From positions 1-64,000 of the forward strand of contig NZ_AOLI01000031.1 of NCBI RefSeq assembly GCF_000336955.1: a DNA stretch of 64,000 nucleotides, written 5' to 3'. The translations under genes were made by a program, and so were the position numbers. How positions within the stretch are numbered: the stretch's first letter is position 1; every line of letters starts with the position of its first letter. The stretch is from Haloferax larsenii JCM 13917 (GTDB taxonomy: Archaea; Halobacteriota; Halobacteria; Halobacteriales; Haloferacaceae). Positions 1 to 64,000 of the stretch are shown here, in pieces. Below the pieces are notes generated by a model that was not told the DNA's origin, ran no database searches, and saw nothing but the letters and a program-made list of their open reading frames with translations.

Positions 1-458
1 GGACGGCGTCGAAGGGCGAGCCGAGAGCGTCGGACCCCTCCGAGGAAACGAGTCGCGACCGCAATCGCCCGGACGAGCACGACCACTCAGACAAGCACGA
101 CCACTCAGACAAGCACGACCACTCAGACAAGCACGACCACTCAGACAAGCACGATACCACCCGAGACGTTGGCACAGCGTCAGCCGCGGATGCAGACGAC
201 ACGTCGGGTGCGCACTCGGATGACCACGCGGACACTCGCGCAGCTGACCACTCCGGCGACAACACCGGCAACCACTCCGGCGACCGCGAACGCCGCCTGA
301 ACGAGTTACAAGAGCGCGTGGAGTCACTCGTCGAGGAGAACGACCGGTTACGCGACGAACTGGCCGAAGAACGCACGCGGCGACGCGAGTTGGAAGCGGC
401 CGACGACGAGCGCGACGATGACGACGGTGGCTGGTCGCTGTTCGGTTGGTTCAAATAG
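1..458 (+). CDS. C-terminal part of an acidic His/Asp-rich coiled-coil protein
   Basis: The reading frame is open from the window edge (codons from position 3) to TAG at 456-458, so the start lies outside. About 151 residues are visible. The first half is low-complexity and rich in Asp, His, Ser and Lys, including four exact copies of the hexapeptide DHSDKH. It is followed by a predicted coiled coil (RRLNELQERVESLVEENDRL and on) and a short aromatic tail, WSLFGWFK. The charged linker, coiled coil and Trp/Phe tail suggest a cytoplasmic protein with a small hydrophobic C-terminal anchor or docking tail, but I recognise no family. It faces the Spo0M-like gene tail to tail. Confidence 0.75.
   Translation, partial: TASKGEPRASDPSEETSRDRNRPDEHDHSDKHDHSDKHDHSDKHDHSDKHDTTRDVGTASAADADDTSGAHSDDHADTRAADHSGDNTGNHSGDRERRLNELQERVESLVEENDRLRDELAEERTRRRELEAADDERDDDDGGWSLFGWFK
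81..152 (+). repeat. four exact tandem 18-bp units inside a coding region
   Basis: The unit gaccactcagacaagcac occurs four times without a mismatch at 81, 99, 117 and 135 and codes for DHSDKH repeats. Exact identity at the DNA level points to recent expansion by slippage or unequal exchange. Confidence 0.9.
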
Positions 459-532
459 ATTCATCCTGACCCTGAAGGGTCAGGCATTCTCCTTGAATCC
501 TGTAATCGGGGGTTTTCGAGCGGTGCGCGTCG

Positions 533-1270
533 TCAGGCGTGTTTCTCGATGAGGCGTTCTAATTCCTCGCGCACCGTCGATTTGTCGTCCGACCGAATCG
601 TCGTCTGCACCGTCTGTTCGTCCATATCGGTGAGTTCGCTCAAGAGTCCACCGCGGCGGTCGACTTCGAGGAAGAGCGTGAGTTCGTTCGGCCCCGGCTG
701 GGCGACGAGTTCTATCTCGTCGAGTGTGCCGCGGAAGGGACCGGACGTGGCTCGGAATTCGAACTCCTGGACGAATCGCTGCTGGGACGTGTAGCGGCCG
801 TAGGGGTCGGCCTCGCACTCTGCACTGTGCAGCGAGAATCCGAGGTCGTCCATCGCGTCGAAGACGGCTTGGAGTCGCGGGGTCGGCTGCACGTCGAGGT
901 AGTCTTTGTCTTCGGGGTCGACCGCGAGGTCGATGTCGAGTTCCGTCTCTATCCAGACGTCGATTTGGCCGACGGTAATCGGCGTACTGTACGGAATGTC
1001 GATGGAGACCGGCCGTCGCTCTTCTTGACCGGGCTCGATAGTCAGCCCGTCTGCAAGGCTAAACCGTCCGATATCGGCCTCTTGATACCCGTCTTCGGTC
1101 CGGTATCGGGTTTCGATTTCGAACTGAATCGCGCCGACTTCCTGTTCGGCGTTTCCGCCCGTGATGTGGACTTCCGCGTCGATTGTCTCTCCTGGTCGGA
1201 CCGTCTCAGAGGGGAGGACGGTGTCTACGGTGGCGTTGCCGATTCCGATGCTCGCGAGGACCTTCTTCAT
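533..1270 (-). CDS. spo0M: Spo0M/sporulation-control family protein (arrestin-like)
   Basis: A 245-residue protein beginning MKKVLASIGIGNATVDTVLP, typical of the Spo0M family (an arrestin-like beta-sandwich followed by a C-terminal domain). The N-terminal part has the family pattern of a short helix, then beta strands with GET-x-x-AEVHITGG. There is no signal peptide, so it is probably cytosolic or peripheral. In Bacillus Spo0M modulates sporulation; archaea do not sporulate and the haloarchaeal role is unknown. A TTATAT-like box lies about 30 nt upstream of the ATG. The family call is from motif memory and fairly secure; the function is not. Confidence 0.8.
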   Translation of the reverse strand: MKKVLASIGIGNATVDTVLPSETVRPGETIDAEVHITGGNAEQEVGAIQFEIETRYRTEDGYQEADIGRFSLADGLTIEPGQEERRPVSIDIPYSTPITVGQIDVWIETELDIDLAVDPEDKDYLDVQPTPRLQAVFDAMDDLGFSLHSAECEADPYGRYTSQQRFVQEFEFRATSGPFRGTLDEIELVAQPGPNELTLFLEVDRRGGLLSELTDMDEQTVQTTIRSDDKSTVREELERLIEKHA

Positions 1271-1381
1271 AGCTACGTCTGGGTGTGTGCCCGTCGAGAG
1301 ATATAAGAGTACGCGACAGTCCGGCAGAAATGAGAATCACTCGGCTCGCCTCTGCATCGAAAACGAACAAATAGATGACTG

Positions 1382-1389
1382 TTTATAAT
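1382..1389 (+). promoter_or_regulatory. TATA box for the lipoprotein gene at 1413
   Basis: TTTATAAT centred about 27 nt before the ATG at 1413, the spacing expected for a leaderless haloarchaeal transcript. Confidence 0.6.
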
Positions 1390-1412
1390 CGTGCAGACGA
1401 ATATCTCTCGTC

Positions 1413-2087
1413 ATGGAACGTCCCCACAGAAAGACAGCGGCCTTCGCCGGTCTCGCACTCCTCTTGGTCCTCGCCGGGTGTGCGCAGGTCACTGTCCACT
1501 CCGAAGTCAAGGCAAGCGGTGAGGTCGGAGAGCTAACGTACCAAATCAACATGTCCCGAACGGCCTACGGCTACCTCGAAGAGTCGGCCGAGACGGAAGG
1601 ATACGACAGCGTCGAAGATTCGATTCTCTCCGATTTCAACGAGAGCGAGCAGGAGGACATCGAGTACACAGAAGAGTTCAACGGCGACCAAGTCACGCTG
1701 ACGCTGACGCGTGAGAACTTCGTCCCCGACGGAAACAGCAGCATCAACGTCACGACGAAGGACGGAAAGATAACGTACGAAGACACCACGTTCGTCAACG
1801 AGAGCGCCGCTGCAGTGGATGGGAGTGAAGGCTACTCCGGCGCGCTGTCTGGCGGATTCGCCGTCGACTACTACCTGACGATGCCCGGTGAAATCACCGA
1901 CTCGAACGCCGATACGGTCGATGGGAACACCGCCGAATGGCACGAAAGCGGCTCCGAGGCGTTCACTGACAACCGAATCTACGCCGTCAGCGAAAAGCCA
2001 ACTCTCGGGTCGGTCCCGGGATTCGAAGCCGCGGGTGCGGTGGTTGCACTCCTCGTGTTAGGGCTGTTCCTCGTACGGCGGCGATAG
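1413..2087 (+). CDS. exported lipoprotein with C-terminal PGF-CTERM sorting signal
   Basis: A 224-residue exported protein. The N-terminus has a basic start, a hydrophobic stretch and a lipobox LLVLAGC with Cys23 as the predicted lipidated residue. There is no twin Arg, so export is probably by Sec. The middle is acidic with several N-x-S/T sequons. The last 23 residues are PGF, a hydrophobic segment and RRR, the classic PGF-CTERM tripartite signal processed by archaeosortase A. Carrying both an N-terminal lipid anchor and a C-terminal sorting signal is unusual. The body is not recognised. A TATA box at 1382-1389 supports this start. Confidence 0.85.
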   Translation: MERPHRKTAAFAGLALLLVLAGCAQVTVHSEVKASGEVGELTYQINMSRTAYGYLEESAETEGYDSVEDSILSDFNESEQEDIEYTEEFNGDQVTLTLTRENFVPDGNSSINVTTKDGKITYEDTTFVNESAAAVDGSEGYSGALSGGFAVDYYLTMPGEITDSNADTVDGNTAEWHESGSEAFTDNRIYAVSEKPTLGSVPGFEAAGAVVALLVLGLFLVRRR

Positions 2088-2168
2088 TCTTCGAGTCGCC
2101 CCCGACGGTGCGGTGACACGCGAATTTCTTTTTGGGTATACACGCAGCCCGTACACTGAGTGCAGCCT

Positions 2169-3470
2169 CTACGGCCAGAGCCCTCGTGTCTCGTGTGCCG
2201 CTGCGATGCGCGACAGCGCCACGATGTAGGCTGCATCTCGCCACGTCACGTCGTGGCGTTCGAACTCCGTCTGAACGGCACGCCACGCACGTTCCATCTC
2301 TGTCTCGAGTTCGTCGTACACGCGTTCGAGGGACCACGCCCGTCGGTTGATGTCCTGCAACCACTCGAAGTAGCTGACCGTGACACCACCGGCATTCGCG
2401 AGAATATCGGGGATGACCGCGATATCTCGCGTTTCGAGGATGGAATCGGCCGCTGCGGTCGTCGGCCCATTAGCACCTTCGACGACGAGGTCCGCTTGGA
2501 TGTCCGCTGCGTTGTCCTGTGTGATGACGTTCCCGAGTGCGGCGGGAACGAGCACGTCCACATCGAGCGTCAGTAACTCGTCGTTCGAGATGACCGTGTC
2601 TGCGTCTCTCGTCACGGCCTCTGGCTCCTCGTCGTGAGACGGGACCGAGTTCGTGTCGATGCCATCTGGGTCGTACAGAGCCCCATTCACGTCACTGACT
2701 GCGACGATGGTCGCGCCCCACTCGTCGAGGAGGCGTGCTGCGTTTGCCCCAACGCTGCCGTAGCCTTGGACTGCGACGGTCGTCTCGTCGAGGTCGCGGT
2801 CGTAGTACTCGCAGGCGAGTCGCGTGATGAGCGCGACACTTCGACCAGGGGCTTCTTCGCGGCCCTCGCTCCCGCCGATGACGGGGGGTTTTCCGGTGAC
2901 GACGCCGGGTGTCGTCTCACCTTCTTGCATGGAGTACGCGTCCATCATCCACGCCATCGTCTGTGGGTCGGTTCCCATGTCCGGAGCGGGGATGTCTTGA
3001 TTCGGACCGATTATCTCACGAAGTTCTTCGGTGAACCGGCGAGTGAGTCGCTCTTTTTCGGCCTTCGACAGCTCTTTTGGGTTGACGGCGACGCCGCCTT
3101 TGGCACCCCCGAACGGGAGGTCCATCACTGCGCACTTCCACGTCATCCACATGCTCAGCCCCACACACTCGTCTCTCGTCACGTCTGGATGGTACCGCAG
3201 GCCACCTTTGTAGGGGCCTCTGACGCTATCGTGTTGCGCTCGATACCCGCTGAACACGTCGACGCTCCCGTCGTCGCGCTTGATGGGTACTGCGACCTCT
3301 TGCACTCGCTTTGGGTGCTTGAGCCGTTCGACGATATTGGGGTCGATGTCGAGAGACGCAGCAGCGTGCTGCAACTGTCGGCGAGCAGTTTCGAGCGCCG
3401 ACTCCGACACCGGTGATTCTTTGGCCTGTCGTTCGGCGGCCTCACGACTCGCATTCGAGCTCGGTGGCAT
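2169..3470 (-). CDS. gdhA: Glu/Leu/Phe/Val dehydrogenase (glutamate dehydrogenase)
   Basis: A 433-residue protein with full family landmarks: [12 protein letters not shown] at 86-96 (substrate-binding Lys), PFGGAKGG at 119-126 with the catalytic Lys124, and a Rossmann motif [10 protein letters not shown] near residue 240 in the NAD(P) domain. It interconverts glutamate and 2-oxoglutarate plus ammonia in the cytoplasm. The usual length is about 420-435. It starts 2 bp after the stop of a small zinc-ribbon gene and is probably co-transcribed with it. Haloarchaea often carry several paralogues; which cofactor this one prefers cannot be told from sequence alone. Confidence 0.95.
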
Positions 3471-3472
3471 CG

Positions 3473-3616
3473 TTACTCGATGGGTGTCCGCCGATTTCGC
3501 ATCGAGGCATTACAGTCAGGACACGTCATCGGATGGGTTTCTGTGACGACGATAGTCCCACACTCGAAGCACTCATATGGGCTCTCTTCGTCCGTCTTAG
3601 GTTCGACATCGTTCAT
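3473..3616 (-). CDS. small rubrerythrin-like zinc-ribbon protein
   Basis: A 47-residue protein starting [20 protein letters not shown]. Two Cys pairs (CFEC and CPDC) form a rubredoxin/zinc-ribbon knuckle, as in haloarchaeal DUF7129-type mini-proteins. The frame stays open further upstream to 3709, but the Asp/Glu-rich start at 3616 fits the family and the upstream residues look non-coding. It sits 2 bp before glutamate dehydrogenase, suggesting an operon. Its role is unknown; metal binding is inferred from the four cysteines. Confidence 0.75.
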
Positions 3617-3699
3617 GATTGAGTCACGAGTGCCGCGGGTCGACTGGGGCACTCTGGGAGAGCGTAATAAGTGTATTAGGGAATAACAGCTGGTTGAAT

Positions 3700-3730
3700 A
3701 ACAAACCACTCTGCGTGTGACTGGTTTGTT
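3700..3730. promoter_or_regulatory. perfect 9-bp inverted repeat between bat-like gene and zinc-ribbon/gdh pair
   Basis: AACAAACCA at 3700-3708 and TGGTTTGTT at 3722-3730 are exact reverse complements with a 13-nt loop. It lies 12 nt past the stop of the Bat-like gene and about 84 nt upstream of the zinc-ribbon start. It could be a terminator hairpin or an operator. Confidence 0.5.
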
Positions 3731-3741
3731 GCCTAACTCCC

Positions 3742-6612
3742 TCAGGGGGGCGTCACTGAGAGCGTACTCTCTTCGAACAGTGTCGTAAACAGCTTTCGCT
3801 GGACAGTTCGGGCGTGTTTGTAGAATGCCGGGGGCGAAATCCCGAGTGTGTCCGCAACTTCCTCACCGCTATTTTCGCGTGGCGACTCGAAGTACCCGCT
3901 GTAGTAGGCTGTCTGAATGACCTCTAACTGCCGGTCGGTCAGCTTTTCCAAAAACCGTGCGTAGAGGTCGTGTTCCATCGACTGGTCGAGTGACTGCTTC
4001 GCGCGCAGTTCCACGGATGTGAACGTCTCTTCGACGAGTTGTGTAATCGTTCGAACGTCGATACTCGTCGGGATGTCGATGACGAGAACCGTCGTCGTCG
4101 GGTCGGCAGTTGCCTCTTGGAAGACGACACCGTGGTCTGCGAGTTCGAGCGCGAAGAACGGCTGTGTGAGGCGCAGACGGAGGACTCCCTCTGTCCCGTC
4201 TGCACTGATTTGCTGTACGTCGTCGATTGCGACCAACTGTGATGCCGTTTCGGCCACCTCGTCGAGAGGGGCGTCTGCAACCGTCACGAACACGTAGCTC
4301 CCCTCCGACGATTGCTGGACGCCGCCTTGGTACGACAGCGTACACGCTGCCTCCTGTGCGAGGCGGGTGAGGACGAACGTTGGGTCGGTGATGGCGAACT
4401 CGACGCGCGTCATCGACGTCGTGAGGAGTGCGTTCTTTCGCTCGATTGCGCTGAGTGCAGATGCAATCGTCTCTCCGAGTTCGGCGAGGACCGACTTGCC
4501 AGTGTCATCGAATGCCTTCTGGGTCGGTGCGTACACCGTCAACACCCCGTGAGTGAGGTCATTGTAGACGAGTGGGATACTGAGTACAGAGAGGTAATCC
4601 CGAGCGAGAGCGTCCTTGCGCCACGGTTCGTCTCGGAGGCCGGATGCGACGTTGCTCACCATCGTTATCTCTCGACTCGCTGCTGTCTTGCTGGCAGGTT
4701 CCGTCGCTGATTCGGTCACGGTGAACGTCTGACTGTCCAGATACCCTCTCTCGCTGCCTGCCCAGGCCTGCGGCTCCACCGTGTTTGTCGTCGAATCGAC
4801 CGTTCCAACCCACGCGAACCGAAACCTGTCGTCCGCGGTCAACAACTCACAGACGGTGTGGTAGATTTCGTCTCGCGTTTCGGCCTGCACGAGTGCCTGG
4901 TCTATCTCTCGAATCGTCTCGTTGATTCGATTCAACTCCGAGAGTTGCTTGTTCTGTCGCTGTAACGTCCGGTCTTGCTCACGGAGCCTCGATTCGCGGG
5001 TGACTCGGTCGAGGGCTGCCTCGGCCGTTGCTGCCAATAGGTCCGCTAGTTCCCGAGTGACTGCTTCGAATGCACCCACTTGTTCTGCCCCGGCGACGAA
5101 CACGCCGTGGTTTCCGAGGGGAATGTAAATCGCACTGCGAATATCTGTCGCCTCGTTTGCGAGACGGTCCGCTTCGTGGATGTCGTCGTACAGCAATTCT
5201 TTCCCCTCGACGAAGCTGTAGCTCGGCAGGCTCTCACCGTCGGCGCGGACCGTTGGAAGTGGCCCGTTCAATTCTCTCATCGCCCGCGAGTTCGCGACAG
5301 GCCGAAGTGCGTTCGTTTCTGCGTCGAAGAGATAGACCGCACTCGCGTCTAGATTCAGCACACTCGGCGTGTCGTCGACGATTTCCTGTGCAATTTCTTG
5401 GTGTGTCTCGGCATACAGAAAGTCGCGAGTCGTCTCGTGGAGGGTTGCGAGCGCCTCTTCGCGCCGTTTTCGTTTGGTAATGTCCCGACAGCTAATGAGC
5501 AGTGTCCCGTCTTGAATCGACACTTCGCGGACGTTGACTAACAGCGTGTGCTCGCGACCCGCCTTGTCGGTTGCCGTACACTCGATGTTTTTGAGGACGC
5601 CTTTCTCCGCAAGTTCGTCGCGGTCGAACAGGTCTTCACCGAGTAGTTCGTCGATGGTCCCCAGTTCGCGAATCTCTCTGGCCGTGTATCCAAATATGAA
5701 GTGCACGTTGGGACAGACGTAGGTGTACTCCCCTGCCTCGTCCGTAATCAGGACCGTATCGGTCATGTTGTTCAGCGTGACTCGGTGGAGTTCCTCCGAT
5801 TGTCGCAGGTCTCGTTCTAACTCGACTCGCTCAGTGATATCCACGCCTTCGACGACAATCGACACGAGTTCGCCCCGTTCGTTCTCGACGGGGCGCACCG
5901 AGAGGTCGAAGACGCGAGGGTCGTCGAGGTGCGGCGGTTGTGGGACGACGACATTTCCGAACGTCCCGTCGAGCGCTCGCTCGGTGATTTGTCGGACTTC
6001 GGCCCGCGTCGTCTCGTCGTGTGTCCACCACGGAAGCGACCAGAAGGGGTCGCCGACGAGCATCTGGATATCCTCATCGACCATCTCCTGTGCCGTCTGA
6101 TTCACGCGAGCGAGTGAGCCGTCCGGGTCGAGAACCCACGTCGCCGTCCGCGAATCGTTGAAAATCGCATCGAACTGTCTCGCCCGGTCACGCTGCGTCG
6201 ACGCGCGTCGTGCAGACCGAACTGCACGTTCTGTGCGGGTCAGCAACGCTTCGGCCGCCGCGTCCATCGACTCAGAGACGGGAACGTAATCGGTGACTCC
6301 TGCCCCAATCGCTTCGCTTGCAATCGTCTCGCTTCCAGCCGCAGTCCCGATAATCACCGGGAGTGCGGCCGTCTGAGTCCGAATTTCTTTGAGTAGGTCT
6401 ACTCCGGTGGTCTCTTCGAGCGCGTACCCACTGACGAGACAGTCTATCGGCTGGGTCTGGACGTATTCGAGTGCTTCACTTTTGTCACGGGCGTGCGTTA
6501 CCGTTGCGTCCGTCTCTGATTCGAGTCTGCTTTCGAACTGGTCGAGCCACTCGCTCGTCCCGGCGAGCAGGACGGTGGCCGAATCGAGGATGCTATCGGA
6601 ACCGACCATCAT
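3742..6612 (-). CDS. Bat-type multidomain sensor and HTH transcriptional regulator
   Basis: A 956-residue cytosolic protein. Order: a receiver-like domain (about 10-125), a first PAS domain (about 145-270), a second PAS domain (about 275-395), GAF-like domains (about 400-560 and 585-735), a bacterioopsin-activator-type domain, and a C-terminal HTH_10 helix-turn-helix (about 895-945: LTDRQLEVIQTAYYSGYFES then GEEVADTLGISPPAFYKHAR). This is the haloarchaeal Bat architecture, linking redox, light or small-molecule sensing to transcription. The receiver-like domain reads DCLVSGY where a phospho-acceptor Asp is expected, so it probably is not phosphorylated. ATG codons at 6612 and 6609 are both possible. 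The target genes are unknown. Confidence 0.9.
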   Translation of the reverse strand: MMVGSDSILDSATVLLAGTSEWLDQFESRLESETDATVTHARDKSEALEYVQTQPIDCLVSGYALEETTGVDLLKEIRTQTAALPVIIGTAAGSETIASEAIGAGVTDYVPVSESMDAAAEALLTRTERAVRSARRASTQRDRARQFDAIFNDSRTATWVLDPDGSLARVNQTAQEMVDEDIQMLVGDPFWSLPWWTHDETTRAEVRQITERALDGTFGNVVVPQPPHLDDPRVFDLSVRPVENERGELVSIVVEGVDITERVELERDLRQSEELHRVTLNNMTDTVLITDEAGEYTYVCPNVHFIFGYTAREIRELGTIDELLGEDLFDRDELAEKGVLKNIECTATDKAGREHTLLVNVREVSIQDGTLLISCRDITKRKRREEALATLHETTRDFLYAETHQEIAQEIVDDTPSVLNLDASAVYLFDAETNALRPVANSRAMRELNGPLPTVRADGESLPSYSFVEGKELLYDDIHEADRLANEATDIRSAIYIPLGNHGVFVAGAEQVGAFEAVTRELADLLAATAEAALDRVTRESRLREQDRTLQRQNKQLSELNRINETIREIDQALVQAETRDEIYHTVCELLTADDRFRFAWVGTVDSTTNTVEPQAWAGSERGYLDSQTFTVTESATEPASKTAASREITMVSNVASGLRDEPWRKDALARDYLSVLSIPLVYNDLTHGVLTVYAPTQKAFDDTGKSVLAELGETIASALSAIERKNALLTTSMTRVEFAITDPTFVLTRLAQEAACTLSYQGGVQQSSEGSYVFVTVADAPLDEVAETASQLVAIDDVQQISADGTEGVLRLRLTQPFFALELADHGVVFQEATADPTTTVLVIDIPTSIDVRTITQLVEETFTSVELRAKQSLDQSMEHDLYARFLEKLTDRQLEVIQTAYYSGYFESPRENSGEEVADTLGISPPAFYKHARTVQRKLFTTLFEESTLSVTPP

Positions 6613-6662
6613 CCTCGAACGTGGTTTGGAGTGGGCAGTCTCTCAATCATTAATTGTTAGTA

Positions 6663-6693
6663 ACCAAACCAGCGAGAACCATGGCTGTTTGGT
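6663..6693. promoter_or_regulatory. inverted repeat upstream of the Bat-type regulator
   Basis: ACCAAAC at 6663-6669 and GTTTGGT at 6687-6693 are exact reverse complements, about 50-80 nt upstream of the regulator start. The half-site resembles the one at 3700-3730, so both could be sites for the same protein, perhaps the regulator itself. Confidence 0.35.
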
Positions 6694-6786
6694 ACTCAAC
6701 CCCTCCGCGAAAGAGACCGCTCACTCGACTCCCCCGGTGGGTGCCGGTATCAAATCGACACGTGAACTGTCATACTCGCGGAGGTC

Positions 6787-6975
6787 TCACGCTGTCCGTG
6801 TTGCGAGCTTCACGTCCGACCACTCCACAGTCACCGAATAGTACGTCCAATCTCGTTCGATAAACTGTGGTTCCGGGCGCGTCGTCGTTCCGAACAAGCG
6901 GTCGTAGGCGAGTTGCCACCCGACGACATCGACCGTTCCCTCCTCGATGAGTGTGGCGACGGTGTCGCGTTTTCA
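6787..6975 (-). pseudogene. 3' remnant of a truncated gene at the edge of the AT-rich island
   Basis: An open frame of 61 codons between TGA (6973-6975) and the stop at 6787-6789, with no start codon at its 5' end. It has normal haloarchaeal codon use (IEEGTVDVVGWQLAYDRLFG, then a stretch ending EWSDVKLATRTA). The GC-rich coding-like sequence ends abruptly at about 6975, where AT-rich DNA begins. It looks like the C-terminal end of a lost gene cut by insertion of the island. The family is not recognised. Confidence 0.45.
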
Positions 6976-6976
6976 T

Positions 6977-7355
6977 GTGGCGTACAGGCCACAGATATAA
7001 TGCAGGATAGTATTGTACAGATATAGAAATACAATGGTGCAATATATTGTCCCATATAATGTCTGCAAAAATGTAGTTCCCAAATCATACTGTCTATAAC
7101 CCGATCTAGAAGGGCTGATGAAATGCATATTTCCCATGGCTGCATATAATAGTGCTTATTCATATTTTTATTACTCTTTTAATGTTCATTCGTCTAATAT
7201 TGGTGAAGAGAGAAGATAGCTGTATCAACTTCTACTATTTTGAAAAGTATTCTCTAACTCTAATATTTTCATGTGCTATGATTACAATACTATACAAAAT
7301 TTGCATGTCTCCCAATGTAAAGTCCACCATTAATAATTAATTATTTGATAGCTCT
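6977..7355. other. AT-rich non-coding stretch
   Basis: Nearly 400 bases of strongly AT-rich DNA with short runs such as tattttta and ttaataattaatta. Open frames here (for example 7152-7340) have no haloarchaeal codon bias or acidic composition. I see no convincing gene. Confidence 0.5.
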
Positions 7356-7532
7356 TTATAGGTACTTCTCTCGAACATCGGTGAAAATAGAGATTATCGT
7401 AACTAAAAATGCACCTGCTGCACAAAACCAGAGTGCTGAGTGGTCAGTTGATCCACGAACCCCAGTTCCAATTTCATACAAAGATATGGTTATTATCAAT
7501 AACAAAACGTCTGTGGTGCTAGTTTTATTCAT
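7356..7532 (-). CDS. 58-residue two-helix membrane protein
   Basis: Frame MNKTSTTDVLLLIITISLYE to ...TDVREKYL, 58 residues. Two hydrophobic segments (about 9-20 and 34-48) flank a short polar loop with STDHSALW, and the tail is charged. The layout (short N-terminus, two helices, charged tail, about 60 residues) matches the mini-proteins at 19072, 44065, 44285 and 45284. Although the DNA is AT-rich, this frame encodes a sensible membrane protein. Function unknown; perhaps an island-borne member of the same loose class. Confidence 0.5.
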   Translation of the reverse strand: MNKTSTTDVLLLIITISLYEIGTGVRGSTDHSALWFCAAGAFLVTIISIFTDVREKYL

Positions 7533-7648
7533 GTTTTCAGATTTGCCTAATGATATATAAGATTTTTGATATTTAGTTATAGCATTAAAAAGAACAGCAA
7601 TGAATGATTGGTCAGAATTCGTACCTTTTTTACCTACTCGGGCAGGTT

Positions 7649-8254
7649 CTAAGCGTAGCGCTCTAGTTGGATGTTTTCATCCAAAGTCATCTGCGAAAAT
7701 TGTCCACTGATGTCATATGTGTCTTCTCCATCTATAACTCGGCCTTGTATGTAACCGTAACCATCTGTGTTTAATGTACCATCCTGGAGGGTAGTTTCAC
7801 AGTTGTCTCTCGCACTTGCTGAGCCAGAGACTGTGATGTCATAGTCTGATTTGCTACCATCCATCGATTTGAACTCGACATCAGCTTCCGTTTCGGTATC
7901 TGGAACACTTTCGACTTCGACGGTGACCGAACCAGATCCACCATTAACTCTCACCATGTGAATGAATGATTCACTTGGGATTGAGTAGACACATTTATCA
8001 CCGTTAGACAGGTCAGCACTCACATACCCGTACTCATCGTTGTTCTTCTCTTTGGTACTGATAGTATTGTCTTTGGCTTTGTCATTTTCACCTTCTACAT
8101 CCGTTGAGGTGAACCATACTTCGAAGTTACCATCCTTGATTGTTATTTCACGACGGGATGCCGCAGATGCTGTCGTTGACGATAGAACTCCGGCAATACC
8201 AATTGCTCCAATCTTCTTTAGTGTTGACCTTCGAGTGGAGGTAATTTTCTCCAT
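7649..8254 (-). CDS. Tat-exported protein of unknown function (island gene 1)
   Basis: A 201-residue protein with a Tat signal: TRRSTLKK at 7-14, then a hydrophobic IGAIGIAGVLSS and TASA as the likely cleavage site near residue 32. The mature part is acidic and beta-rich, with two Cys. The last third (SDYDITVSGSASARD, GYIQGRVIDGEDTYDISGQF) resembles a repeated beta domain I associate with haloarchaeal exported proteins (G-x-V-x-G-G-x-D-x-Y pattern); this is memory, not a search. TATA-like TTTATAA lies 27 nt upstream. Codon use is more AT-rich than in the surrounding core genes. It is followed by the mini-membrane gene and preceded by a second Tat-exported gene on the same strand. Confidence 0.8.
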   Translation of the reverse strand: MEKITSTRRSTLKKIGAIGIAGVLSSTTASAASRREITIKDGNFEVWFTSTDVEGENDKAKDNTISTKEKNNDEYGYVSADLSNGDKCVYSIPSESFIHMVRVNGGSGSVTVEVESVPDTETEADVEFKSMDGSKSDYDITVSGSASARDNCETTLQDGTLNTDGYGYIQGRVIDGEDTYDISGQFSQMTLDENIQLERYA

Positions 8255-8277
8255 ACTATATGTGAGAACAGATGTAT

Positions 8278-8284
8278 TATAAAA
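8278..8284 (-). promoter_or_regulatory. TATA box for the Tat-exported gene at 8254
   Basis: TTTATAA on the minus strand, centred 27 nt before the ATG at 8254, which fits a leaderless start. Confidence 0.6.
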
Positions 8285-8358
8285 TTTCCTATGTTTAGGG
8301 ACATTTAAATAAAGAATGATATAGAAAATAAGTTTTTGGGAGTTATACGCCGATGCCG

Positions 8359-9558
8359 CTAGTCTACTGTGTAGTCGACTTCGGTATGGCTATTCGCGAA
8401 TGCGATAGGTTTCCCGACAAGACGATCTTCGAACTGTGAGTCGACTCGCGAAGTGAGGATTTTATCCCCACTTTCTGCTTTATCTTCGTACTGGCAGACA
8501 CTTGCCCAAGTGTGATCGCTAGTTTGCTTGCGGATTTCAGTGTAATTGACATCCCACTTTGCGCGGCTGCTATCGACAGAGGTGGTAATCTCCTTTTCTT
8601 GTGGAGACCAACCGACTCCAAATCCGAAGCTCCCCTTACCAACTGAGACACTTACTGATGTGATTTCAGTGCCGAGGGAACTCTCCATAGTTCCGTAAAT
8701 TGCCTGACCTTGATCGTCGTTGTCGTCCTCTGGGTGCATGTATGCGTTCTGATCCCAGTTGTGTTCAGTTTTACAGAAGCCAAGAACGAATTCATCCTTC
8801 GCGTCTGAATCGGTCAATTCACAACCGGGAGTGACTCGAATTGCAGTAATAGCACCGCACCATTGATCAGACGCTTCTGGATCGCCATCAACGTCTAGAT
8901 AATCTAGATAGAAGTTCTCTTCAACTGTAACTTCCCCTTCTGGCATGGTGTCTTCGTAGGAATCAGACCCATCGTACACCCCCTCATCGATCCTTCGGCC
9001 ACCAATCTGAGGGCATCCGAACCCTTCGACTGCCTCTTTGCTGCCATCCATTTGTGCCATGCTTGGGACTTCACCACCCGAGCAGGTACTCTGAAGCTCG
9101 ACAGAGTTTGCTGAGTATGAACTCGTTCCACTGAGTTCACTCACATATTGTTCCATCTTCCTGTGGTTAGCTTTCGTAGCTTTCTCGTTGAGCTTTGACT
9201 TTGGAACGGTACCGTGGAAGTATTTTACTTGACCAGATGGGGTCGTTCCAACCATATAGCTCACTGTTTCTCTGTTTTCAGGGACGTTCGGCACTGGAAC
9301 AACCCGCTGCGTGCTTTTTGTACCACTTTGCTTAGAGAGACTGACCGGGGAGTTTTTCAGGGCGTTTTGATTTGCCTTCTCAATATCAGTGGAGCTAACC
9401 GGTGAGTTTGGTGTCCCCTTAAGGACCTCAATACCTTGTGGGGTTGGCGTAGTGCCTGAGTCGTTACCGGATTCGCCTTCTTTTGCTTGAACGGCTCCAG
9501 CAATTCCAAGGAGGCTCGTTGATGCTGCGACACTTTGGAGGTAAGTTCTTCGCCTCAC
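8359..9558 (-). CDS. large Tat-exported protein of unknown function (island gene 2)
   Basis: A protein of 399 residues if it starts at the GTG at 9558. The start is favoured because the product then begins with a Tat signal (RRRTYLQ, a hydrophobic core SLLGIAGA, cleavage after VQA), and because TTTAATA is centred 27 nt upstream. The in-frame ATG at 9591 lies against that TATA box. The mature protein has a Thr/Pro/Gly linker, a pro-like region (GIEVLKGTPNSPVSSTDIEK), then a Cys-containing beta-rich domain with several Asp/Glu-rich loops (PEDDNDDQGQ) that could bind calcium. No family is recognised. The pro-region plus Cys-rich exported domain resembles the layout of secreted halocins or enzymes, but there is no sequence match I can name. 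Confidence 0.75.
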   Translation of the reverse strand: MRRRTYLQSVAASTSLLGIAGAVQAKEGESGNDSGTTPTPQGIEVLKGTPNSPVSSTDIEKANQNALKNSPVSLSKQSGTKSTQRVVPVPNVPENRETVSYMVGTTPSGQVKYFHGTVPKSKLNEKATKANHRKMEQYVSELSGTSSYSANSVELQSTCSGGEVPSMAQMDGSKEAVEGFGCPQIGGRRIDEGVYDGSDSYEDTMPEGEVTVEENFYLDYLDVDGDPEASDQWCGAITAIRVTPGCELTDSDAKDEFVLGFCKTEHNWDQNAYMHPEDDNDDQGQAIYGTMESSLGTEITSVSVSVGKGSFGFGVGWSPQEKEITTSVDSSRAKWDVNYTEIRKQTSDHTWASVCQYEDKAESGDKILTSRVDSQFEDRLVGKPIAFANSHTEVDYTVD

Positions 9559-10263
9559 ATGATAATTGTCCAACAAGAATGTATTAAACATTCCGGAATT
9601 TAATGACAGCAAAAAGAACAATACATTCGATTGAATATAATGCGGGTGCGTATCATACATCTTAGCGAACTATGTGAGAAGTGTTCGCTTATTTACTATA
9701 GTGTGAATAATCAGTCTTATCGAACGATCGAGCATTGGTCTACAGAACCAAACCAAGATAGCCAACAATCAAGCAACAGGACTGAGTGTATCAGCCCATC
9801 TAGCTATTAACCAATAATCAAATTCAATTTACAATTACAATAATATAATTGTCATGGATGGGATACTCGTAGAACTATGGTCCAATTTTGATTGACACTA
9901 CCGCAATTCAAAATAGCCAATAATGTGTGTAGAAACAATACTGTTGGATGGGGGCGGCTATCGTATAGTCGGGCTAACTAACTAAAACGAGAGATAAAGC
10001 TTACCTGGGTGGTAATTTCATACTTATTAAATGTATGTGGGGGCATCCATGATTGCCCAAATAATACAACACTGCCCTCCCCCAAACTTTCCAACATTAG
10101 TATATATCGCTATATTTCTACCAATATTTTCCTCTACATTATATATCAAATTGCATATTCAAATATATGAATCGTTCATGTTCAGAATGGTTTTTATCTT
10201 GGGTACAGGGCGTTCTGAGGGCATCCATCAAACGGATACTGTGCTTCGTAGCTCACCTCACCC
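9559..10263. other. AT-rich intergenic region, right part of the island
   Basis: About 700 bases, AT-rich to roughly 10200. It holds the promoter of the Tat-exported gene and a 10-bp direct repeat gggcatccat at 10041-10050 and 10219-10228. The open frame 10031-10303 has non-acidic, unbiased composition and I do not accept it. Nothing else is seen. Confidence 0.5.
9582..9588 (-). promoter_or_regulatory. TATA box deciding a GTG start
   Basis: TTTAATA on the minus strand, centred 27 nt before the GTG at 9558. An upstream ATG at 9591 is excluded if this box is used. Confidence 0.55.
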
Positions 10264-10809
10264 TCACACCGCCGTCACCGCAAGCGTCACGTCCGTCTCG
10301 TGACGCGGCGTGGATACCACGACATCGACCGCCACAGCGACAACTGTTGTCTCCCCGGCGCGTTCCTGCACGACGACGCCACGGTCGGCGACACAGGGAC
10401 CGAAGGCTCGGTACGGGCCGCTCGGACAGTTTCTGAGCGCCCACCCGCTCGCCGCAGAGTCGTTCGTCGTTACCGCCACCCCGCCAGCCCCAGTGTGGGC
10501 GCGTTCGATTTGCGCGAGGTTGGGGTCGAGTTCGTCCCTGAACTCGGAGACCGCTGCCTGTCTCGCGCCCCAACTGTATCGTCCGGCGACGTGGGCAGTC
10601 GCGGCGTGAACCGCGTCTTCGGTCGCCGCCGAGATGTCTGATAATTCTGGTGCGTCAGCCGACCCGCCGTAGGCGAGTTGTGCGTGTGCGAAGACGAGTG
10701 CGAGGAGCGCGACGGCGACGACAGCGCCGGAGACCAAGACGAGTTGGCCGCGGTCTGCGGCGGTGGTGTCGCTGCCTCGCTTCAACCACGCTCGCCACCG
10801 ACGACTCAT
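10264..10809 (-). CDS. pilin-like membrane-anchored protein (DUF7261-type)
   Basis: A 181-residue protein, last gene of the pil operon. The ATG at 10809 overlaps the previous stop as ATGA, which decides the start. DRGQLVLVSGAVVAVALLAL at 19-38 is a class III (prepilin) signal: a positively charged stretch ending in R-G-Q, then a hydrophobic helix. The rest is a small globular domain with Ala-rich helices and a pair of Cys (NCPSGPYRAFGPC). Likely a minor pilin or pseudopilin processed by PibD and assembled by PilB/PilC. The family number is from memory. Confidence 0.8.
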   Translation of the reverse strand: MSRRWRAWLKRGSDTTAADRGQLVLVSGAVVAVALLALVFAHAQLAYGGSADAPELSDISAATEDAVHAATAHVAGRYSWGARQAAVSEFRDELDPNLAQIERAHTGAGGVAVTTNDSAASGWALRNCPSGPYRAFGPCVADRGVVVQERAGETTVVAVAVDVVVSTPRHETDVTLAVTAV

Positions 10810-11258
10810 GGGTACCACACCTCCAGCGTCGCCGTACAGCGCGGGACGACGACCGACGCGGACCCGACTCGCGCGTCCGCCGGTGGCGACGTTCCTGCCT
10901 CACCGAGGTCCGTCTGGATAGAGACGAACGCACCGGGTGAGACACCCGATTTGGCGACCGTTTGCAACTGTGCGGCGCGAGCGTCGAAGTCGCTTTCAGA
11001 CGCGCACGCAACCCCGAGGAGCGTTCCGGGACCGTCTGCTGGGGCGGCAGCGACGAGTGCGGCAGCATCGTGCGCTTGCTCGTCGAGCGGTGTGGATGAG
11101 TGGTCCAGCGTCGCAGTCGGATATTCAGGCGTCAGCGCGAAGCCAGCCGCGACGGTGAGCACGAGCAAGGTCGCAACCGCTGCCTCGATGACGGTCAGCG
11201 AGAGTTGGCCGCGACTCTCGCCCTCACCACTCGGCGAACTGAAGCCACGCTCACGCAT
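10806..11258 (-). CDS. pilin-like protein (DUF7262-type)
   Basis: A 150-residue protein. SRGQLSLTVIEAAVATLLVL at 15-34 is a prepilin-like signal with R-G-Q and a Glu within the hydrophobic helix, as in many pseudopilins. The C-terminal domain has two Cys. It overlaps both neighbours by a few bases (ATGA junction downstream, 8 bp upstream), so translation is coupled. Probably a minor pilin of the same pilus. Confidence 0.8.
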   Translation of the reverse strand: MRERGFSSPSGEGESRGQLSLTVIEAAVATLLVLTVAAGFALTPEYPTATLDHSSTPLDEQAHDAAALVAAAPADGPGTLLGVACASESDFDARAAQLQTVAKSGVSPGAFVSIQTDLGEAGTSPPADARVGSASVVVPRCTATLEVWYP

Positions 11259-11973
11259 CGACTGTCACCTCCACGCGAGTCGGCCGTCGTTCGATGATGG
11301 TCGCCGAGACAGTCACCTGCCCGGCCGGTGCTGGGCCGGTCGCTTCGACACCGACTGTCGGGTCGGCGTACGTCGAAACGTTCACTGTGTGGGTTCCTTC
11401 GACGCCGGTCGGCCTGTGAAGGACGACCCGGTCGTTGACCGTGACGGCCCGCACGGTGGTACCGTTCGCTGGGTCGACGTCGATACGAAGCTGGTCGGTC
11501 CGGCCGTCGAGACTTCCGCGACTGTCGTTGTCGATGGCGAACGTAATCTGGTCGGAACGCGTGCTGAGGAGTCCGACGCCACGGGTGGCGGTCGTGCCTG
11601 TTGTGTTGTTGATGCCGCCGCGAGTTGCGACCACGTTGCCGTCGACGACGACGCGAAAGTCGGTCCCTCGAAGTGCCGGAATCGCCGACGCGAGTTCCGA
11701 CGCGTTCGTTTGGTTGACTCGCTCCGCAGAGACCGTGCCGTCTGAGATAGCCAGCGGCGACTCGGTGACGAGCGCCGAGGCCGCACTCTCTGCGTGACGC
11801 TGTTCGGGCGGGTCGCCGGTCGCGTCCACGAGCGCTTGGTCCGCCAGAACGACGCTCGTGGTCGTCACCGCGGTCAAGAGAACCAGCGCGATAGCGAGGC
11901 CAGCGAGCGTCGTCTGTCCCCGGCACGAAGTGGGCTGACTCAGGCGGAGGTGGCGGAGGCTCCCTCTACTCAT
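11251..11973 (-). CDS. pilin-like protein (DUF7263-type)
   Basis: A 240-residue protein; start at 11973 (MSRGSLRHLRLS), overlapping the previous stop by 8 bp. CRGQTTLAGLAIALVLLTAV at 17-36 is a class III signal (R-G-Q plus hydrophobic helix). The remaining region is Thr/Asn-rich with several N-x-S/T sequons (NQTN, NNTT, NGTT), consistent with a glycosylated surface subunit. Part of the pilB-pilC operon. Confidence 0.8.
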   Translation of the reverse strand: MSRGSLRHLRLSQPTSCRGQTTLAGLAIALVLLTAVTTTSVVLADQALVDATGDPPEQRHAESAASALVTESPLAISDGTVSAERVNQTNASELASAIPALRGTDFRVVVDGNVVATRGGINNTTGTTATRGVGLLSTRSDQITFAIDNDSRGSLDGRTDQLRIDVDPANGTTVRAVTVNDRVVLHRPTGVEGTHTVNVSTYADPTVGVEATGPAPAGQVTVSATIIERRPTRVEVTVDA

Positions 11974-12526
11974 TGCCGTCTTCCCCACTGCTCGTGTCTG
12001 GTCCATTCAGCAGTTCGAGCGTCGTTCCGTCGTCTTCGACGGTCACTCTGACAGCAGCGTCGCTGCCACTGTCCCACGTTCCCGAGACGGAGACCGAATC
12101 CGGGAGCGAAACCGGGAGTCGTCGGTCAAAGTCGTCTTGGGGGTGGTCGAGGACGAGCGCCGGAGTGGTGGCGTTCGAGTCAGAGTCGACCGAGGCGTTC
12201 TGCACGTAGCGAATTCGGTAGCTATGGCCGCGAATCGACCGGGGGAGGTCGACGATGACGGTTCGGTGGCCACGAGTCACCGAGTCGGGGAGTCGAGCGG
12301 CCGTCTCGGTTCGCTCGACTGCGTTCGAGAGTGTCCTGTCGGCGAGTTCGTCGGCGACTGCGTCTCGGTGGTCGGGCACGACACCGCCGAAGAGGACAGT
12401 CGTCAGCAACCCCACGAACAGGACGACGACCGCGGCTTCGAGCGCCTTGCTGACGACAGGAACGACTGCGCGCCGGTCGGCTCGGAGTGACGGCGGAGAT
12501 TGCCGTAGAGGCCGGCGGTCAGCCAC
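11966..12526 (-). CDS. pilin-like protein (DUF7266/7288-type)
   Basis: A 186-residue protein starting at the GTG at 12526, where GTGGCTGA overlaps the stop of the preceding gene. The longer open frame to 12724 is only antisense-type extension over that gene. DRRAVVPVVSKALEAAVVVL at 18-37 resembles archaeal prepilin signals (R-A-V-x-P-V) followed by a hydrophobic helix. The ectodomain is small, with sequons such as NAS and NAT and an acidic tail. Same operon and probable role as a minor pilin. Confidence 0.75.
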   Translation of the reverse strand: MADRRPLRQSPPSLRADRRAVVPVVSKALEAAVVVLFVGLLTTVLFGGVVPDHRDAVADELADRTLSNAVERTETAARLPDSVTRGHRTVIVDLPRSIRGHSYRIRYVQNASVDSDSNATTPALVLDHPQDDFDRRLPVSLPDSVSVSGTWDSGSDAAVRVTVEDDGTTLELLNGPDTSSGEDGNE

Positions 12527-13271
12527 GGCGCACCTCCACCGTGAGGTCGTACTGGACGACAGTGAGCGTCTGGTCCGCTGGAAGCGTCGCCACGACGCTC
12601 GGAACGCCATCGCCGTCGAAGTCTGCCCGTGTCGTGTCGAACCCGCGTCGTTCGTAGGCTCGCTCCCACGCAGTGGGTGCGGCGGTTTCGACGGCGACCG
12701 TATACGTGTCGGCCGGAAGCTCACTCACGGTTCGTGTCGTTTGCGTTTGGAGTTCGGTTCCGGCGTCGAGACCGCCGCCATCGCTCGACGAGGCGTTCAG
12801 TACAGGGAGCGGGAGAAACGCTGCGCCGCCCGCGCTGGAGAGCGGCGCGGGTGTCACGAGCTGTGCGTTTTCACCCGTCCCACGTACGACTGCACCGCCC
12901 ACGAACGCGACTCGGTGATTCCCGATAGTTACGACGTAGCCGTCGGCGTCGTAGGTTCGGTTCACTCCGTTTACAGCGCCGATTCGGACCGTTCGATTCA
13001 CGCGGACGAGGTCACCATCGGTGACGCGCATGGGGTACGCGCCGTCTTCACTTGCAAACGTCCCGTCTCTGAGCGATTCGAAACCGTCCGCTGCGGCACC
13101 GGCGTCTGCCGAGGTGCGCTGGGCGTCGACGAGGCCGCCGACGCTCGCAGTCACGAGACCGATGGCGACGACGCCGATGCCGAGTAAGAGCGCGACGCCG
13201 ACAACGTTCGACTGGGCGCGGTCACCGCCCTTCGAACTCGACGTTCGGTTTCGACTCGTCGAGCCGGTCAT
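12519..13271 (-). CDS. type IV pilin-like protein (DUF7289-type)
   Basis: A 250-residue protein starting at the ATG at 13271, overlapping the pilC stop (ATGA). The N-terminus is Ser/Arg/Lys-rich, then DRAQSNVVGVALLLGIGVVA, a textbook archaeal prepilin signal (charged segment, A-Q-S, hydrophobic helix). The ectodomain is beta-rich with a distal cluster of charged residues and N-x-S/T sequons. It is the largest of the five pilin-like products and the first after pilC, so it may be the main surface subunit of this pilus. Confidence 0.8.
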   Translation of the reverse strand: MTGSTSRNRTSSSKGGDRAQSNVVGVALLLGIGVVAIGLVTASVGGLVDAQRTSADAGAAADGFESLRDGTFASEDGAYPMRVTDGDLVRVNRTVRIGAVNGVNRTYDADGYVVTIGNHRVAFVGGAVVRGTGENAQLVTPAPLSSAGGAAFLPLPVLNASSSDGGGLDAGTELQTQTTRTVSELPADTYTVAVETAAPTAWERAYERRGFDTTRADFDGDGVPSVVATLPADQTLTVVQYDLTVEVRRG

Positions 13272-15187
13272 ATCAGACCGACCCCCGCGTACACGACGTA
13301 ACAGGCAGTGACGAGGATGGCAGAGTGGAGGAGGGCTTCGTAGCGGCCGCGACTCGCAGTACCGGCGAACCACCCGGACGCGAGCATTGTCGCCTGTGTG
13401 ACGACGTACATTCGGTAGCGGTCGCGAGTCAGGTCGACGGCATCGGCGTCGATGGCGAACGACCCCGAAGACGAGAGTGTGGATAGTTGCGCGAACCCGT
13501 CGAAGACGTGGACGTTGACGGCGACGGTGATGCCGACGACCAGGAGTGCGGTCGTCCATCCGACGGCGACGTAGACGAGCAGGCTCGACCGCAGTGCCCG
13601 CTTTTCGTGATAGAGACGGCCGATTTCGCTCTGTAGGGTGTCGAAGACGGTGCCCGTGTCACTCCCGCCATCGAGCGCCCCGACGACGAGGCCAATCGTC
13701 TGTTCGGCCATCGGCGTCCCGACTCTGTCGACGAAGCGTTCGAGTGCGGCGGTTCGGAGGTCGACGTCCGTCCCTGCACTCGGTGCGGTCAGTCGCAAGT
13801 TGAGCGCGAGGTCGGCCACGTCAGGGTCGAGCGGTCCGAGGTCGACGTCCTGCCCGACGTGTTCGACGGCCGCAGCGAACGGTCGACCGAGGCTCACGTG
13901 TCCTGAGACGGCGTGGACGAAGTCTTTCAGTTCGCGGTCTTTCGCGTCGTCGATGCGGGCGCGTCGGACGCCGACGAGACCGACGGGAAGCGCGTAGGCA
14001 ACGTACCCTGTGAGAGTCACGCCGAATGCGTCGACACCGACGAGTCCAGCAGCAGCACTGACGGCGAGCGCCGGAGCGACAAAGGCAACTGCAGCGCTCG
14101 CTGGATTCGTCGTCGCCGTTGCGAGGAGTTCGAGAGTCTCGCTCGGCCGCTCGTACTCGACTGACTGGTCCGGCGGGCGCAGGCCAGCGATGAGGATGCT
14201 CGCCGCGAGGCCGACGCCGACGATGAAGAACGCGCTCGCGTAGACGACCACGCCGCGGACTGTCGTCGTTCCAAGCGGCGTGACGACGGGTGCAGAGAGT
14301 CCGGGCGCGATGACGCTCATCACCGTGAGGACGATGACGAGAAGCGACGGGAGGACGAGCAGGACGATGAACAGCTCAGCGAGCAGTTCGAGAAAACCCT
14401 CGGCGCGGTCGCGAGCGCGGGCCTGTCTGTGTCCGAGCATTCGGCTCTCCATGCGGAGATAGTTCCGAAGGGCGTCGTCGCCCTGCCCGGCGTGCTCGCG
14501 GAACTTCAGGAGGAACGGCGCGAGCATCCCCTCCGAGGGCGTGTCGCGGGCGACACGTCTGAGCCCTTCGTTCACGTTGCCGGTCAGCGAAGCGGTGTTG
14601 AGGACGCTCCGAAACGCCACGGCCGACTCGCCGTACGCATCGGTTTCGGCGACACGGCGGAGCATCTCCCGCGGGCCGTCGCTTCCCGACGCGAGGACGT
14701 GGAGGTAGCGAACTGCGCCGGGAAGTGTGCGTTCGATATTCTCTCTGCGTGCCGTGGCCCGCCAGCTGAGGTACTGTCCCGCGACGGTGAGGACCACGCG
14801 CCGAGTAAGTATCGCAACCCCGAGTGCGACCACTGCCGCGATTGGCGTTCGCGGGACGACCGGAACCGGGACGTGGTCGAAGGGAGGCACGACCGCACGA
14901 AGCAGATTCAGCACCGAATCGACGGCTGCATCCGGAATCGCCATCACGACCAACAGGGTCGGCAGTGCGACGAACAGTCCCGTCGCCCACGCGAGTCCGT
15001 AGCTCCGGGCGAGATAGAGGTCGAAGCTGATTCGGAGGTCGGTGCCGCGGTACCGACGCCGGTCTCGGTCGTGTCTGTCGGCGTCGGCGTGCCGGGCGAA
15101 GAGCGCGTAGAGCGCCCTGTCGAACACCGAGAGCGACCGGATGCGCGAGACACGCCGGTCGTCGATAGGGGTGTCGAACCCAGTCAC
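13268..15187 (-). CDS. pilC: type IV pilus membrane platform protein PilC (TadC-like)
   Basis: A 639-residue polytopic protein with two GspF/TadC-like halves. There are hydrophobic segments around residues 55-75, 95-115, 255-280, 300-320, 365-390 and 545-565, then near 600 and the C-terminus, with cytoplasmic helical domains in between. It anchors the PilB ATPase and passes pilins into the growing filament. The length matches archaeal PilC, which is longer than bacterial TadC. It overlaps pilB by 4 bp at its start and the first pilin-like gene by 4 bp at its end, showing tight translational coupling. Confidence 0.9.
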   Translation of the reverse strand: MTGFDTPIDDRRVSRIRSLSVFDRALYALFARHADADRHDRDRRRYRGTDLRISFDLYLARSYGLAWATGLFVALPTLLVVMAIPDAAVDSVLNLLRAVVPPFDHVPVPVVPRTPIAAVVALGVAILTRRVVLTVAGQYLSWRATARRENIERTLPGAVRYLHVLASGSDGPREMLRRVAETDAYGESAVAFRSVLNTASLTGNVNEGLRRVARDTPSEGMLAPFLLKFREHAGQGDDALRNYLRMESRMLGHRQARARDRAEGFLELLAELFIVLLVLPSLLVIVLTVMSVIAPGLSAPVVTPLGTTTVRGVVVYASAFFIVGVGLAASILIAGLRPPDQSVEYERPSETLELLATATTNPASAAVAFVAPALAVSAAAGLVGVDAFGVTLTGYVAYALPVGLVGVRRARIDDAKDRELKDFVHAVSGHVSLGRPFAAAVEHVGQDVDLGPLDPDVADLALNLRLTAPSAGTDVDLRTAALERFVDRVGTPMAEQTIGLVVGALDGGSDTGTVFDTLQSEIGRLYHEKRALRSSLLVYVAVGWTTALLVVGITVAVNVHVFDGFAQLSTLSSSGSFAIDADAVDLTRDRYRMYVVTQATMLASGWFAGTASRGRYEALLHSAILVTACYVVYAGVGLI

Positions 15188-17502
15188 GGTTCACCGTTGC
15201 GGGCGTGACTGCCCTCTTCACTATCGCGTTCGGCCATCCGGCGACGGACGCGCTCTACGGTCGCCGCCTCGTCGGTTCGGAGGTCCGAGAGGAACCCGAA
15301 CAGTTGGTCGACGTTACTCACGTCTTCGCGGACGAGATATTCCACGTAGCGGTGTTTGCGGTGGAACTCGCGTTCGACCGCCTCGACCTCTCTGTCCGTG
15401 GCGTTCGCGATACGATGGAACAGACGGAGGCCGACGCGCCGGTGGTCGTCGCCGAGTTGCGGGTGTTCGTACGAGAGGTTGAACGTCCCGTCCGGACGGC
15501 GACGCGCGACGGTGTTCCAGTGGAGTTTTCGACCGTCTTTCTCGACGACGCCGCGGCGCCCCCACGTCTCGTCGAACTCCGATTCGGGAACGAGTTCGAC
15601 GACTTCGGAGACGTATCGCTCACCGTCGACTTTGTGCGGGAAGATCACGAGGTCGAGTTCGCGGAGCAGGTACGGCGGAAGCCCCTGTTCGATGACGCGG
15701 TTGACGAGCGTTTCGACGTCCGCAGCGTGGGTCGTTCCGATGACGCCGTGGCCGGTGTTGAGCGTCTCGGCGAACGTGGCGAACGACTCTGGGGTGTTGA
15801 TTTCGGCGATGACCTCGACGTCCGGGTTCAGGTAGTTCGCCTCGGTCATCAGGTCGGCCATCGAGACGCGCTTGAACTCTGATTCGTGGTCGCGGGTCGT
15901 CAGCGAGATGCCCGTCTCGTGCGGAAGGTGGACTTCGCGGGAGCCCTCGTCGATGCTGATTGGGCGGTGGTCGTAGGGGATGAACGGCATGTGCGCGTTC
16001 ATGAGTGTCGTCTTCCCAACGCCTGTCGCGCCCGAGAACAGCACGACGCGGTGGTGCTCGTAACAGAGCCACAGCAGCGTCACGAGTTCGGTCGACAGCG
16101 ACCCACCTTCGACGAGGTCCACGGGCGTCAGCACGTCTTTCGACTGCTTCCGAATCGAGACGTGCGGGCCGCCTTCGGAGATTACAGGGAGTGCGACCGC
16201 ACAGCGAATCGTCTCGTCGCTCTCAGTCGCCGTCGAGCCGTCGACTTCGCCGGGGCGGAGGTTGACCTTCGCACTCGGATTCGAGGCGTTCAACTCCACG
16301 CCGTCGGCGGCAGCGAGTTGGGTCACCACGTTGGTGAACTCCGTCTCGTCTTCGAACGCAAGATTCGTCGGCACGCGGAGGCCGCCGCGGCCGGTCACGT
16401 CGGCCCGCGGGATGACCTTCACGCGCTCGCCGACGCGGTTGGCCTCGATGTCTTCGAGGTTCGGGTCACGGATTGGAATCGTCAGAATGCCCTCGCCCAC
16501 GTAGTCCCGGAGGACGTAGTACACGAGGTCGTCGAGGCGGTCCTGCGCGAACCGGCGGTCGACCGGCGGCAGAGCGAGTCCGTACTCCGAAAGCGCCGAC
16601 CTGAGACGGAATCGGGTCGCATCGACCCACGCCTTCGTGTTGCGGGCGGTGAGTTGTCGCGAGAGGAACTCGCGCGCTCGGTCGCGGACAAACCCGATTC
16701 TGTCGGCAACCACGTCGTCAACGTTGGCCTCCCAGATGCGCTCTTTACAGGCGTCGATGAGGTCAGTGTCGCCGGGGACGAGGTCCGGTTCGAGAACTGC
16801 GTACTTGGTCGCAAAGCGGTCGTCGCCGAGGAGTCGGTCGCGGTAGACGACCACGTCCACGTCGTAGCCGGCGAACGGGACCGTGTAGTGTCGCACGCGC
16901 TCGGCGGCGATTCGGTCCGCGAACGCCACGTCGGAGTCGAATGCGGTCGTCGCCGGGGCGAAGTTCTCAGTGTGGACGACGAGTCGTTCGGTGCCGTCAC
17001 CACGACCGGCGTCGACGACTTCGATTTTCTCGTCGAGCGCGAGGGGTGTCACGTTACCGAGCAACCGGAGGTCGGCGAGGGTGTGATACTCCACGCGCCT
17101 GCGAGCGGGCGGCGAGAGGTCGAGCAACCGGTCGAGGACGCGTCGGTACTTCGGTGAGAGTCCGTCTGCGGCACGTTCGGCCGCACCCTCACGAGTGAGT
17201 GGCCGACGGCGCGTGACCGTCGAGAAGTGGTCGCGGACTGTTTCGAGTGCCCGGGCTTCTCGAACACCGAGTGACGGTTCCCGAACGTCGTAGTCGAACC
17301 CGTGGTCGGCGTCGCTAATCGTGACGACTGTGTCGGGTGCGACTTCGTACTGTGCGCGGACGTTCGGCGCGTACCACGCTGCCGGGTCGTCCGGCGGCAC
17401 TGGCGCTGGAACGGCATCCTCCTCGTTGGGTGTCGAGGGGGTACCGAATTCGAGGGTCGGAGTGGGTGGCTCCGTCCCGTCGGATTCACCTTGGGTAGGC
17501 AT
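15184..17502 (-). CDS. pilB: type IV pilus assembly ATPase PilB (GspE/TadA family)
   Basis: A 772-residue cytosolic ATPase. It has an acidic Pro/Thr-rich N-terminus, a middle N-domain, a Walker A motif GATGVGKTT near residue 490, an Asp box around DEGSREVHLP, a Walker B-like segment ADLMTEANYLNPDVEVIAEI and a His box GHGVIGTTHA. It powers pilin extraction and assembly through PilC. It is the first gene of the operon. TATTTAAT at 17527-17534 is centred 28 nt before the ATG. Haloarchaea encode several PilB/PilC pairs; I cannot say from sequence alone which numbered pair this is. Confidence 0.92.
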   Translation of the reverse strand: MPTQGESDGTEPPTPTLEFGTPSTPNEEDAVPAPVPPDDPAAWYAPNVRAQYEVAPDTVVTISDADHGFDYDVREPSLGVREARALETVRDHFSTVTRRRPLTREGAAERAADGLSPKYRRVLDRLLDLSPPARRRVEYHTLADLRLLGNVTPLALDEKIEVVDAGRGDGTERLVVHTENFAPATTAFDSDVAFADRIAAERVRHYTVPFAGYDVDVVVYRDRLLGDDRFATKYAVLEPDLVPGDTDLIDACKERIWEANVDDVVADRIGFVRDRAREFLSRQLTARNTKAWVDATRFRLRSALSEYGLALPPVDRRFAQDRLDDLVYYVLRDYVGEGILTIPIRDPNLEDIEANRVGERVKVIPRADVTGRGGLRVPTNLAFEDETEFTNVVTQLAAADGVELNASNPSAKVNLRPGEVDGSTATESDETIRCAVALPVISEGGPHVSIRKQSKDVLTPVDLVEGGSLSTELVTLLWLCYEHHRVVLFSGATGVGKTTLMNAHMPFIPYDHRPISIDEGSREVHLPHETGISLTTRDHESEFKRVSMADLMTEANYLNPDVEVIAEINTPESFATFAETLNTGHGVIGTTHAADVETLVNRVIEQGLPPYLLRELDLVIFPHKVDGERYVSEVVELVPESEFDETWGRRGVVEKDGRKLHWNTVARRRPDGTFNLSYEHPQLGDDHRRVGLRLFHRIANATDREVEAVEREFHRKHRYVEYLVREDVSNVDQLFGFLSDLRTDEAATVERVRRRMAERDSEEGSHARNGEP

Positions 17503-17526
17503 ACTACTCGGATTGCTGGGTTTTCG

Positions 17527-17534
17527 TATTTAAT
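17527..17534 (-). promoter_or_regulatory. TATA box of the pilB operon
   Basis: ATTAAATA on the minus strand, centred 28 nt before the pilB ATG at 17502, implying a leaderless mRNA for the whole pilus operon. Confidence 0.6.
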
Positions 17535-17784
17535 AATTAGCCGATAGAGGTTGCCGTCGATACCACAGTTGTAAAACCAAGATACGAGGTGATTCGAGTG
17601 ACTAAGGCGGGAGTTTTGAATTTGTTCTCGTGTCTTGAGACGACTATCTGCTATTGGTAGATACTGCTACGATTATCAGAACTTGGATTGTAGGCGAGGC
17701 CGCTTAGATTATTTTGAATCATCATTCAAGCAACAAATAATATCTGGGAAGGAGGTACTGTCTAGTTTAGTACCACTCCAACTG

Positions 17785-17997
17785 ATGTTCGTCCATCTCA
17801 TTCAAAACGAAAAGACTGCACATGAGTTCTCCGAGGAGACGTGTCAAATTCTGCAGAATGTGTTCGCGGAAGCCGAGGCGTATTGTGAGGACCCAGAGCG
17901 ACGCGGGCAAAGAGACATTGGGGAAGCAGAGTTGCGACGCGTGGCGACTGAAACTGCAACCAAACGAGAGCAAAGGCTGAGAGACACCGACTCCTGA
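17785..17997 (+). CDS. small acidic hypothetical protein
   Basis: A frame of 70 residues from the ATG at 17785 (MFVHLIQNEKTAHEFSEETC). It could begin as far upstream as a TTG at 17635, but codon bias fades there. The visible part is helical and charged, with two Cys, and ends KREQRLRDTDS. An AATAATATC box near 17738 and GGAGGT at 17752 precede it. No family is recognised. It lies in a lower-GC interval next to the pil operon. Confidence 0.4.
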   Translation: MFVHLIQNEKTAHEFSEETCQILQNVFAEAEAYCEDPERRGQRDIGEAELRRVATETATKREQRLRDTDS

Positions 17998-18125
17998 TGC
18001 GACTCCTCGGTAACTAAATTGGACGCAACAGACGTAGTGACTCTGTTGAAACCCTCATTCGCTGGGAGTTTGTTGAGGCCGTGGTGAACACAGGGCGTGA
18101 GTCGGTCACGCATTTGGAGTGGATG

Positions 18126-18347
18126 TTAGCCTTCTGCTGTCTGGAATTTTCCAAACGCGAACTCTAAAGCGAACATGACGACACCCATCGTGACTGCCTG
18201 AACGAGGGAGAACTCTCGGCTCAGTAGTAAACCGACTACGAGAACGCCGATAGCTGCCGACGCTCCCAAGAGCGCAGCATACCGAGCGCGGGAGAGGCCT
18301 CTAGCCCAGTTATCAACTCGGTTGTAAAATTGTTTGACAGGAACCAC
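18126..18347 (-). CDS. small two-helix membrane protein
   Basis: A 73-residue protein with a GTG start at 18347 (VPVKQFYNRVDNWARGLSRA). A basic amphipathic N-terminus is followed by two transmembrane helices (about 24-43 and 47-65). The layout resembles haloarchaeal RDD-less mini-membrane proteins of unknown role. It stands alone between two other orphan genes. The function is not known. Confidence 0.65.
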   Translation of the reverse strand: MVPVKQFYNRVDNWARGLSRARYAALLGASAAIGVLVVGLLLSREFSLVQAVTMGVVMFALEFAFGKFQTAEG

Positions 18348-18407
18348 ACTCCGACTGTATGTGTCCGGTCGTGAAATAGGCTACGAGAGTAGCCAGTTGA
18401 GACCTCC

Positions 18408-18872
18408 TCAGTTGCTATCCGAAGCGAACTGAATCTCTTCGTAGCGACTGGTTTCGACCGAACCGCCCTCCTCAAATTCTGTCTTCGCGATAATCGTAAC
18501 TGGCGTCTCAGGCCGTGACTCGAACGAAAGAGTACCTGCGAGCCCATTTTGTTCCGTCCACTGCTGCTGCCACTCGTCGACAAAATCGTCGATAACCAGA
18601 TGGACCGTCGTTTGCTTCGGTCCCGAGACATGGTATCTCCCAAAGTCTACTCGTGGAGACACCAGCAGTTCTACAGTTTCATTCTTCTCGACGAGGTCCA
18701 GGATGAACACCGTCTGCGTGATATCAGATGGAACTCCGTTCCAGATGGTACTCGACCGCACGTGGTGATGGGTCGTTTTCTCAGTCTCGCGTTCGCCAAC
18801 CACCCCTGAGCAACCCGCGACAGCTATCGAGGAGGATGCAGCGATGCCACACAAGAACTCTCGCCGATGCAT
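18408..18872 (-). CDS. Tat-exported lipoprotein, hypothetical
   Basis: A 154-residue protein with a compact Tat-lipoprotein signal: HRREFLCGIA at 2-11 and a lipobox AVAGC with Cys21. The mature part has a His-rich strand (TTHHHVRSS), then an Ig-like beta pattern (TVFILDLVEKNETVELLVSP), and may be a small beta-sandwich on the cell surface. ATATATTT lies about 29 nt before the ATG, consistent with a leaderless start. No family is recognised. Confidence 0.8.
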   Translation of the reverse strand: MHRREFLCGIAASSSIAVAGCSGVVGERETEKTTHHHVRSSTIWNGVPSDITQTVFILDLVEKNETVELLVSPRVDFGRYHVSGPKQTTVHLVIDDFVDEWQQQWTEQNGLAGTLSFESRPETPVTIIAKTEFEEGGSVETSRYEEIQFASDSN

Positions 18873-19071
18873 TTCTATTTTTAATTTTCTAGTTAGAAAT
18901 ATATCACTTCCTATTTGGATACCGACGGACTCTCGCTACGTCGGCGAGTGACAACCATCCCGCTCCGGTTCGGCAGGAAGATGCAATCCACCCGTTGAAC
19001 AACGTGGGACTCTCTCCGAGGATGTCTCACCAAACAAAGCTATACAGCATCCTCTGACAATCTGCCAGAAC
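18873..19071. other. intergenic region between divergent orphan genes
   Basis: About 200 bases carrying the promoter of the lipoprotein on the minus strand and, nearer 19040, that of the mini-membrane gene. No further gene is seen. Confidence 0.4.
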
Positions 19072-19263
19072 ATGAACAGTCGAGAAAAAAGAGACTACCT
19101 CGGTGCTCGAAATGGGTTCATAACCGCAGCAGGACTGTTGGCAGCGATTACCGCGTATCAATTGCTGACGCAGGGAACATACGAGAGCGAGACGTTCGTG
19201 GTACTGATACTATCTGTGACCGCGTTTTGGGGAACAAAGTTAGTTCATACGCGTCGGGACTAG
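19072..19263 (+). CDS. 63-residue two-helix membrane protein
   Basis: MNSREKRDYLGARNGFITAA and on: a charged N-terminus, two hydrophobic segments (about 17-32 and 42-55) joined by a short polar loop, and a basic C-terminal KLVHTRRD. It is similar in size and layout to other mini-proteins in this window. It has no identifiable catalytic residues. Function unknown. Confidence 0.65.
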   Translation: MNSREKRDYLGARNGFITAAGLLAAITAYQLLTQGTYESETFVVLILSVTAFWGTKLVHTRRD

Positions 19264-19360
19264 CGAGAGATAGGTCTGTGCGACCGTCGGTGTCCTTCCT
19301 ACTGTTCTCACCAGCCCAGCCACTCCCAAATTCGTTGAAAGTTCCCATCCATAATCATTA

Positions 19361-19367
19361 TTAAATA
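19361..19367 (+). promoter_or_regulatory. TATA box of the acyl-CoA synthetase gene
   Basis: TTAAATA centred 26 nt before the ATG at 19390. This favours that ATG over the in-frame GTG at 19375. Confidence 0.6.
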
Positions 19368-19389
19368 TTGTAGTGTGGTGACACGTGCA

Positions 19390-21060
19390 ATGGTGGAACA
19401 CAATTTGGCAGACTACGAGGCGGCACGGACTGAGTTCTCGTGGCAGGACATCTACGACGAGGCATCGTGGGACGCGCCGGAGTCGATGAACATCGCCCAC
19501 GAGGTCGCCGACCGCCACGCCACCGCGCGGGACCGGGTGGCCCTGTATCAGGTCGGGACGGACGGCGAACTCACCACGCTGACGTTCTGGGAACTCGCAG
19601 ACCGGTCGAGCCAGTTTGCGAACGTCCTCTCTGAACTCGGTGTCGAGTCGGGCGACAGGGTGTTTTCCTACATGCCGCGGATTCCCGAACACTACATCGC
19701 GCTCGTGGGAACGCTCAAGCACGGGGCCGTGTGGGGAAGCATCAACGAGCGCTTCGGTCCCGACGGAATCTCCTATCGACTCTCGGACTGCGACGCCTCG
19801 GTCGTGGTGACGACCACCGACAACCGCGACACCATCGCCGCCGCGCTCGAAGACGCGCCGAGCGTCGAGCACGTCATCACGGTGGACCGCGGCGGTGGCG
19901 CGCCCGCGGACGACGTTATCTTCAATCCGACGCTCGACGGCGCGAGCACCGAGTACGAGACGGCGCGAACCGGCGGTGAGGACGACGCCCTCTTGTACTA
20001 CACGTCCGGGACGACGGGGCTTGCGAAAGGCGTCCTCCACAAACACCGCTGGCTCGCGGGCGTGGCGGCGACACAGCGCTATGCAGTCGACCTCCAACCC
20101 GGTGACGTCTACTGGTCCACGGGCGACCTCGGGTGGCTCACCGGCGCAATCAACACCCTCGGCGCGTGGTTCTGGGGGGCGTCGCTTTTCACCTACGAGG
20201 GTGAGTTCGACCCCGAGACGTGGGCCGACCTCCTCGACGACTACCCCATCACGGTCCTGTTCTCGGTGCCGACGGCCTACCGGATGCTCCGCGAGAACGA
20301 GTCAGTTCTCGACGACGCCTCGTTGGACCTGCGACACGCGCTCTCTATCGGCGAACCGCTCAGTGCGGGCGTGGTCGAGTGGGCCGAAGAGACCCTCGGC
20401 GTCACCGTCCTCGACACCTACGGGCAGACCGAGACGGGGAACATGATTATCAACAACTACCCGACGATGGAGGTGCGTCCGGGGTCGATGGGCAAGCCGC
20501 TTCCGGGTATCGAGGCCGACATCATCGACCCGGAGACGGGGGAAGTGCTCCCGCCGGGCGAGACGGGCGAAATCGCCGAGCGAGGCGACTACCCGTGTTT
20601 CTTCGCCGAGTACTGGAACAAACCCGAGAAGACGCAGGCGGCGTTCGTCGACGGCCCCGACGGCCGCTGGTACCGCTCTGGCGACCTCGCGCACAAAGAC
20701 GAAGACGGGTACTTCTGGTTCGAAGGCCGCGCCGACGACGTGATTCTCTCGTCGGGCTATCGCATCGGACCCTTCGAGGTGGAGAGTTCGCTGGGTGAGC
20801 ATCCCGCCGTCGCCGAGGCGGCCGTCGTCCCCAAACCACACCCGGAGCGCGGGAATATCGTCAAGGCGTACGTGGTTCCGAGCGCCGACGCGACACCGTC
20901 AGAATCGCTCACGACGGAGATTCAAAACCACGTCAAATCCGAGTTGGCTGCCCACGAATATCCGCGCGAAATCGAGTTCCGTGAGGAGCTTCCGAAGACA
21001 GTGACCGGAAAGATTCGGCGGACGGAACTCCGCGACGACACCGAGGGCGCATCGAACTAA
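19390..21060 (+). CDS. acyl-CoA synthetase (AMP-forming, medium-chain type)
   Basis: A 556-residue ANL-superfamily ligase. Motifs: the A3 loop YYTSGTTGLAKGVLH near residue 200, A5 TYGQTETGN near 345, the A7/A8 region WYRSGDLAHKDEDGYFWFEG and SSGYRIGPFEVES near 430-460, and A10 with the catalytic Lys in TVTGKIRR near 545. It activates a carboxylic acid with ATP to acyl-AMP and transfers it to CoA. The N-terminus (FSWQDIYDEASW) resembles medium-chain synthetases more than acetyl-CoA synthetases; the substrate is inferred. It is monocistronic and convergent with the histidine kinase, with 4 bp overlap of the ends. Confidence 0.9.
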   Translation: MVEHNLADYEAARTEFSWQDIYDEASWDAPESMNIAHEVADRHATARDRVALYQVGTDGELTTLTFWELADRSSQFANVLSELGVESGDRVFSYMPRIPEHYIALVGTLKHGAVWGSINERFGPDGISYRLSDCDASVVVTTTDNRDTIAAALEDAPSVEHVITVDRGGGAPADDVIFNPTLDGASTEYETARTGGEDDALLYYTSGTTGLAKGVLHKHRWLAGVAATQRYAVDLQPGDVYWSTGDLGWLTGAINTLGAWFWGASLFTYEGEFDPETWADLLDDYPITVLFSVPTAYRMLRENESVLDDASLDLRHALSIGEPLSAGVVEWAEETLGVTVLDTYGQTETGNMIINNYPTMEVRPGSMGKPLPGIEADIIDPETGEVLPPGETGEIAERGDYPCFFAEYWNKPEKTQAAFVDGPDGRWYRSGDLAHKDEDGYFWFEGRADDVILSSGYRIGPFEVESSLGEHPAVAEAAVVPKPHPERGNIVKAYVVPSADATPSESLTTEIQNHVKSELAAHEYPREIEFREELPKTVTGKIRRTELRDDTEGASN

Positions 21061-22880
21061 TCCCCCTCGGCGTGGCCGTGTTCTGCCTCGCCGTTCTGTG
21101 CTCCCGTGGGGTCCGAGTCGTCCGCGACCCGTTGGACTGGAATCTGTAGCGAGGCGGTGGTTCCACTCCCGTTATTCCGCTTGAACGACACCTCGCCTCT
21201 GAGTTGGTCGACGCCCCACGTGACGAGCCACAGGCCGAGTCCACTCCCGTGTTGAAGCGGCGTCTCTCCGTGGGCGCGGATGGCGACGAGTTCGTTCGGG
21301 TTGATTCCCGGTCCGTCGTCGGTAACGTGAATCTCCACGGTATCGTCCGACTCGACCGCCTCGACTTGGACAGTCGGCGTGTCGGAGTAGTTGTGAACGA
21401 CGCCGTTTTCGATGAGTTCCTGTACGACGTGTTCGAGTGTCGGTGAACAGACGATGTGGTCGTCGAGGTCGGACTCGACGAGGACGACACACTCTGGGTG
21501 GTCGTCTCTGACCGTGCTGGCTGCCTGTTCCAGTTGGACGCCGACGGGAACTGGTGTCGCCGTCTCGTCCTCGTCGGTCGTGTTTCCGTGGAGCGCGGCA
21601 ATCTTTCTGGCCTTCTCGCTAATCGTCACGAGGCTAAACGCACGGTCGCGGACGGTCTCTGAGTAGCGCTGCGCTCGGTCGAGCGAGTCGTTGGCGAGCG
21701 CTTCGACGACGAGGTCGGCGTACCCAAAGAGCATGTTCGCCTCGGTTCGAAGGTTGTGGCGAAGCACGCGATTCATCACCTCCAGTTGTTGGACGTTTCG
21801 GCGACGGTCGGTCACGTCGCGGAAGACGAGTGCATTCCCGATTGGGCGCCCGTGAAAATCGGTGAACGTGCTCGTCCGAAGTTCGAAGTCTCGTTGGCTC
21901 TCTCCCAGTTTGACCGCGACGTTTCCGTTCAATTTCTTCGCGGCAGTACCAGAGATAACACTGCTAATGGGCCGCCCTTTGAGGTCGGTGGTGGTGCGCT
22001 CCAAGATGTCCGCTGCCGTCTGATTGAGTGCGATGATTCGCCACTTGGTGTCGGTGACGACCACGGCGTCGGCCATCGATTTGACCACTCGCTCGCAGGC
22101 AATCGACCGCGGAACCGGCCGCGACCCGAGTAAGTCGTACTGACTGAGTGCGATGGCGTACGCGAGTCCCGCGAAGGTGAACGTCGCGGGCGTCACGTCG
22201 AGTGCCACCCCGTACAGTTCGAGCAACACTGTGCTGAGGCTCCCGAGAATCGGCATCAGTGTCCCGACGATGAGCGTAATCGCCTGCAGTCGGTAAATCG
22301 TCGGCAGGTCGAGCATCGTCTGGAAGAGCGCGAGCGCACCGGCGAGCCACAGCAAGTAGCTGTACGCCAGAATCACCCAGTACAGCGGACCCCACTGGTG
22401 GTCCATGAGCGTGATTGCCCTAGTCGCGGTGGGAACGACCTCCGAAGTCGCCCACATGAAATGGTGAGCGGGATTCGTCCAGGCAGCGATGAGTGTGACC
22501 ATCGGGAGAAACGAGACAATCATGAGCGGCCCCGGTGCAGTGTACCGGTCGCGGCCTGTGTACGAGAACGCAAATGCGAACCACGCGACTGGTGCGACGA
22601 GCACGCCAATCCACTCGACGTTTGCGACCAGTAATTTGAGTTGGAGGTCCGAGATGAGGAGTTCGATGAGGTATCCGACCGACCACAGCCCACTCGCAGC
22701 GGCGAGCGTACCCAACCCGACTGCACCCGGCTTCTTGCGATGACGCCACGTGTACGCAGTGACGCCGATGCTGATGATACCGGAGAGAATCATCAGCCCG
22801 ACGACGGCAGCCACCACTGGAGCAGATTGGGCGACGAGAACTATCTCCCACAGTGGCCCTCCCTCGGGATTCGCGTTCAC
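21057..22880 (-). CDS. membrane sensor histidine kinase with 7TM sensor and PAS
   Basis: 607 residues from the GTG at 22880 (NANPEGGPLWEIVLV). The frame extends to 22967, but that part overlaps the end of the upstream UbiA gene. Seven N-terminal hydrophobic helices match the His-kinase-7TM sensor, followed by a PAS domain (about 240-350), a HisKA H-box VLRHNLR, and an HATPase with N-box ELIENGVVHN, G1 DDGPGI and G2 GSGLGL. The tail is His/Glu-rich. It probably autophosphorylates on the His of RHNLR. No response regulator is adjacent, as is common for orphan haloarchaeal kinases. The ligand is unknown. Confidence 0.88.
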   Translation of the reverse strand: MNANPEGGPLWEIVLVAQSAPVVAAVVGLMILSGIISIGVTAYTWRHRKKPGAVGLGTLAAASGLWSVGYLIELLISDLQLKLLVANVEWIGVLVAPVAWFAFAFSYTGRDRYTAPGPLMIVSFLPMVTLIAAWTNPAHHFMWATSEVVPTATRAITLMDHQWGPLYWVILAYSYLLWLAGALALFQTMLDLPTIYRLQAITLIVGTLMPILGSLSTVLLELYGVALDVTPATFTFAGLAYAIALSQYDLLGSRPVPRSIACERVVKSMADAVVVTDTKWRIIALNQTAADILERTTTDLKGRPISSVISGTAAKKLNGNVAVKLGESQRDFELRTSTFTDFHGRPIGNALVFRDVTDRRRNVQQLEVMNRVLRHNLRTEANMLFGYADLVVEALANDSLDRAQRYSETVRDRAFSLVTISEKARKIAALHGNTTDEDETATPVPVGVQLEQAASTVRDDHPECVVLVESDLDDHIVCSPTLEHVVQELIENGVVHNYSDTPTVQVEAVESDDTVEIHVTDDGPGINPNELVAIRAHGETPLQHGSGLGLWLVTWGVDQLRGEVSFKRNNGSGTTASLQIPVQRVADDSDPTGAQNGEAEHGHAEGD

Positions 22881-22923
22881 TATGCTGAATTTCTTTGCGA
22901 ACGACAAAAGTATATGTGGAACT

Positions 22924-23811
22924 TTATACAGGAACCGGGACGACGCCGGACAGTGCGACGACAACACCGAGGACCATCAGTACCCCCTCACCGTCTCTGA
23001 GGGTACACAGCCGTTCTACCGACCGGTTCGTTCCGGTGAGCGCGTACGTAATCCACACGGAGTACACGATTGCAGGGAGGAGCGCAATCGGTGCCCAGAT
23101 GGGGACGTATTCGAGCCACGCCGCACCGACGAGCAGTCCCAGCGAGAGGAGTTCCATCGCGTAGAGAATCAGTTGCGTCCGACGAACACCGACGACAGTC
23201 GGGAGGGTCGCGACGCCGTTTTCTTTGTCACCTGCCACGTCCCTGACGTTGTGGACTTCGACCGAAATCGCAGAGCGAATGAAGAACCACACTGCGGCGA
23301 CGACTGCCCCGGCGACGTACTGTGATTGGCCTGCGACGACCGCGAGCGGGACGAACGCGACGAGAACGGCCCACGCGAGGGCGACGACCGCCGTGTTGAC
23401 GAGGAAGATATCTTTCAGTCGGTCCGCAGACGGAATGGGAAGCAAGGGGAAACTGTAGAAGACGGCGACGACCCCCGGAAAGAGCGTCAACCCGAGTCCG
23501 TAGAGGCCGCCGCGAGAGATAGAGAGTCCGAGCGCGCCGATGATTGCGAGCGCCGAGAACCCGGCGTACAGTTTCGGGTGCGCTGCGACGAAGGCGGTTC
23601 GACCGGCGTAGTTCGCTTCGTCGGCGTCGAGGTCGGCGAGCTTGTCGAAATTGTAGATGCCGACGGTGATGAGGAATCCAACGAGGAGCGCCGCGTTTGG
23701 TTCGATTCCCGCGAGCGACGACGCGACGTAAATCTCTCCGATGGTGGCAACACCGAGGAACACCGAACTGTGCACGACTGCTGCGTATAGCTGTTTTGGG
23801 ACAATTTTCAT
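22924..23811 (-). CDS. UbiA-family prenyltransferase
   Basis: A 295-residue polytopic protein with about eight to nine transmembrane helices. Two Asp-rich sites are typical of UbiA enzymes: NFDKLADLDAD near residue 54 and EVHNVRDVAGDKENGVATLP near 185-204. They bind Mg2+ and the prenyl diphosphate. It transfers a polyprenyl chain to an acceptor in the membrane, in quinone, heme or archaeal lipid biosynthesis; the acceptor cannot be told here. It ends 44 bp before the histidine kinase on the same strand, so the two may be co-transcribed. Confidence 0.85.
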   Translation of the reverse strand: MKIVPKQLYAAVVHSSVFLGVATIGEIYVASSLAGIEPNAALLVGFLITVGIYNFDKLADLDADEANYAGRTAFVAAHPKLYAGFSALAIIGALGLSISRGGLYGLGLTLFPGVVAVFYSFPLLPIPSADRLKDIFLVNTAVVALAWAVLVAFVPLAVVAGQSQYVAGAVVAAVWFFIRSAISVEVHNVRDVAGDKENGVATLPTVVGVRRTQLILYAMELLSLGLLVGAAWLEYVPIWAPIALLPAIVYSVWITYALTGTNRSVERLCTLRDGEGVLMVLGVVVALSGVVPVPV

Positions 23812-24066
23812 TGCAATATGACAATTAAATTGACAAGAATTAGTTATGAGGTGCCCTTCTCACCGCGTGAGTTCCCCACGCCGTCGCTGCTCGCCGCAGC
23901 CATTTCGATAGCCCGCGGCGTGTTTTGACTCCCTAATGAAACCCTGAAATGGGGCTGTCTTCGCGCTCTCGGCTCAGGTGGTCGGACGTCTTTTCGGGGA
24001 TGAATTCCGCTGTGTTGCACGGAATTAGCAGCCTACTTCGCAGCGTTACCAGCTTCCTTCGCTAAG
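23812..24066. other. non-coding region with imperfect 21-bp repeats
   Basis: No frame of 60 codons is seen. At the right end (24030-24092) three imperfect 21-bp units follow one another, sharing CTTCG and GTTACC. The base composition is that of the core genome, and the segment may be a decayed gene or element end, but I cannot identify it. Confidence 0.35.
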
Positions 24067-24092
24067 TTACCGGCCCACTTCGAGTGAGTAGG
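24030..24092. repeat. three imperfect 21-bp tandem units
   Basis: Units begin at 24030, 24051 and 24072. The first two share nearly the whole pattern C-TTCG-C--GTTACC; the third is more diverged. The block overlaps the end of a possible micro-gene on the minus strand. Confidence 0.4.
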
Positions 24093-24240
24093 CGGGGGTT
24101 ATCAGAACAGTATCACTTCCCTGACTAACTCTCTCGGGCACTCCGAACACGCTCGAAGTTGGCGGCGACTCCCACGGACGCTCTCGAATACGCTCGACGT
24201 CCTCGTCGACCGCCTCGAACGTGTTCGGGAGGGTGCTCAT
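24067..24240 (-). CDS. possible 57-residue protein or gene remnant
   Basis: A minus-strand frame starting at the ATG at 24240 (MSTLPNTFEAVDEDVERIRE) and ending in TAA at 24067. The first 30 residues have typical haloarchaeal acidic composition and codon use; the last part runs into the 21-bp repeats. It diverges from the MoaD-like gene, with 25 bp between starts. It may be an intact micro-gene or the 5' end of a broken longer gene. No family is recognised. Confidence 0.35.
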   Translation of the reverse strand: MSTLPNTFEAVDEDVERIRERPWESPPTSSVFGVPERVSQGSDTVLITPAYSLEVGR

Positions 24241-24265
24241 CCGCTGGCGCGTCGTACTCGCGTGT

Positions 24266-24673
24266 ATGACGACGAACGTGTCCGACGCGACTGGAGAGTC
24301 GAGCCAAGGCCTCCCTCAGACGACTGTCGAGGTCGGCTGCACCGGTCACGTCCGGTCAGCAATTGGGACCCACCAACTCGAATTCACCTTCCGCGGAGAG
24401 ACGCTTCGGCGATTTCTCGACGCGTTCTTCGACGAGTACGACGTGCGCGACCTCGTGATGGCACAGCGAGAATCGGAGGCGACGACTCCCGGATGGGTGT
24501 CCGCCGACAGTCTTCCCGGAACGTGGCGAAAGAACCCCGAGGGCGAGCAGACCCGCGCGTACGCGAGAGTTTTCGTCAACGGTCGGTTCAACGAACTGCT
24601 CGACGGCCTCGACACACACCTCGAAGACGGTGACCGAGTCGCGCTCGTCTATCCGTTCATATTCTGTTGTTGA
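24266..24673 (+). CDS. MoaD/ThiS-like beta-grasp protein with C-terminal Cys-Cys
   Basis: A 135-residue protein. The C-terminal third reads ARVFVNGRFNELLDGLDTHL then EDGDRVALVYPF, which is the MoaD/ThiS/SAMP signature (V-N-G-R, L-x-x-L-D-T-x-L-x-D-G-D-x-V-A). In MoaD, ThiS and SAMP proteins the chain then ends in Gly-Gly for adenylation and sulfur or protein transfer. Here it ends IFCC. The N-terminal 70 residues extend the usual length of about 90 and carry Cys24. It could be a sulfur-carrier relative using cysteine, or a structural homologue. The start at 24266 was chosen because upstream codons look non-coding. Confidence 0.7.
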   Translation: MTTNVSDATGESSQGLPQTTVEVGCTGHVRSAIGTHQLEFTFRGETLRRFLDAFFDEYDVRDLVMAQRESEATTPGWVSADSLPGTWRKNPEGEQTRAYARVFVNGRFNELLDGLDTHLEDGDRVALVYPFIFCC

Positions 24674-24959
24674 CCGTCCGCGCCCCGTCGAGCGTGAGGG
24701 TTTCACCAGTAGTTTGGTGTCTGGTGCCAGCTTACATGATGGCCATTTGAATTGAAATATCTCTCCAAGACCGAACATGTTCGACCCCCGTGAACGGATG
24801 TTGTTATCGAGTGACATTGTGGGTATCAATGGCCGGAATTGGGGCGAGCAGTTTAATAGCACATTTTTAGAGTCCTGTCATATGGGGTTGGACAGTCTAA
24901 ACCGCAATTATTGCGGGCTGAGAACGGAGAGCTCGAAATATGGGTCGGTGTAACAACTG
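24674..24959. promoter_or_regulatory. promoter region and 5' leader of the transducer gene
   Basis: No gene is seen. TTTAATAG at 24852-24859 is a likely TATA box, which would leave a leader of about 75-80 nt. That leader carries the palindrome CCGCAAT-T-ATTGCGG at 24902-24916. Confidence 0.4.
24902..24916. promoter_or_regulatory. perfect 7+7 palindrome before the transducer gene
   Basis: CCGCAAT and ATTGCGG are exact reverse complements separated by one T, 44 nt before the ATG at 24960. It could be a repressor operator or a small hairpin in the mRNA leader. Confidence 0.45.
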
Positions 24960-27900
24960 ATGAATATTCGAACGAAACTCATCGCGCTGTGTCTTGCACT
25001 CTCGCTTATCCCAGTGACGATAATCGGGGTTGCAGGGGTATACAACATGAACCAAGTTGGGTCGTTTGCACAAGACCAGAGTGCGTCCCACCTGGAGACA
25101 CAGATAACGGGTGAGTTGAACAACAGTGTCGATGCGAGGCAAGAACAGATACAGAACGTCCTCGACTCGCGCGAGGTAGATGCTCGCTCATTAGCACGCT
25201 CGTCTCCTGTCGAGAACTATCAGGCGGCGAGTGCTGGGGAGATGAAACTCATCCAAGAGCAAAACCAGAAGCAACTCGGGTACATGGCGCTTCAGCTTCA
25301 CGGGACTATCGAGAGCACGAAGCGGGCAATTCTCGAAGAAGAGTACGACGGAAAAAGCTGGGAAGAACTCACGCCGGAACAACAGCGCCAAGTGAAGACA
25401 CAGGTCGAAGAGACGCTCGCTGGAACGAGTGGTGACATGACGCGACCCGGTGGGACCGTCTACAGCATGTTCCAACCCGGGTACATCGGTAACAGCGGCT
25501 ACGCGTACATTATCGACGGGGAATCGAAGGTCGTCGTCCACCACGGCATCGAAGACGGCTTCGACCTCGAAGACGACGCGAATCTGATGGTGTTCGAAGG
25601 CGTCCACTCGGAAATCGACGAGACGCCCGCAATCAGACGCGGCGACACGTGGGGTATCGCCGAGTACGATTGGGAAGACACCACGCAGGACGGGAACCCG
25701 GTCGAAGAGAAGTTCATCGCCTACACGTACTACGAGGACTTCGACTGGGTGCTCGCACCGAGCGTCTACTACTACGAACTCCAGACGACGGCGGTCGAGG
25801 ACGCAGAGCGCGGTATCTCCGACTCCTTCCGGACGTATCTCCAGTCTCGAACAGTCGATGTCGACGGTGAGAAACACCCCGTATTCGACAAGATAATCCT
25901 CACCGACGAAACCGGTGAGGGTGTCGTCGAAGCGACCCGCACTGGCGACGACGTCAGTGCCGAATCGACCATTGGTGTGACGTACGCGAACGCTGAGTGG
26001 TTCAATGCGACGAAGTCACTCGATTCGAGTGCGGTCCACGTCGGCCCGGTTCGAATGCGCGACGGAGAGAAGAGAGGATACGTCGCGACCCCAGTGTACC
26101 ACGATGGCCAGTTCGCGGGGACTATCGCGCTCCGATTCGATTACGGCCTGCTCGACGCCCTCGTGACCGACGTCACAGTCGGTGAGACTGGCCGCCTCAG
26201 CATCGTCAACAGTGATGGAACCGTACTCACCACTACCCACGAGACCGTGGCTACTGCCCAAGAGAGCATCTCGGGGCAAGAGTACATCCTCGCCGGTGAG
26301 AGAGGGCTGACGACACACTCAGTGACCGGCGAAGACGGCGTGGAGCAACGCTACTACGTCGGGTACGCGCCGTTGTCCTTCGGTGACAAGCAGTACGAAT
26401 TGATGGCGACGGTTCCCGAATCGGACGTGACGGGACCGAGTGAGACGCTCGGCCAGCAGGTCGACAGCCAGACTGCATCGGCTCGGAACATCCTGTTGTT
26501 GCTCATCGGTGGTGTCGTCATCGTCGCGAGTGGGACTGGCTACACTGCCTCGAAACACTTCTCCGAGCCGATTGAACAGCTCAGAGACAGAGCGCGGTTG
26601 CTCGCCCAGGGACAGTTCGACGACGACACCGAAATCGAGGCGTCGGACGACGAAATCGGCGACCTCGTCGAGGCGTTCGACGACATGCAATCGAACCTCC
26701 AACAGCAGGTCGCCGAACTCCGTGCGGTCGGCAAGAACCTCGGTGACGGAACGCTGAACCAGACCGTCCGAACCGACCTCCCCGGGGAGTTTGGTGCGAT
26801 TATGACGGACATCGCAGACGGAGTCGAGAAGCTGGAAGCCGGGTTCGTCGAAGTGCAAGCCGTCGCAGACCGGTTTACTTCCGTGACTCACCAGACGGTC
26901 GCCAGCACCGAAGAAATCGAAGCCGCGAGCCAAGAGACCGCACAGTCAGTCGAAGAGATTGCCCACGGTGCAGAGCAACAGGCACAGCAACTACAGACGG
27001 CCGCAGGTGAGATGAACGACCTCTCGGCGACGATTGAAGAAGTTGCGGCATCCGCCGACGGTGTCGTCGAGACTGCCAGCGCCGCCACCGAACTCGCGGG
27101 CCGCGGCCGAGAAAACGCCGCCGGTGCGACGCGCGAAATCGCTGCAATCGAGTCCGAGGCAGGTGCGGCGGTCGACCAGGTCGAAGACCTCAGGGCACAG
27201 ATAGACGAGATTAACGACATCGTCCAACTCATCCACGGCATCGCCGAGCAGACGAACCTGCTGGCACTCAACGCGTCTATCGAGGCTGCACGCGCTGGTG
27301 AGGCGGGCGAAGGGTTCGCCGTCGTCGCGAACGAAATCAAGTCGCTCGCGAACGAGGTCGGGTCGGCGACCGACGATGTCGAAGAACGCATCGAGTCGAT
27401 TCACGAACAGACCGACGAGACGGTCGACGATATGCAGGAGATGCAGGCAAACGTCGAACGCGGAGCCGAAACTATCGAGAGCGCTATCGAGATGTTCGAC
27501 GACATCGCCGAGGCCGTCACGGAGGCTGAACACGGTGTCGAAGAGATTTCGGAGGCGACGGAGGACCAAGCAGTCACCACAGAAGAGGTCGTGTCCATGG
27601 TGGACGAGGTCTCCAGTGTGAGCGAGGAGACGACGTCACAGACGGCGACGGTGTCGGCGGCGGCCGAAGAACAGTCTGCGGCTATCAACGAAGTGCGCCG
27701 AAACGTCGAAGAAGTCTCTCAGTTCGCGGAGTCGCTGCGTGACCTCGTCGACGAGTTCGAGGTTGACGATACCGTGCTCGACGACGACCGCACGGTCGCG
27801 TCCGAGACGACCGGCAACGTCGATGCATCCACTATCGAGGGCGAACGTGGGTCCTCAGCGTCTGCGGTCGCCCCCGACGCTGACTCCGACACGGCCTCTG

Positions 27901-27962
27901 AGGCCGGACAGGGATTCGACGCTGCCCTCCCTAACGGCAAGGGGTCGTCTCCGCAGGAGTAG
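24960..27962 (+). CDS. methyl-accepting chemotaxis-type transducer with dCache sensor
   Basis: A 1000-residue membrane receptor. TM1 lies at about 8-28, then a large extracellular region (about 35-505) with a Cache-like repeat ([20 protein letters not shown] near 180; [15 protein letters not shown] near 410), TM2 at about 508-530, and HAMP at about 535-585. The long cytoplasmic coiled coil has the conserved signalling tip ([20 protein letters not shown] near 760). It senses an external ligand and controls CheA and thus the archaellum. The tail is Asp/Ser-rich. It is monocistronic with no che genes nearby, as usual for haloarchaeal Htr proteins. The ligand is unknown. Confidence 0.93.
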
Positions 27963-28032
27963 AACCCCAACACGCTCTCGGGCTCCCTTTCTTTAACAGC
28001 ACGTTTACACGTAGTCATCCCGTAGCCGATGT

Positions 28033-28578
28033 ATGTCTACGCCTTCCTCGACACCATCGGACCGCAAGCGCGGCCCGAACGACGTGTTCTGTCGTGACTG
28101 CGGTGCGATTATCGACGAACGCGCCGAGATTTGCCCGTCGTGCGGCGTCCGCCAGCGCGACCCACCAAAATCGACTGCCGACTCGGCGCTCGATGACCTC
28201 TTGGAGGGCGGGAACCCCTTCGTCGCTGGGCTGCTTTCCGCAATTTTCCCCGGTCTCGGCCAACTGTACAACCGTGAACTCGAACGGGCGCTCGCGTTCG
28301 CCGTCGGGATTATCATCGCGACGTTCTCCACGCTCGCCTTCGTGGGGTTTCTGCTGGTACCCGTGGTGTGGCTCTTTGCGATATACGACGCCTACACGAG
28401 GGCTGAACTGCGGGCTGAAGAACGTCGGGCAGAGGAGCGTGAGGAAGCGCCAGACGAGGGTGGCGAGGAATCGGCACAGTCTGCGGAAGCGGCAGAATCG
28501 ACAGAAACCACTGACGACTCAGTGGAGTCGGACACGGCCGCCGACGACTCGACAGCGTCGGACGAATCACAGTCCTAA
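28033..28578 (+). CDS. zinc-ribbon and TM2-like membrane protein
   Basis: A 181-residue protein. An N-terminal zinc ribbon, CRDCGAIIDERAEICPSCG at 20-38, is followed by a TM2-like pair of helices (about 62-108) with the motif GLLSAIFPGLGQLYNRE. A long Glu/Asp/Ser-rich tail from about 115 was probably grown by simple-sequence drift. The architecture is common in haloarchaea and its function is unknown. It sits 70 bp after the transducer. Confidence 0.8.
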   Translation: MSTPSSTPSDRKRGPNDVFCRDCGAIIDERAEICPSCGVRQRDPPKSTADSALDDLLEGGNPFVAGLLSAIFPGLGQLYNRELERALAFAVGIIIATFSTLAFVGFLLVPVVWLFAIYDAYTRAELRAEERRAEEREEAPDEGGEESAQSAEAAESTETTDDSVESDTAADDSTASDESQS

Positions 28579-28616
28579 GCTGTTATCTCATCCTCGATGC
28601 AGTCACCGGACAGTGT

Positions 28617-29108
28617 CTACTCGGCTTCTCGGTCCGGCGGCAGGAGTGGTTCGGGGTCGTCGTGGACGAATTCCACGCCCTGTTCGGGGTCGAGTGGGTG
28701 GACCTTCGTCTTCATCGTCTCACCGTCGTCGACGAGCGAGAACATGCGCTCGGTCTCGGCGAGGCGGTAGTACACCGGAAGACAGACTGCGACTTCGTCG
28801 TCAGTCGCGCGGACGACGAGCGTGAGGTAGACGAGGCCGCCCGTGACAGCCCGGAATGCCTCGTACTCGTCGAACGACGCCCCTTCGACGGCCGATTCGA
28901 GTTCGGCGTACACGTCGTCGCCGACGACGATGTCGAGACCGACGTGGTCGACGGTCGAATCGCCGGGTTGTGGAACGGGGACTACGTCACCGGGAGTGGC
29001 GACGACGACGCGCCAGCCGCGCTCTCGATAGTCGTCGGCGATGGACTCGCACTCTTCGACGACGGTGTCCCACGTGTTCGACGACTCGGAGAGCGGATGT
29101 TCTTCCAT
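28617..29108 (-). CDS. conserved haloarchaeal protein (DUF7529-type)
   Basis: A 163-residue soluble acidic protein starting at the ATG at 29108 (MEEHPLSESSNTWDTVVEEC). An alternating helix-strand pattern with a conserved-looking core (WRVVVATPGDVVPVPQP; GLVYLTLVVRATDDEVAVCL) suggests a compact alpha/beta domain of a haloarchaeal DUF; the DUF number is from memory. No catalytic motif is visible. It is convergent with the zinc-ribbon gene. Confidence 0.7.
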   Translation of the reverse strand: MEEHPLSESSNTWDTVVEECESIADDYRERGWRVVVATPGDVVPVPQPGDSTVDHVGLDIVVGDDVYAELESAVEGASFDEYEAFRAVTGGLVYLTLVVRATDDEVAVCLPVYYRLAETERMFSLVDDGETMKTKVHPLDPEQGVEFVHDDPEPLLPPDREAE

Positions 29109-29326
29109 GTGGGATGGTGTCGGGGTGCGATACGTAAACGTTCGCTTCTCTGTCCTTCCGCGCACACGTAACAAATAGTGATTTTATGTACCACCTGATA
29201 CCCAAAAATCGGCCGAAATAGCGGGGTGTCTACTCGACGACCCCGACGAAGTCCCGTATTTTCGGAGCTAACCTGTTCGAAAGGTTCGAACAGTACTGAT
29301 TCGTGGTCGCGGCAAAGATTGGAAAG

Positions 29327-29332
29327 TTATAT
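29327..29332 (+). promoter_or_regulatory. TATA box before the fused ABC ATPase
   Basis: TTATAT centred 29 nt before the ATG at 29359. Confidence 0.5.
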
Positions 29333-29358
29333 GATGGCATGAGGGTGATTCACAGTCA

Positions 29359-32061
29359 ATGACGAGTCTGCTCTCTCTTTCGGACCTCCGAACTCAGTTC
29401 TCGACCGACCGTGGTCGCGTCAAGGCAGTCGATGGACTCGACCTTACCATCCGAGAAGGCGAAACGGTTGGGCTGGTCGGTGAGTCGGGGTCCGGAAAGA
29501 GCGTGACAGCCCTCTCGACGATGGGTCTCGTCGACGACCCGGGAGAAATCGTCTCGGGGAGCGTCGAACTGAACAGTCCGCACCTCGCAGACGAGTTCCG
29601 GGAGAACTACAACGACCCTGGATTCGTCGATGGTGACATCGTCAACCTCGTTTCCGCGCCCGAGGAGGCGCTTCGGACCATCCGGGGGAGCGAAATCGGG
29701 ATGATTTTCCAGGACCCGATGACCTCGCTGAATCCCTCGCTGACGGTCGGCGAGCAAGTCGCCGAGAGCCTTCGTCTCCACCAGTACGGCGGCCGTCGCA
29801 AGGACTCGTGGCTCAACGCAGTGCGCGAACTGCTCCCCCGAATCAGCAGGGACGTCGACGACGAAATCGTCGAGCGCACCATCGAGGTCCTCGAATCGGT
29901 CGGTATCCCGGAACCGGGTGCGCGCGTCGACGAGTACCCCCACGAGTTCTCCGGCGGGATGCGCCAGCGCGTCCTCATCGCCATCGCGCTCGCGTGTCAA
30001 CCGCGTATCCTCGTCGCCGACGAGCCGACGACGGCGCTCGACGTGACGATTCAAGCGCAGATTCTCGACCTCATCGACGACCTGCAGGAAGACCTCGGGA
30101 TGTCGGTCTTGATGATTACCCACGACCTCGGCGTCGTCGCCGAGACGTGCGACCGGGTCGCGGTCATGTACGCCGGCGAAATCGTCGAGGAGGGACCGGT
30201 CGAGGAGATTTTCCACAACCCGTCGCACCCATACACCTACGCACTTCTCGAATCGCTCCCGAACGAGGAAAAAGAGCGCCTGACGCCCATCGACGGCAAC
30301 GTTCCGGACCTCATCGATATGCCGGACGGGTGCCACTTCGCACCGCGGTGTCCGTGGGCGAAAGAGGAGTGTACGGCGGGCGAGATTCCGTACAAACAAC
30401 ACAGCGGCGAGGGAGTCGACCACCGCTCGAAGTGTGTCCTCGACGAGTTCGACAAAAGCGAGTACGGACACGACGGCATCGGCGCGTGGTCCGACTCCGG
30501 CCCGAGCGACGAACCGCTCGTCGAAGTCGACGGACTACAGAAGTACTACCAGCAGGGCGATGGCGTCCTCGACCGCGTCCTCGGGTCGAACAAAGAGAGC
30601 GTGAAAGCAGTCGACGGTATCGACTTCACCGTCTACGAAGGCGAGACACTCGGACTCGTCGGGGAGTCCGGCTGTGGAAAGTCCACGGCCGGGCGTGCGC
30701 TGCTCCATCTCACCCCGCCGACCGACGGCCGGGTCGTCTTCTCGGGGACCGACCTCTCGGACCTCGATAGCGACGGGTTGCGTGGAATGCGCCGCGACAT
30801 GCAGATGATTTTCCAGGACCCGCTGTCGTCGCTCGACCCGCGGATGACCGTCGGCCAGACCATCCGAGAGCCGCTCGACGTTCACGACCTCCCCGTCTCG
30901 GACCCCGAGGTTCGCGGCGAGGCCGAGGTCGAGGTTTCCGGTATCGACTCCGGCAGTGTGACCGTCACGGCAGACGACGAAATCGACGCCATCGTCGGGT
31001 CGTCAAACGGGGTTGCGACCGCCCACGTCTCGGTGACAGTCGCCGACGGAGAAGTCGATGTCTCGGTAGACGAGCGACTCAGACTCGACTTCGAAGTCGA
31101 GCGAACCGGTGACACCGTCTCGGCTGTCGACGTGACCGTCTCGCCGGGGCACTCCGACCGGGAGCGTCGCCGTCGCCGTGTACACCAACTGCTGGACGCA
31201 GTCGGTCTCGAAGTGGGCCAATACGACCGCTACCCGCACGAACTCTCCGGCGGACAACGCCAGCGCGTCGGCATCGCCCGCGCACTGGCTGTCGACCCCG
31301 ACTTCATCGTCGCAGACGAGCCCGTCTCGGCGCTCGACGTGTCCGTGCAGGCGCAGATTATCAACCTGCTCGAAGACCTCCAAGAGCGCTTCGGGCTGAC
31401 GTATCTGTTTATCGCCCACGACCTCTCTGTCGTGCGCCACATCTCCGACCGGGTCGCCGTGATGTACCTCGGCGAAATCGTCGAAGTCGCCGACACGGAC
31501 GAACTGTTCGACGACCCGCGACACCCGTACACGCGGGCACTCCTGTCGGCGATTCCCGAACCCGACCCATCTGCGGACACCGGCGACCGAATCATCCTCG
31601 AAGGGGACGTGCCGAGTCCCATCAACCCACCGTCGGGCTGTCACTTCCGCACGCGGTGTCCGCAGGTCATCCCGCCAGAAGACATCGACATCGAACAGGA
31701 GGCGTACCGCGAGGTGATGGACCTCAGACAGCGTATCGAGCGCGAGACGCTCGACACGTCGGTCGCACCAGACGGTGCGTCGATAGACGGCGAACCGGAA
31801 GAGACTGCCACGGTCTCTGCGGACGGCGGTGTCACAGACCGCGACGCTGTCGTCGAACAGCTTCGAGAGTCACACCTCTCTCACACGCTGTCACCGGACA
31901 ATCAGGCCGTCGTCGACCGCGCACTCGGTCACGTCGTCGACGACGAGTGGGACGCCGCCAGCGAGGTGCTTCGGGAGCGGTTCGAAAGTGTCTGTGAACG
32001 TGACGCTCCGACCCTCGGAACGGACGAACATCCCGCTGCCTGCCACCTTCTCGACGACTAA
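29359..32061 (+). CDS. fused dipeptide/oligopeptide ABC transporter ATPase (DppD-DppF)
   Basis: A 900-residue protein holding both ATPases of a peptide-type (family 5) importer. NBD1 (about 1-330): Walker A GESGSGKS near 47, signature FSGGMRQR near 196, Walker [13 protein letters not shown], and a C-terminal oligopeptide-HTH motif with Cys ([14 protein letters not shown]). NBD2 (about 390-790): GESGCGKS near 435, signature LSGGQRQR near 630, Walker [11 protein letters not shown] and another CHFRTRCP. Between the Q-loop side and the signature of NBD2 sits a roughly 85-residue Val/Ser/Asp-rich insert (about 516-600) not normally present. The C-terminal 100 residues are a haloarchaeal extension. 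It energises uptake by the permease pair encoded downstream. Confidence 0.92.
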
Positions 32062-32068
32062 CTAATCC

Positions 32069-32098
32069 GGGGCGACAGCCCCCAGCGACCTATTTTTT
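32069..32098 (+). terminator. hairpin plus T6 after the fused ATPase
   Basis: GGGGC-GACA-GCCCC at 32069-32082 followed by six T at 32093-32098, just after the stop at 32061. Confidence 0.55.
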
Positions 32099-32165
32099 GG
32101 TAGTTGCGTATATTTTCCGTATCACCCCGATGCTGTCTTCCAATCGTCCTTGGCCGACTCCGTTA

Positions 32166-32173
32166 TTTTTATA
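32166..32173 (+). promoter_or_regulatory. TATA box of the substrate-binding-protein gene
   Basis: TTTTTATA centred about 27 nt before the ATG at 32197. The binding protein and permeases thus have their own promoter, separate from the ATPase gene. Confidence 0.65.
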
Positions 32174-32196
32174 CCGTGTGGTAGATAGTTACTCGT

Positions 32197-33927
32197 ATGT
32201 CACAGGATGGCAATACTGTCTCCCGGCGTCGCTTCCTGAGCGCGGCGGGTACGGCCGCGGCTACCGCGGCCCTTGCTGGCTGTAGTGGAACCTCAGACAC
32301 CGAGACGACCACTGAGGAGAATACTGGCGGCGGTGGCGAGGACACCACCGCAGAAGAAGGTGGCTCCGACGGTGACGACGGTGGGTCGCCGAAGGTGCTC
32401 CGCTACGGCCGCGGCAGTCACTCGCCCACGCTCGACTTCCAGAACAGTACGAGCGGCGAGGTTGCCAAAGTCACAGAGCAACTGTACGACACGCTCATCA
32501 ACTTCGAGCCGGGCAAGTCCACGCTGACCCAAGGGCTTGCGACGGAGTACTCCCTCGACGGGAAGACGGCCTCCATCAAGCTCCGTGAGGGCGTGAAGTT
32601 CCACAACGGTGAGGAGTTCACCGCACAGGACTTCGTGGCGACGTATCGCCGCTTCGTCGACAGCGACTACGAACACTACGCTGGCGACGACTACGTCTCC
32701 GCGTACGGTCCGTTCACGCTCGGTGCGTGGATCGACGAGATTCAGGTCGACGGCGACTACTCGATGACGATTCAGCTGACCCAGACGTACGCGCCGTTCC
32801 TGCGCAATCTGGCGATGTTCGCGGCCGCCGTTCACTCCAAGGCCGCCATCGAGGAGTACGGCACCGAACTCAACAAGAACCCGGTCGGCACGGGGCCGTT
32901 CCAACTCAGCAACCTCGACGACGCGAACGAGCTCATCCGTCTGGAAGCCAACCCCGACTACTGGGGCGACGGTCCTGACGTGGACGAAGTCGTCTTCGTC
33001 ACTATCGGCCAGAACTCCACGCGTGCGCAGTCGCTCGCGAGCGGCGAACTCGACATCATCGACGGACTCGGCGCACAGTCGTCGATTCAAATCGAAAACG
33101 CGAGCAACGCCGAACTCGCCCGTACCGAGGGTATCAACATCGGCTACATGGCGTTCAACATGGCCAGCCGCGAGGAGTTCCGCGACAAGCGCGTCCGGCA
33201 GGCCGTGAGCTACGCCATCAACACCGAAGCCATCGTCAACGAGATTTACTCCGGCTTCGCGACGCAGGCGAGCCAGCCGCTTCCGCCGAACGTCCTCGGT
33301 CACAACGACAGCCTCGACCCCTATCCGTACGACCCCGAGAAGGCCAAGAGCCTCCTCGAAGAGGCCGGCTACGGTGACGGCTTCACGTTCGAACTCGCGA
33401 CGTTCCAGAACCCGCGCGGGTACAACCCGTCGCCCATCCAGACCGCAGAGACGGTTGCGTCCAACCTCGGCGACGTCGGCATCACCGTCGAAATCAACCA
33501 GCAGTCGTTCGGTCCGTTCCTCGAATACACCGCACAGGGACGCCACGACGCCTGTTTCCTCGGTTGGTACACCGACAACGCCGACCCGGACAACTTCATG
33601 TACGTGCTCCTGCACCCGCAGGTGGAAGACGACAAGCTCACCGAGGGACAGGACTGGGTCAGCTTCGACACCGAGGGCTACAACACCAGTAACCGCTCGG
33701 GCTGGGCCAACAAGGAGTACATGGACCTCGTCGAGCAAGGTCAGAGTTCCTACGACGACGCCGAGCGCGAAGAGCTGTACAAAGAGGCGAACCAGCTTGC
33801 ACACGACGAAGCACCGTGGGTCTACCTCGACTACGCTGAGGAACTCCGCGGCGTCTCCAAGCGCGTCAGCGGGTTCAAGCCCGCGGCCATCAGTGGACCG
33901 TACCTCAACCTGGTCAGCCTGAACTAA
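32197..33927 (+). CDS. dppA: peptide-type ABC transporter substrate-binding lipoprotein
   Basis: A 576-residue solute-binding protein of family 5. It has a Tat-lipoprotein signal SRRRFLSAAG at 9-18 and a lipobox LAGC with Cys29, then an acidic Gly/Glu linker (about 33-65) typical of haloarchaeal surface lipoproteins. The SBP_bac_5 domain fills the rest, with recognisable segments such as EGVKFHNGEEFTAQDFVATY near 130-150 and RQAVSYAINTEAIVNEIYSG near 333-353. It captures peptides or a similar solute outside the cell and delivers them to the permeases. The specificity is not inferable; many archaeal members bind sugars or oligosaccharides instead. Confidence 0.93.
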   Translation: MSQDGNTVSRRRFLSAAGTAAATAALAGCSGTSDTETTTEENTGGGGEDTTAEEGGSDGDDGGSPKVLRYGRGSHSPTLDFQNSTSGEVAKVTEQLYDTLINFEPGKSTLTQGLATEYSLDGKTASIKLREGVKFHNGEEFTAQDFVATYRRFVDSDYEHYAGDDYVSAYGPFTLGAWIDEIQVDGDYSMTIQLTQTYAPFLRNLAMFAAAVHSKAAIEEYGTELNKNPVGTGPFQLSNLDDANELIRLEANPDYWGDGPDVDEVVFVTIGQNSTRAQSLASGELDIIDGLGAQSSIQIENASNAELARTEGINIGYMAFNMASREEFRDKRVRQAVSYAINTEAIVNEIYSGFATQASQPLPPNVLGHNDSLDPYPYDPEKAKSLLEEAGYGDGFTFELATFQNPRGYNPSPIQTAETVASNLGDVGITVEINQQSFGPFLEYTAQGRHDACFLGWYTDNADPDNFMYVLLHPQVEDDKLTEGQDWVSFDTEGYNTSNRSGWANKEYMDLVEQGQSSYDDAEREELYKEANQLAHDEAPWVYLDYAEELRGVSKRVSGFKPAAISGPYLNLVSLN

Positions 33928-33948
33928 GGACTGGCCACTTTTCGACAC

Positions 33949-34968
33949 ATGATTTCGTCACGATTCGTACTCAAGCGGCTGCTGTTGCTCGTTCCGGTGC
34001 TGGTGGGAGTGGCATCGCTCGTCTTCTCTATCCTGCACCTCTCGCCGGGCGACCCCGCGCTTACCATCGCGGGCGAGCGTGCGAGCGAGGAGTTCGTCAA
34101 GCAGGTCGAAGAGAGCCTCGGCCTCAACGACCCAATCTGGGTGCAGTACGGCCGGTTTATCGCCGACGCCGCCCAGTTCCAGTTCGGAGAGTCGTTCATC
34201 ATCCAGCGGAACACGACCGTTCGCGAGGTTCTGGTGAACAAGCTGCCGGTCACGCTCGAACTCGCCATCTACGGCCAGCTTATCGGCGTGTTCCTCGGCA
34301 TCCCGCTGGGCATCCTCAGCGCCGTCAAGCAAGACAGCATCACGGACCACTTGACCCGTATCGGCGCGCTCGCCGGTATCAGCGTGCCCATCTTCTGGAG
34401 CGGTCCGCTTCTCATCCTGCTTTTCGCGCAGGTGCTCGGCGTGCTCCCGACGAGTGGTCGCATCTCGGTCCTCTACAACGTAGAGGCCATCCGAGTGACG
34501 GGCCTCGTCACCGTGGACACCCTCATCGCTGGGGAGTGGGACATGTTCGTCTCCGCTGTCCGGCACATGATTCTCCCGGCGTCGGTCATCGGCGTCTACT
34601 CGATGGCGCTCATCTCGCGGATGATGCGGTCGTCGATGCTGGAGGTCATCCGCCAAGACTACATTCGGACCGCCCGCGCGAAGGGCCAAGGCGCGAAGAT
34701 TACGGTCCTGAAACACGGCTTCCGCAACGCAATGATTCCCGTCATCACGGTCATCGGCATCCAGTTCGGTGGCCTGCTCGGCGGTGCAGTGCTGACGGAG
34801 ACGGTGTTCGCCATCGGTGGCATCGGAACGCTCCTCGTCGAGGCCATCAAGGTCGGCGACTACCCCATCGTTCAGGGGACGGTTCTGACGTTCGCGTTCC
34901 TGTTCACGCTGGTCAACCTCGGTGTGGACATCACCTACTCCATCCTTGACCCGAGGATCGAACAATGA
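33949..34968 (+). CDS. dppB: peptide-type ABC transporter permease DppB
   Basis: A 339-residue permease with six transmembrane helices. It starts with the family hallmark (FVLKRLLLLVPVLVGVASLV) and SPGDPA at 27-32. The EAA loop DYIRTARAKGQGAKITVLKH at 236-255 contacts the ATPase. It forms the translocation channel with DppC. It starts 22 bp after dppA and overlaps dppC by 4 bp, showing a dppA-B-C unit. Confidence 0.93.
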   Translation: MISSRFVLKRLLLLVPVLVGVASLVFSILHLSPGDPALTIAGERASEEFVKQVEESLGLNDPIWVQYGRFIADAAQFQFGESFIIQRNTTVREVLVNKLPVTLELAIYGQLIGVFLGIPLGILSAVKQDSITDHLTRIGALAGISVPIFWSGPLLILLFAQVLGVLPTSGRISVLYNVEAIRVTGLVTVDTLIAGEWDMFVSAVRHMILPASVIGVYSMALISRMMRSSMLEVIRQDYIRTARAKGQGAKITVLKHGFRNAMIPVITVIGIQFGGLLGGAVLTETVFAIGGIGTLLVEAIKVGDYPIVQGTVLTFAFLFTLVNLGVDITYSILDPRIEQ

Positions 34969-35900
34969 GCACCGAAACGAAAACCACGACCGAGACGACG
35001 ACGGGGACTGGAGAACGCGGCCTTATCGACCGCGTGACAGCGTCGCCGTTCGTCTCGAAACTCCTGTCGAACCGCCTGGCGTTGGCGGGTATCGCCATCA
35101 TCGTGACGATGGTGGTCGTCGCCATCTACGCGAGGCTCTTCGTCTCGCTGGACGCCATCACCCAGTCGCAACTGGGGACGAACCCGAACCGCGCCGCGCC
35201 CAGTCTCGAATATCTCTTCGGGACTGACGGGCAGGCGCGCAGCCTCCTCCCGCGGGTCGCCTACGGCGCGTGGTACGCGATGCTGTTCGGAACCGTCACC
35301 GTCGCGGCCTCGACCACCCTCGGTGTCGGTCTCGGCATCATCGCGGCCTACTACGGCGACGTGACGGACAACGTCATCATGCGGACGATGGACGTGCTGC
35401 TCGCGTTCCCGTCGCTGTTGTTGGCGCTCGCGCTCGTCGCCATCTTCCCGGACGACCTCGGACTGTGGCGTGCGGTCGCCGCCCTGACGCTCGTCTACAC
35501 GCCGCGGTTCGCCCGCGTCGTTCGCGGGGCGGCACTGACCGTCCTCGAAAACGAGTACATCGACGCGACCATCGCGCTGGGTGCGACCGACCCGCGCGTG
35601 CTCGTTCGGCACGTCCTGCCGAACTGTCTGGCACCCATTACGGTCCAGAGTACGCTCAACTTCGGGCTCGCCATCATCGACCTCGCAGCGCTCTCGTTCC
35701 TCGGCTTCGGTGCCGCGGCGGGGACGCCCTCGTGGGGACTGATGCTCTCGAACGGTGTGAGCCAGGGCCTGCTGACGGGTGTCTGGTGGTGGTCGTTCTT
35801 CCCCGGGTTCTTCCTCGCACTCACCGTGCTGGGATTCAACCTCCTCGGCGACGGGATGCGCGACGCACTGGACCCGCGGATGCGGGAAGCGGTCGATTAA
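34965..35900 (+). CDS. dppC: peptide-type ABC transporter permease DppC
   Basis: A 311-residue permease partner. It begins with a Thr-rich cytoplasmic N-terminus (about 1-25), then six helices. The EAA loop is EYIDATIALGATDPRVLVRH near 195-214. The C-terminus (FNLLGDGMRDALDPRMRE) is the family signature. The ATGA overlap with dppB marks translational coupling, and it lies 3 bp ahead of a small membrane gene. Confidence 0.93.
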   Translation: MSTETKTTTETTTGTGERGLIDRVTASPFVSKLLSNRLALAGIAIIVTMVVVAIYARLFVSLDAITQSQLGTNPNRAAPSLEYLFGTDGQARSLLPRVAYGAWYAMLFGTVTVAASTTLGVGLGIIAAYYGDVTDNVIMRTMDVLLAFPSLLLALALVAIFPDDLGLWRAVAALTLVYTPRFARVVRGAALTVLENEYIDATIALGATDPRVLVRHVLPNCLAPITVQSTLNFGLAIIDLAALSFLGFGAAAGTPSWGLMLSNGVSQGLLTGVWWWSFFPGFFLALTVLGFNLLGDGMRDALDPRMREAVD

Positions 35901-35903
35901 TCG

Positions 35904-36293
35904 ATGACTGCCGCGCCCGACCACCCTGCGGACGAACGCCCACCGCTCAGTGAACGACTGGGTGTCAGACTTCGGTTGGTCGGCACGGCGCTCTTCGCGG
36001 GCGTCGTCGTCACCGCCGTGTCGGTGGTCGCCGCGACGATGCTCTCGGACCCGACTGCGAGTGTCGAGACGGCGTTCGCGCTCGGCTCGCTCGTGTTCGG
36101 GTTCGGCCTGCTCGGGTGGTCGGGTGCGGTCGCACTCGGCCGCGGTATCGAGTCGATGCAGGAGACGCTCGACACCCAAACCGGGTGGACAGAACCCGAT
36201 GCCCGTCGGGCGATGGCGCGAATCATCGGCTTCGGCCTCGGCGTGATGCTCGGAGCGATGGTCGTCGGCTCCGTCGTCCTCGGGCTCGTATAG
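35904..36293 (+). CDS. small membrane protein at the end of the dpp operon (DUF7268-type)
   Basis: A 129-residue protein starting at the ATG 3 bp after dppC. Three hydrophobic segments (about 21-43, 51-71 and 108-127) and a polar loop with a putative amphipathic helix (MQETLDTQTGWTEPDARRAM) are seen. It is probably co-transcribed with the transporter, but I know no role for it there. The DUF number is from memory. Confidence 0.7.
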   Translation: MTAAPDHPADERPPLSERLGVRLRLVGTALFAGVVVTAVSVVAATMLSDPTASVETAFALGSLVFGFGLLGWSGAVALGRGIESMQETLDTQTGWTEPDARRAMARIIGFGLGVMLGAMVVGSVVLGLV

Positions 36294-36307
36294 CGCGATA
36301 CGGCCGG

Positions 36308-36313
36308 TTTTTT
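36308..36313 (+). terminator. T-tract terminator of the dpp operon
   Basis: CCGG followed by TTTTTT just after the last gene of the operon (stop at 36293). T-tracts act as intrinsic terminators in archaea. Confidence 0.45.
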
Positions 36314-36391
36314 GGCTGCACGTTCACAGTGGCGTCACCCTGAGTGCACGGTCACAGCGAGCGTTATCTCCGCTCCGTCCGTACAACTGTC

Positions 36392-36994
36392 ATGAACAGA
36401 AACGAGATTCGACAGGCGTGGGACGAGGTGTCTGAAACGTACGCTCGAACTCGCGACCCGACCGGGTCGGATGCGGCTCTCCTGTCGGAACTCACCGAGA
36501 TGCTGCCCGAGAATCCACTCGTCGTCGACGTGGGCTGTGGCGACGGTGCTCGGACGCTCGCGAACTTGCCACCCGGAAGCGTCGGTCTCGACTTCGCTCG
36601 CCGCGGGTTGGACCTCGCCCGCGACACCGTGCCGGAGGCGCGACTGGTGCAGGCGGATATGTGCTCGCTCCCGTTTCGAGAAGCGTCGGTCGATGCGATT
36701 ACCGCGTACCACGCGGTCTTTCACGTCCCGCGAGAGTCGCATCCGGCGGTCTATCGGGAGTTCACCCGCGTGCTGAAACCGGGGGGAATGTTGCTGATGA
36801 CGCTCCCGTCTGGGCGCTTCCAGACAGTCCGCCGCCGATGGATGGGCGGCGAGATGTTCTTTTCGGCACCGGGGCGCGCACAGACGCTTCAGCAACTCCG
36901 GGACGCAGGGTTCGAAGGTATTGAGACACGAGTCGCGGACGACCCGCTCGGCAGTCAGAGTGAGTTCGTGTTTGCAACGCGAAACGACGCGTGA
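36392..36994 (+). CDS. class I SAM-dependent methyltransferase
   Basis: A 200-residue methyltransferase of the type-11 class. Motif I is VVDVGCGDGARTLANLP near residue 45, the acidic post-I strand is GSVGLDFARRGL, motif IV is AITAYHAVFHVPRES, and motif VI is RVLKPGGMLLMTLPSG. It transfers a methyl group from SAM to an unknown acceptor. The start at 36392 (MNRNEIRQAWDEVSETYART) is favoured because it matches the usual short N-terminus. It converges on the orc gene with 2 bp between stops. Confidence 0.88.
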   Translation: MNRNEIRQAWDEVSETYARTRDPTGSDAALLSELTEMLPENPLVVDVGCGDGARTLANLPPGSVGLDFARRGLDLARDTVPEARLVQADMCSLPFREASVDAITAYHAVFHVPRESHPAVYREFTRVLKPGGMLLMTLPSGRFQTVRRRWMGGEMFFSAPGRAQTLQQLRDAGFEGIETRVADDPLGSQSEFVFATRNDA

Positions 36995-36996
36995 GA

Positions 36997-38223
36997 TTAG
37001 ACAGCTTCGGCCTGCTGTGCCGTCCGGCGAATCTCTTCTAAGACGGAGTCGAGAGCGAGCACGTCAGAGAGCGCTTCCATCGCGCTGGAGAAAGGCACGT
37101 CGAGGGCGTAGCTGTAGTAGTTCCCGCGCGACCCGGTACGGTTCTCTTCTGCCGAGAGGATGCCGAGCATCCGGAGGTCCGAGAGGTGGTTGTGAACCGA
37201 GCGCTGTGCGAGCGGGTCGATACCGGCGGAGTTGCACAGCCGAAGATACTCCTGATACAGGTCGCGCATCCGGCAGGGCGTCTCGTCGTGGGCGGCCTTC
37301 GAGACGACGGCGAGGAGCGCGAAGTGCCCGTTTTCTGTGAGTTCGCGCATCCCCTCGACGACGCGCTCCTGTTCGAGTTTCTGCCGGGCGATATCGACGT
37401 GGTCGAGCGTGATTTGTGAGTCGTCGTTGTTCTCGGCGTGTTCGCCAGCGAGTCTAAGCAGGTCCAGCGCCTGTCGAGCACTCCCGCTGTCGCGGGCGGC
37501 GAGGGCCGCACAGAGGTTGAGGACTCCTTCTTCGCACGCGCCCTCGGCGATAGCGACGTCGGCACGCGATTCGAGGATGTTCTGGAGTTCGGGTGCTTGG
37601 TAAGGCGGGAAGTGCAGTTCGCGCTCACAGAGCGTGTCCTGCACGCGCGGGTCGAGTTGGTCGTGGAACTTGAAGTCGTTCGAGATGCCGACGAGGCCGA
37701 CTTTGGCCGCTTCGAGCTTCCCGTTCGAGCGCGCCCGCGGGAGTTCGTAGAGGAGTTCGTCGCGCTCCCCGATGGAGTCGACTTCGTCGAGGACGATGAG
37801 GATGGTTCCACCCACGTCGTCTAACTCTTGGAACAACTTCTTGAAGACGGTCTGTTGGGGATAGCCGGTCGAGCTGATTTCGGCACCCGGCGGGCGAAGT
37901 TCGTTGACGAGTTCCACCGCGACCTGATACGACGAGTTGAGTGTCTTACAGTTGATGGAGATGACGCTCAAGTCGACGTCGTCGTACTGAGAGACGTCTT
38001 CGAGGAGCATCTCCAGGAGAAACTCGGTTACTGCCGTCTTGCCCACGCCGGTGTTCCCGTAGAGAAAGACGTTGTTCGGTTCCCACCCGTCGACGACGGG
38101 CTGGAGCGCATCCATGTACTCCGAGATTTCGTCGTCCCGCTCTTGGATGCGCTCGGGCTTGTAGGACTCCCCGAGGGCGTCCTTGTTTGTGAAGATGTTT
38201 TGTTTTCGCTCGAACCGGCGCAT
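36997..38223 (-). CDS. orc: Orc1/Cdc6-family replication initiator
   Basis: A 408-residue AAA+ initiator. Walker A is GNTGVGKTA at 56-64, Walker B is ILIVLDEVDSIG near 137-148, sensor 1 is LVGISNDFKF and the sensor 2/lid region is GSARQALDLLR. A C-terminal winged-helix domain (about 310-395, RMRDLYQEYLRLCNSAGIDP) binds DNA. It should recognise origin repeats and help load MCM. Directly upstream is an array of matching repeats (38542-38942), the standard archaeal pairing of initiator and origin. TATTTAAA lies 31 nt before the ATG. From memory it corresponds to the orc5/oriC2 locus of Haloferax volcanii. Confidence 0.93.
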   Translation of the reverse strand: MRRFERKQNIFTNKDALGESYKPERIQERDDEISEYMDALQPVVDGWEPNNVFLYGNTGVGKTAVTEFLLEMLLEDVSQYDDVDLSVISINCKTLNSSYQVAVELVNELRPPGAEISSTGYPQQTVFKKLFQELDDVGGTILIVLDEVDSIGERDELLYELPRARSNGKLEAAKVGLVGISNDFKFHDQLDPRVQDTLCERELHFPPYQAPELQNILESRADVAIAEGACEEGVLNLCAALAARDSGSARQALDLLRLAGEHAENNDDSQITLDHVDIARQKLEQERVVEGMRELTENGHFALLAVVSKAAHDETPCRMRDLYQEYLRLCNSAGIDPLAQRSVHNHLSDLRMLGILSAEENRTGSRGNYYSYALDVPFSSAMEALSDVLALDSVLEEIRRTAQQAEAV

Positions 38224-38541
38224 TGGCGTCGGGTCGTTGTGCCGTCCCCTTATTTAAAACCCCGATTTCATCTGATACATGTGAATTTAGTTGGCTAGCG
38301 GTAGGTGACGTGAATAACCGATATAGGGGTCTAGACGGGTGTGTGGTGGTGTTGTGTCTGTGAACGAGTCCTAGAAGAGTTACTGAATAATCACTTAGTG
38401 GGACGAACAATCAGTGGATGACTGTTTGCTCGGTTCGAGTCCTCGGTCGACTCTCTCGATTCTGTTGTGTCACTTCTTCGCTCTGGTTCGAGTGACGTGG
38501 TGTCGAGTGTGTCACTTCATCGGTCGCAGGACAGACAGACA

Positions 38542-38562
38542 CACACCACTCTTGCAAGTGAA
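38542..38562 (-). repeat. origin recognition box 1 (inverted)
   Basis: On the minus strand TTCACTTGCAAGAGTGGTGT, matching the array to its right but in opposite orientation. It faces the direct copies across about 140 bp. Confidence 0.8.
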
Positions 38563-38699
38563 GCGTCTTCTACGAGAGTGTCTAGAAGAACAACAGTGCG
38601 TACTTTCAACTAAAGCGTTGACACTTGTTGGGTCGGTAGCAGGGTGGAAATTGAACTGCAGTGGCGGTATATGCTGCCTAGAGGGTCCAAAGCGGCTGA

Positions 38700-38720
38700 T
38701 TCACCTGCAACTGTGGTGGG
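38700..38720 (+). repeat. origin recognition box 2
   Basis: TTCACCTGCAACTGTGGTGG; one C/T difference from the consensus core. Confidence 0.8.
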
Positions 38721-38745
38721 TGAACGACGGAACACGAATCGAGAG

Positions 38746-38766
38746 TTCACTTGTACCGGTGGTCTG
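38746..38766 (+). repeat. origin recognition box 3
   Basis: TTCACTTGTACCGGTGGTCT; spaced 46 bp from box 2. Confidence 0.8.
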
Positions 38767-38800
38767 TCCCACCGACTCCCCACCCAGACGCTCACACCTC

Positions 38801-38821
38801 TTCACTTGCATCGGTGGTGTC
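38801..38821 (+). repeat. origin recognition box 4
   Basis: TTCACTTGCATCGGTGGTGT; spaced 55 bp from box 3. Confidence 0.85.
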
Positions 38822-38856
38822 TGTCTGTCCCCGATGCCTCCCGCCTGTCGGCTAGA

Positions 38857-38877
38857 TTCACTTGCAATTGTGGTGTG
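38857..38877 (+). repeat. origin recognition box 5
   Basis: TTCACTTGCAATTGTGGTGT; spaced 56 bp from box 4, followed by a G/T tract. Confidence 0.85.
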
Positions 38878-38921
38878 TGGGTGCCTGTTCGGCGGTCACA
38901 CCGGGCTTCGGTATCGCCGCA

Positions 38922-38942
38922 TTCACTTGCATCAGTGGTCTG
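38922..38942 (+). repeat. origin recognition box 6
   Basis: TTCACTTGCATCAGTGGTCT; spaced 65 bp from box 5, followed by a GTGTGGGG tract. Confidence 0.85.
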
Positions 38943-39099
38943 TGTGGGGTGGAAAGGGGTGAATGGAGTCACCCGTTTCGATACACCACCAGTTGGACGT
39001 TGCTGTTGTCTCTGGTTCACACGAGTTCACCAGAAATCGGCAGACAGTCACGCCATCGAACCCTCGCCCTTTAGGCCAACGGACGTGTGAACTCCTGTC

Positions 39100-40080
39100 G
39101 TGGACCGACGTGCTCTCCGTACGCTTACACTCGCCCTCCTCGCGGTAGTCGCACTCGCGGTGGTCGCCGCGACTATCGACTCGACCGTCGTCACCGAAGG
39201 TGGCTCCTCCGGGTTCGGTGCAGGACCGAACGACGGTGCCGTTGCAGGCGAGAGCGAATCGACAGGATTCGAGCCGCTTTCGGGGTCGGGCGGTGGGTTT
39301 AGCCTTCCGACACCGTGTCTCCCGTGGCTCCTCTCTCCGACGATACTCGGACTCATCGCCGGTGTGTTTCTTCTCATGGGCGCGTACGCCTACTGGCGCT
39401 CGCAGTCGTTTCTCCCACCGATTGCGATTGGGCTGGCGCTCGGACCGCCGGTTATTCTTGTTCTCGCACTCCTGACGGCGTGCCAGCGCGACTTCTCGTT
39501 TTCGTCGCGTGCATCCGATGCGGTCGGAAACATCTCACTGGTCCCGCCGGGTGGCGGCGGCCTCCCCGGAGGCGGTGCCGGGAGTGCGAGCAGCGTCTCG
39601 CCACCGACTGCACTCTTCGGTCTCCTCCTGCTCGTCGCACTCGCAGCGGCGGTCTTGATGCTCGTCACGTCGACCGGAGACTCGTCTCCGTCGGACGACG
39701 ACCCCGAGATGGACCCTGACGACGGGCATCCCGACGTTGCTGCTGTGGGGCGGGCGGCCGGAGCCGCGGCGGAACGAATCGAATCAGGCGGTGCCGACGT
39801 GGAAAACGAAGTCTTCCGCGCGTGGGGTGAGATGACTGCCCTCCTCGACGTTCCGAATCGGTCGGCGGCGACGCCCGACGAGTTCGCCACCGCGGCTGTC
39901 GACGCCGGGATGGACCGAGACGACGTCACCGAACTGACGACGCTGTTCGAAGCAGTCCGGTACGGTGGCGCCGAGGCGACTGCGGAACGCGAGCGCCGCG
40001 CCGTGCACGCACTCCGCAACATCGAAGCGACCTACGCCGACGCAGACGGGTCAGGCGACTACGCGGAGGGTGGCCGATGA
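39100..40080 (+). CDS. DUF4129-domain membrane protein
   Basis: A 326-residue protein with a GTG start at 39100. It has an N-terminal hydrophobic signal-anchor (about 9-25), a Gly/Ser-rich external stretch, then helices near 79-101, 105-127 and 167-187. The cytoplasmic C-terminal domain (about 215-325, ENEVFRAWGEMTALLDVPNR and on) is the DUF4129 module found with DUF58 and MoxR proteins, often in transglutaminase clusters. It opens a four-gene unit (DUF4129, DUF7269, DUF58, membrane protein) with overlapping ends, suggesting one complex in the membrane. Confidence 0.85.
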   Translation: MDRRALRTLTLALLAVVALAVVAATIDSTVVTEGGSSGFGAGPNDGAVAGESESTGFEPLSGSGGGFSLPTPCLPWLLSPTILGLIAGVFLLMGAYAYWRSQSFLPPIAIGLALGPPVILVLALLTACQRDFSFSSRASDAVGNISLVPPGGGGLPGGGAGSASSVSPPTALFGLLLLVALAAAVLMLVTSTGDSSPSDDDPEMDPDDGHPDVAAVGRAAGAAAERIESGGADVENEVFRAWGEMTALLDVPNRSAATPDEFATAAVDAGMDRDDVTELTTLFEAVRYGGAEATAERERRAVHALRNIEATYADADGSGDYAEGGR

Positions 40081-40700
40081 TTTCGAGACGTTCGTTCGCC
40101 GTGCTCGTCGGTGTCGCAGCGACAGTGACTGGGCTGGCGGTCGTCGTGGGCGTTCGACTGGGCCTCGGACTCACCGACGTGTTTCTCGCTCTCGTCGCGG
40201 CGTTGGCGACGATTCAAGGGCTCCGATACGTCCAGCGACGCCGGGAAACCACCGTGCGAACGACCCAAACGAGTGACCCTGAAGTTCGGGTCGCCGTGCC
40301 GGTGCCGGGTTCGGACTTCGACGACCAACTCGTCGCGGCCACGTCGCGCCGAACGCGATGGTCTGCTCGCGACAACATAAACGACCGTCTCGAAACGGCC
40401 GCGCGCCGCGCGCTTATCCTCCGGGATGGTCGAACGCCGGACGAGGCAGACACGCTCATCGAAACGGGCGCGTGGACCGACGACGTGGTCGCTGCTCGGT
40501 TCTTGGGTGCGGATATTCCGATTTCGTTTCGGCAGCGACTCCGCTTTTTCATCTCTGGGCAGACGGTGTTGACGTCTCGCGTCGCCCGAACTGTCGATGC
40601 TATCGACCGAATCGGACGCGACTCGCGTCCCGGACAGGACACCGGGCGTGCGACCGACCACGAACGAACGCGGCGACTCGATGCAAAGGTGGGACGATGA
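40077..40700 (+). CDS. conserved haloarchaeal membrane protein (DUF7269-type)
   Basis: A 207-residue protein overlapping the previous gene by 4 bp (ATGA). Two adjacent hydrophobic helices at the N-terminus (about 7-25 and 29-48) are followed by a soluble basic/acidic domain (about 50-207) with DEADTLIETGAWTDDVVAAR. It is always-neighbour material of DUF58/MoxR clusters in haloarchaea; the DUF number is from memory. Function unknown. Confidence 0.75.
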   Translation: MISRRSFAVLVGVAATVTGLAVVVGVRLGLGLTDVFLALVAALATIQGLRYVQRRRETTVRTTQTSDPEVRVAVPVPGSDFDDQLVAATSRRTRWSARDNINDRLETAARRALILRDGRTPDEADTLIETGAWTDDVVAARFLGADIPISFRQRLRFFISGQTVLTSRVARTVDAIDRIGRDSRPGQDTGRATDHERTRRLDAKVGR

Positions 40701-41965
40701 CGCAGGGATTCGACACCGAACGATGGCACGGAATCGAAGGGCTCGTTCTCGTCAGTGCGGCCGCGGGTGTCTTCATGCGCACTCCCCCACTGCTTCTCCT
40801 CGCGGGGCTGGGCATCGTCCTACTCGGATACGTCCGCATCGCGACGCTCGACGAGGTCTCGATTCAGGTCGAACGCGAACTCTCCGACTCGACGCCCGAC
40901 GCGGACGACGAGGTAACGGTCACGCTCCGCGTCACCAACGAGGGAACGAGGACGCTTTTCGACCTCAGACTCGTCGATGGTGTGCCGCCGGCGCTGGCAG
41001 TCTCGGACGGGACTGCCCGACTCGGGACCGCTCTTCGACCGGGTGCGACTGCGTCTACCACCTACACCGTGACTGCAATTCGCGGCGAGCACACGTGGGA
41101 CGAGACAGTCGTCGTCGCCCGCGACCCGAGCGGGGCTATCGAGCGCAGAGAAACGTTCCACACCGAGACGACGATGCGGTGTGAGCCAGAACTGGCGGCT
41201 ACCGCCGACCTTCCGCTCCGGGGACTCACCTCGCAGTACACCGGTCGCGTCGAGACCGACGTCCCGGGGTCTGGCTTGGAGTTCGCGTCGATTCGCGAGT
41301 ACCGCCACGGCGACCCGATTCGCCGCATCGACTGGAACCGACGCGCCCGGACGGGAGAACTCTCGACAGTCCAGTTCAGAGAGGAGCGCGCAGCGACGGT
41401 CGTCCTCGTCGTCGACACCCGTTCCGAGGCGCACGTCGCGCCGGCGACGGATGCCGAGACTGCGGTCGAACGCTGTGTCGACGCGGCGAGTATCGCGTTC
41501 CCGGCGCTTCTCGACAGCGGCGACAGGGTCGGCGTGGCCGCATTCGGTCCCGAGGAGTGTTGGCTGCCGCCGTCCGGCGGTGGCGACCACCGCGCCCGTG
41601 CGCGCCGGCTCTTTGCCACGCACTCGGCGTTCTCACCAGCGCCCTCTGATGCGGCGTTCTTCCCTTCAATCGCGATGCGTCGGTTGCGCCGCCGACTGTC
41701 GAGCGACGCACAGGTCATCTTCTGTTCACCGCTGACTGACGACTACGCCGTGTCGGTCGCGCGGCGATTGGAGGCGTACGGTCACGCCGTCACTGTCGTC
41801 TCACCCGACCCGACGTCGACCGAGTCACTCGGTGCACGCCTCGCCCGCATCGAGCGAGACCTGCGCCTCCGTGACCTCCGTCGCGCTGGCGTTCGCGTCG
41901 TCGATTGGGGTGACGAACCGCTCGGTGTCTCGCTCGAACGGGCGGAGGCGGGGTGGTCGCGATGA
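40697..41965 (+). CDS. DUF58-domain protein
   Basis: A 422-residue protein starting at the ATG at 40697, which overlaps the previous stop (ATGA); the longer frame upstream is spurious. It has two N-terminal helices (about 13-45), a beta-sandwich domain and the DUF58 signature FASIREYRHGDPIRRIDWNR near 195-215, followed by a von Willebrand A-like part (VVLVVDTRSEAHV with a partial MIDAS). DUF58 proteins work with MoxR ATPases, probably in membrane protein or cofactor maturation. The MoxR partner is encoded convergently at 42519. Confidence 0.88.
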   Translation: MTQGFDTERWHGIEGLVLVSAAAGVFMRTPPLLLLAGLGIVLLGYVRIATLDEVSIQVERELSDSTPDADDEVTVTLRVTNEGTRTLFDLRLVDGVPPALAVSDGTARLGTALRPGATASTTYTVTAIRGEHTWDETVVVARDPSGAIERRETFHTETTMRCEPELAATADLPLRGLTSQYTGRVETDVPGSGLEFASIREYRHGDPIRRIDWNRRARTGELSTVQFREERAATVVLVVDTRSEAHVAPATDAETAVERCVDAASIAFPALLDSGDRVGVAAFGPEECWLPPSGGGDHRARARRLFATHSAFSPAPSDAAFFPSIAMRRLRRRLSSDAQVIFCSPLTDDYAVSVARRLEAYGHAVTVVSPDPTSTESLGARLARIERDLRLRDLRRAGVRVVDWGDEPLGVSLERAEAGWSR

Positions 41966-42459
41966 GCGAAATCACCCGCCAGCCGACTCGACCGGGGACC
42001 GCGATGGCGCTCTCTGCGGCGGGGCTCTCGGTTCTCGTCCTCGCCGTCACGTCGCCGGCCGCGGCGCTCCTCTCGCTTCTTGCGGGTATCGTTCTCGCTG
42101 GGGGACTCACTCGCGGGTCACGGCGCATCCTCGACGCTGCAGGGGGCATCTACGTCTTAGCACTCCTCCTCGGTGGTCTCGGAGACGCCGGCTCGGAAGT
42201 GCTCTTGCTGGCTGCTATCGCGTCGATTCTCGCGTGGGACATCGCCGAAAACGCGCTCTCAGTCGGGGACCACCTCGGTCGCGAGACGGACACGACTCGC
42301 CTCGAAGTCGTCCACGCGGCGACGACACTGGTCGTCCTCACAGTCGGTGCAGGCATGGTATTCGCTATCGGCACCGCGGCGTCGGGTGGTCAGCCCATCA
42401 CGGCCGTCGTGTTGCTGTTGGTCGGTGTCATCGCGCTCGTCGCCGGGTTGCGTCGATAG
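41962..42459 (+). CDS. small polytopic membrane protein (DUF7519-type)
   Basis: A 165-residue protein, last of the DUF4129 unit, with ATGA overlap at 41962. Six hydrophobic segments fill almost the whole chain, with one polar loop (NALSVGDHLGRETDTTRLEV). No enzymatic motif is visible. Its place in the operon suggests a membrane partner of the DUF58/MoxR system. The DUF number is from memory. Confidence 0.7.
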   Translation: MSEITRQPTRPGTAMALSAAGLSVLVLAVTSPAAALLSLLAGIVLAGGLTRGSRRILDAAGGIYVLALLLGGLGDAGSEVLLLAAIASILAWDIAENALSVGDHLGRETDTTRLEVVHAATTLVVLTVGAGMVFAIGTAASGGQPITAVVLLLVGVIALVAGLRR

Positions 42460-42518
42460 TACGGCGTCGAGAACAGTGGTGGCTACACGCAGCCAGCTTC
42501 TCTTCGCTCGGGAGCGAG

Positions 42519-43469
42519 TCAGTCGAGGGTCGGAACCACGACTCGGTCGAGGACGTCGGCGACGACGTCCGACTTCTGGACGTCTTCGACCCGTGCGTCC
42601 GCCGTGAGAACGAGTCTGTGGGCCAACACCGACTGCGCGACGCGCTTTACGTCGTCCGGGGTGACGAACTCGCGACCCTCGATGACGGCACGGGCGCGGG
42701 AGGCTTCGAAGAGTCGTTGCGTCCCGCGGGGTGAGACGCCGACTCTGACGCGACGGTCAGTGCGTGTCTCACGCGCGAGTTCGGCCATGTACCGAAACAG
42801 GTCGTCGTCGACGCGGACGTCCTCGGGAGCGCGGCGAATCGCGAGCACGGCCTCGCGGTCGAGGATACGCTCGATGCTGGGGCTCTGTGCTTCGCGCCCG
42901 GCCCGTCGGCGGAGCAGTTCGATTTCACCGTCCAGTTCGGGATAGCCGATGGCCGACTTCACGACGAAGCGGTCCACCTGCGCTTCGGGAAGCGCGAACG
43001 TCCCTTCCTGTTCGACCGGGTTCTGGGTCGCGATGACGAAGAACGGTTCCGGGAGGGAGTGCGTCTCGCCGTCGACAGTCACCTGTCCTTCTTCCATCGC
43101 TTCGAGGAGGGCCGCCTGCGTCTTCGGCGGTGCGCGGTTGATTTCGTCGGCGAGGACGACGTTCGCGAATATCGGGCCGGGTGAGAACTCGAACGACCGG
43201 TCGCGTTCGTCATAGATGTTCGTCCCGGTCACGTCGGCGGGGAGGAGGTCCGGCGTGAACTGGACGCGGGAAAACGAGAGGCCGAGCGCGGTGGCGACAC
43301 TCCGCGCCGTCAGCGTCTTCCCGGTGCCGGGAACGTCTTCGAGGAGGACGTGACCGCGGGCGAGGACGCCCGTGAGCACGGTTTCGAGGAAGAATCGGTC
43401 GGCGATAACTGCCTCCGAGACGGCGTCGAGGACCTGGTCGCACGTCGTTGCCGCCGTGTCGATATCCAT
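42519..43469 (-). CDS. MoxR-family AAA+ ATPase
   Basis: A 316-residue ATPase with Walker A EDVPGTGKT near 43-51, Walker B NVVLADEINRAPPKTQAALL near 104-123, sensor 1 FFVIATQNP near 144-152 and an arginine finger region EAQVDRF. MoxR proteins act as chaperones for metal or cofactor insertion, typically with a DUF58/vWA partner, here encoded on the opposite strand ending 60 bp away. Full length for the family. Start ATG at 43469. Confidence 0.93.
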   Translation of the reverse strand: MDIDTAATTCDQVLDAVSEAVIADRFFLETVLTGVLARGHVLLEDVPGTGKTLTARSVATALGLSFSRVQFTPDLLPADVTGTNIYDERDRSFEFSPGPIFANVVLADEINRAPPKTQAALLEAMEEGQVTVDGETHSLPEPFFVIATQNPVEQEGTFALPEAQVDRFVVKSAIGYPELDGEIELLRRRAGREAQSPSIERILDREAVLAIRRAPEDVRVDDDLFRYMAELARETRTDRRVRVGVSPRGTQRLFEASRARAVIEGREFVTPDDVKRVAQSVLAHRLVLTADARVEDVQKSDVVADVLDRVVVPTLD

Positions 43470-43619
43470 GCCACGACTCCGGGGCGCGTGCGTCTTAGTC
43501 TCACTGGTAGCTCTCCAATCACGTTCGCCTCGACCCCCTGGGTCATCCCTCTCGACACCCTTCGCCGTCTTCGGAAATCGAAACGGATTAAACTATCCGG
43601 CGGATACGAGGTGATGGAA

Positions 43620-43704
43620 GCCGAGGTAGCCTAGCCCGGCCAAGGCGGTAGATTCGAAATCTACTGTCCATTCGGACACGTGAGTTCAAATCTCACCCTC
43701 GGCG
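43620..43704 (+). tRNA. tRNA-Ser (anticodon CGA)
   Basis: An 85-nt class II cloverleaf. Acceptor GCCGAGG at 43620-43626 pairs with CCTCGGC at 43697-43703, with discriminator G at 43704, as expected for serine. Anticodon stem GTAGA/TCTAC encloses the loop TTCGAAA, giving anticodon CGA. A long variable arm (about CTGTCCATTCGGACACG) precedes the T-arm with GTTCAAATC. CCA is not encoded. The gene lies just upstream of two extra copies of its own 3' end. Confidence 0.93.
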
Positions 43705-43709
43705 CTTCT
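43684..43709 (+). repeat. tRNA-Ser 3' end, copy 1 (in the tRNA)
   Basis: GTTCAAATCTCACCCTCGGC and the next six bases cover the T-arm, acceptor 3' strand and flank of the tRNA. The same segment recurs at 43818-43843 and, with changes, at 43965-43987. Confidence 0.85.
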
Positions 43710-43775
43710 TCCGAACGTCACCCCGCGAGAGACTCCCATGTCTCTCGCTTTGCGTGACGAGGATGTACGACAATC

Positions 43776-43829
43776 TGAGATTTGAACCAGCGAGCAACGC
43801 GAAGCGTTGCGAGTGAGGTTCAAATCTCA
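43776..43829. repeat. long hairpin formed by inverted tRNA 3'-end pieces
   Basis: TGAGATTTGAACC at 43776-43788 is the exact reverse complement of GGTTCAAATCTCA at 43817-43829. Inside lies a second perfect hairpin, GCAACGC-GAA-GCGTTGC. This structure sits directly before the second tRNA-end copy. Confidence 0.75.
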
Positions 43830-43843
43830 CCCTCGGCGCTTCT
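43818..43843 (+). repeat. tRNA-Ser 3' end, copy 2 (detached)
   Basis: An exact 26-bp match to 43684-43709, 134 bp downstream, with no tRNA 5' half attached. It looks like an attachment-site duplication left by an integrated element. Confidence 0.8.
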
Positions 43844-43964
43844 CGCGGACACAACATTTCGAGCGGCGCGTCTCGTCGCGCCGCAACAGCGTGTCCGCGT
43901 GTACACCGACCTGAGATTTTAACGAGGCCAGTCGCGCGCAGCGAAGCGAGCACGTCTGGACGTA

Positions 43965-43987
43965 GTTCAAATCTCACCCTCGACGCT
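43965..43987 (+). repeat. tRNA-Ser 3' end, copy 3 (degenerate)
   Basis: A 23-bp copy with one mismatch (CTCGACG for CTCGGCG), 147 bp after copy 2 and also without a tRNA 5' half. It is preceded by a partly complementary segment near 43910-43922, as in copy 2. Confidence 0.7.
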
Positions 43988-44064
43988 CGGTCTTCTCTCG
44001 AACGCAGTCGGTGAGCAAATCTTCTCGCAAAAGATTTGTTACAATAGTGTCATGAATGGTGCAT

Positions 44065-44244
44065 ATGGAACCCGACATTCAGCGGCGACTCGATGGTCTC
44101 ATCCTCCTCGTTCTCGCACTGTTCGCGTTCGAGGGATACCAAATCGCCGGTCTGGCCGGCGTGTTTTTCGCACTGCTGTTCGCTTCCGGAATCGTGTACG
44201 TCTTTATGCCGTCTGCCACTCTCGGTCCCGTCACGCGAGAGTAG
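44065..44244 (+). CDS. 59-residue two-helix membrane protein, paralogue A
   Basis: MEPDIQRRLDGLILLVLALF and on: an amphipathic charged start ending RRLD, two hydrophobic helices (about 11-27 and 31-49) with a Gly turn, and a short tail. The pattern M-[DE]-P-x-[IL]-x-R-R-L-[DE]-x-[IL] is shared with the protein at 45284 and weakly with 44285. It is one of three such genes within 1.4 kb after the tRNA scars. Function unknown. Confidence 0.7.
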   Translation: MEPDIQRRLDGLILLVLALFAFEGYQIAGLAGVFFALLFASGIVYVFMPSATLGPVTRE

Positions 44245-44284
44245 TGGCCGATAGAATTGTTAGTAAAACACTACGAAGACGTGT

Positions 44285-44467
44285 ATGGGGTACTCGCTCG
44301 AACAACGGCTCAACGCGCTCGGTGTAGTAGTGTTCGGGGTGGTCGCACTCCAGGGCTTCCTGCTCGGAGGCTCGGCCGGTGCAGTCGCAGGGCTTTTCGT
44401 CGCAGGAGCCGCCGCCTACACCGTGTTGTTGTTCTCCGCACCGTCCCGTGACGATTCTGGGCGATAG
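44285..44467 (+). CDS. 60-residue two-helix membrane protein, paralogue B
   Basis: MGYSLEQRLNALGVVVFGVV and on: the same layout as its neighbour (x-x-x-L-x-x-R-L-[DN]-x-[IL] start, two hydrophobic helices, short polar tail DDSGR) but more Gly/Ala-rich. It begins 40 bp after paralogue A in the same direction, so the two are probably a pair from an old duplication. Function unknown. Confidence 0.7.
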   Translation: MGYSLEQRLNALGVVVFGVVALQGFLLGGSAGAVAGLFVAGAAAYTVLLFSAPSRDDSGR

Positions 44468-44515
44468 CGACGAGACGCCCTGTGGATGCGGGCGGGTGAG
44501 ACGAACGCTCCGCAT

Positions 44516-45181
44516 TCACTCTACAGATTCTGACCCGGACTCCCACCGCTCCCAGTGGACGAGTTCATCCACGTCGATGCGCTCGCGCCAGCCCTCCTGC
44601 TGAAGCACTGGCTCTTCCGGAAAGCCGTCCTCGGGATAGCCGACGCAGAGATACGCAATCGGTTTGACGTGGTGCGGGATGTCCAGCACCTCCCGAACTT
44701 CGTGCGGGTAGAGAAACGACACCCACCCGACGCCGACGCCCTCGGCCCGCGCGGCCAACCAGAGGTTCTGCACCGCGAGACACGTCGAGTACACGTCCAT
44801 CTCGCGCATCGTGTTGCGTCCGAGGACGTGCGGCGCGCCGCGTGTCGGGTCGCAGGTGACACAGATGTTCACCGGCGAGTCGGTGATACCCTCCAGTTTC
44901 AACTGTCCGAAATCTGACTTCCGCGGCTCTCGATACCCCCCACGGGCGGCCGCAATCGCCCGGTCTGCGATGGACGCAATCGCCGATTTCGTCTCGTCGT
45001 CCTCGACGACGACGAAGTCCCACGGCTGCGAGAACCCGACGCTCGGGGCGTGGTGGGCGGCGTCGAGAATCCGCGCCAGCGTCTCCTCGGGAATCGGCTC
45101 GCCGCTGAACCGCCTGATGTCCCGCCGCGCGTACACCGATTTGTAGACGCCAGCCCGCTCGGACGCGTCGAATCCAACCAT
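44516..45181 (-). CDS. bluB: BluB, 5,6-dimethylbenzimidazole synthase
   Basis: A 221-residue nitroreductase-fold flavoenzyme. The start at 45181 (MVGFDASERAGVYKSVYARR) keeps the usual N-terminus. Family landmarks: RRDIRRFSGEPIPEETLARI near 20-40, HHAPSVGFSQPWDFVVVED near 45-63, and EGVGVGWVSFL near 145-155. BluB converts reduced FMN and oxygen to 5,6-dimethylbenzimidazole, the lower ligand of cobalamin, in the cytosol. No other cobalamin gene is adjacent. It is convergent with paralogue B and divergent from paralogue C. Confidence 0.88.
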   Translation of the reverse strand: MVGFDASERAGVYKSVYARRDIRRFSGEPIPEETLARILDAAHHAPSVGFSQPWDFVVVEDDETKSAIASIADRAIAAARGGYREPRKSDFGQLKLEGITDSPVNICVTCDPTRGAPHVLGRNTMREMDVYSTCLAVQNLWLAARAEGVGVGWVSFLYPHEVREVLDIPHHVKPIAYLCVGYPEDGFPEEPVLQQEGWRERIDVDELVHWERWESGSESVE

Positions 45182-45283
45182 ACTTGCTATAGAACTGTCT
45201 CGGTTGCATATCGGTTCTGGTACGTTTCCTGCCTCTCTCGGCACTCTCGAAAGAAGTTTCAGTAAACTCTCATATTGTCGCGT

Positions 45284-45472
45284 ATGGACCCCGTGCTCAA
45301 GCGGAGACTCGACAGTATCGTCGCGTTACTCTGTCTCATCTTCGTGGCTGTGACGTATCAGGCAACCGGTCCGATAGGCATCCTCCTAGCACCTCTCGGG
45401 TTAGTGGGGGTGCTGGTCTTCGTCTCGGTGCGGTCGAACCGAACGTCGGTGACGACAAGCGAGCACGAATAG
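45284..45472 (+). CDS. 62-residue two-helix membrane protein, paralogue C
   Basis: MDPVLKRRLDSIVALLCLIF and on: clearly related to the protein at 44065 (start M-D/E-P-x-x-x-R-R-L-D, two helices of about 17 residues, polar tail). A TTG at 45275 is in frame but the ATG at 45284 aligns with the paralogue. It lies 103 bp downstream of the bluB start, in divergent orientation. Function unknown. Confidence 0.7.
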   Translation: MDPVLKRRLDSIVALLCLIFVAVTYQATGPIGILLAPLGLVGVLVFVSVRSNRTSVTTSEHE

Positions 45473-45566
45473 TACGCTGTTTTCCACCGTCACGCCTCAG
45501 TCACCCGATTTTCACTTTCACTCTCCTAGGATTCGATACATATCCCGTCCGGCCATTGGATGAGAT

Positions 45567-45746
45567 ATGAGTGCGAACGCAGCAGAGACGAACACGAGCG
45601 AAGAGGGCGGCACGCGCCGAATCAACGTGACGACTGTCCGTACCGGCCGCGTGGCCGACTTCGCGGAGACGGAACTCGGCGACGACGCAATCGGGTTCGA
45701 GCGCCGCGGTGGCTGGACCTACCTCGTCGCAAAAGAGACGCGCTGA
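45567..45746 (+). CDS. 59-residue conserved soluble mini-protein
   Basis: MSANAAETNTSEEGGTRRIN then VTTVRTGRVADFAETELGDD and on. Acidic, with strong haloarchaeal codon bias and an ATGA-type start context, so I judge it a real gene despite its length. A beta-helix-beta pattern ending GGWTYLVAKETR suggests a small folded domain. It faces the citramalate synthase gene, with 29 bp between the stops. Family unknown to me. Confidence 0.65.
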   Translation: MSANAAETNTSEEGGTRRINVTTVRTGRVADFAETELGDDAIGFERRGGWTYLVAKETR

Positions 45747-45775
45747 GGCGCGCCGAATCGAAGTTCTTCAGCAGT

Positions 45776-47365
45776 CTAGTCGTCGGCCGAAGCCGCAGGC
45801 TCCGAGACGCCCGGTGCCGGCGCGAGCAGGCGGTCGAGTGCATCGACCATCGCCTGCACGCTCGCGCGGGTGATGTCCGCGTCCGAGGCGGCGACAGCGA
45901 CGCTGCGGTCGCCGCTGGACATCGTCACTTCGACGGTCACGACGGCGTCTGTCCCGCCGGTAATCGCGTCGACGTGGTAGTCGTCCAACTGCGCGTCTGC
46001 GTTGGGGCCGAGTGCTTTCCGGACTGCCTTGACCGCGGCGTCGACCGGGCCTGACCCCGTTCCGGAGGCGACTCGCTCGTCGCCATCGACACGGAGTCTG
46101 ACACTCGCAGTCGGCGTCCCGCCGCCGGAGGCGGCCGTGAGGTCGAGGAGTTCGACCTGCCGGTCGCGTTCGAGTCCCTGCACGTCCTCGGCGAACGCGA
46201 GCAGGTCCGCGTCGGTGACGCGCTTGCCGCGGTCACCGAGTTCCTTCACGCGCTGGACGACGGCGGCGACTTCCTCGTCGGTGGCGTCGACGCCGTGTTC
46301 CTCCAGCGCGGCCTTGACACCGGCGCGTCCGGCGTGCTTCCCGAGGACGAGACGACGCTCCCGGCCCACCGTCTCCGGTGGGTAGGGTTCGTACATCGCG
46401 TCGTCTTTGAGCGTGCCATCGGTGTGGATGCCGCTTTCGTGCGTGAAGGCGTTCTCGCCGACGACGGCCTTGTTCGGCGGCAACACGACGCCGGTCGCGT
46501 GTGCGACTTTCTGTGCGAGCGCGTAGAGTTCGTCGAGTTTCACCGTCTCGACGTCATAGCAGTGGTGCAGCGCGATTGCGACCTCTTCGAGTGCGACGTT
46601 CCCGGCGCGCTCGCCGATGCCGTTGACGGTGGTGTGGACGAGGTCCGCGCCCGCAGCGAGGCTGGCGTGGACGTTCGCCATCGCGAGACCGAGGTCGTCG
46701 TGGGTGTGTGTCGAGGTCGGTCCGAGTTCGGCGAGACGCGAGACCACGTTGTAGGTGTGCTCGGGACTCGTGTGGCCGACCGTGTCCGCGAAACAGAAGC
46801 GGTCTGCCCCGGCGTCGTGGCTCGCCCGCGCGATGTCTTCGAGGAAGTCGGGGTCTGCCCGCGACCCGTCTTCGCCGATGACCTCGACCCAGAGGTCGTG
46901 GTCTTTCGCGTAGGCGACGAGTTCGGTGGTCGTCTCGACGACGCCGTCGCGGGTCGTTCCGACCTTCGACTCGACGTGGCGGTCGCTCGCCGGAACGACC
47001 AAGGTGATGCCGTCGACGTCGCAGTCGAGCGCGAGGTCGACGTCGCCCTTGACGCCGCGTGCGAAACTCGTGACCGTCGCGTCCAGCCCGAGCGAGGTAA
47101 CGCGCTTTATGGTCTCGCGCTCGCCGGGACCGGTACAGGCGCTTCCGGCTTCGATAAACCCGACTTCGGCACGGTCGAGTGCGCGTGCGATGTCTGCTTT
47201 TTCGTCCGGCGACAGCGAGATGCCCGGCGCTTGCTCGCCGTCGCGGAGTGTGGTGTCCAACAGTGCTACGGAGTCAGAAGTAAGGGTGTGCTCGGCAGGC
47301 TCCCCGAATACATCGTTCACGGTAGAATCGTATCCTCGTGAGTCAGCGGAACCGTTGAATTTCAC
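45776..47365 (-). CDS. cimA: (R)-citramalate synthase / 2-isopropylmalate synthase
   Basis: A 529-residue enzyme of the DRE-TIM family. LLDTTLRDGEQAPG near 36-49 and THTHDDLGLAMANVHASLAA near 227-246 are the metal and acyl-CoA site landmarks. The C-terminal LeuA regulatory domain (about 405-520, SVRLRVDGDERV, DYHVDAITGGTDAVVTVEV) allows feedback control. It condenses acetyl-CoA with pyruvate (citramalate, for isoleucine) or with 2-oxoisovalerate (isopropylmalate, for leucine); sequence alone does not settle which. Recollection of Haloferax annotation favours citramalate. The gene is monocistronic. Confidence 0.88.
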   Translation of the reverse strand: MKFNGSADSRGYDSTVNDVFGEPAEHTLTSDSVALLDTTLRDGEQAPGISLSPDEKADIARALDRAEVGFIEAGSACTGPGERETIKRVTSLGLDATVTSFARGVKGDVDLALDCDVDGITLVVPASDRHVESKVGTTRDGVVETTTELVAYAKDHDLWVEVIGEDGSRADPDFLEDIARASHDAGADRFCFADTVGHTSPEHTYNVVSRLAELGPTSTHTHDDLGLAMANVHASLAAGADLVHTTVNGIGERAGNVALEEVAIALHHCYDVETVKLDELYALAQKVAHATGVVLPPNKAVVGENAFTHESGIHTDGTLKDDAMYEPYPPETVGRERRLVLGKHAGRAGVKAALEEHGVDATDEEVAAVVQRVKELGDRGKRVTDADLLAFAEDVQGLERDRQVELLDLTAASGGGTPTASVRLRVDGDERVASGTGSGPVDAAVKAVRKALGPNADAQLDDYHVDAITGGTDAVVTVEVTMSSGDRSVAVAASDADITRASVQAMVDALDRLLAPAPGVSEPAASADD

Positions 47366-47537
47366 AGCCAGCCGTCTCGCGACGACTTACTCTATCCTCC
47401 GTCGGTGTGGTATCTCCCGACATGGTAGTTGTACAGATGTGTTGTCGGTTGTATAAAAGAGCGGGTTCCGACAGAAATTGGTGTCACGTTTCGGAAACCG
47501 ACGGACTGAACCTCAACTCCAACTCCAGCCTCACCCC
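47366..47537. other. intergenic promoter region of cimA
   Basis: About 170 bases; an AT-richer stretch near 47440-47465 (GTATAAAAGAG) is seen. No gene is supported. Confidence 0.35.
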
Positions 47538-47882
47538 CTATTCGACTTCGACGAGGTCGCCTTCTTCCACGTCGTCTGCTGCCCCGGCAGGAAGTTCGAC
47601 GATAGTGTCGGCCATGCCGAAGCCGATACCGGTCCACGCCGAGAGGCGTTTCTTCTTCGCGACCTCGCCACCGACGAGCCAGAGGGCGTCGATGTCGAAG
47701 GGGACGAACACCATGTGGAGACTGTGGCGGTCCACGTCGTCGAAGCGGAAGACGAGCGCGTAGTCGTCCGGAATCGCGCGGCGGAACATCAGCCCGCGCG
47801 CCTTCGTGAGGAACGAATCTGCCGTCTCGACGTCCGAGGCGAGCGTCGTGTGGTCTCCATTCCGTCGGTGGACGAGTTTCAC
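47538..47882 (-). CDS. DUF192 family protein
   Basis: A 114-residue protein with the DUF192 core: SFLTKARGLMFRR near 22-34, SLHMVFVPFDIDALWL near 53-68, and TIVELPAGAADDVEEGDLVE near 92-111. DUF192 is a small beta-barrel of unknown biochemical role found in bacteria and archaea. Most archaeal copies are exported, but here no signal is seen, so it is cytosolic as it stands. It diverges from the HNH-like gene with 102 bp between starts. Confidence 0.88.
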   Translation of the reverse strand: MKLVHRRNGDHTTLASDVETADSFLTKARGLMFRRAIPDDYALVFRFDDVDRHSLHMVFVPFDIDALWLVGGEVAKKKRLSAWTGIGFGMADTIVELPAGAADDVEEGDLVEVE

Positions 47883-47984
47883 GGCCGCGGATTCGGTGGG
47901 GTTCGTGATGAAACCTCCGCCGCGTCACCTCCAAGAAGGGCCACCGAGAGCAACGTTTACCCCGCCACCGACCCGACGCCGGAT

Positions 47985-48527
47985 ATGGAGCGGACGCCGA
48001 CCGGAACCCCCGTCGGAGTCGACGACCCCTACGACCACGCCGGCCGATGCGACCACCTGACTGGCGACGGCGCGTGCCGACTCGCCCGCGAGTACGCCGA
48101 CCGCGACCCCGAGTTCGCACGCGAGCGCGCACGCGAGAACTACGACTGTGTCGCCGCCGCGGAGGGCTGTGACTTCCGCGACTGCCCGCACTACGCATCG
48201 ACCACCTCGGGCCGCGAGTGCACCCGGTGTGGACTCGAAGAGGTTCGAATGGCACACGACTCGACGGCCCGGCCACTCCTCGAAGAACACCACCTCTCCT
48301 ACGGGAGCGGCGCGAACGCCGCGCACGCAGACGGTGAAGAGCCGTCTCACGAGATTACCGTCGCACTCTGTCGGTGGTGTCACACGAAAGTCCACAAGTC
48401 CTTCGCGCGCGTGGACGACGACGCCTCGCCCGACCCGGAGGCCATCGCTGCACGTGAAGCCCGTCGGACGAAAGAACTGGAGGAGATGGGTTTTCAGTCG
48501 GCGCGTGACCGCGCCAGCGACCGATAG
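47985..48527 (+). CDS. HNH-like zinc-finger protein (DUF7097-type)
   Basis: A 180-residue protein starting at the ATG at 47985. Cys/His pairs run through it: CDHLTGDGACRLAREY near 23-38, CDFRDCPHY near 62-70, then an HNH-nuclease-like core, CTRCGLEE near 79-86, LLEEHHLSY near 97-105 and CRWCHTKVHKS near 129-139. The paired CxxC motifs with a central HH fit a zinc-bound beta-beta-alpha-metal fold, so a nuclease or structural DNA-binding role is possible. It is a conserved haloarchaeal protein with no known function. Confidence 0.75.
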   Translation: MERTPTGTPVGVDDPYDHAGRCDHLTGDGACRLAREYADRDPEFARERARENYDCVAAAEGCDFRDCPHYASTTSGRECTRCGLEEVRMAHDSTARPLLEEHHLSYGSGANAAHADGEEPSHEITVALCRWCHTKVHKSFARVDDDASPDPEAIAAREARRTKELEEMGFQSARDRASDR

Positions 48528-48617
48528 GAATCGGTGAATGTGCCAATTCGATGCACGGATACGCTCATCTTGGCCAGTCTTCGATTCACTTTTACGCACG
48601 GTAGTCCAACCCGGCAC

Positions 48618-49169
48618 ATGACCCGAATCGTCGTCATCGACAACCACGGGCAGTTCACCCACCTCGAACGGCGCGCACTCCGTGACCTCGGCGTCGACAC
48701 CGAACTCGTCGACAACGACACGGACCCGAACGACATCGACGCAGACGGCATCGTCCTCTCCGGCGGCCCCGACATGGACCGCATCGGCCGCAGTCCCGAT
48801 TATCTCGACCTCGACGTTCCCGTCCTTGGCATCTGTCTCGGCATGCAGATTCTCGCCGAAGAACTCGGCGGCCGCGTCGGTGGCGGCGACTACGGCGGCT
48901 ACGCCGATGTCGACGTAGAGATTCTCGACGACGACGACCCGCTTATCGGCTCGCTCGCCCCGGAGACTCGCGTCTGGGCCAGCCACGCCGACGAAGTCAA
49001 GGAAGTCCCCGAGGGATTCACCCACACCGGCACGAGCGACGTGTGTACCATCGAATCGATGAGCGACACCGAGCGCAACCTCTACGGCGTCCAGTGGCAC
49101 CCCGAAGTCGCTCACACCGACGAAGGTGAGGAAGTCTTCGAGAACTTCATCGACATCTGCGAACAGTAA
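48618..49169 (+). CDS. guaAA: GMP synthase subunit A (glutamine amidotransferase)
   Basis: A 183-residue class I amidotransferase. VLGICLGMQ near 75-83 carries the nucleophile Cys, and VQWHPE near 159-164 holds the His and Glu of the triad. It supplies ammonia to the separate archaeal GMP synthase subunit B for XMP to GMP. In archaea the two subunits are separate genes; subunit B is not in this window. CTTTTACG lies 27 nt before the ATG at 48618, supporting this start over an upstream frame. Confidence 0.92.
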   Translation: MTRIVVIDNHGQFTHLERRALRDLGVDTELVDNDTDPNDIDADGIVLSGGPDMDRIGRSPDYLDLDVPVLGICLGMQILAEELGGRVGGGDYGGYADVDVEILDDDDPLIGSLAPETRVWASHADEVKEVPEGFTHTGTSDVCTIESMSDTERNLYGVQWHPEVAHTDEGEEVFENFIDICEQ

Positions 49170-49301
49170 GCAATCTGACTGCTCGGTTCTGCTGATTTTC
49201 GCTCGAACCCGACGCCGTCCGATTTCGGACAGTGTCTTTCATCGTCGTTTCGCTGAGACAAGCCGAGACATTTACCGCCTTCCACCCTGTCTGTTCGAAA
49301 A

Positions 49302-51212
49302 ATGACCTCCACGCAGAGCGACCTCGCTGGGTTGTCGCGGTTCATCTTCCGCGCACCCAAATGGTATACGAGTCTCGGCTTCGCCCTGCTCGTCGCTGCG
49401 ATGGCGGGTGTTGCGGCGTTCGACTCCGGCGACCTCGCCGGGTCGTGGCGAGGACTCTTCTTCCTCGGGCGGGACGCGTGGGAAGGAATCTTCTTCATCG
49501 GCATTCCGACCGTCGTCGCGGCGTTCGGGACGACTGGCGTCGACCGATTCGTCGGCGGAAAACTCACGCATAATCGCTCGTCGCTTCTCGCGCTGGCGGG
49601 CGAAGTCATCATCGTCATGGTCGTCACGCTGGCGGCTATCGTGTCAGTCGGGACCGGACTCGGACAGCGATTCGTCTTCGACGCGCTCGTCGTGGCCCTC
49701 GCGTCGGTGTTCGCCTTCCGTCTCCTCATCATCATGGCGGTGTCGCGGTCGTCCCTGCTCATCGCCTCGGTTCCCGCGAGCATCCAGACGCTCACCGCCG
49801 CGGCGCTCCTGTTCGTCTACAGCGGGACGCTTCGCTTCTTCGAAGTCGGCGGCCCGCTCCTCGAAGCGTACCTGATGCCGTATCTCGCGCGCCCATCGCG
49901 CGCCCCGCCAGAACTCTCGGTCATCGCCCTCAGCCACTTCCAACTGCTGGTAATCTCGTGTGTCATCTACGCGCTGGCCGTCTACGCGTTCCTTCAGGTC
50001 GTCGACCGCCCGTGGCGTCGCAGCCTCGGCGTCTCGGTCCTCGATTTCATCCGGGGTTTCATCGGCCACGTCGCCGAGGGGACCCGCGAGTTAGAGGACT
50101 TCTTCGAACAACTCGGACAGGAGGCTATCGTCCCCGTGACGGTCCTCTCGTTCCGGCGAGACGACGGCACCGAGAAAGCCCGATTCGTCCTCCCGATGAT
50201 TCATCCCGGACCGATGGGTGAAATCGGCGGGGGGAACTTCCCCGAACGCGTTGCTCGCCGCTCCGAAGGCTTGGCCTTCCCGCCTCACGCGACCGCCGGA
50301 CACGACTTCAACCTCGTGACCGAGCGCGAAGTCGACGTGGTGCTCGACGCCATCGACTGTGCTGCCGACGACATCGAGTACACGTCGGAAGCGACACAGA
50401 GCGTCCGCGTCGAGTCGGGAGACGCGAAGATGCTCGGGCAGTCGTTCGGCGACGACGCCGTCCTCGTCTCGACGTACGCTCCGCTCTTCGCCGACGACGT
50501 CGAGTACGCAGTCGGCCTCTCGGCGGCCGCCGAAGCCAGAACGACCGGCCTCGACGACGTGCTCTTGGTCGACGCTCACAACTGCAACAACGGACTTTCC
50601 GGCCCCGACCTCGGCCACGTCACGCCGGGCAGCAAGCGCTCGTTCGACATGATATCCGCGGCGGGGCTCGCGGGCGAACGACTCACCGAAGCCAGCCGAG
50701 ACTCGCTGTCGATGGGGACCGCGTGGGAGGAGACCGACTGGGTCCCCCGCGAGGGAATCGGCCCGCTCGGTATTCGCGTGGCTGTCACCCGAGTCGACGG
50801 GCAGACGACGGCCTACGTCCTCATCGACGGCAACAACATGGAACCGGGACTCCGCGACCGTATCGTCGACGCGCTCACGACGACCGACGGCGGCGTCGAC
50901 GTGGCCGAAGTGATGACGACGGACACGCACATCGTCAACACCGTCGAAGCCGAAAACCAGGTCGGCTCCGTCATCGACCAGGACGAACTCCTCGCGACCA
51001 TCGAACGCCTCACCGACGCGGCGCTCGACGACTGCGAACCGGTCACTGCGGGGATGGCGACCCGGCGCGCAGAAGTGACCATCTTCGGAAACGACCGAAC
51101 CGAAACGCTCGCCAGCCACGCCAACGCCGTCGTCTCCATGGGCGGGGCACTCGCGCTGGCGGTCATCCTCGCTGCGATGGCCGTCAGTCTTCTCGTGTTC
51201 TTCCTCGCGTAG
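49302..51212 (+). CDS. DUF2070 family membrane protein
   Basis: A 636-residue protein. About seven N-terminal transmembrane helices (about 23-245) are followed by a large soluble domain (about 250-600) and a final hydrophobic helix (about 612-635). The soluble part contains the family pattern FVLPMIHPGPMGEIGGGNFP near 285-304 and DAHNCNNG near 424-431, suggesting a metal or nucleotide site. DUF2070 is an archaeal-specific family of unknown role. Monocistronic. Confidence 0.88.
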   Translation: MTSTQSDLAGLSRFIFRAPKWYTSLGFALLVAAMAGVAAFDSGDLAGSWRGLFFLGRDAWEGIFFIGIPTVVAAFGTTGVDRFVGGKLTHNRSSLLALAGEVIIVMVVTLAAIVSVGTGLGQRFVFDALVVALASVFAFRLLIIMAVSRSSLLIASVPASIQTLTAAALLFVYSGTLRFFEVGGPLLEAYLMPYLARPSRAPPELSVIALSHFQLLVISCVIYALAVYAFLQVVDRPWRRSLGVSVLDFIRGFIGHVAEGTRELEDFFEQLGQEAIVPVTVLSFRRDDGTEKARFVLPMIHPGPMGEIGGGNFPERVARRSEGLAFPPHATAGHDFNLVTEREVDVVLDAIDCAADDIEYTSEATQSVRVESGDAKMLGQSFGDDAVLVSTYAPLFADDVEYAVGLSAAAEARTTGLDDVLLVDAHNCNNGLSGPDLGHVTPGSKRSFDMISAAGLAGERLTEASRDSLSMGTAWEETDWVPREGIGPLGIRVAVTRVDGQTTAYVLIDGNNMEPGLRDRIVDALTTTDGGVDVAEVMTTDTHIVNTVEAENQVGSVIDQDELLATIERLTDAALDDCEPVTAGMATRRAEVTIFGNDRTETLASHANAVVSMGGALALAVILAAMAVSLLVFFLA

Positions 51213-51256
51213 CCACTCGGTGAGTGGGGTGCGTGACGAAAATCGACCCCGTCACG

Positions 51257-51463
51257 TCACTTCAGTTTGAGCGTTCGAACTTCGATAGCGCCACAACTCG
51301 GACAGACGCGTCGGTAGTCGATTCGGTTGCCCGTCGTCTTCGCGGACCACTCACCGTCCTCGTCTACGAACCCGCACTTCGAGCACTCGCGGTCGGCGTC
51401 GGTGTAGTGGTCGCGCAGTCGGTCCAACGCTGTCGTTCCTCTCCGTGGCCGCCTGGTTGACAT
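51257..51463 (-). CDS. HVO_0649-type zinc finger protein
   Basis: A 68-residue protein with a zinc ribbon: CSKCGFVDEDGEW near 27-39 and CPSCGAIEVRTLKLK near 54-68. The N-terminus is basic (MSTRRPRRGTTALDRLRDHY). It matches my memory of the family named after Haloferax volcanii HVO_0649. Such mini-proteins may bind nucleic acids or partners; the function is not established. It is convergent with the DUF2070 gene. Confidence 0.8.
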   Translation of the reverse strand: MSTRRPRRGTTALDRLRDHYTDADRECSKCGFVDEDGEWSAKTTGNRIDYRRVCPSCGAIEVRTLKLK

Positions 51464-51616
51464 GCGTTAACTTATGGCATTAAATGGTATAGATGTACCG
51501 CCGAACACTGAGGATAGTTGATACTCACAGTGACGGTGGACAGGCCGACGTCGTGACGGACGGAGCGCCCGCTCCGCTCAGCGGTCGGCGAGTCACGGGG
51601 GGTGCCCGCGAGAACC

Positions 51617-51871
51617 CTATTCGTCTTCAGCGGCCGCGAACAGTTCGTCCACGGCTTCCTGCGCTGTCTTGGCCGCCTCGTCGGCGACCGCGGCAGCGTT
51701 CTCGGCGTCGTCGGGTGCGTTGATGTACACGTCGACGTCGAGCACGCCATCTTCGAACGTCACGGTGACGTCGAAGTCTTTGACGCGGGATTGTTTGAAC
51801 CGGTCGAAGATGAGGCCTTCAGCCGCCTCTGCGGCGGTTTCGACGACCTCTTCGTCGCTCGGCTGTGGCAT
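51617..51871 (-). CDS. DUF3194 family protein
   Basis: An 84-residue acidic protein (MPQPSDEEVVETAAEAAEGL and on), full length for DUF3194, an archaeal family with a helix and a beta hairpin (VTVTFEDGVLDVDVYIN). It follows the prefoldin beta gene with no gap, which is a conserved pairing. Function unknown; the genomic link suggests a co-chaperone or translation role. Confidence 0.85.
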   Translation of the reverse strand: MPQPSDEEVVETAAEAAEGLIFDRFKQSRVKDFDVTVTFEDGVLDVDVYINAPDDAENAAAVADEAAKTAQEAVDELFAAAEDE

Positions 51872-52249
51872 TTACGCGCCGCCGGGGCCCATCGGGCCAG
51901 CGCCGCCGCCCTGCAGCATCTGCTGGAGTTCTTCCTGCAGACTCTCGAATTTGTCCTGCACGCGCGTCTCCTGCTTCGTGAGCTGCTCGACGCGGACTTC
52001 GAGGCTGTCGACCTTCTCTTCGAGGTCGTCTTTGGCTTCGTCGTAGTCGGCTTCGACGAGGAGTTCGCCGACTTCGCGGTACATCTTCGTGTCCGCGTCG
52101 ATGTCTTCGAGGGTCTCCAGTGCCGTCTTCGCCTCGTTGAGCGCAGTCTCGGAGGACTGCTTCTGCTCAGCGACGTTCTGGGCGGTTTCCTGAAGGTTCT
52201 GAAGTTCTTCGAGCTTCTCCTGCGCTTCCGGCGGCAGACTTCCCTGCAT
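51872..52249 (-). CDS. pfdB: prefoldin subunit beta
   Basis: A 125-residue coiled-coil chaperone subunit: two long helices around a short beta hairpin ([20 protein letters not shown] near 45-64) and a Gly/Met-rich tail. With the alpha subunit it forms the hexameric jellyfish-like prefoldin that hands unfolded proteins to the thermosome. It stands in a conserved cluster with RpoP, L37Ae, Pcc1 and DUF3194. The start ATG at 52249 matches the usual [12 protein letters not shown]. Confidence 0.92.
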
Positions 52250-52292
52250 ACCCGAACCGACGGGCCGCCGGCCCTAAAACACCCGCGGTCTC

Positions 52293-52562
52293 CTACGCGA
52301 GTCGGCCGCGGTCTGTCGCGGCGTCGAAAACAGTCTCTGCGGCCTCGACGAGGCGAATCCACGTGTTGACGCCGGCGCGGAGGGCGACGAGGTCGTCGGC
52401 CTCGATGGTGACGACGACCGTCTTGCCCTCGCGGTGGACGCTCGCGCCCGAGCGAGCGTCGTCTATCTCGCCGACTTCGACCGCGATGCTTCGCTCGACG
52501 ATGCGTGCGCGCCGCTCGTCGGGGTAGTCGAATTCGAGAGCAGCGCGATGCGCTGTGCGCAC
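52293..52562 (-). CDS. pcc1: KEOPS complex subunit Pcc1
   Basis: An 89-residue protein with a GTG start at 52562, one base after the rpoP stop. The fold pattern (EVGEIDDARSGASVHREGKT, then VVVTIEADDLVALRAGVNTW) matches the small beta-beta-alpha Pcc1 family. Pcc1 dimers bind the Kae1 subunit of KEOPS, which makes the threonylcarbamoyl adenosine modification at A37 of tRNAs. No other KEOPS gene is present in this window. Confidence 0.88.
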   Translation of the reverse strand: MRTAHRAALEFDYPDERRARIVERSIAVEVGEIDDARSGASVHREGKTVVVTIEADDLVALRAGVNTWIRLVEAAETVFDAATDRGRLA

Positions 52563-52563
52563 G

Positions 52564-52698
52564 TTACTCGACGGCGACTTCTTTCACGTTGGGGGACCGC
52601 TCCTTCAGGAGGACGCGGTGCCCACAGTACGGACAGCGAACGCCACCGAACTCGTCCAGTTCGACGTCGCGTTTACACCGGGAACACTTGTAGCTCAT
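52564..52698 (-). CDS. rpoP: DNA-directed RNA polymerase subunit P (Rpb12-like)
   Basis: A 44-residue protein, [20 protein letters not shown] and on, ending KEVAVE. The zinc ribbon uses C5-x2-C8 and C22-x2-C25 and is the archaeal Rpb12 homologue that helps the polymerase open promoters. Position and length (44-46 residues) match the family. It sits 1 bp before pcc1 and 32 bp after rpl37ae, in the usual archaeal order L37Ae, RpoP, Pcc1, prefoldin beta. Confidence 0.93.
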
Positions 52699-52730
52699 TG
52701 GTAGTGTGAGGAATCGAGGCTGCTGCGGCG

Positions 52731-53000
52731 TTATTCGTCCTCGCCGGTCAGCGCGGCGCGGATGGAACGACGAACCTGCTTGCCTGCGGGGGTCTCGGGG
52801 CGGTAGGAACCGCCGGTGAAGACCTCACCGGTCTCTTCGTTCTTCCAGATGCCAGTTCCAACGCGAGTGACGTCGTCGCCGTCGACCTTGGAATTTCGCA
52901 TCTCTGCTTCGATTTCCTTGACGCGGCGGCGGGCGACGCGGCCGTACCGTGCGCCAAAGCGCCCGGCACTTCCGACGGACCGTGCCTTATTCTCGGCCAT
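52731..53000 (-). CDS. rpl37ae: 50S ribosomal protein L37Ae (eL43) lacking zinc cysteines
   Basis: An 89-residue ribosomal protein with family landmarks: [20 protein letters not shown] near 8-27, [20 protein letters not shown] near 48-67 and the C-terminal RRSIRAAL. In the family a Cys4 zinc finger normally sits between these blocks (CPxCG ... GTGIWxCxxC). Here all four cysteines are gone: the equivalent positions read SKVDG and KNEETG. It is placed in the canonical cluster, so it is surely the true ribosomal gene rather than a paralogue. The start ATG at 53000 matches [10 protein letters not shown]. Confidence 0.93.
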
Positions 53001-53108
53001 AGTACCGCCTACTACCCCAGCGGCATGGATAAACCCTACGAGTCGAGTCGGCGACGACGTCGCCCCGTGTGGGACACAGTGCTCCTCGTCGCGCCCTGCT
53101 CGGGCGTG

Positions 53109-53834
53109 CTATTCGTCCTGTAACTCCGCCTCGCGGAGCGCGTCGTTCAGGTCGTCCCTGACTCGCTCGCCCGTCTCCCGATTCATCGCCGTCGTCACGA
53201 TGCGGTTTTCCTGCACGCTCGACCCGTCGCGGAGGAGCAAGCGAACGTTTCCGTTGTTGTCGGCGCGGGTGACTTTCGCTCGGAGCCCCGACTGCGACCC
53301 CTTCCCACCGGCGTCGATGGGGCCGGGGATGACCTTCTTGACGTGCGGGTGCCCGGCGACAACGCCAATCGCGCGCCGACCCTTCCGGTCGCCGATGAGC
53401 GTCGTGTGGCTCCCGCCGAGCTTTTCGGCTGGCGGGATGTCGACGACTTCCAGCGCCCGTTCGCCCCGTCTGTCGAGGACGGCAGCCACGGGGTCGTCGT
53501 CGGCGACGCGGTAGAATTCGTAGTGGAGTTGCGCCCGCGTCTCGCGAAGTGGGTCGCGCTCGCCAGCAGCGTAGACTGTCTCGGGGCGCTTTCGGCGAAT
53601 CTCGTCGGCGACGAGACCGGCGAAGTTCCGCAGTTGGACGACCTTCGTCTCGTCGCCGGACTCCGGAATCGTCGTCACGGTTGTCTCGCCGACGACGTCG
53701 TCTTCGTCGAGATACGTCAGCGTCGCTCGGTCGGCTTCGAAGACGGCGACCACGGCGTCGCAGTTGGCGGTGTTGCAGGTGAGACAGTAGTCTCCCGGTT
53801 TCGCTAATGGCGTTCCACACCGCCGACAGTGCAT
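53109..53834 (-). CDS. DUF2103 family protein
   Basis: A 241-residue protein starting with a zinc ribbon CRRCGTPLAKPGDYCLTCNT at 3-22, followed by an alpha/beta domain with conserved polar motifs (GSHTTLIGDRKGRRAIGVVA near 142-161, HPHVKKVIPGPIDAGGKG near 163-180). DUF2103 is an archaeal family, often near ribosome or RNA genes; the Lys/Arg-rich motifs suggest RNA binding. Function unknown. Its upstream region carries a 26-bp tandem repeat. Confidence 0.88.
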   Translation of the reverse strand: MHCRRCGTPLAKPGDYCLTCNTANCDAVVAVFEADRATLTYLDEDDVVGETTVTTIPESGDETKVVQLRNFAGLVADEIRRKRPETVYAAGERDPLRETRAQLHYEFYRVADDDPVAAVLDRRGERALEVVDIPPAEKLGGSHTTLIGDRKGRRAIGVVAGHPHVKKVIPGPIDAGGKGSQSGLRAKVTRADNNGNVRLLLRDGSSVQENRIVTTAMNRETGERVRDDLNDALREAELQDE

Positions 53835-53873
53835 AAATCCCCCTCGGGCGTGCGTCTACAAAAGGTCGTTTAT

Positions 53874-53943
53874 ACATCGACCGACCCCTCGTGTTCTGCA
53901 CATTGACCGCCCCCTCGTGTTCTGCACATCGACCGACCCCTCA
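53874..53943. repeat. 26-bp tandem repeat upstream of DUF2103 gene
   Basis: Unit 1 at 53874-53899 and unit 2 at 53900-53925 differ by two bases; a partial third unit begins at 53926. Each contains CGACCGACCCCTCGTGTTCT-like sequence. The block lies in the divergent promoter region between the DUF2103 gene and the membrane-protein gene at 54007. Confidence 0.75.
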
Positions 53944-54006
53944 TATCCCCTCGCCCGCCTGACACGGTGGCGAAAACTATTGGTGGCCCGTCCGTGAGGC
54001 ACGCGT

Positions 54007-54822
54007 ATGCAGGGTCTACACCGGGGGGCTCTTCTCGCGTCTCTCCTCCCGCTCGCCTTGGTCGGCCTCGTCGGCTTGTTCGCCCTCGCCCTCGACCCCG
54101 AAGCGACCATTCGAATCGCCACCGAACTGGCGAACCAGGCGTTGGCACTGGCACGCGCAGTCGCCTCGTATCTCCGCCGGGCGGCCCCCATCTCGACTGG
54201 CCTGTTCGCCGTCTTCGCGTGGGTCGCCGCCAGCACCTTCAGCGCGTTCTTCGTCCACCGCGACCACAGTGATACGCGCACGATGGCCGAACTCGCTTTC
54301 GCCCTCGTCGCCTCCGCGACGATTCCGCTCGTCGCGGTCTTCGCCCGTGACCGCCCCATCGTGGTCGTCGGAACGAGTGTCGTCCTTCTTGCGGCCGCAG
54401 GTGCCGTCTTCGCCGGCCGGTCCAACACGGAAGGCGTCGTCACCGGCTCGCTGTACGCGGTCGCACCTATCGCAGTCGGCGGGGCTGTCGCGTATCTCTT
54501 CGTCAGCCCGTCGGTCGCGCAGATTGCGACGCTCGCACTCCCGCTGGCTGTCGGCTACTCTCTTGGCGTCGCCAGCGCGCATGGCCGCCCGACTGCGGGC
54601 GCGTTCGTCTCCACGCTCGCGTTCGCCATCCCGGCGTGGACGTACTTCCCGCCCGCCGCAGAGGCTTCGGGCTTCCAACTCGGGACCGTCGGGTTAGCAG
54701 TCGGCTTTGCCATCGCGGCGGTCCTCTTGTCGCTCCCGTTCGCTGCCATCGGCTACGCGACGACGCGAACGACGAAAGCAACGAAAGCGCCCCCGAACGC
54801 GTCAGCAACGGCAGACGAATAA
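54007..54822 (+). CDS. polytopic membrane protein, hypothetical
   Basis: A 271-residue protein with seven to eight hydrophobic segments (about 9-29, 59-82, 92-112, 118-137, 149-167, 170-190, 198-216, 226-249) and a short Thr/Lys-rich tail. There is no catalytic signature and no signal cleavage site. It may be a transporter-like or structural membrane protein specific to haloarchaea. Its stop lies 17 bp before the convergent truD. Confidence 0.7.
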   Translation: MQGLHRGALLASLLPLALVGLVGLFALALDPEATIRIATELANQALALARAVASYLRRAAPISTGLFAVFAWVAASTFSAFFVHRDHSDTRTMAELAFALVASATIPLVAVFARDRPIVVVGTSVVLLAAAGAVFAGRSNTEGVVTGSLYAVAPIAVGGAVAYLFVSPSVAQIATLALPLAVGYSLGVASAHGRPTAGAFVSTLAFAIPAWTYFPPAAEASGFQLGTVGLAVGFAIAAVLLSLPFAAIGYATTRTTKATKAPPNASATADE

Positions 54823-54839
54823 CTCGAAAAAAGCGCGCT

Positions 54840-56186
54840 TCAGAGGTCGAGCGGCCCGGCCTTCAGATACTCGCGCATCACGGCGGTCGCGTACGACCCG
54901 TGTGGGAGGCCGAAGTCGAAGACCAAACTCTCGTCTTCGACCGTCAGGTCCGTGCGGACGAGAATCGCTCGTCGCGTCCCGGTCGAACGGAAGTTTCCGG
55001 GGAGGTCGAAGTCGGCGGGTTCGAGGTCGAGGTCGTCGAGAACCTCGCGTTCGATATCGCCCTGCTCGCCCTCGGCGAGTTCCGTCTCGGTGCCGACGAG
55101 GGGTGCCGTGACGAACGCCCGGCCGCGCTCGATGTGGCGGGCCATCACGTCCACTCGGCGGCCGGTGGCCGACTGGAGACGGCTCACGTCTGGAATCTCG
55201 ATTCCGTCCGGGGCGTCGCGGTCGGCGAAGGCCACGACGTCGCCCTCGATTGGGCTGTCGAAGGGGAGGCCGCGGTCGAGTCGCTCCGAGAGTATCTGGT
55301 TGAAGACGTACGACTGCGCGGCGTTGACGAAGAGGCGCTGGAGGTTCGAGGGCACCGATTCGAGCGCGTTTCGCCAGTCGTCGTCGGTCTCCGCGCCGTC
55401 TTCTGCGAGTCGGTGGAGCATGCCGCGCTCGTAGCCGAGGTAGCCCGGAATCGCGTCGAGCGCGCGGTGCCAATCCGGGTCGGCCGAGGCCGCTTCCTCG
55501 TCGACGATGGCCCGGCCTTTCTGCGTCTCCTCGGGTTCGTCTTCGGTCGGCCCGCCGCAGTACGCGAGGACGGCCTCGCGCCACTCGCCGCGGACGACGT
55601 GCAGGCCGACTGTGTGGGTAATAGGTCGGATACTGCCGAATCGCTGGTGGCCGAAGTAGTTGGGGACGCCGACCATGCCGTCGCGACCGCCGAACTCGCG
55701 GAGCGAGTCGGTGATGTCCGCGACGTTCTCAGGGTGGTCGGGGTTGCGGACGCGAATACGGAAGTGGTTGCCCGCGAGGTCGCCGAAGTCGAGCGTCCGG
55801 CCGAGTCGGCCGACGACTTCGATATCGGCGTTTCGAATCTCGGGCACGTCGTCGGCGTCGCCGCCGTGGACGGTAAATAGCTGAGTCGTGACTGCGTGTT
55901 TGTCTTTCGTGCCCGCCCACGAGACGCGCTCTCTGCTGACGCCGAGTTCGTCAGAGAGGTGGCCCGCGAAGTCGTTGGTGTCCCAGCCGCGGAGCGTGAC
56001 ACGGAGGACGAGATTCGGGAAGTCGCCGGTCGGCGCGTCCGGCGGGCGAATGTTCAGCGAGTCGAGTTCGACTTCTCGGACGCCGAAGTCCTCGGGTTCG
56101 ACGCGGAGCACACCGCCGATGCCGTCGGCGTCACTCACGTAGTGGTCGATACCGACCGCCCGCTCTGTGGGGTGCGCCTCGCGCAT
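54840..56186 (-). CDS. truD: tRNA pseudouridine(13) synthase TruD
   Basis: A 448-residue pseudouridine synthase. The TruD signature [14 protein letters not shown] at 89-102 contains the catalytic Asp95. Further blocks are [20 protein letters not shown] near 130-149, [19 protein letters not shown] near 175-193 and the long insertion domain typical of archaeal TruD (about 215-380). It converts U13 of tRNAs. The start at 56186 overlaps the pth2 stop (TGATG), so the pth2-truD pair is translationally coupled. Confidence 0.93.
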
Positions 56187-56524
56187 CAGTACAGAGAGAG
56201 GTCGCCCGTGACGCGGTCGACGAGGTCGTCGTCGGCCGGCCCGATTGCCAGTGCAGTCACCGTTCCCGGTTCGAGTTGGGTGTGGCCGGCGTCGCGGATG
56301 ATGGCGTGCGGGATGCCTTCGTGTTCGGCCTTCGAGGCGAGTTCGAACAGTTTCGATTCGCCGTTCGCCTTGAGGACGACCTTCTTCTGTCCTTCGCCTT
56401 TCCAGCGCTTTCGCGTCCGCGAGTCCGTGTCCTCGTAGGCGGACAGCGACGCGTGTGCGACCTGCGCGGCGAGTTTCCCCTCGCCCATGCCGATGTCGGC
56501 TCGTGCGACGATGGCCTGTTTCAT
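56186..56524 (-). CDS. pth2: peptidyl-tRNA hydrolase Pth2
   Basis: A 112-residue archaeal/eukaryal-type hydrolase with the conserved start [20 protein letters not shown], then QVAHAS, and the C-terminal core [20 protein letters not shown] with the active-site Asp and Thr. It frees tRNA from peptidyl-tRNAs that fall off ribosomes. It is upstream of truD in the same transcript. The longer frame to 56623 has no support. Confidence 0.93.
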
Positions 56525-56639
56525 GCGCCCTACTCCCCGCCGACGCGGTAAATGTCCTCCCATCGCTGACCCGTGCAGACACGCTGTCTCCCTCCTTCGG
56601 GTCAAAAGAAACTTACCTGACACTACCCACGTTCAGTCG

Positions 56640-57380
56640 ATGACTGGTCCCCGAACACCCCTCCTCAACCCGCGCGAATACTTCGCGTCGAAGACACCAC
56701 CGCTCGACCTCGGCAGGGCAGTCGTCGCTGTCGCGGTCGTCACGCTCGTCCTCGCTGCCGGTATCGGCGGTCTCCTCTGGACGTTCACACAGCAACTCGA
56801 CCAACAGGTCACGGTCGACAACCCCGAACACCACCCCGAGTGGGCGTGCGAAAAGTACGAAGACGGTGGCCCGTTCGATGATATGTCTCCACCCGAGGGG
56901 TGCGACCCGTCCGTCCCCGAAGAGATGCAACGGCCGCTAGGCGAACTCATCTGGGAGGAGTTCTCGTGGGTTCCGTGGGCCACGCTGGTGCTCGTTCCCC
57001 TCACGTGGCTGTTCGAGGGAGCGATGCTTCACATCGGGAGTTCACTCGTCGGCGGCGAGGGTCGGTTCACCGACACGCTCGCAGTCGCCGGCTGGGGGAT
57101 GGTTCCCACCGCGGTCCGAACCCTCGTCGTCGGGTCGTACCTCATCTATCGACTCGGGTCGCTGTCGCTCCCGTCGTCGCCTGAAGCTGCGGTTCAGGCG
57201 GTTCAAACAGCTGTCAGTGGTCTCGGCCCCATCTCGGGTGCCGTCATGCTCGTCGTCGTCGCGTGGGCGACGTACATCCGAACGTACGGACTCGCCCGCG
57301 CCCGCGACCTCCCCGTGGGAACCGCTGCGGTCGTCACCGTCGGACTGTCGCTCGTGGGGCTCCTCTTCGAACTCGTCTGA
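56640..57380 (+). CDS. Yip1-family membrane protein
   Basis: A 246-residue protein starting MTGPRTPLLNPREYFASKTP, the usual Yip1-type opening (L-x-x-P-x-x-F/Y-F). Five hydrophobic segments (about 27-48, 106-127, 135-158, 196-214, 224-245) are separated by an acidic loop with two Cys (EWACEKYEDGG; EGCDPS). Yip1 domains occur in membrane-trafficking proteins of eukaryotes and in many prokaryotic integral membrane proteins; no role is known here. It diverges from pth2. Confidence 0.75.
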   Translation: MTGPRTPLLNPREYFASKTPPLDLGRAVVAVAVVTLVLAAGIGGLLWTFTQQLDQQVTVDNPEHHPEWACEKYEDGGPFDDMSPPEGCDPSVPEEMQRPLGELIWEEFSWVPWATLVLVPLTWLFEGAMLHIGSSLVGGEGRFTDTLAVAGWGMVPTAVRTLVVGSYLIYRLGSLSLPSSPEAAVQAVQTAVSGLGPISGAVMLVVVAWATYIRTYGLARARDLPVGTAAVVTVGLSLVGLLFELV

Positions 57381-57481
57381 GCGTCGGCGCACCCCACGGC
57401 TGACTCGATAGTCGTGTCACATCATCTATGCCGCCGAAACGAGAGGATGGATTTACCTACGTACGTCGCGCTCATTCGAGC

Positions 57482-58072
57482 ATGATACTCTCCGACGCCG
57501 ACATCCTCGCTCGCCTCGAAGCGGGGGACCTCGTAATCGACCCGCTCGACGACATCGACATGCAGGTCCAGCCGGCGAGCGTGGACCTCCGACTGGGGAC
57601 GGAGTTCCTGGAGTTCCAGCGAACGAACATCTCGTGTATCCACCCGAACCGCGAAGACGAAGTTTCGACCTACGTCGACGAGACCTACGTCGAGGAAGGC
57701 GACGACTTCATCCTCCACCCCGGCGACTTCGTCCTCGGGACGACCAAAGAGCGCGTCGAGATTCCCGACGACCTGCTCGCGACGGTCGAAGGCCGGTCGT
57801 CGCTCGGCCGTCTCGCAATCGTCATCCACGCGACTGCCGGTATCGTCGACCCCGGCTACGAGGGTCAGATTACGCTCGAACTGTCGAACCTCGGTTCCGC
57901 GCCCGTCGCGCTCACGCCGGGGATGCGCATCTCCCAACTCGTGTTCACGGAGATGAAGTCGCCCGCAGACCGTCCCTACGGCGCCGAACGCGGCTCGAAG
58001 TATCAGGGCCAGCGCGGCCCGCAGGCGTCGCGTATCGGTTCTGACCCCGAATTCGGAGACGCAGAAAAATGA
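57482..58072 (+). CDS. dcd: dCTP deaminase
   Basis: A 196-residue trimer-type enzyme. [18 protein letters not shown] near 99-116 and [16 protein letters not shown] near 117-132 are the active-site signature, including the catalytic Glu. It converts dCTP to dUTP (some archaeal enzymes also make dUMP directly). The start at 57482 matches [15 protein letters not shown]. It overlaps the ThiR gene by 4 bp, so the two are co-translated. Confidence 0.93.
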
Positions 58073-58974
58073 AATTCATCGAAGAGCTCGTCGTCGACGA
58101 GTTTCTCCCGACGTTCCGCGCGCTCCTCGCAGAGGACCTCCGCGACCGCGGGTTCACCCAGTCGGAGGTGGCGGACGCGCTCGGAATCAGCCAGAGCGCC
58201 GTCTCAAAGTACGCCCACGGCGAGGTCAACGTGAACGCCCGCGTCGCGGACGACACGCGCGTCCGCGAACTGGTCGACCAAGTCGGTGAGGGACTCGCAA
58301 CCGGCGACATGACGCCGGTGCAAGCCCTGGTCGAAGCCGAGGTGCTCATCCGGCAACTCGAAGAGGCGGACCTCCTCTCTGATCTCCACGAAGAGGCGAT
58401 GCCCGAACTGGCCTCCTACGACGGCTTCCACAACATCCACGACCCAGAGAGTCACCTGCGAACGGTCGAACAGGTTCGCTCGTCGGTTCGGCGGGGACTT
58501 CGGAAGCTCACCAACACCTCCGGCTTCGCAGGACTCATCCCGAACGTCGGGTCGAATCTGGTCGAGTCGCTGCCGGACGCCGAGGGAATCGACGACATCG
58601 CGGGCATCCCCGGCCGCATCTTCGACGTGAAGGGACAGGCGACGGTTCCGGGCGAACCGGAGTTCGGCGTCAGCGAACACGTCGCGTCCGTGCTTCTGTC
58701 GGCCCGTGCCGCCGGTGCCGACGTGAACGCCGGTCTCAACATCGTCTACGACGCCGGTGTCGTCGAGGAACTCGAAGCCGCCGGCTACGAATGCATCGAG
58801 TTCGATGCAGACGCGCCCACTGACCCGGTTCGCGCCGTGCTCGAAGCCCGCGACGACGACCTCCCGGAGACGTTCGTCGTCTACCAGACCGGGAGCTACG
58901 GCATCGAGCCGATTACCTACGTCCTCGGCCCCGACGCCCCGACTGTCGCCGACGCGGTTCGCGTGCTGCTCTGA
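58069..58974 (+). CDS. thiR: thiamine-responsive repressor ThiR (HTH plus ThiN)
   Basis: A 301-residue regulator. The N-terminal helix-turn-helix (about 27-55: [20 protein letters not shown]) is followed by a ThiN domain (about 125-300, [20 protein letters not shown] near 130, [20 protein letters not shown], and [16 protein letters not shown] near 273). In archaea ThiN fused to HTH binds thiamine phosphate and represses thiamine genes. It is joined to dcd by a 4-bp overlap. A matching inverted repeat lies over the thi4 start region only 1.8 kb away. Confidence 0.9.
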
Positions 58975-58980
58975 AGGACG

Positions 58981-59688
58981 ATGGCTCCCGACTTCTCGGC
59001 GGAACTGTCTCCTGACTCCGACGCCCGCTCGCCAGCGACTATCGCGCAATCGTTCTACACGCGCTGGGCACGTCTCTACGACACGCTCGCCCGCCGAGCG
59101 CCGGGTGTCGGAACCGTCCGCGAAGAGGCGGCAGACGCCCTCGACCTCTCACCCGGCGAGACGGTGGTCGAGATGGGCTGTGGAACCGGCGCGAACCTCC
59201 CGTACCTCGCGGAACGCGTCGGCACCGACGGAACCGTCGTCGGCGTCGATTTCTCACCCGGCGTCCTCGACGTGGCTCGCGAGCGCGTGCGCGACTACCC
59301 GAACGTCCACCTTGTCCGCGCCGACGCGACCCGGCCACCGCTCGCCGACCCGGACGCGATTCTCGCGACGTTCGTCTCGGGGATGTTCGACGACCCCGAA
59401 GCAGTCGTCTCGTCGTGGGCGGACCTCCTCGGACCGGGCGGGCGGCTCTGTCTCGTCGACCTCGCGGAGACGACAGATTCGACGTGGCGGGCGCTCAACC
59501 CACTCTTTCGAGCACTCGTTCGCGTCACTGCACCACCCGGGACGCGGACGATGCGCGGGTCGCCGACTGCGATGCTCGACGAGCGACTCGTCTCTGCGCA
59601 TCAGATGCTCGAAAAACGGTGTCGTGTGACTCACCGAGAAAGGCACGTATTCGGGTTCGCACGCGTCAGGGCGGGCGTGGTCGAGTGA
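58981..59688 (+). CDS. class I SAM-dependent methyltransferase
   Basis: A 235-residue enzyme of the UbiE/type-11 kind: motif I VVEMGCGTGANLPYLAERVG near 62-81, then VVGVDFSPGVLDVARERV, and LGPGGRLCLVDLAET near 151-165. It begins 6 bp after thiR and may be part of the dcd-thiR transcript. The substrate is unknown; small-molecule or quinone-type methylation is plausible. The N-terminus (YTRWARLYDTLARRAPG) matches quinone methyltransferases loosely. Confidence 0.85.
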   Translation: MAPDFSAELSPDSDARSPATIAQSFYTRWARLYDTLARRAPGVGTVREEAADALDLSPGETVVEMGCGTGANLPYLAERVGTDGTVVGVDFSPGVLDVARERVRDYPNVHLVRADATRPPLADPDAILATFVSGMFDDPEAVVSSWADLLGPGGRLCLVDLAETTDSTWRALNPLFRALVRVTAPPGTRTMRGSPTAMLDERLVSAHQMLEKRCRVTHRERHVFGFARVRAGVVE

Positions 59689-59700
59689 GTCAGACAGTAA

Positions 59701-59738
59701 GTCGGTAGGTGGTCGGGGGATACTGTCGGTAGGTGGTC
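59701..59738. repeat. two 14-bp direct repeats between convergent genes
   Basis: GTCGGTAGGTGGTC occurs at 59701-59714 and again at 59725-59738, in the gap between the methyltransferase and thi4 stops. Confidence 0.6.
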
Positions 59739-59805
59739 AGAGAGTCGAAATAGGTTGCGTCAAAGAGGCACTGGGGGAAGTAGCAACGGGACCGGGGGAG
59801 ACGGC

Positions 59806-60729
59806 CTAGTCGTCGGCGGCCGCGGGACCGCTGATGGTCACTTCGGGCGCGTCGCGGCCGAGTTCGTCGAGGCAGGACTGCGCCGCCTGCTTCCCGGACA
59901 GGAGCATGGCACCGAAGGTCGGACCCATGCGCGGGAGGTGGTGAGCCGTGGCGACGGCCATGCCGGAGGCGACGACGCCGGGGTGGACGACGCCCGTCTG
60001 CTCGACGATATTGTCTTCGCTCTCGGAGACCCACATCGAGTCGTGGCCGGGCGAGTCGTGGCCGGGTGCGCCGTACTCGCCGTCGCTCGTCTTGTCCATT
60101 CCCGTGTTGTGCTCTTTGGCGTGCTCGATACCGCTCACGTCGAGGACGCCGCGCTCGGAGAGCTTCGAGAGGACGACGGCGTCGTGGCCCGTCGCGTCGA
60201 GCACGAGGTCGGACTCGACGGCGATGGGGTCGACACAGGTAAGCTCGCGCGGGAGGGCGTGGACCGGCGTCCAGTTCATGACGATGCCGCCGACGCGGTC
60301 GTCTTCGCGGAGGACGACGTCGGTGAACTCGGTCATGTTCTGGATTTCGGCACCGGCGTCACAGGCGGCCTTGATGAGCGCGGAACAGGCGTGCGGGCCG
60401 TCCGCGACGTAGAGTCCGTCGGCCTCGTCGCTTTCTTCGTACGGAACGTCGAGTTCGTCGAGGACTTCGTGAGCGGGGCTGCGGACGGTGATTTTGTTCA
60501 TCAGGAACCCACCGAGCCAGAAGCCGCCGCCGAGGTAGTTGTTCTTCTCGACGATGGTTACGTCGACGTCGCGTTCCGCCAGTTCCTTCGCTGCGACGAG
60601 CCCGGAGGGACCGCCGCCGACGATGATGACCTCGGTGTCTGTGCGCTCGCGGAACTCCTCCATCCACGAGTCGGAGATTGCGCGCGTGACCTGTGCTTCT
60701 GTCGCGTCGGTGAATCCATCGAACGACAT
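59806..60729 (-). CDS. thi4: thiamine thiazole synthase Thi4
   Basis: A 307-residue flavoprotein-fold enzyme. An NAD-binding motif [20 protein letters not shown] at 34-53 opens the chain, with [15 protein letters not shown] near 65-79 and [12 protein letters not shown] near 180. At 165 there is a Cys (RELTCVDP), the position of the sulfur-donating Cys205 in yeast THI4, so this is a suicide-type enzyme that gives its own sulfur to make the thiazole. Archaeal Thi4 from methanogens has His there instead and uses sulfide. The gene starts at 60729; an inverted repeat covers the region between its TATA-like box and the ATG. Confidence 0.94.
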
Positions 60730-60755
60730 ACTACCTAGTGATATTACTTGGTAGT
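60730..60755. promoter_or_regulatory. putative ThiR operator at the thi4 start
   Basis: ACTACCTAGT and ACTTGGTAGT form a 10-bp inverted repeat with one mismatch and a 6-nt spacer. It sits directly between the TATA-like TTTTAC (60754-60759, minus strand) and the ATG at 60729, so a bound protein would block a leaderless transcript. thiR is encoded 1.8 kb away. Confidence 0.6.
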
Positions 60756-60894
60756 AAAACGTTTCGACACGCACACCTCTCCGTCGAGAGACGACGAAAC
60801 TCCCGTAGACCCCGGTTACATCCATGTCGCCTGCCTCTTTTTGTTGGCGAGGTCCGTACGATGTGTTAATGCCCGAATCAGAGGTGGCAGTCGC

Positions 60895-61875
60895 ATGAAC
60901 ATGCTCTACGACGGTGAGTGGCGAACCGACGAGTTCGTCGCTAACAACGAAGACGGAGAGTTCGAGCGACAGACCACGACGTTCCGAAACTGGGTCGGCG
61001 AGGACGACCGATTCCCCGTCGAATCAGGCCGGTACCATCTGTACATCTGTCGCGCCTGTCCGTGGGCACACCGCACCGCGATGACGCGCGCACTCATGGG
61101 ACTCGAAGATGTCATCTCCCTCTCGCTCGTCGAACCAGTGCGAATCGACGACGGGTGGGAGTTCTCCGAGGAGTACCCCGACCCGCTCTACGGCGAGGAA
61201 TTCCTGCGCGACGTCTACCTCCGGGCCGACGAGGAGTTCACCGGCCGCGTGACGGTTCCAGTGCTGTGGGACAAAGAACGCGAAACCATCGTCAACAACG
61301 AGTCGCGCGAGATAATGCGGATGTTGACGACCGCGTTTTCAGACCTCACGACGACCGGGGTCGACTTGCTTCCCGAGGGGTCCGAAGACGAGGTAGACCG
61401 CCTCATCGACGAGATTTACGACCCGATAAACAACGGCGTCTACCGCGCTGGATTCGCATCGACCCAAGAGGCCTACGAAAACGCCGTCACCGAACTGTTC
61501 GACGCGCTGGACCACTGGGACGACGTGCTCGCCGACCAGCGATTCCTCGCCGGTGACACGCTCACCGAGGCGGACATCGCCATGTTCGTGACGCTGATTC
61601 GCTTCGACCACGTCTACCACACGCACTTCAAGTGCAACAAGAAGGCCATCCACGAGTACGACAACCTCTGGAACTACACGAAGGAACTCTACCAGTTGCC
61701 CGGCGTCGCAAAGACGGTCAACATGGACCACATCGTTCGCCACTACTTCGTCAGCCACGACGACATCAACCCCAAGCGTATCTACGCTGTCGGCCCGGAC
61801 CTCGACTTCACCGAACCGCACGACCGGGACCGACTTGACGCCGACCTCCCGCCAGCTATCGCCGCCGACGACTAA
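60895..61875 (+). CDS. ECM4/YqjG-type glutathione S-transferase family protein
   Basis: A 326-residue protein. It matches glutathionyl-hydroquinone reductases: CRACPWAHR near 52-60 with the nucleophilic Cys55, and the C-terminal helical GST domain ([20 protein letters not shown] near 217-236, [18 protein letters not shown] near 235-252, [18 protein letters not shown] region). Haloarchaea use gamma-glutamylcysteine rather than glutathione, so the thiol cosubstrate is probably different. TTAAT near 60866 lies 28 nt before the ATG, supporting the start. Confidence 0.88.
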
Positions 61876-61949
61876 GTACAGCACCCTCTATTTTCGCTCC
61901 GCTTCTCCCCCGCGACGAATACTTCCGGCCGCCAGCGCTAGGTGTTCAC

Positions 61950-63023
61950 ATGGCCGGTCGAATAGCCCAGCTTCGAAATCGACTCGAACCACCACCCCGA
62001 GCGGTGGACTGGTCGATTCTCGTGCTCGTGGTGTTCGAGACGCTTTCCGGCGTCCTCAGCCTCGGCGCTGGCCATCCCGCGAACGCCCTCCTCTTTGTCG
62101 CCCATGGTGTCGCCGGACTCTCACTCGTCGCCCTCGTCGGGTTCAAACTCTATCGCGTCCGTCACCGCGTCCTCGACTCACGCCTCCACGACCGAACGAC
62201 GGCCATCTCTGTCCTGCTCGCCATCGTCGCGCTCGCGGCACTCGGAACCGGCATCGCGTGGGTCGCGGGCGTCGAGATTCGGTTCGGCTTCTGGACGCTC
62301 CTCAACGTCCACATCGGCTTCGGCCTCCTCGTGATTCCGATTCTTCTCGTCCACCTCCGGTCGCGGTTTCACACGCCGAGCAGAGCCGACTTCGCGGGGC
62401 GTCGCCGGGCGCTCCAGTACGGGGCGCTCCTCGTCTTCGGCGCGGCGGCCTACCGGGCGACAGAAATCGCCGGGGCTGTCCAGGGGACGACGCGCCGGTT
62501 TACCGGGTCGCGTCCGCTCCCGCCCGGCGAGGGAAACGACGCGTTCCCGGTCACGAGTTGGGTCGCAGACGACCCGGACCCTATCGACCCGGAGACGTGG
62601 TCGCTTTCGGTCGTCGGCCTAGTCGATACGCCGCTCGAACTCGGCGTCTCCGACCTCGACCCCGACGAGACGCAGTCGGTCCTCCTCGACTGCACGAGTG
62701 GCTGGTACACAGAGCAAGACTGGTCCGGGTTCCGCCTCGGCGACCTGCTCGATTCGGCCGGTGTCGAGGAAGCTGCCCGCTGGGTCACGATTCGGTCGGT
62801 GACGGGCTATCGCTGGTCGTTCCCCATCGCGGAAGCCCGCGAGATGCTTCTTGCGACTCACGTCGGCGACGAACCACTCTCCCACGGCCACGGCGCGCCG
62901 CTTCGGCTCGTCGCTCCGGACCGCCGCGGGTTCCAGTGGGTCAAGTGGATAGAGACAATCGAGGTGCGGCGGCGACGCGACCCGGCACAGTGGGTGGCGG
63001 TGCTGGTGAGTGGGTTTAGCTGA
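61950..63023 (+). CDS. membrane-anchored sulfite-oxidase-family molybdopterin oxidoreductase
   Basis: A 357-residue fusion. The N-terminal 150 residues contain four to five transmembrane helices with His residues in helices (FVAHGVAG near 49-56, LLNVHIGFGLLVIP near 118-131, LVHLRSRF near 134-141), like a b-type cytochrome. The C-terminal domain (about 165-345) is a sulfite-oxidase/YedY-type molybdopterin domain, with LLDCTSGWYTEQDW near 246-259 containing the Mo-ligand Cys248 and LRLVAPDRRGFQWVKWI near 318-334. It probably oxidises or reduces an S- or N-oxide at the membrane; the orientation of the active site is uncertain because there is no Tat signal. Confidence 0.85.
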   Translation: MAGRIAQLRNRLEPPPRAVDWSILVLVVFETLSGVLSLGAGHPANALLFVAHGVAGLSLVALVGFKLYRVRHRVLDSRLHDRTTAISVLLAIVALAALGTGIAWVAGVEIRFGFWTLLNVHIGFGLLVIPILLVHLRSRFHTPSRADFAGRRRALQYGALLVFGAAAYRATEIAGAVQGTTRRFTGSRPLPPGEGNDAFPVTSWVADDPDPIDPETWSLSVVGLVDTPLELGVSDLDPDETQSVLLDCTSGWYTEQDWSGFRLGDLLDSAGVEEAARWVTIRSVTGYRWSFPIAEAREMLLATHVGDEPLSHGHGAPLRLVAPDRRGFQWVKWIETIEVRRRRDPAQWVAVLVSGFS

Positions 63024-63063
63024 AGTCGGCGTCGAACGCTCCGTTACCGTCGTTTTCGAACCG

Positions 63064-63816
63064 TTACTCGCCGTCTTCGCCCGAGCGAATCGCCCGCTCG
63101 GCCGCTTCGAGCGCCTCGTCGGCGTCGAAGTCGGCGACGATAGCTTCGAGTTCTTCACGGCTGGCGTCTCGGAGGTCGCGGGCGTGGGCGGTGATGTTCG
63201 GAACTGCCCGCATGATGTTGTCCACGATGGGCACCGTCGCCACCTGTGCGGAGCGCGACATCGGGTTGAGGTCGACGACGATTTCGATTTTATCCATCTC
63301 GCCGAGTGCCTCGGCGCGGTCGCCGTCTTCGAGGGGGACGACGACGACGTCTGCGCTTCCGATTCCGTCGGCGTCGACTTTGGCGCGCTCGTGGTCCAGT
63401 CCGGGGATGCGTCCATCCGCGGTCAGTCCCTTCACCTCCTCGATACCGTGTTCGCGGAGGTGGTCGGCGATGGCCTGCATTCGCTCTTCGGTCCGGTTGA
63501 AGAGGTTGACTTCCACGTCGGCACCGACTGCCTCGGCGAGGTCGCCGACTTCCGCGGGGCAGAGCGCGGCCACGTTGCCGTTGACCGAAATGACCGGGTG
63601 GTCGGCGAGAAGGAGATGCGCGGCCGCAGCACGCTCGGCGGCGTCGGCACTGGGAATCGTCTGCTCGCCGAGGAGATAGTCGAACGCCTCGCCGCGACCC
63701 TGTGCGATGAGGCCCTGCTTGCTCGTGATGCCCTTTTCCACGCCGTCTTCGATACGATGTCGAGTGAGAAGCGACTGGTAGCGGGGATGGCTTTCGGGAA
63801 TCTCGATGTCGCTCAT
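63064..63816 (-). CDS. pps: 4-phosphopantoate--beta-alanine ligase (archaeal phosphopantothenate synthetase)
   Basis: A 250-residue enzyme of the archaeal CoA pathway (COG1701 type): HPVISVNGNVAALCPAEVGD near 74-93, VNLFNRTEERM near 103-113, and VVVDLNPMSRSAQVATVPIV near 179-198. It joins 4-phosphopantoate to beta-alanine with ATP. The start ATG at 63816 matches MSDIEIPESHPRYQSL. It follows the pantoate kinase gene on the same strand with 75 bp between, the usual archaeal pairing. Confidence 0.92.
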   Translation of the reverse strand: MSDIEIPESHPRYQSLLTRHRIEDGVEKGITSKQGLIAQGRGEAFDYLLGEQTIPSADAAERAAAAHLLLADHPVISVNGNVAALCPAEVGDLAEAVGADVEVNLFNRTEERMQAIADHLREHGIEEVKGLTADGRIPGLDHERAKVDADGIGSADVVVVPLEDGDRAEALGEMDKIEIVVDLNPMSRSAQVATVPIVDNIMRAVPNITAHARDLRDASREELEAIVADFDADEALEAAERAIRSGEDGE

Positions 63817-63890
63817 TGGGTAGGAGTCGTCACCGGGGGTCTAACATGTTTTCTCATTTCCCCCACCGCGATACCACCGGATGTCGAGAA

Positions 63891-64000
63891 CTACTGGCTC
63901 TCCAGCGTCGCTCCCGCCGGGTGCACGCGACAGACTTCGGGGTCGTAGCCCGCGTCGGAGAGGCCCGTTCCGATGGCGAAGACCGTCTCGCCGAGCATCG
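63891..64000 (-). CDS. pantoate kinase, C-terminal end only
   Basis: The last 36 codons of a gene entering from the right edge: MLGETVFAIGTGLSDAGYDP and then VCRVHPAGATLESQ before TAG at 63891-63893. The G-E-T-V-F-A-x-G-T motif and the CoA-pathway neighbour fit the GHMP-family archaeal pantoate kinase, which phosphorylates pantoate ahead of the next enzyme encoded here. The call rests on the short tail plus context. Confidence 0.6.
   Translation of the reverse strand, partial: MLGETVFAIGTGLSDAGYDPEVCRVHPAGATLESQ

Follow-up and report, generated by a model that had tools for sequence, protein, structure and literature searches.

The locus and its boxes

The stretch of DNA analysed here (64 kb, hereafter the window) corresponds to contig C31 in a Haloferax genome of 3.7 Mb, whose nearest relative is H. 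elongans, with a 100% identical orc gene. The product of this gene scores 449.7 bits against TIGR02928 (cut-off 181.3), has AAA+, Cdc6 lid and winged-helix domains and counts Cdc6-1 among its solved relatives; its Orc fold is plain from the sequence. Orthologues are 95-100% identical in 11 named Haloferax, and a published orc2 primer, CCGGCGCATTAGCGTCGG, matches positions 38215-38232 with one mismatch. The equation of the gene with orc2 of H. volcanii and cdc6C of H. mediterranei comes through the published description. Upstream of orc there is an intergenic region that reaches to the next gene, at 39100. The orc promoter stretch shows 93-99% majority conservation over most of its length among 12 Haloferax loci.

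An earlier note on this DNA had described six related boxes upstream of orc, and these are present where it placed them, with spacings of 46, 55, 56 and 65 bp between the direct copies and at a density far above chance: the pattern TTCACTTGCANNNGTGGT with at most 3 mismatches is found 9 times in the 64 kb, where 0.74 would be expected, and 0 of 100 shuffles reached 9. A weight matrix built from the six boxes scores them at 31-38 and the next best site in the window at 14.5, with no other strong copy across the 64 kb scanned. Across 12 Haloferax loci the box columns have a mean majority conservation of 93%, against 60% outside them.

Table 1. Features of the orc locus, in window coordinates
Feature	Position	Strand	Description or basis
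orc (orc2 family, Orc1/Cdc6 initiator)	36997..38223	-	408 aa; TIGR02928, Cdc6_lid, Cdc6_C and AAA domains
orc promoter region	38230..38286	-	TATA-like TATTTAAA at 38251; conservation across 12 Haloferax loci
Strong inverted ORB	38539..38562 (box start also given as 38542)	-	Pattern and weight matrix; in all related loci
Likely unwinding segment	38563..38615	.	AT-richer and conserved; predicted
Degenerate inner inverted ORB, TTTAGTTGAAAGTACGCACTGTTG	38591..38614	-	Conserved position, matrix score
Direct ORB 1	38700..38723	+	Pattern and weight matrix
Direct ORB 2	38746..38769	+	Pattern and weight matrix
Direct ORB 3	38801..38824	+	Pattern and weight matrix
Direct ORB 4	38857..38880	+	Pattern and weight matrix
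Direct ORB 5	38922..38945	+	Pattern and weight matrix

The asymmetry of five direct boxes to one inverted box, as first described, is actually five to two, because a degenerate inverted box, 52 bp inward of the strong one, had been overlooked. Its matrix score is 6.4 here and 3.5-27.5 elsewhere, where the 99th percentile of the background is -5.1, and of 38 orc2-family loci, drawn from several families, 37 have an inner element of the TTTAG type 48-52 bp inside (one has it at 60 bp). Its conservation shows the degenerate box to be real.

A constant distance of 137-139 bp separates the strong inverted box from the first direct one, and the direct spacings across Haloferax are 46-49, then 53-55 or 64-66, then 55-58 and 63-66 bp, most of the other species having about 47, 64-66, 55-56 and 63-64 bp. 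The slowly growing spacing that had been read as a signal is thus an accident of clade, the second slot being 53-55 or 64-66 bp depending on the species. This difference between clades of about one helical turn hints at phasing. A direct arm of five copies characterises the genus and not the whole family, many relatives having a single direct box.

An origin of a known family

The earlier proposal of an ORB-type replication origin adjacent to orc is well supported, though the origin is one already known. The region 38224-39099 is almost certainly the chromosomal origin that depends on orc2 in Haloferax, known as oriC3 in H. volcanii. In the published record, orc2 of H. volcanii serves oriC3 and cdc6C of H. 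mediterranei serves oriC2 (PMC4595724, PMC6063281, PMC7776575); the origin is known to be active in both species, oriC3 has been tied to Orc2 in H. volcanii (PMC7776575), and the orthologous H. mediterranei origin has both a marker-frequency peak and plasmid replication to its credit (PMC4595724). Wu et al. placed the origin beside H. volcanii orc2 in the oriCa family in 2012 (PMC3528665), and a published table lists the H. mediterranei oriC2-cdc6C origin for H. elongans as well (PMC4595724). The H. larsenii origin is therefore not a new one: it was known already, and its presence in this lineage had been predicted.

The comparison within the genus agrees with this assignment. Eleven named Haloferax have an orc gene with a matching box set (five direct boxes and at least one inverted); its gene surroundings are conserved where they were compared, and the flanking genes align in H. 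elongans, H. gibbonsii, H. sulfurifontis, H. mucosum and H. marinum. Beside an Orc of the orc2 family, all Haloferax loci compared have six strong boxes and one degenerate box, with both orientations represented, and the chromosomal location is conserved within the genus. The H. volcanii oriC3-orc2 and H. mediterranei oriC2-cdc6C origins have in common with the H. larsenii origin the gene family, the adjacent upstream ORBs, the inverted ORBs and the conserved Haloferax surroundings, and we see no difference in kind. The main texts consulted on oriC3 and oriC2-cdc6C make no mention of the degenerate inner box or of the remote array described below.

As to where such an origin would open, the AT-richer segment that the earlier note saw between the boxes and orc does exist (GC 0.44-0.53 against about 0.65), but most of it (38290-38530) is unconserved in other Haloferax. 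As an unwinding site it is disfavoured, since it is unconserved except for the orc promoter. The opening site is more likely to lie at 38563-38615, the best-conserved AT-richer piece and one situated between opposed boxes, with a GC content of about 0.44-0.47 in the window genome and a dip of low stability near 38575. The stretch 38535-38623, with an AT content above the average, is also the sole non-coding one with a BLASTN alignment to some other genera, even Haladaptatus. GC skew shows no clear reversal at the origin site. The neighbouring Orc would bind the two inverted boxes, one strong and one degenerate, together with the five direct ones; the DNA between the opposed boxes would then open, most likely in this segment, and MCM would be loaded there. 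The conserved inner box gives the orc2 origin family a specific candidate for where unwinding or loading takes place.

A second cluster of boxes, away from the origin and without an orc gene

A whole-genome pattern scan found a second cluster, of three boxes, at C33:50626-50717 (L029:8627-8717), flanked by a radical-SAM/helix-hairpin-helix gene and a TRAM-domain gene that converge on it. Patterns of this kind give 7-13 matches per genome, against 0-1 for the reversed-pattern control. The earlier note had counted boxes scattered through the genome without Orc genes as evidence against an origin; boxes do cluster without an Orc gene at one other site, G000:C33:50626-50717, and the conservation of that cluster suggests an extra function and not a refutation of the origin.

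Three tandem boxes in the same direction stand behind the radical-SAM gene in all 15 Haloferax genomes. Their spacings are 24/24, 46-47/24 or 23/44, changing by about two helical turns, and boxes from different species share 86% identity (91% when the variable triplet is excluded), while the adjoining 30 bp are 52% identical on the left and 38% on the right. That the array is left over from a former origin and has no function is very improbable, to the point of being hardly credible: relic origins do occur, as at a locus in another genome (G186) where four boxes stand next to an orc fragment, but here the boxes have been kept in 15 species while the flanks and the DNA between boxes drift and change length, and within the 18 kb around the array in the window genome there is neither an orc gene nor a remnant of one.

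The distance between array and origin is 111-140 kb in the seven genomes that have both on one contig, and an eighth, with its contig taken as circular, would give about 118 kb; the window genome has the two on different contigs, so the distance is taken from its relatives. The array is absent from the matching locus in 30 haloarchaeal genomes outside the genus, 18 of which have an orc2-family gene.

Specificity of the boxes

By their sequence, the boxes of the array are of the orc2 type. The ORBs of the other Orcs in the window genome differ in their 5' half, and a scan of the genus with the ORB of another Orc (TACAAACGCGAG...) finds essentially only that Orc's own origin, with no genus-wide remote site for the TACAAACGCGAG... 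ORB in the Haloferax genomes scanned. Since the ORBs of that other Orc are essentially confined to its own origin, having ORBs does not in general bring remote boxes with it. The array is predicted with good confidence to be bound by Orc2, motif identity being the sole basis of this prediction and a single box family the source of both the matrix and the patterns.

Several other sites came to light. A single orc2-type box, TTCACATGCAACGGTGGTGTGT, at G000:C9:93968-93989 (L014:1501-1522), stands before the start of a small gene and behind a Cdc48-like AAA gene, and all 15 Haloferax genomes keep it in recognisable form; Orc2 may bind it close to a promoter, and an overlapping short reading frame, with its ATG before and its TGA after the box, could preserve the letters instead. 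The origin of another Orc lies at G000:C18:63759-64096 (L033), to which TACAAACGCGAGnGTGGTGTGT boxes are nearly confined in 14 Haloferax genomes. Near another orc homologue, on contig C14, there are tandem repeats in a 13-bp register (L030:4282-4407), and the orc homologue on C14 has boxes of the ACAGCGGACAnnGTGGTGT type on both sides. TTTACTGGCAAnAGTGGTGTGT boxes, often in opposed pairs about 1.7-3.6 kb apart, occur on several contigs of five genomes (G001, G002, G004, G008 and G011) and probably serve yet another family of Orcs as ORBs. The four orc2-type boxes of G186 (C1:1229734-1229859; L164) adjoin a fragment that matches Orc2 over residues 332-403 only (69%), and the locus is probably a decayed origin.

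Three kinds of candidate were set aside: a single-box match at C30:25160, common only to an H. elongans-like genome; matches to TTCAGTTGCAGTCGTGGTGTC(C/T) in H. volcanii-like genomes, which in one inspected case fell within a MutL-like coding sequence; and possible orc-less clusters in other genomes, of which that at G281:C25 adjoins another orc and that of G186 the orc fragment, so that neither resembles the Haloferax array.

Possible roles of the array

The position of the array bears on what it could do for its neighbours. In the window genome it begins 27 bp past the stop codon of the radical-SAM gene, as would suit an Orc2-dependent terminator or roadblock acting on the 3' ends of the radical-SAM and TRAM genes, and an Orc1-type protein is a transcription regulator in Sulfolobales (PMC9738581). 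The array is not a promoter, because it lies between convergent genes; it sits at 3' ends, and both genes do without it in the 30 other haloarchaeal genomes. We consider such control of the neighbours improbable.

We also find it quite improbable that the array serves as an origin, weak or dormant, that uses Orc2 in trans. Its boxes are of origin type and dormant origins exist in H. mediterranei (PMC4595724), but all three point in one direction with no inverted partner, the GC content is 0.56, and the opposed ORBs around an AT-rich segment expected of an independent origin are lacking; moreover, when origins are deleted in H. mediterranei their peaks vanish and oriC4-cdc6H takes over (PMC4595724).

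What is found is a conserved box cluster away from both the origin and the initiator gene, as in a locus of the datA kind. We propose that the region 38224-39099 is oriC3, fired by Orc2, and that the remote array titrates Orc2 and so restrains re-initiation, a proposal that, taken whole, we hold to be evenly poised between right and wrong. The second conserved target of Orc2 in Haloferax would be these three tandem ORBs, without an orc gene and 111-140 kb off; the copy number of the array would double once the oriC3 fork has travelled that far and passed it, and the doubled array would bind more Orc2, lower the free Orc2 and thereby restrain re-initiation. Outside Haloferax, 22 of 23 related loci have 1-7 extra boxes immediately behind orc, and no Haloferax locus compared has any there. 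Titration at a distance in Haloferax is suggested because the boxes of relatives sit behind orc, Haloferax has none in that place and the cluster of H. hispanica represses. The more specific reading, in which a datA-like, orc-less three-ORB locus more than 100 kb from oriC3 limits Orc2-dependent initiation, titration having moved from behind orc2, is offered tentatively and falls somewhat short of an even chance. With three boxes, against seven at the origin itself, the array is small for titration, and the gain of the array is not statistically tied to the loss of boxes behind orc because only one lineage, a single genus, has the array.

Alternatively, Orc2 may bind the array to act on chromosome structure, gathering origin-proximal DNA or marking it for segregation, and not on the supply of initiator. 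The fixed distance of 111-140 kb, the helically related spacings (24, 44 and 46-47 bp) and the convergent intergenic position fit this equally well, but we found no haloarchaeal precedent for it in the open-licence papers searched, whereas titration by an ORB cluster has one, and we think it rather unlikely.

If titration by the array is true, archaea would have in it their first known remote locus of initiator control, judging by the open-licence papers searched. What appears to be new is the conserved, orc-less remote array; the origin itself was known, and the inner box is an addition to it. To our knowledge, the restraint of re-initiation in archaea is poorly understood. Haloferax is genetically tractable and viable without oriC3, and three 22-bp boxes in this genus give a direct handle on how archaea restrain re-initiation. 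Should the array control oriC3, its distance from the origin is a possible timer.

Comparison with known systems

The nearest archaeal counterpart is oriC2D of H. hispanica, in which 11 ORBs stand in 722 bp directly behind cdc6E (PMC3936714). It has no origin activity and exerts negative control on oriC2, probably by titration of Cdc6E (PMC3936714), and it has been likened to datA of E. coli (PMC4010727). Like the Haloferax array, oriC2D is a cluster of the initiator's own boxes apart from the origin proper; it adjoins its cdc6 gene, whereas the array has three boxes and lies 111-140 kb off, with no boxes directly behind orc. The array resembles datA itself in being a remote cluster of initiator boxes, and datA negatively controls initiation; the initiator there is DnaA and there is no homology. 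The likeness would be one of function, by analogy. If the array controls oriC3, archaea and bacteria would have in common the timing of initiation by a distant initiator-binding locus.
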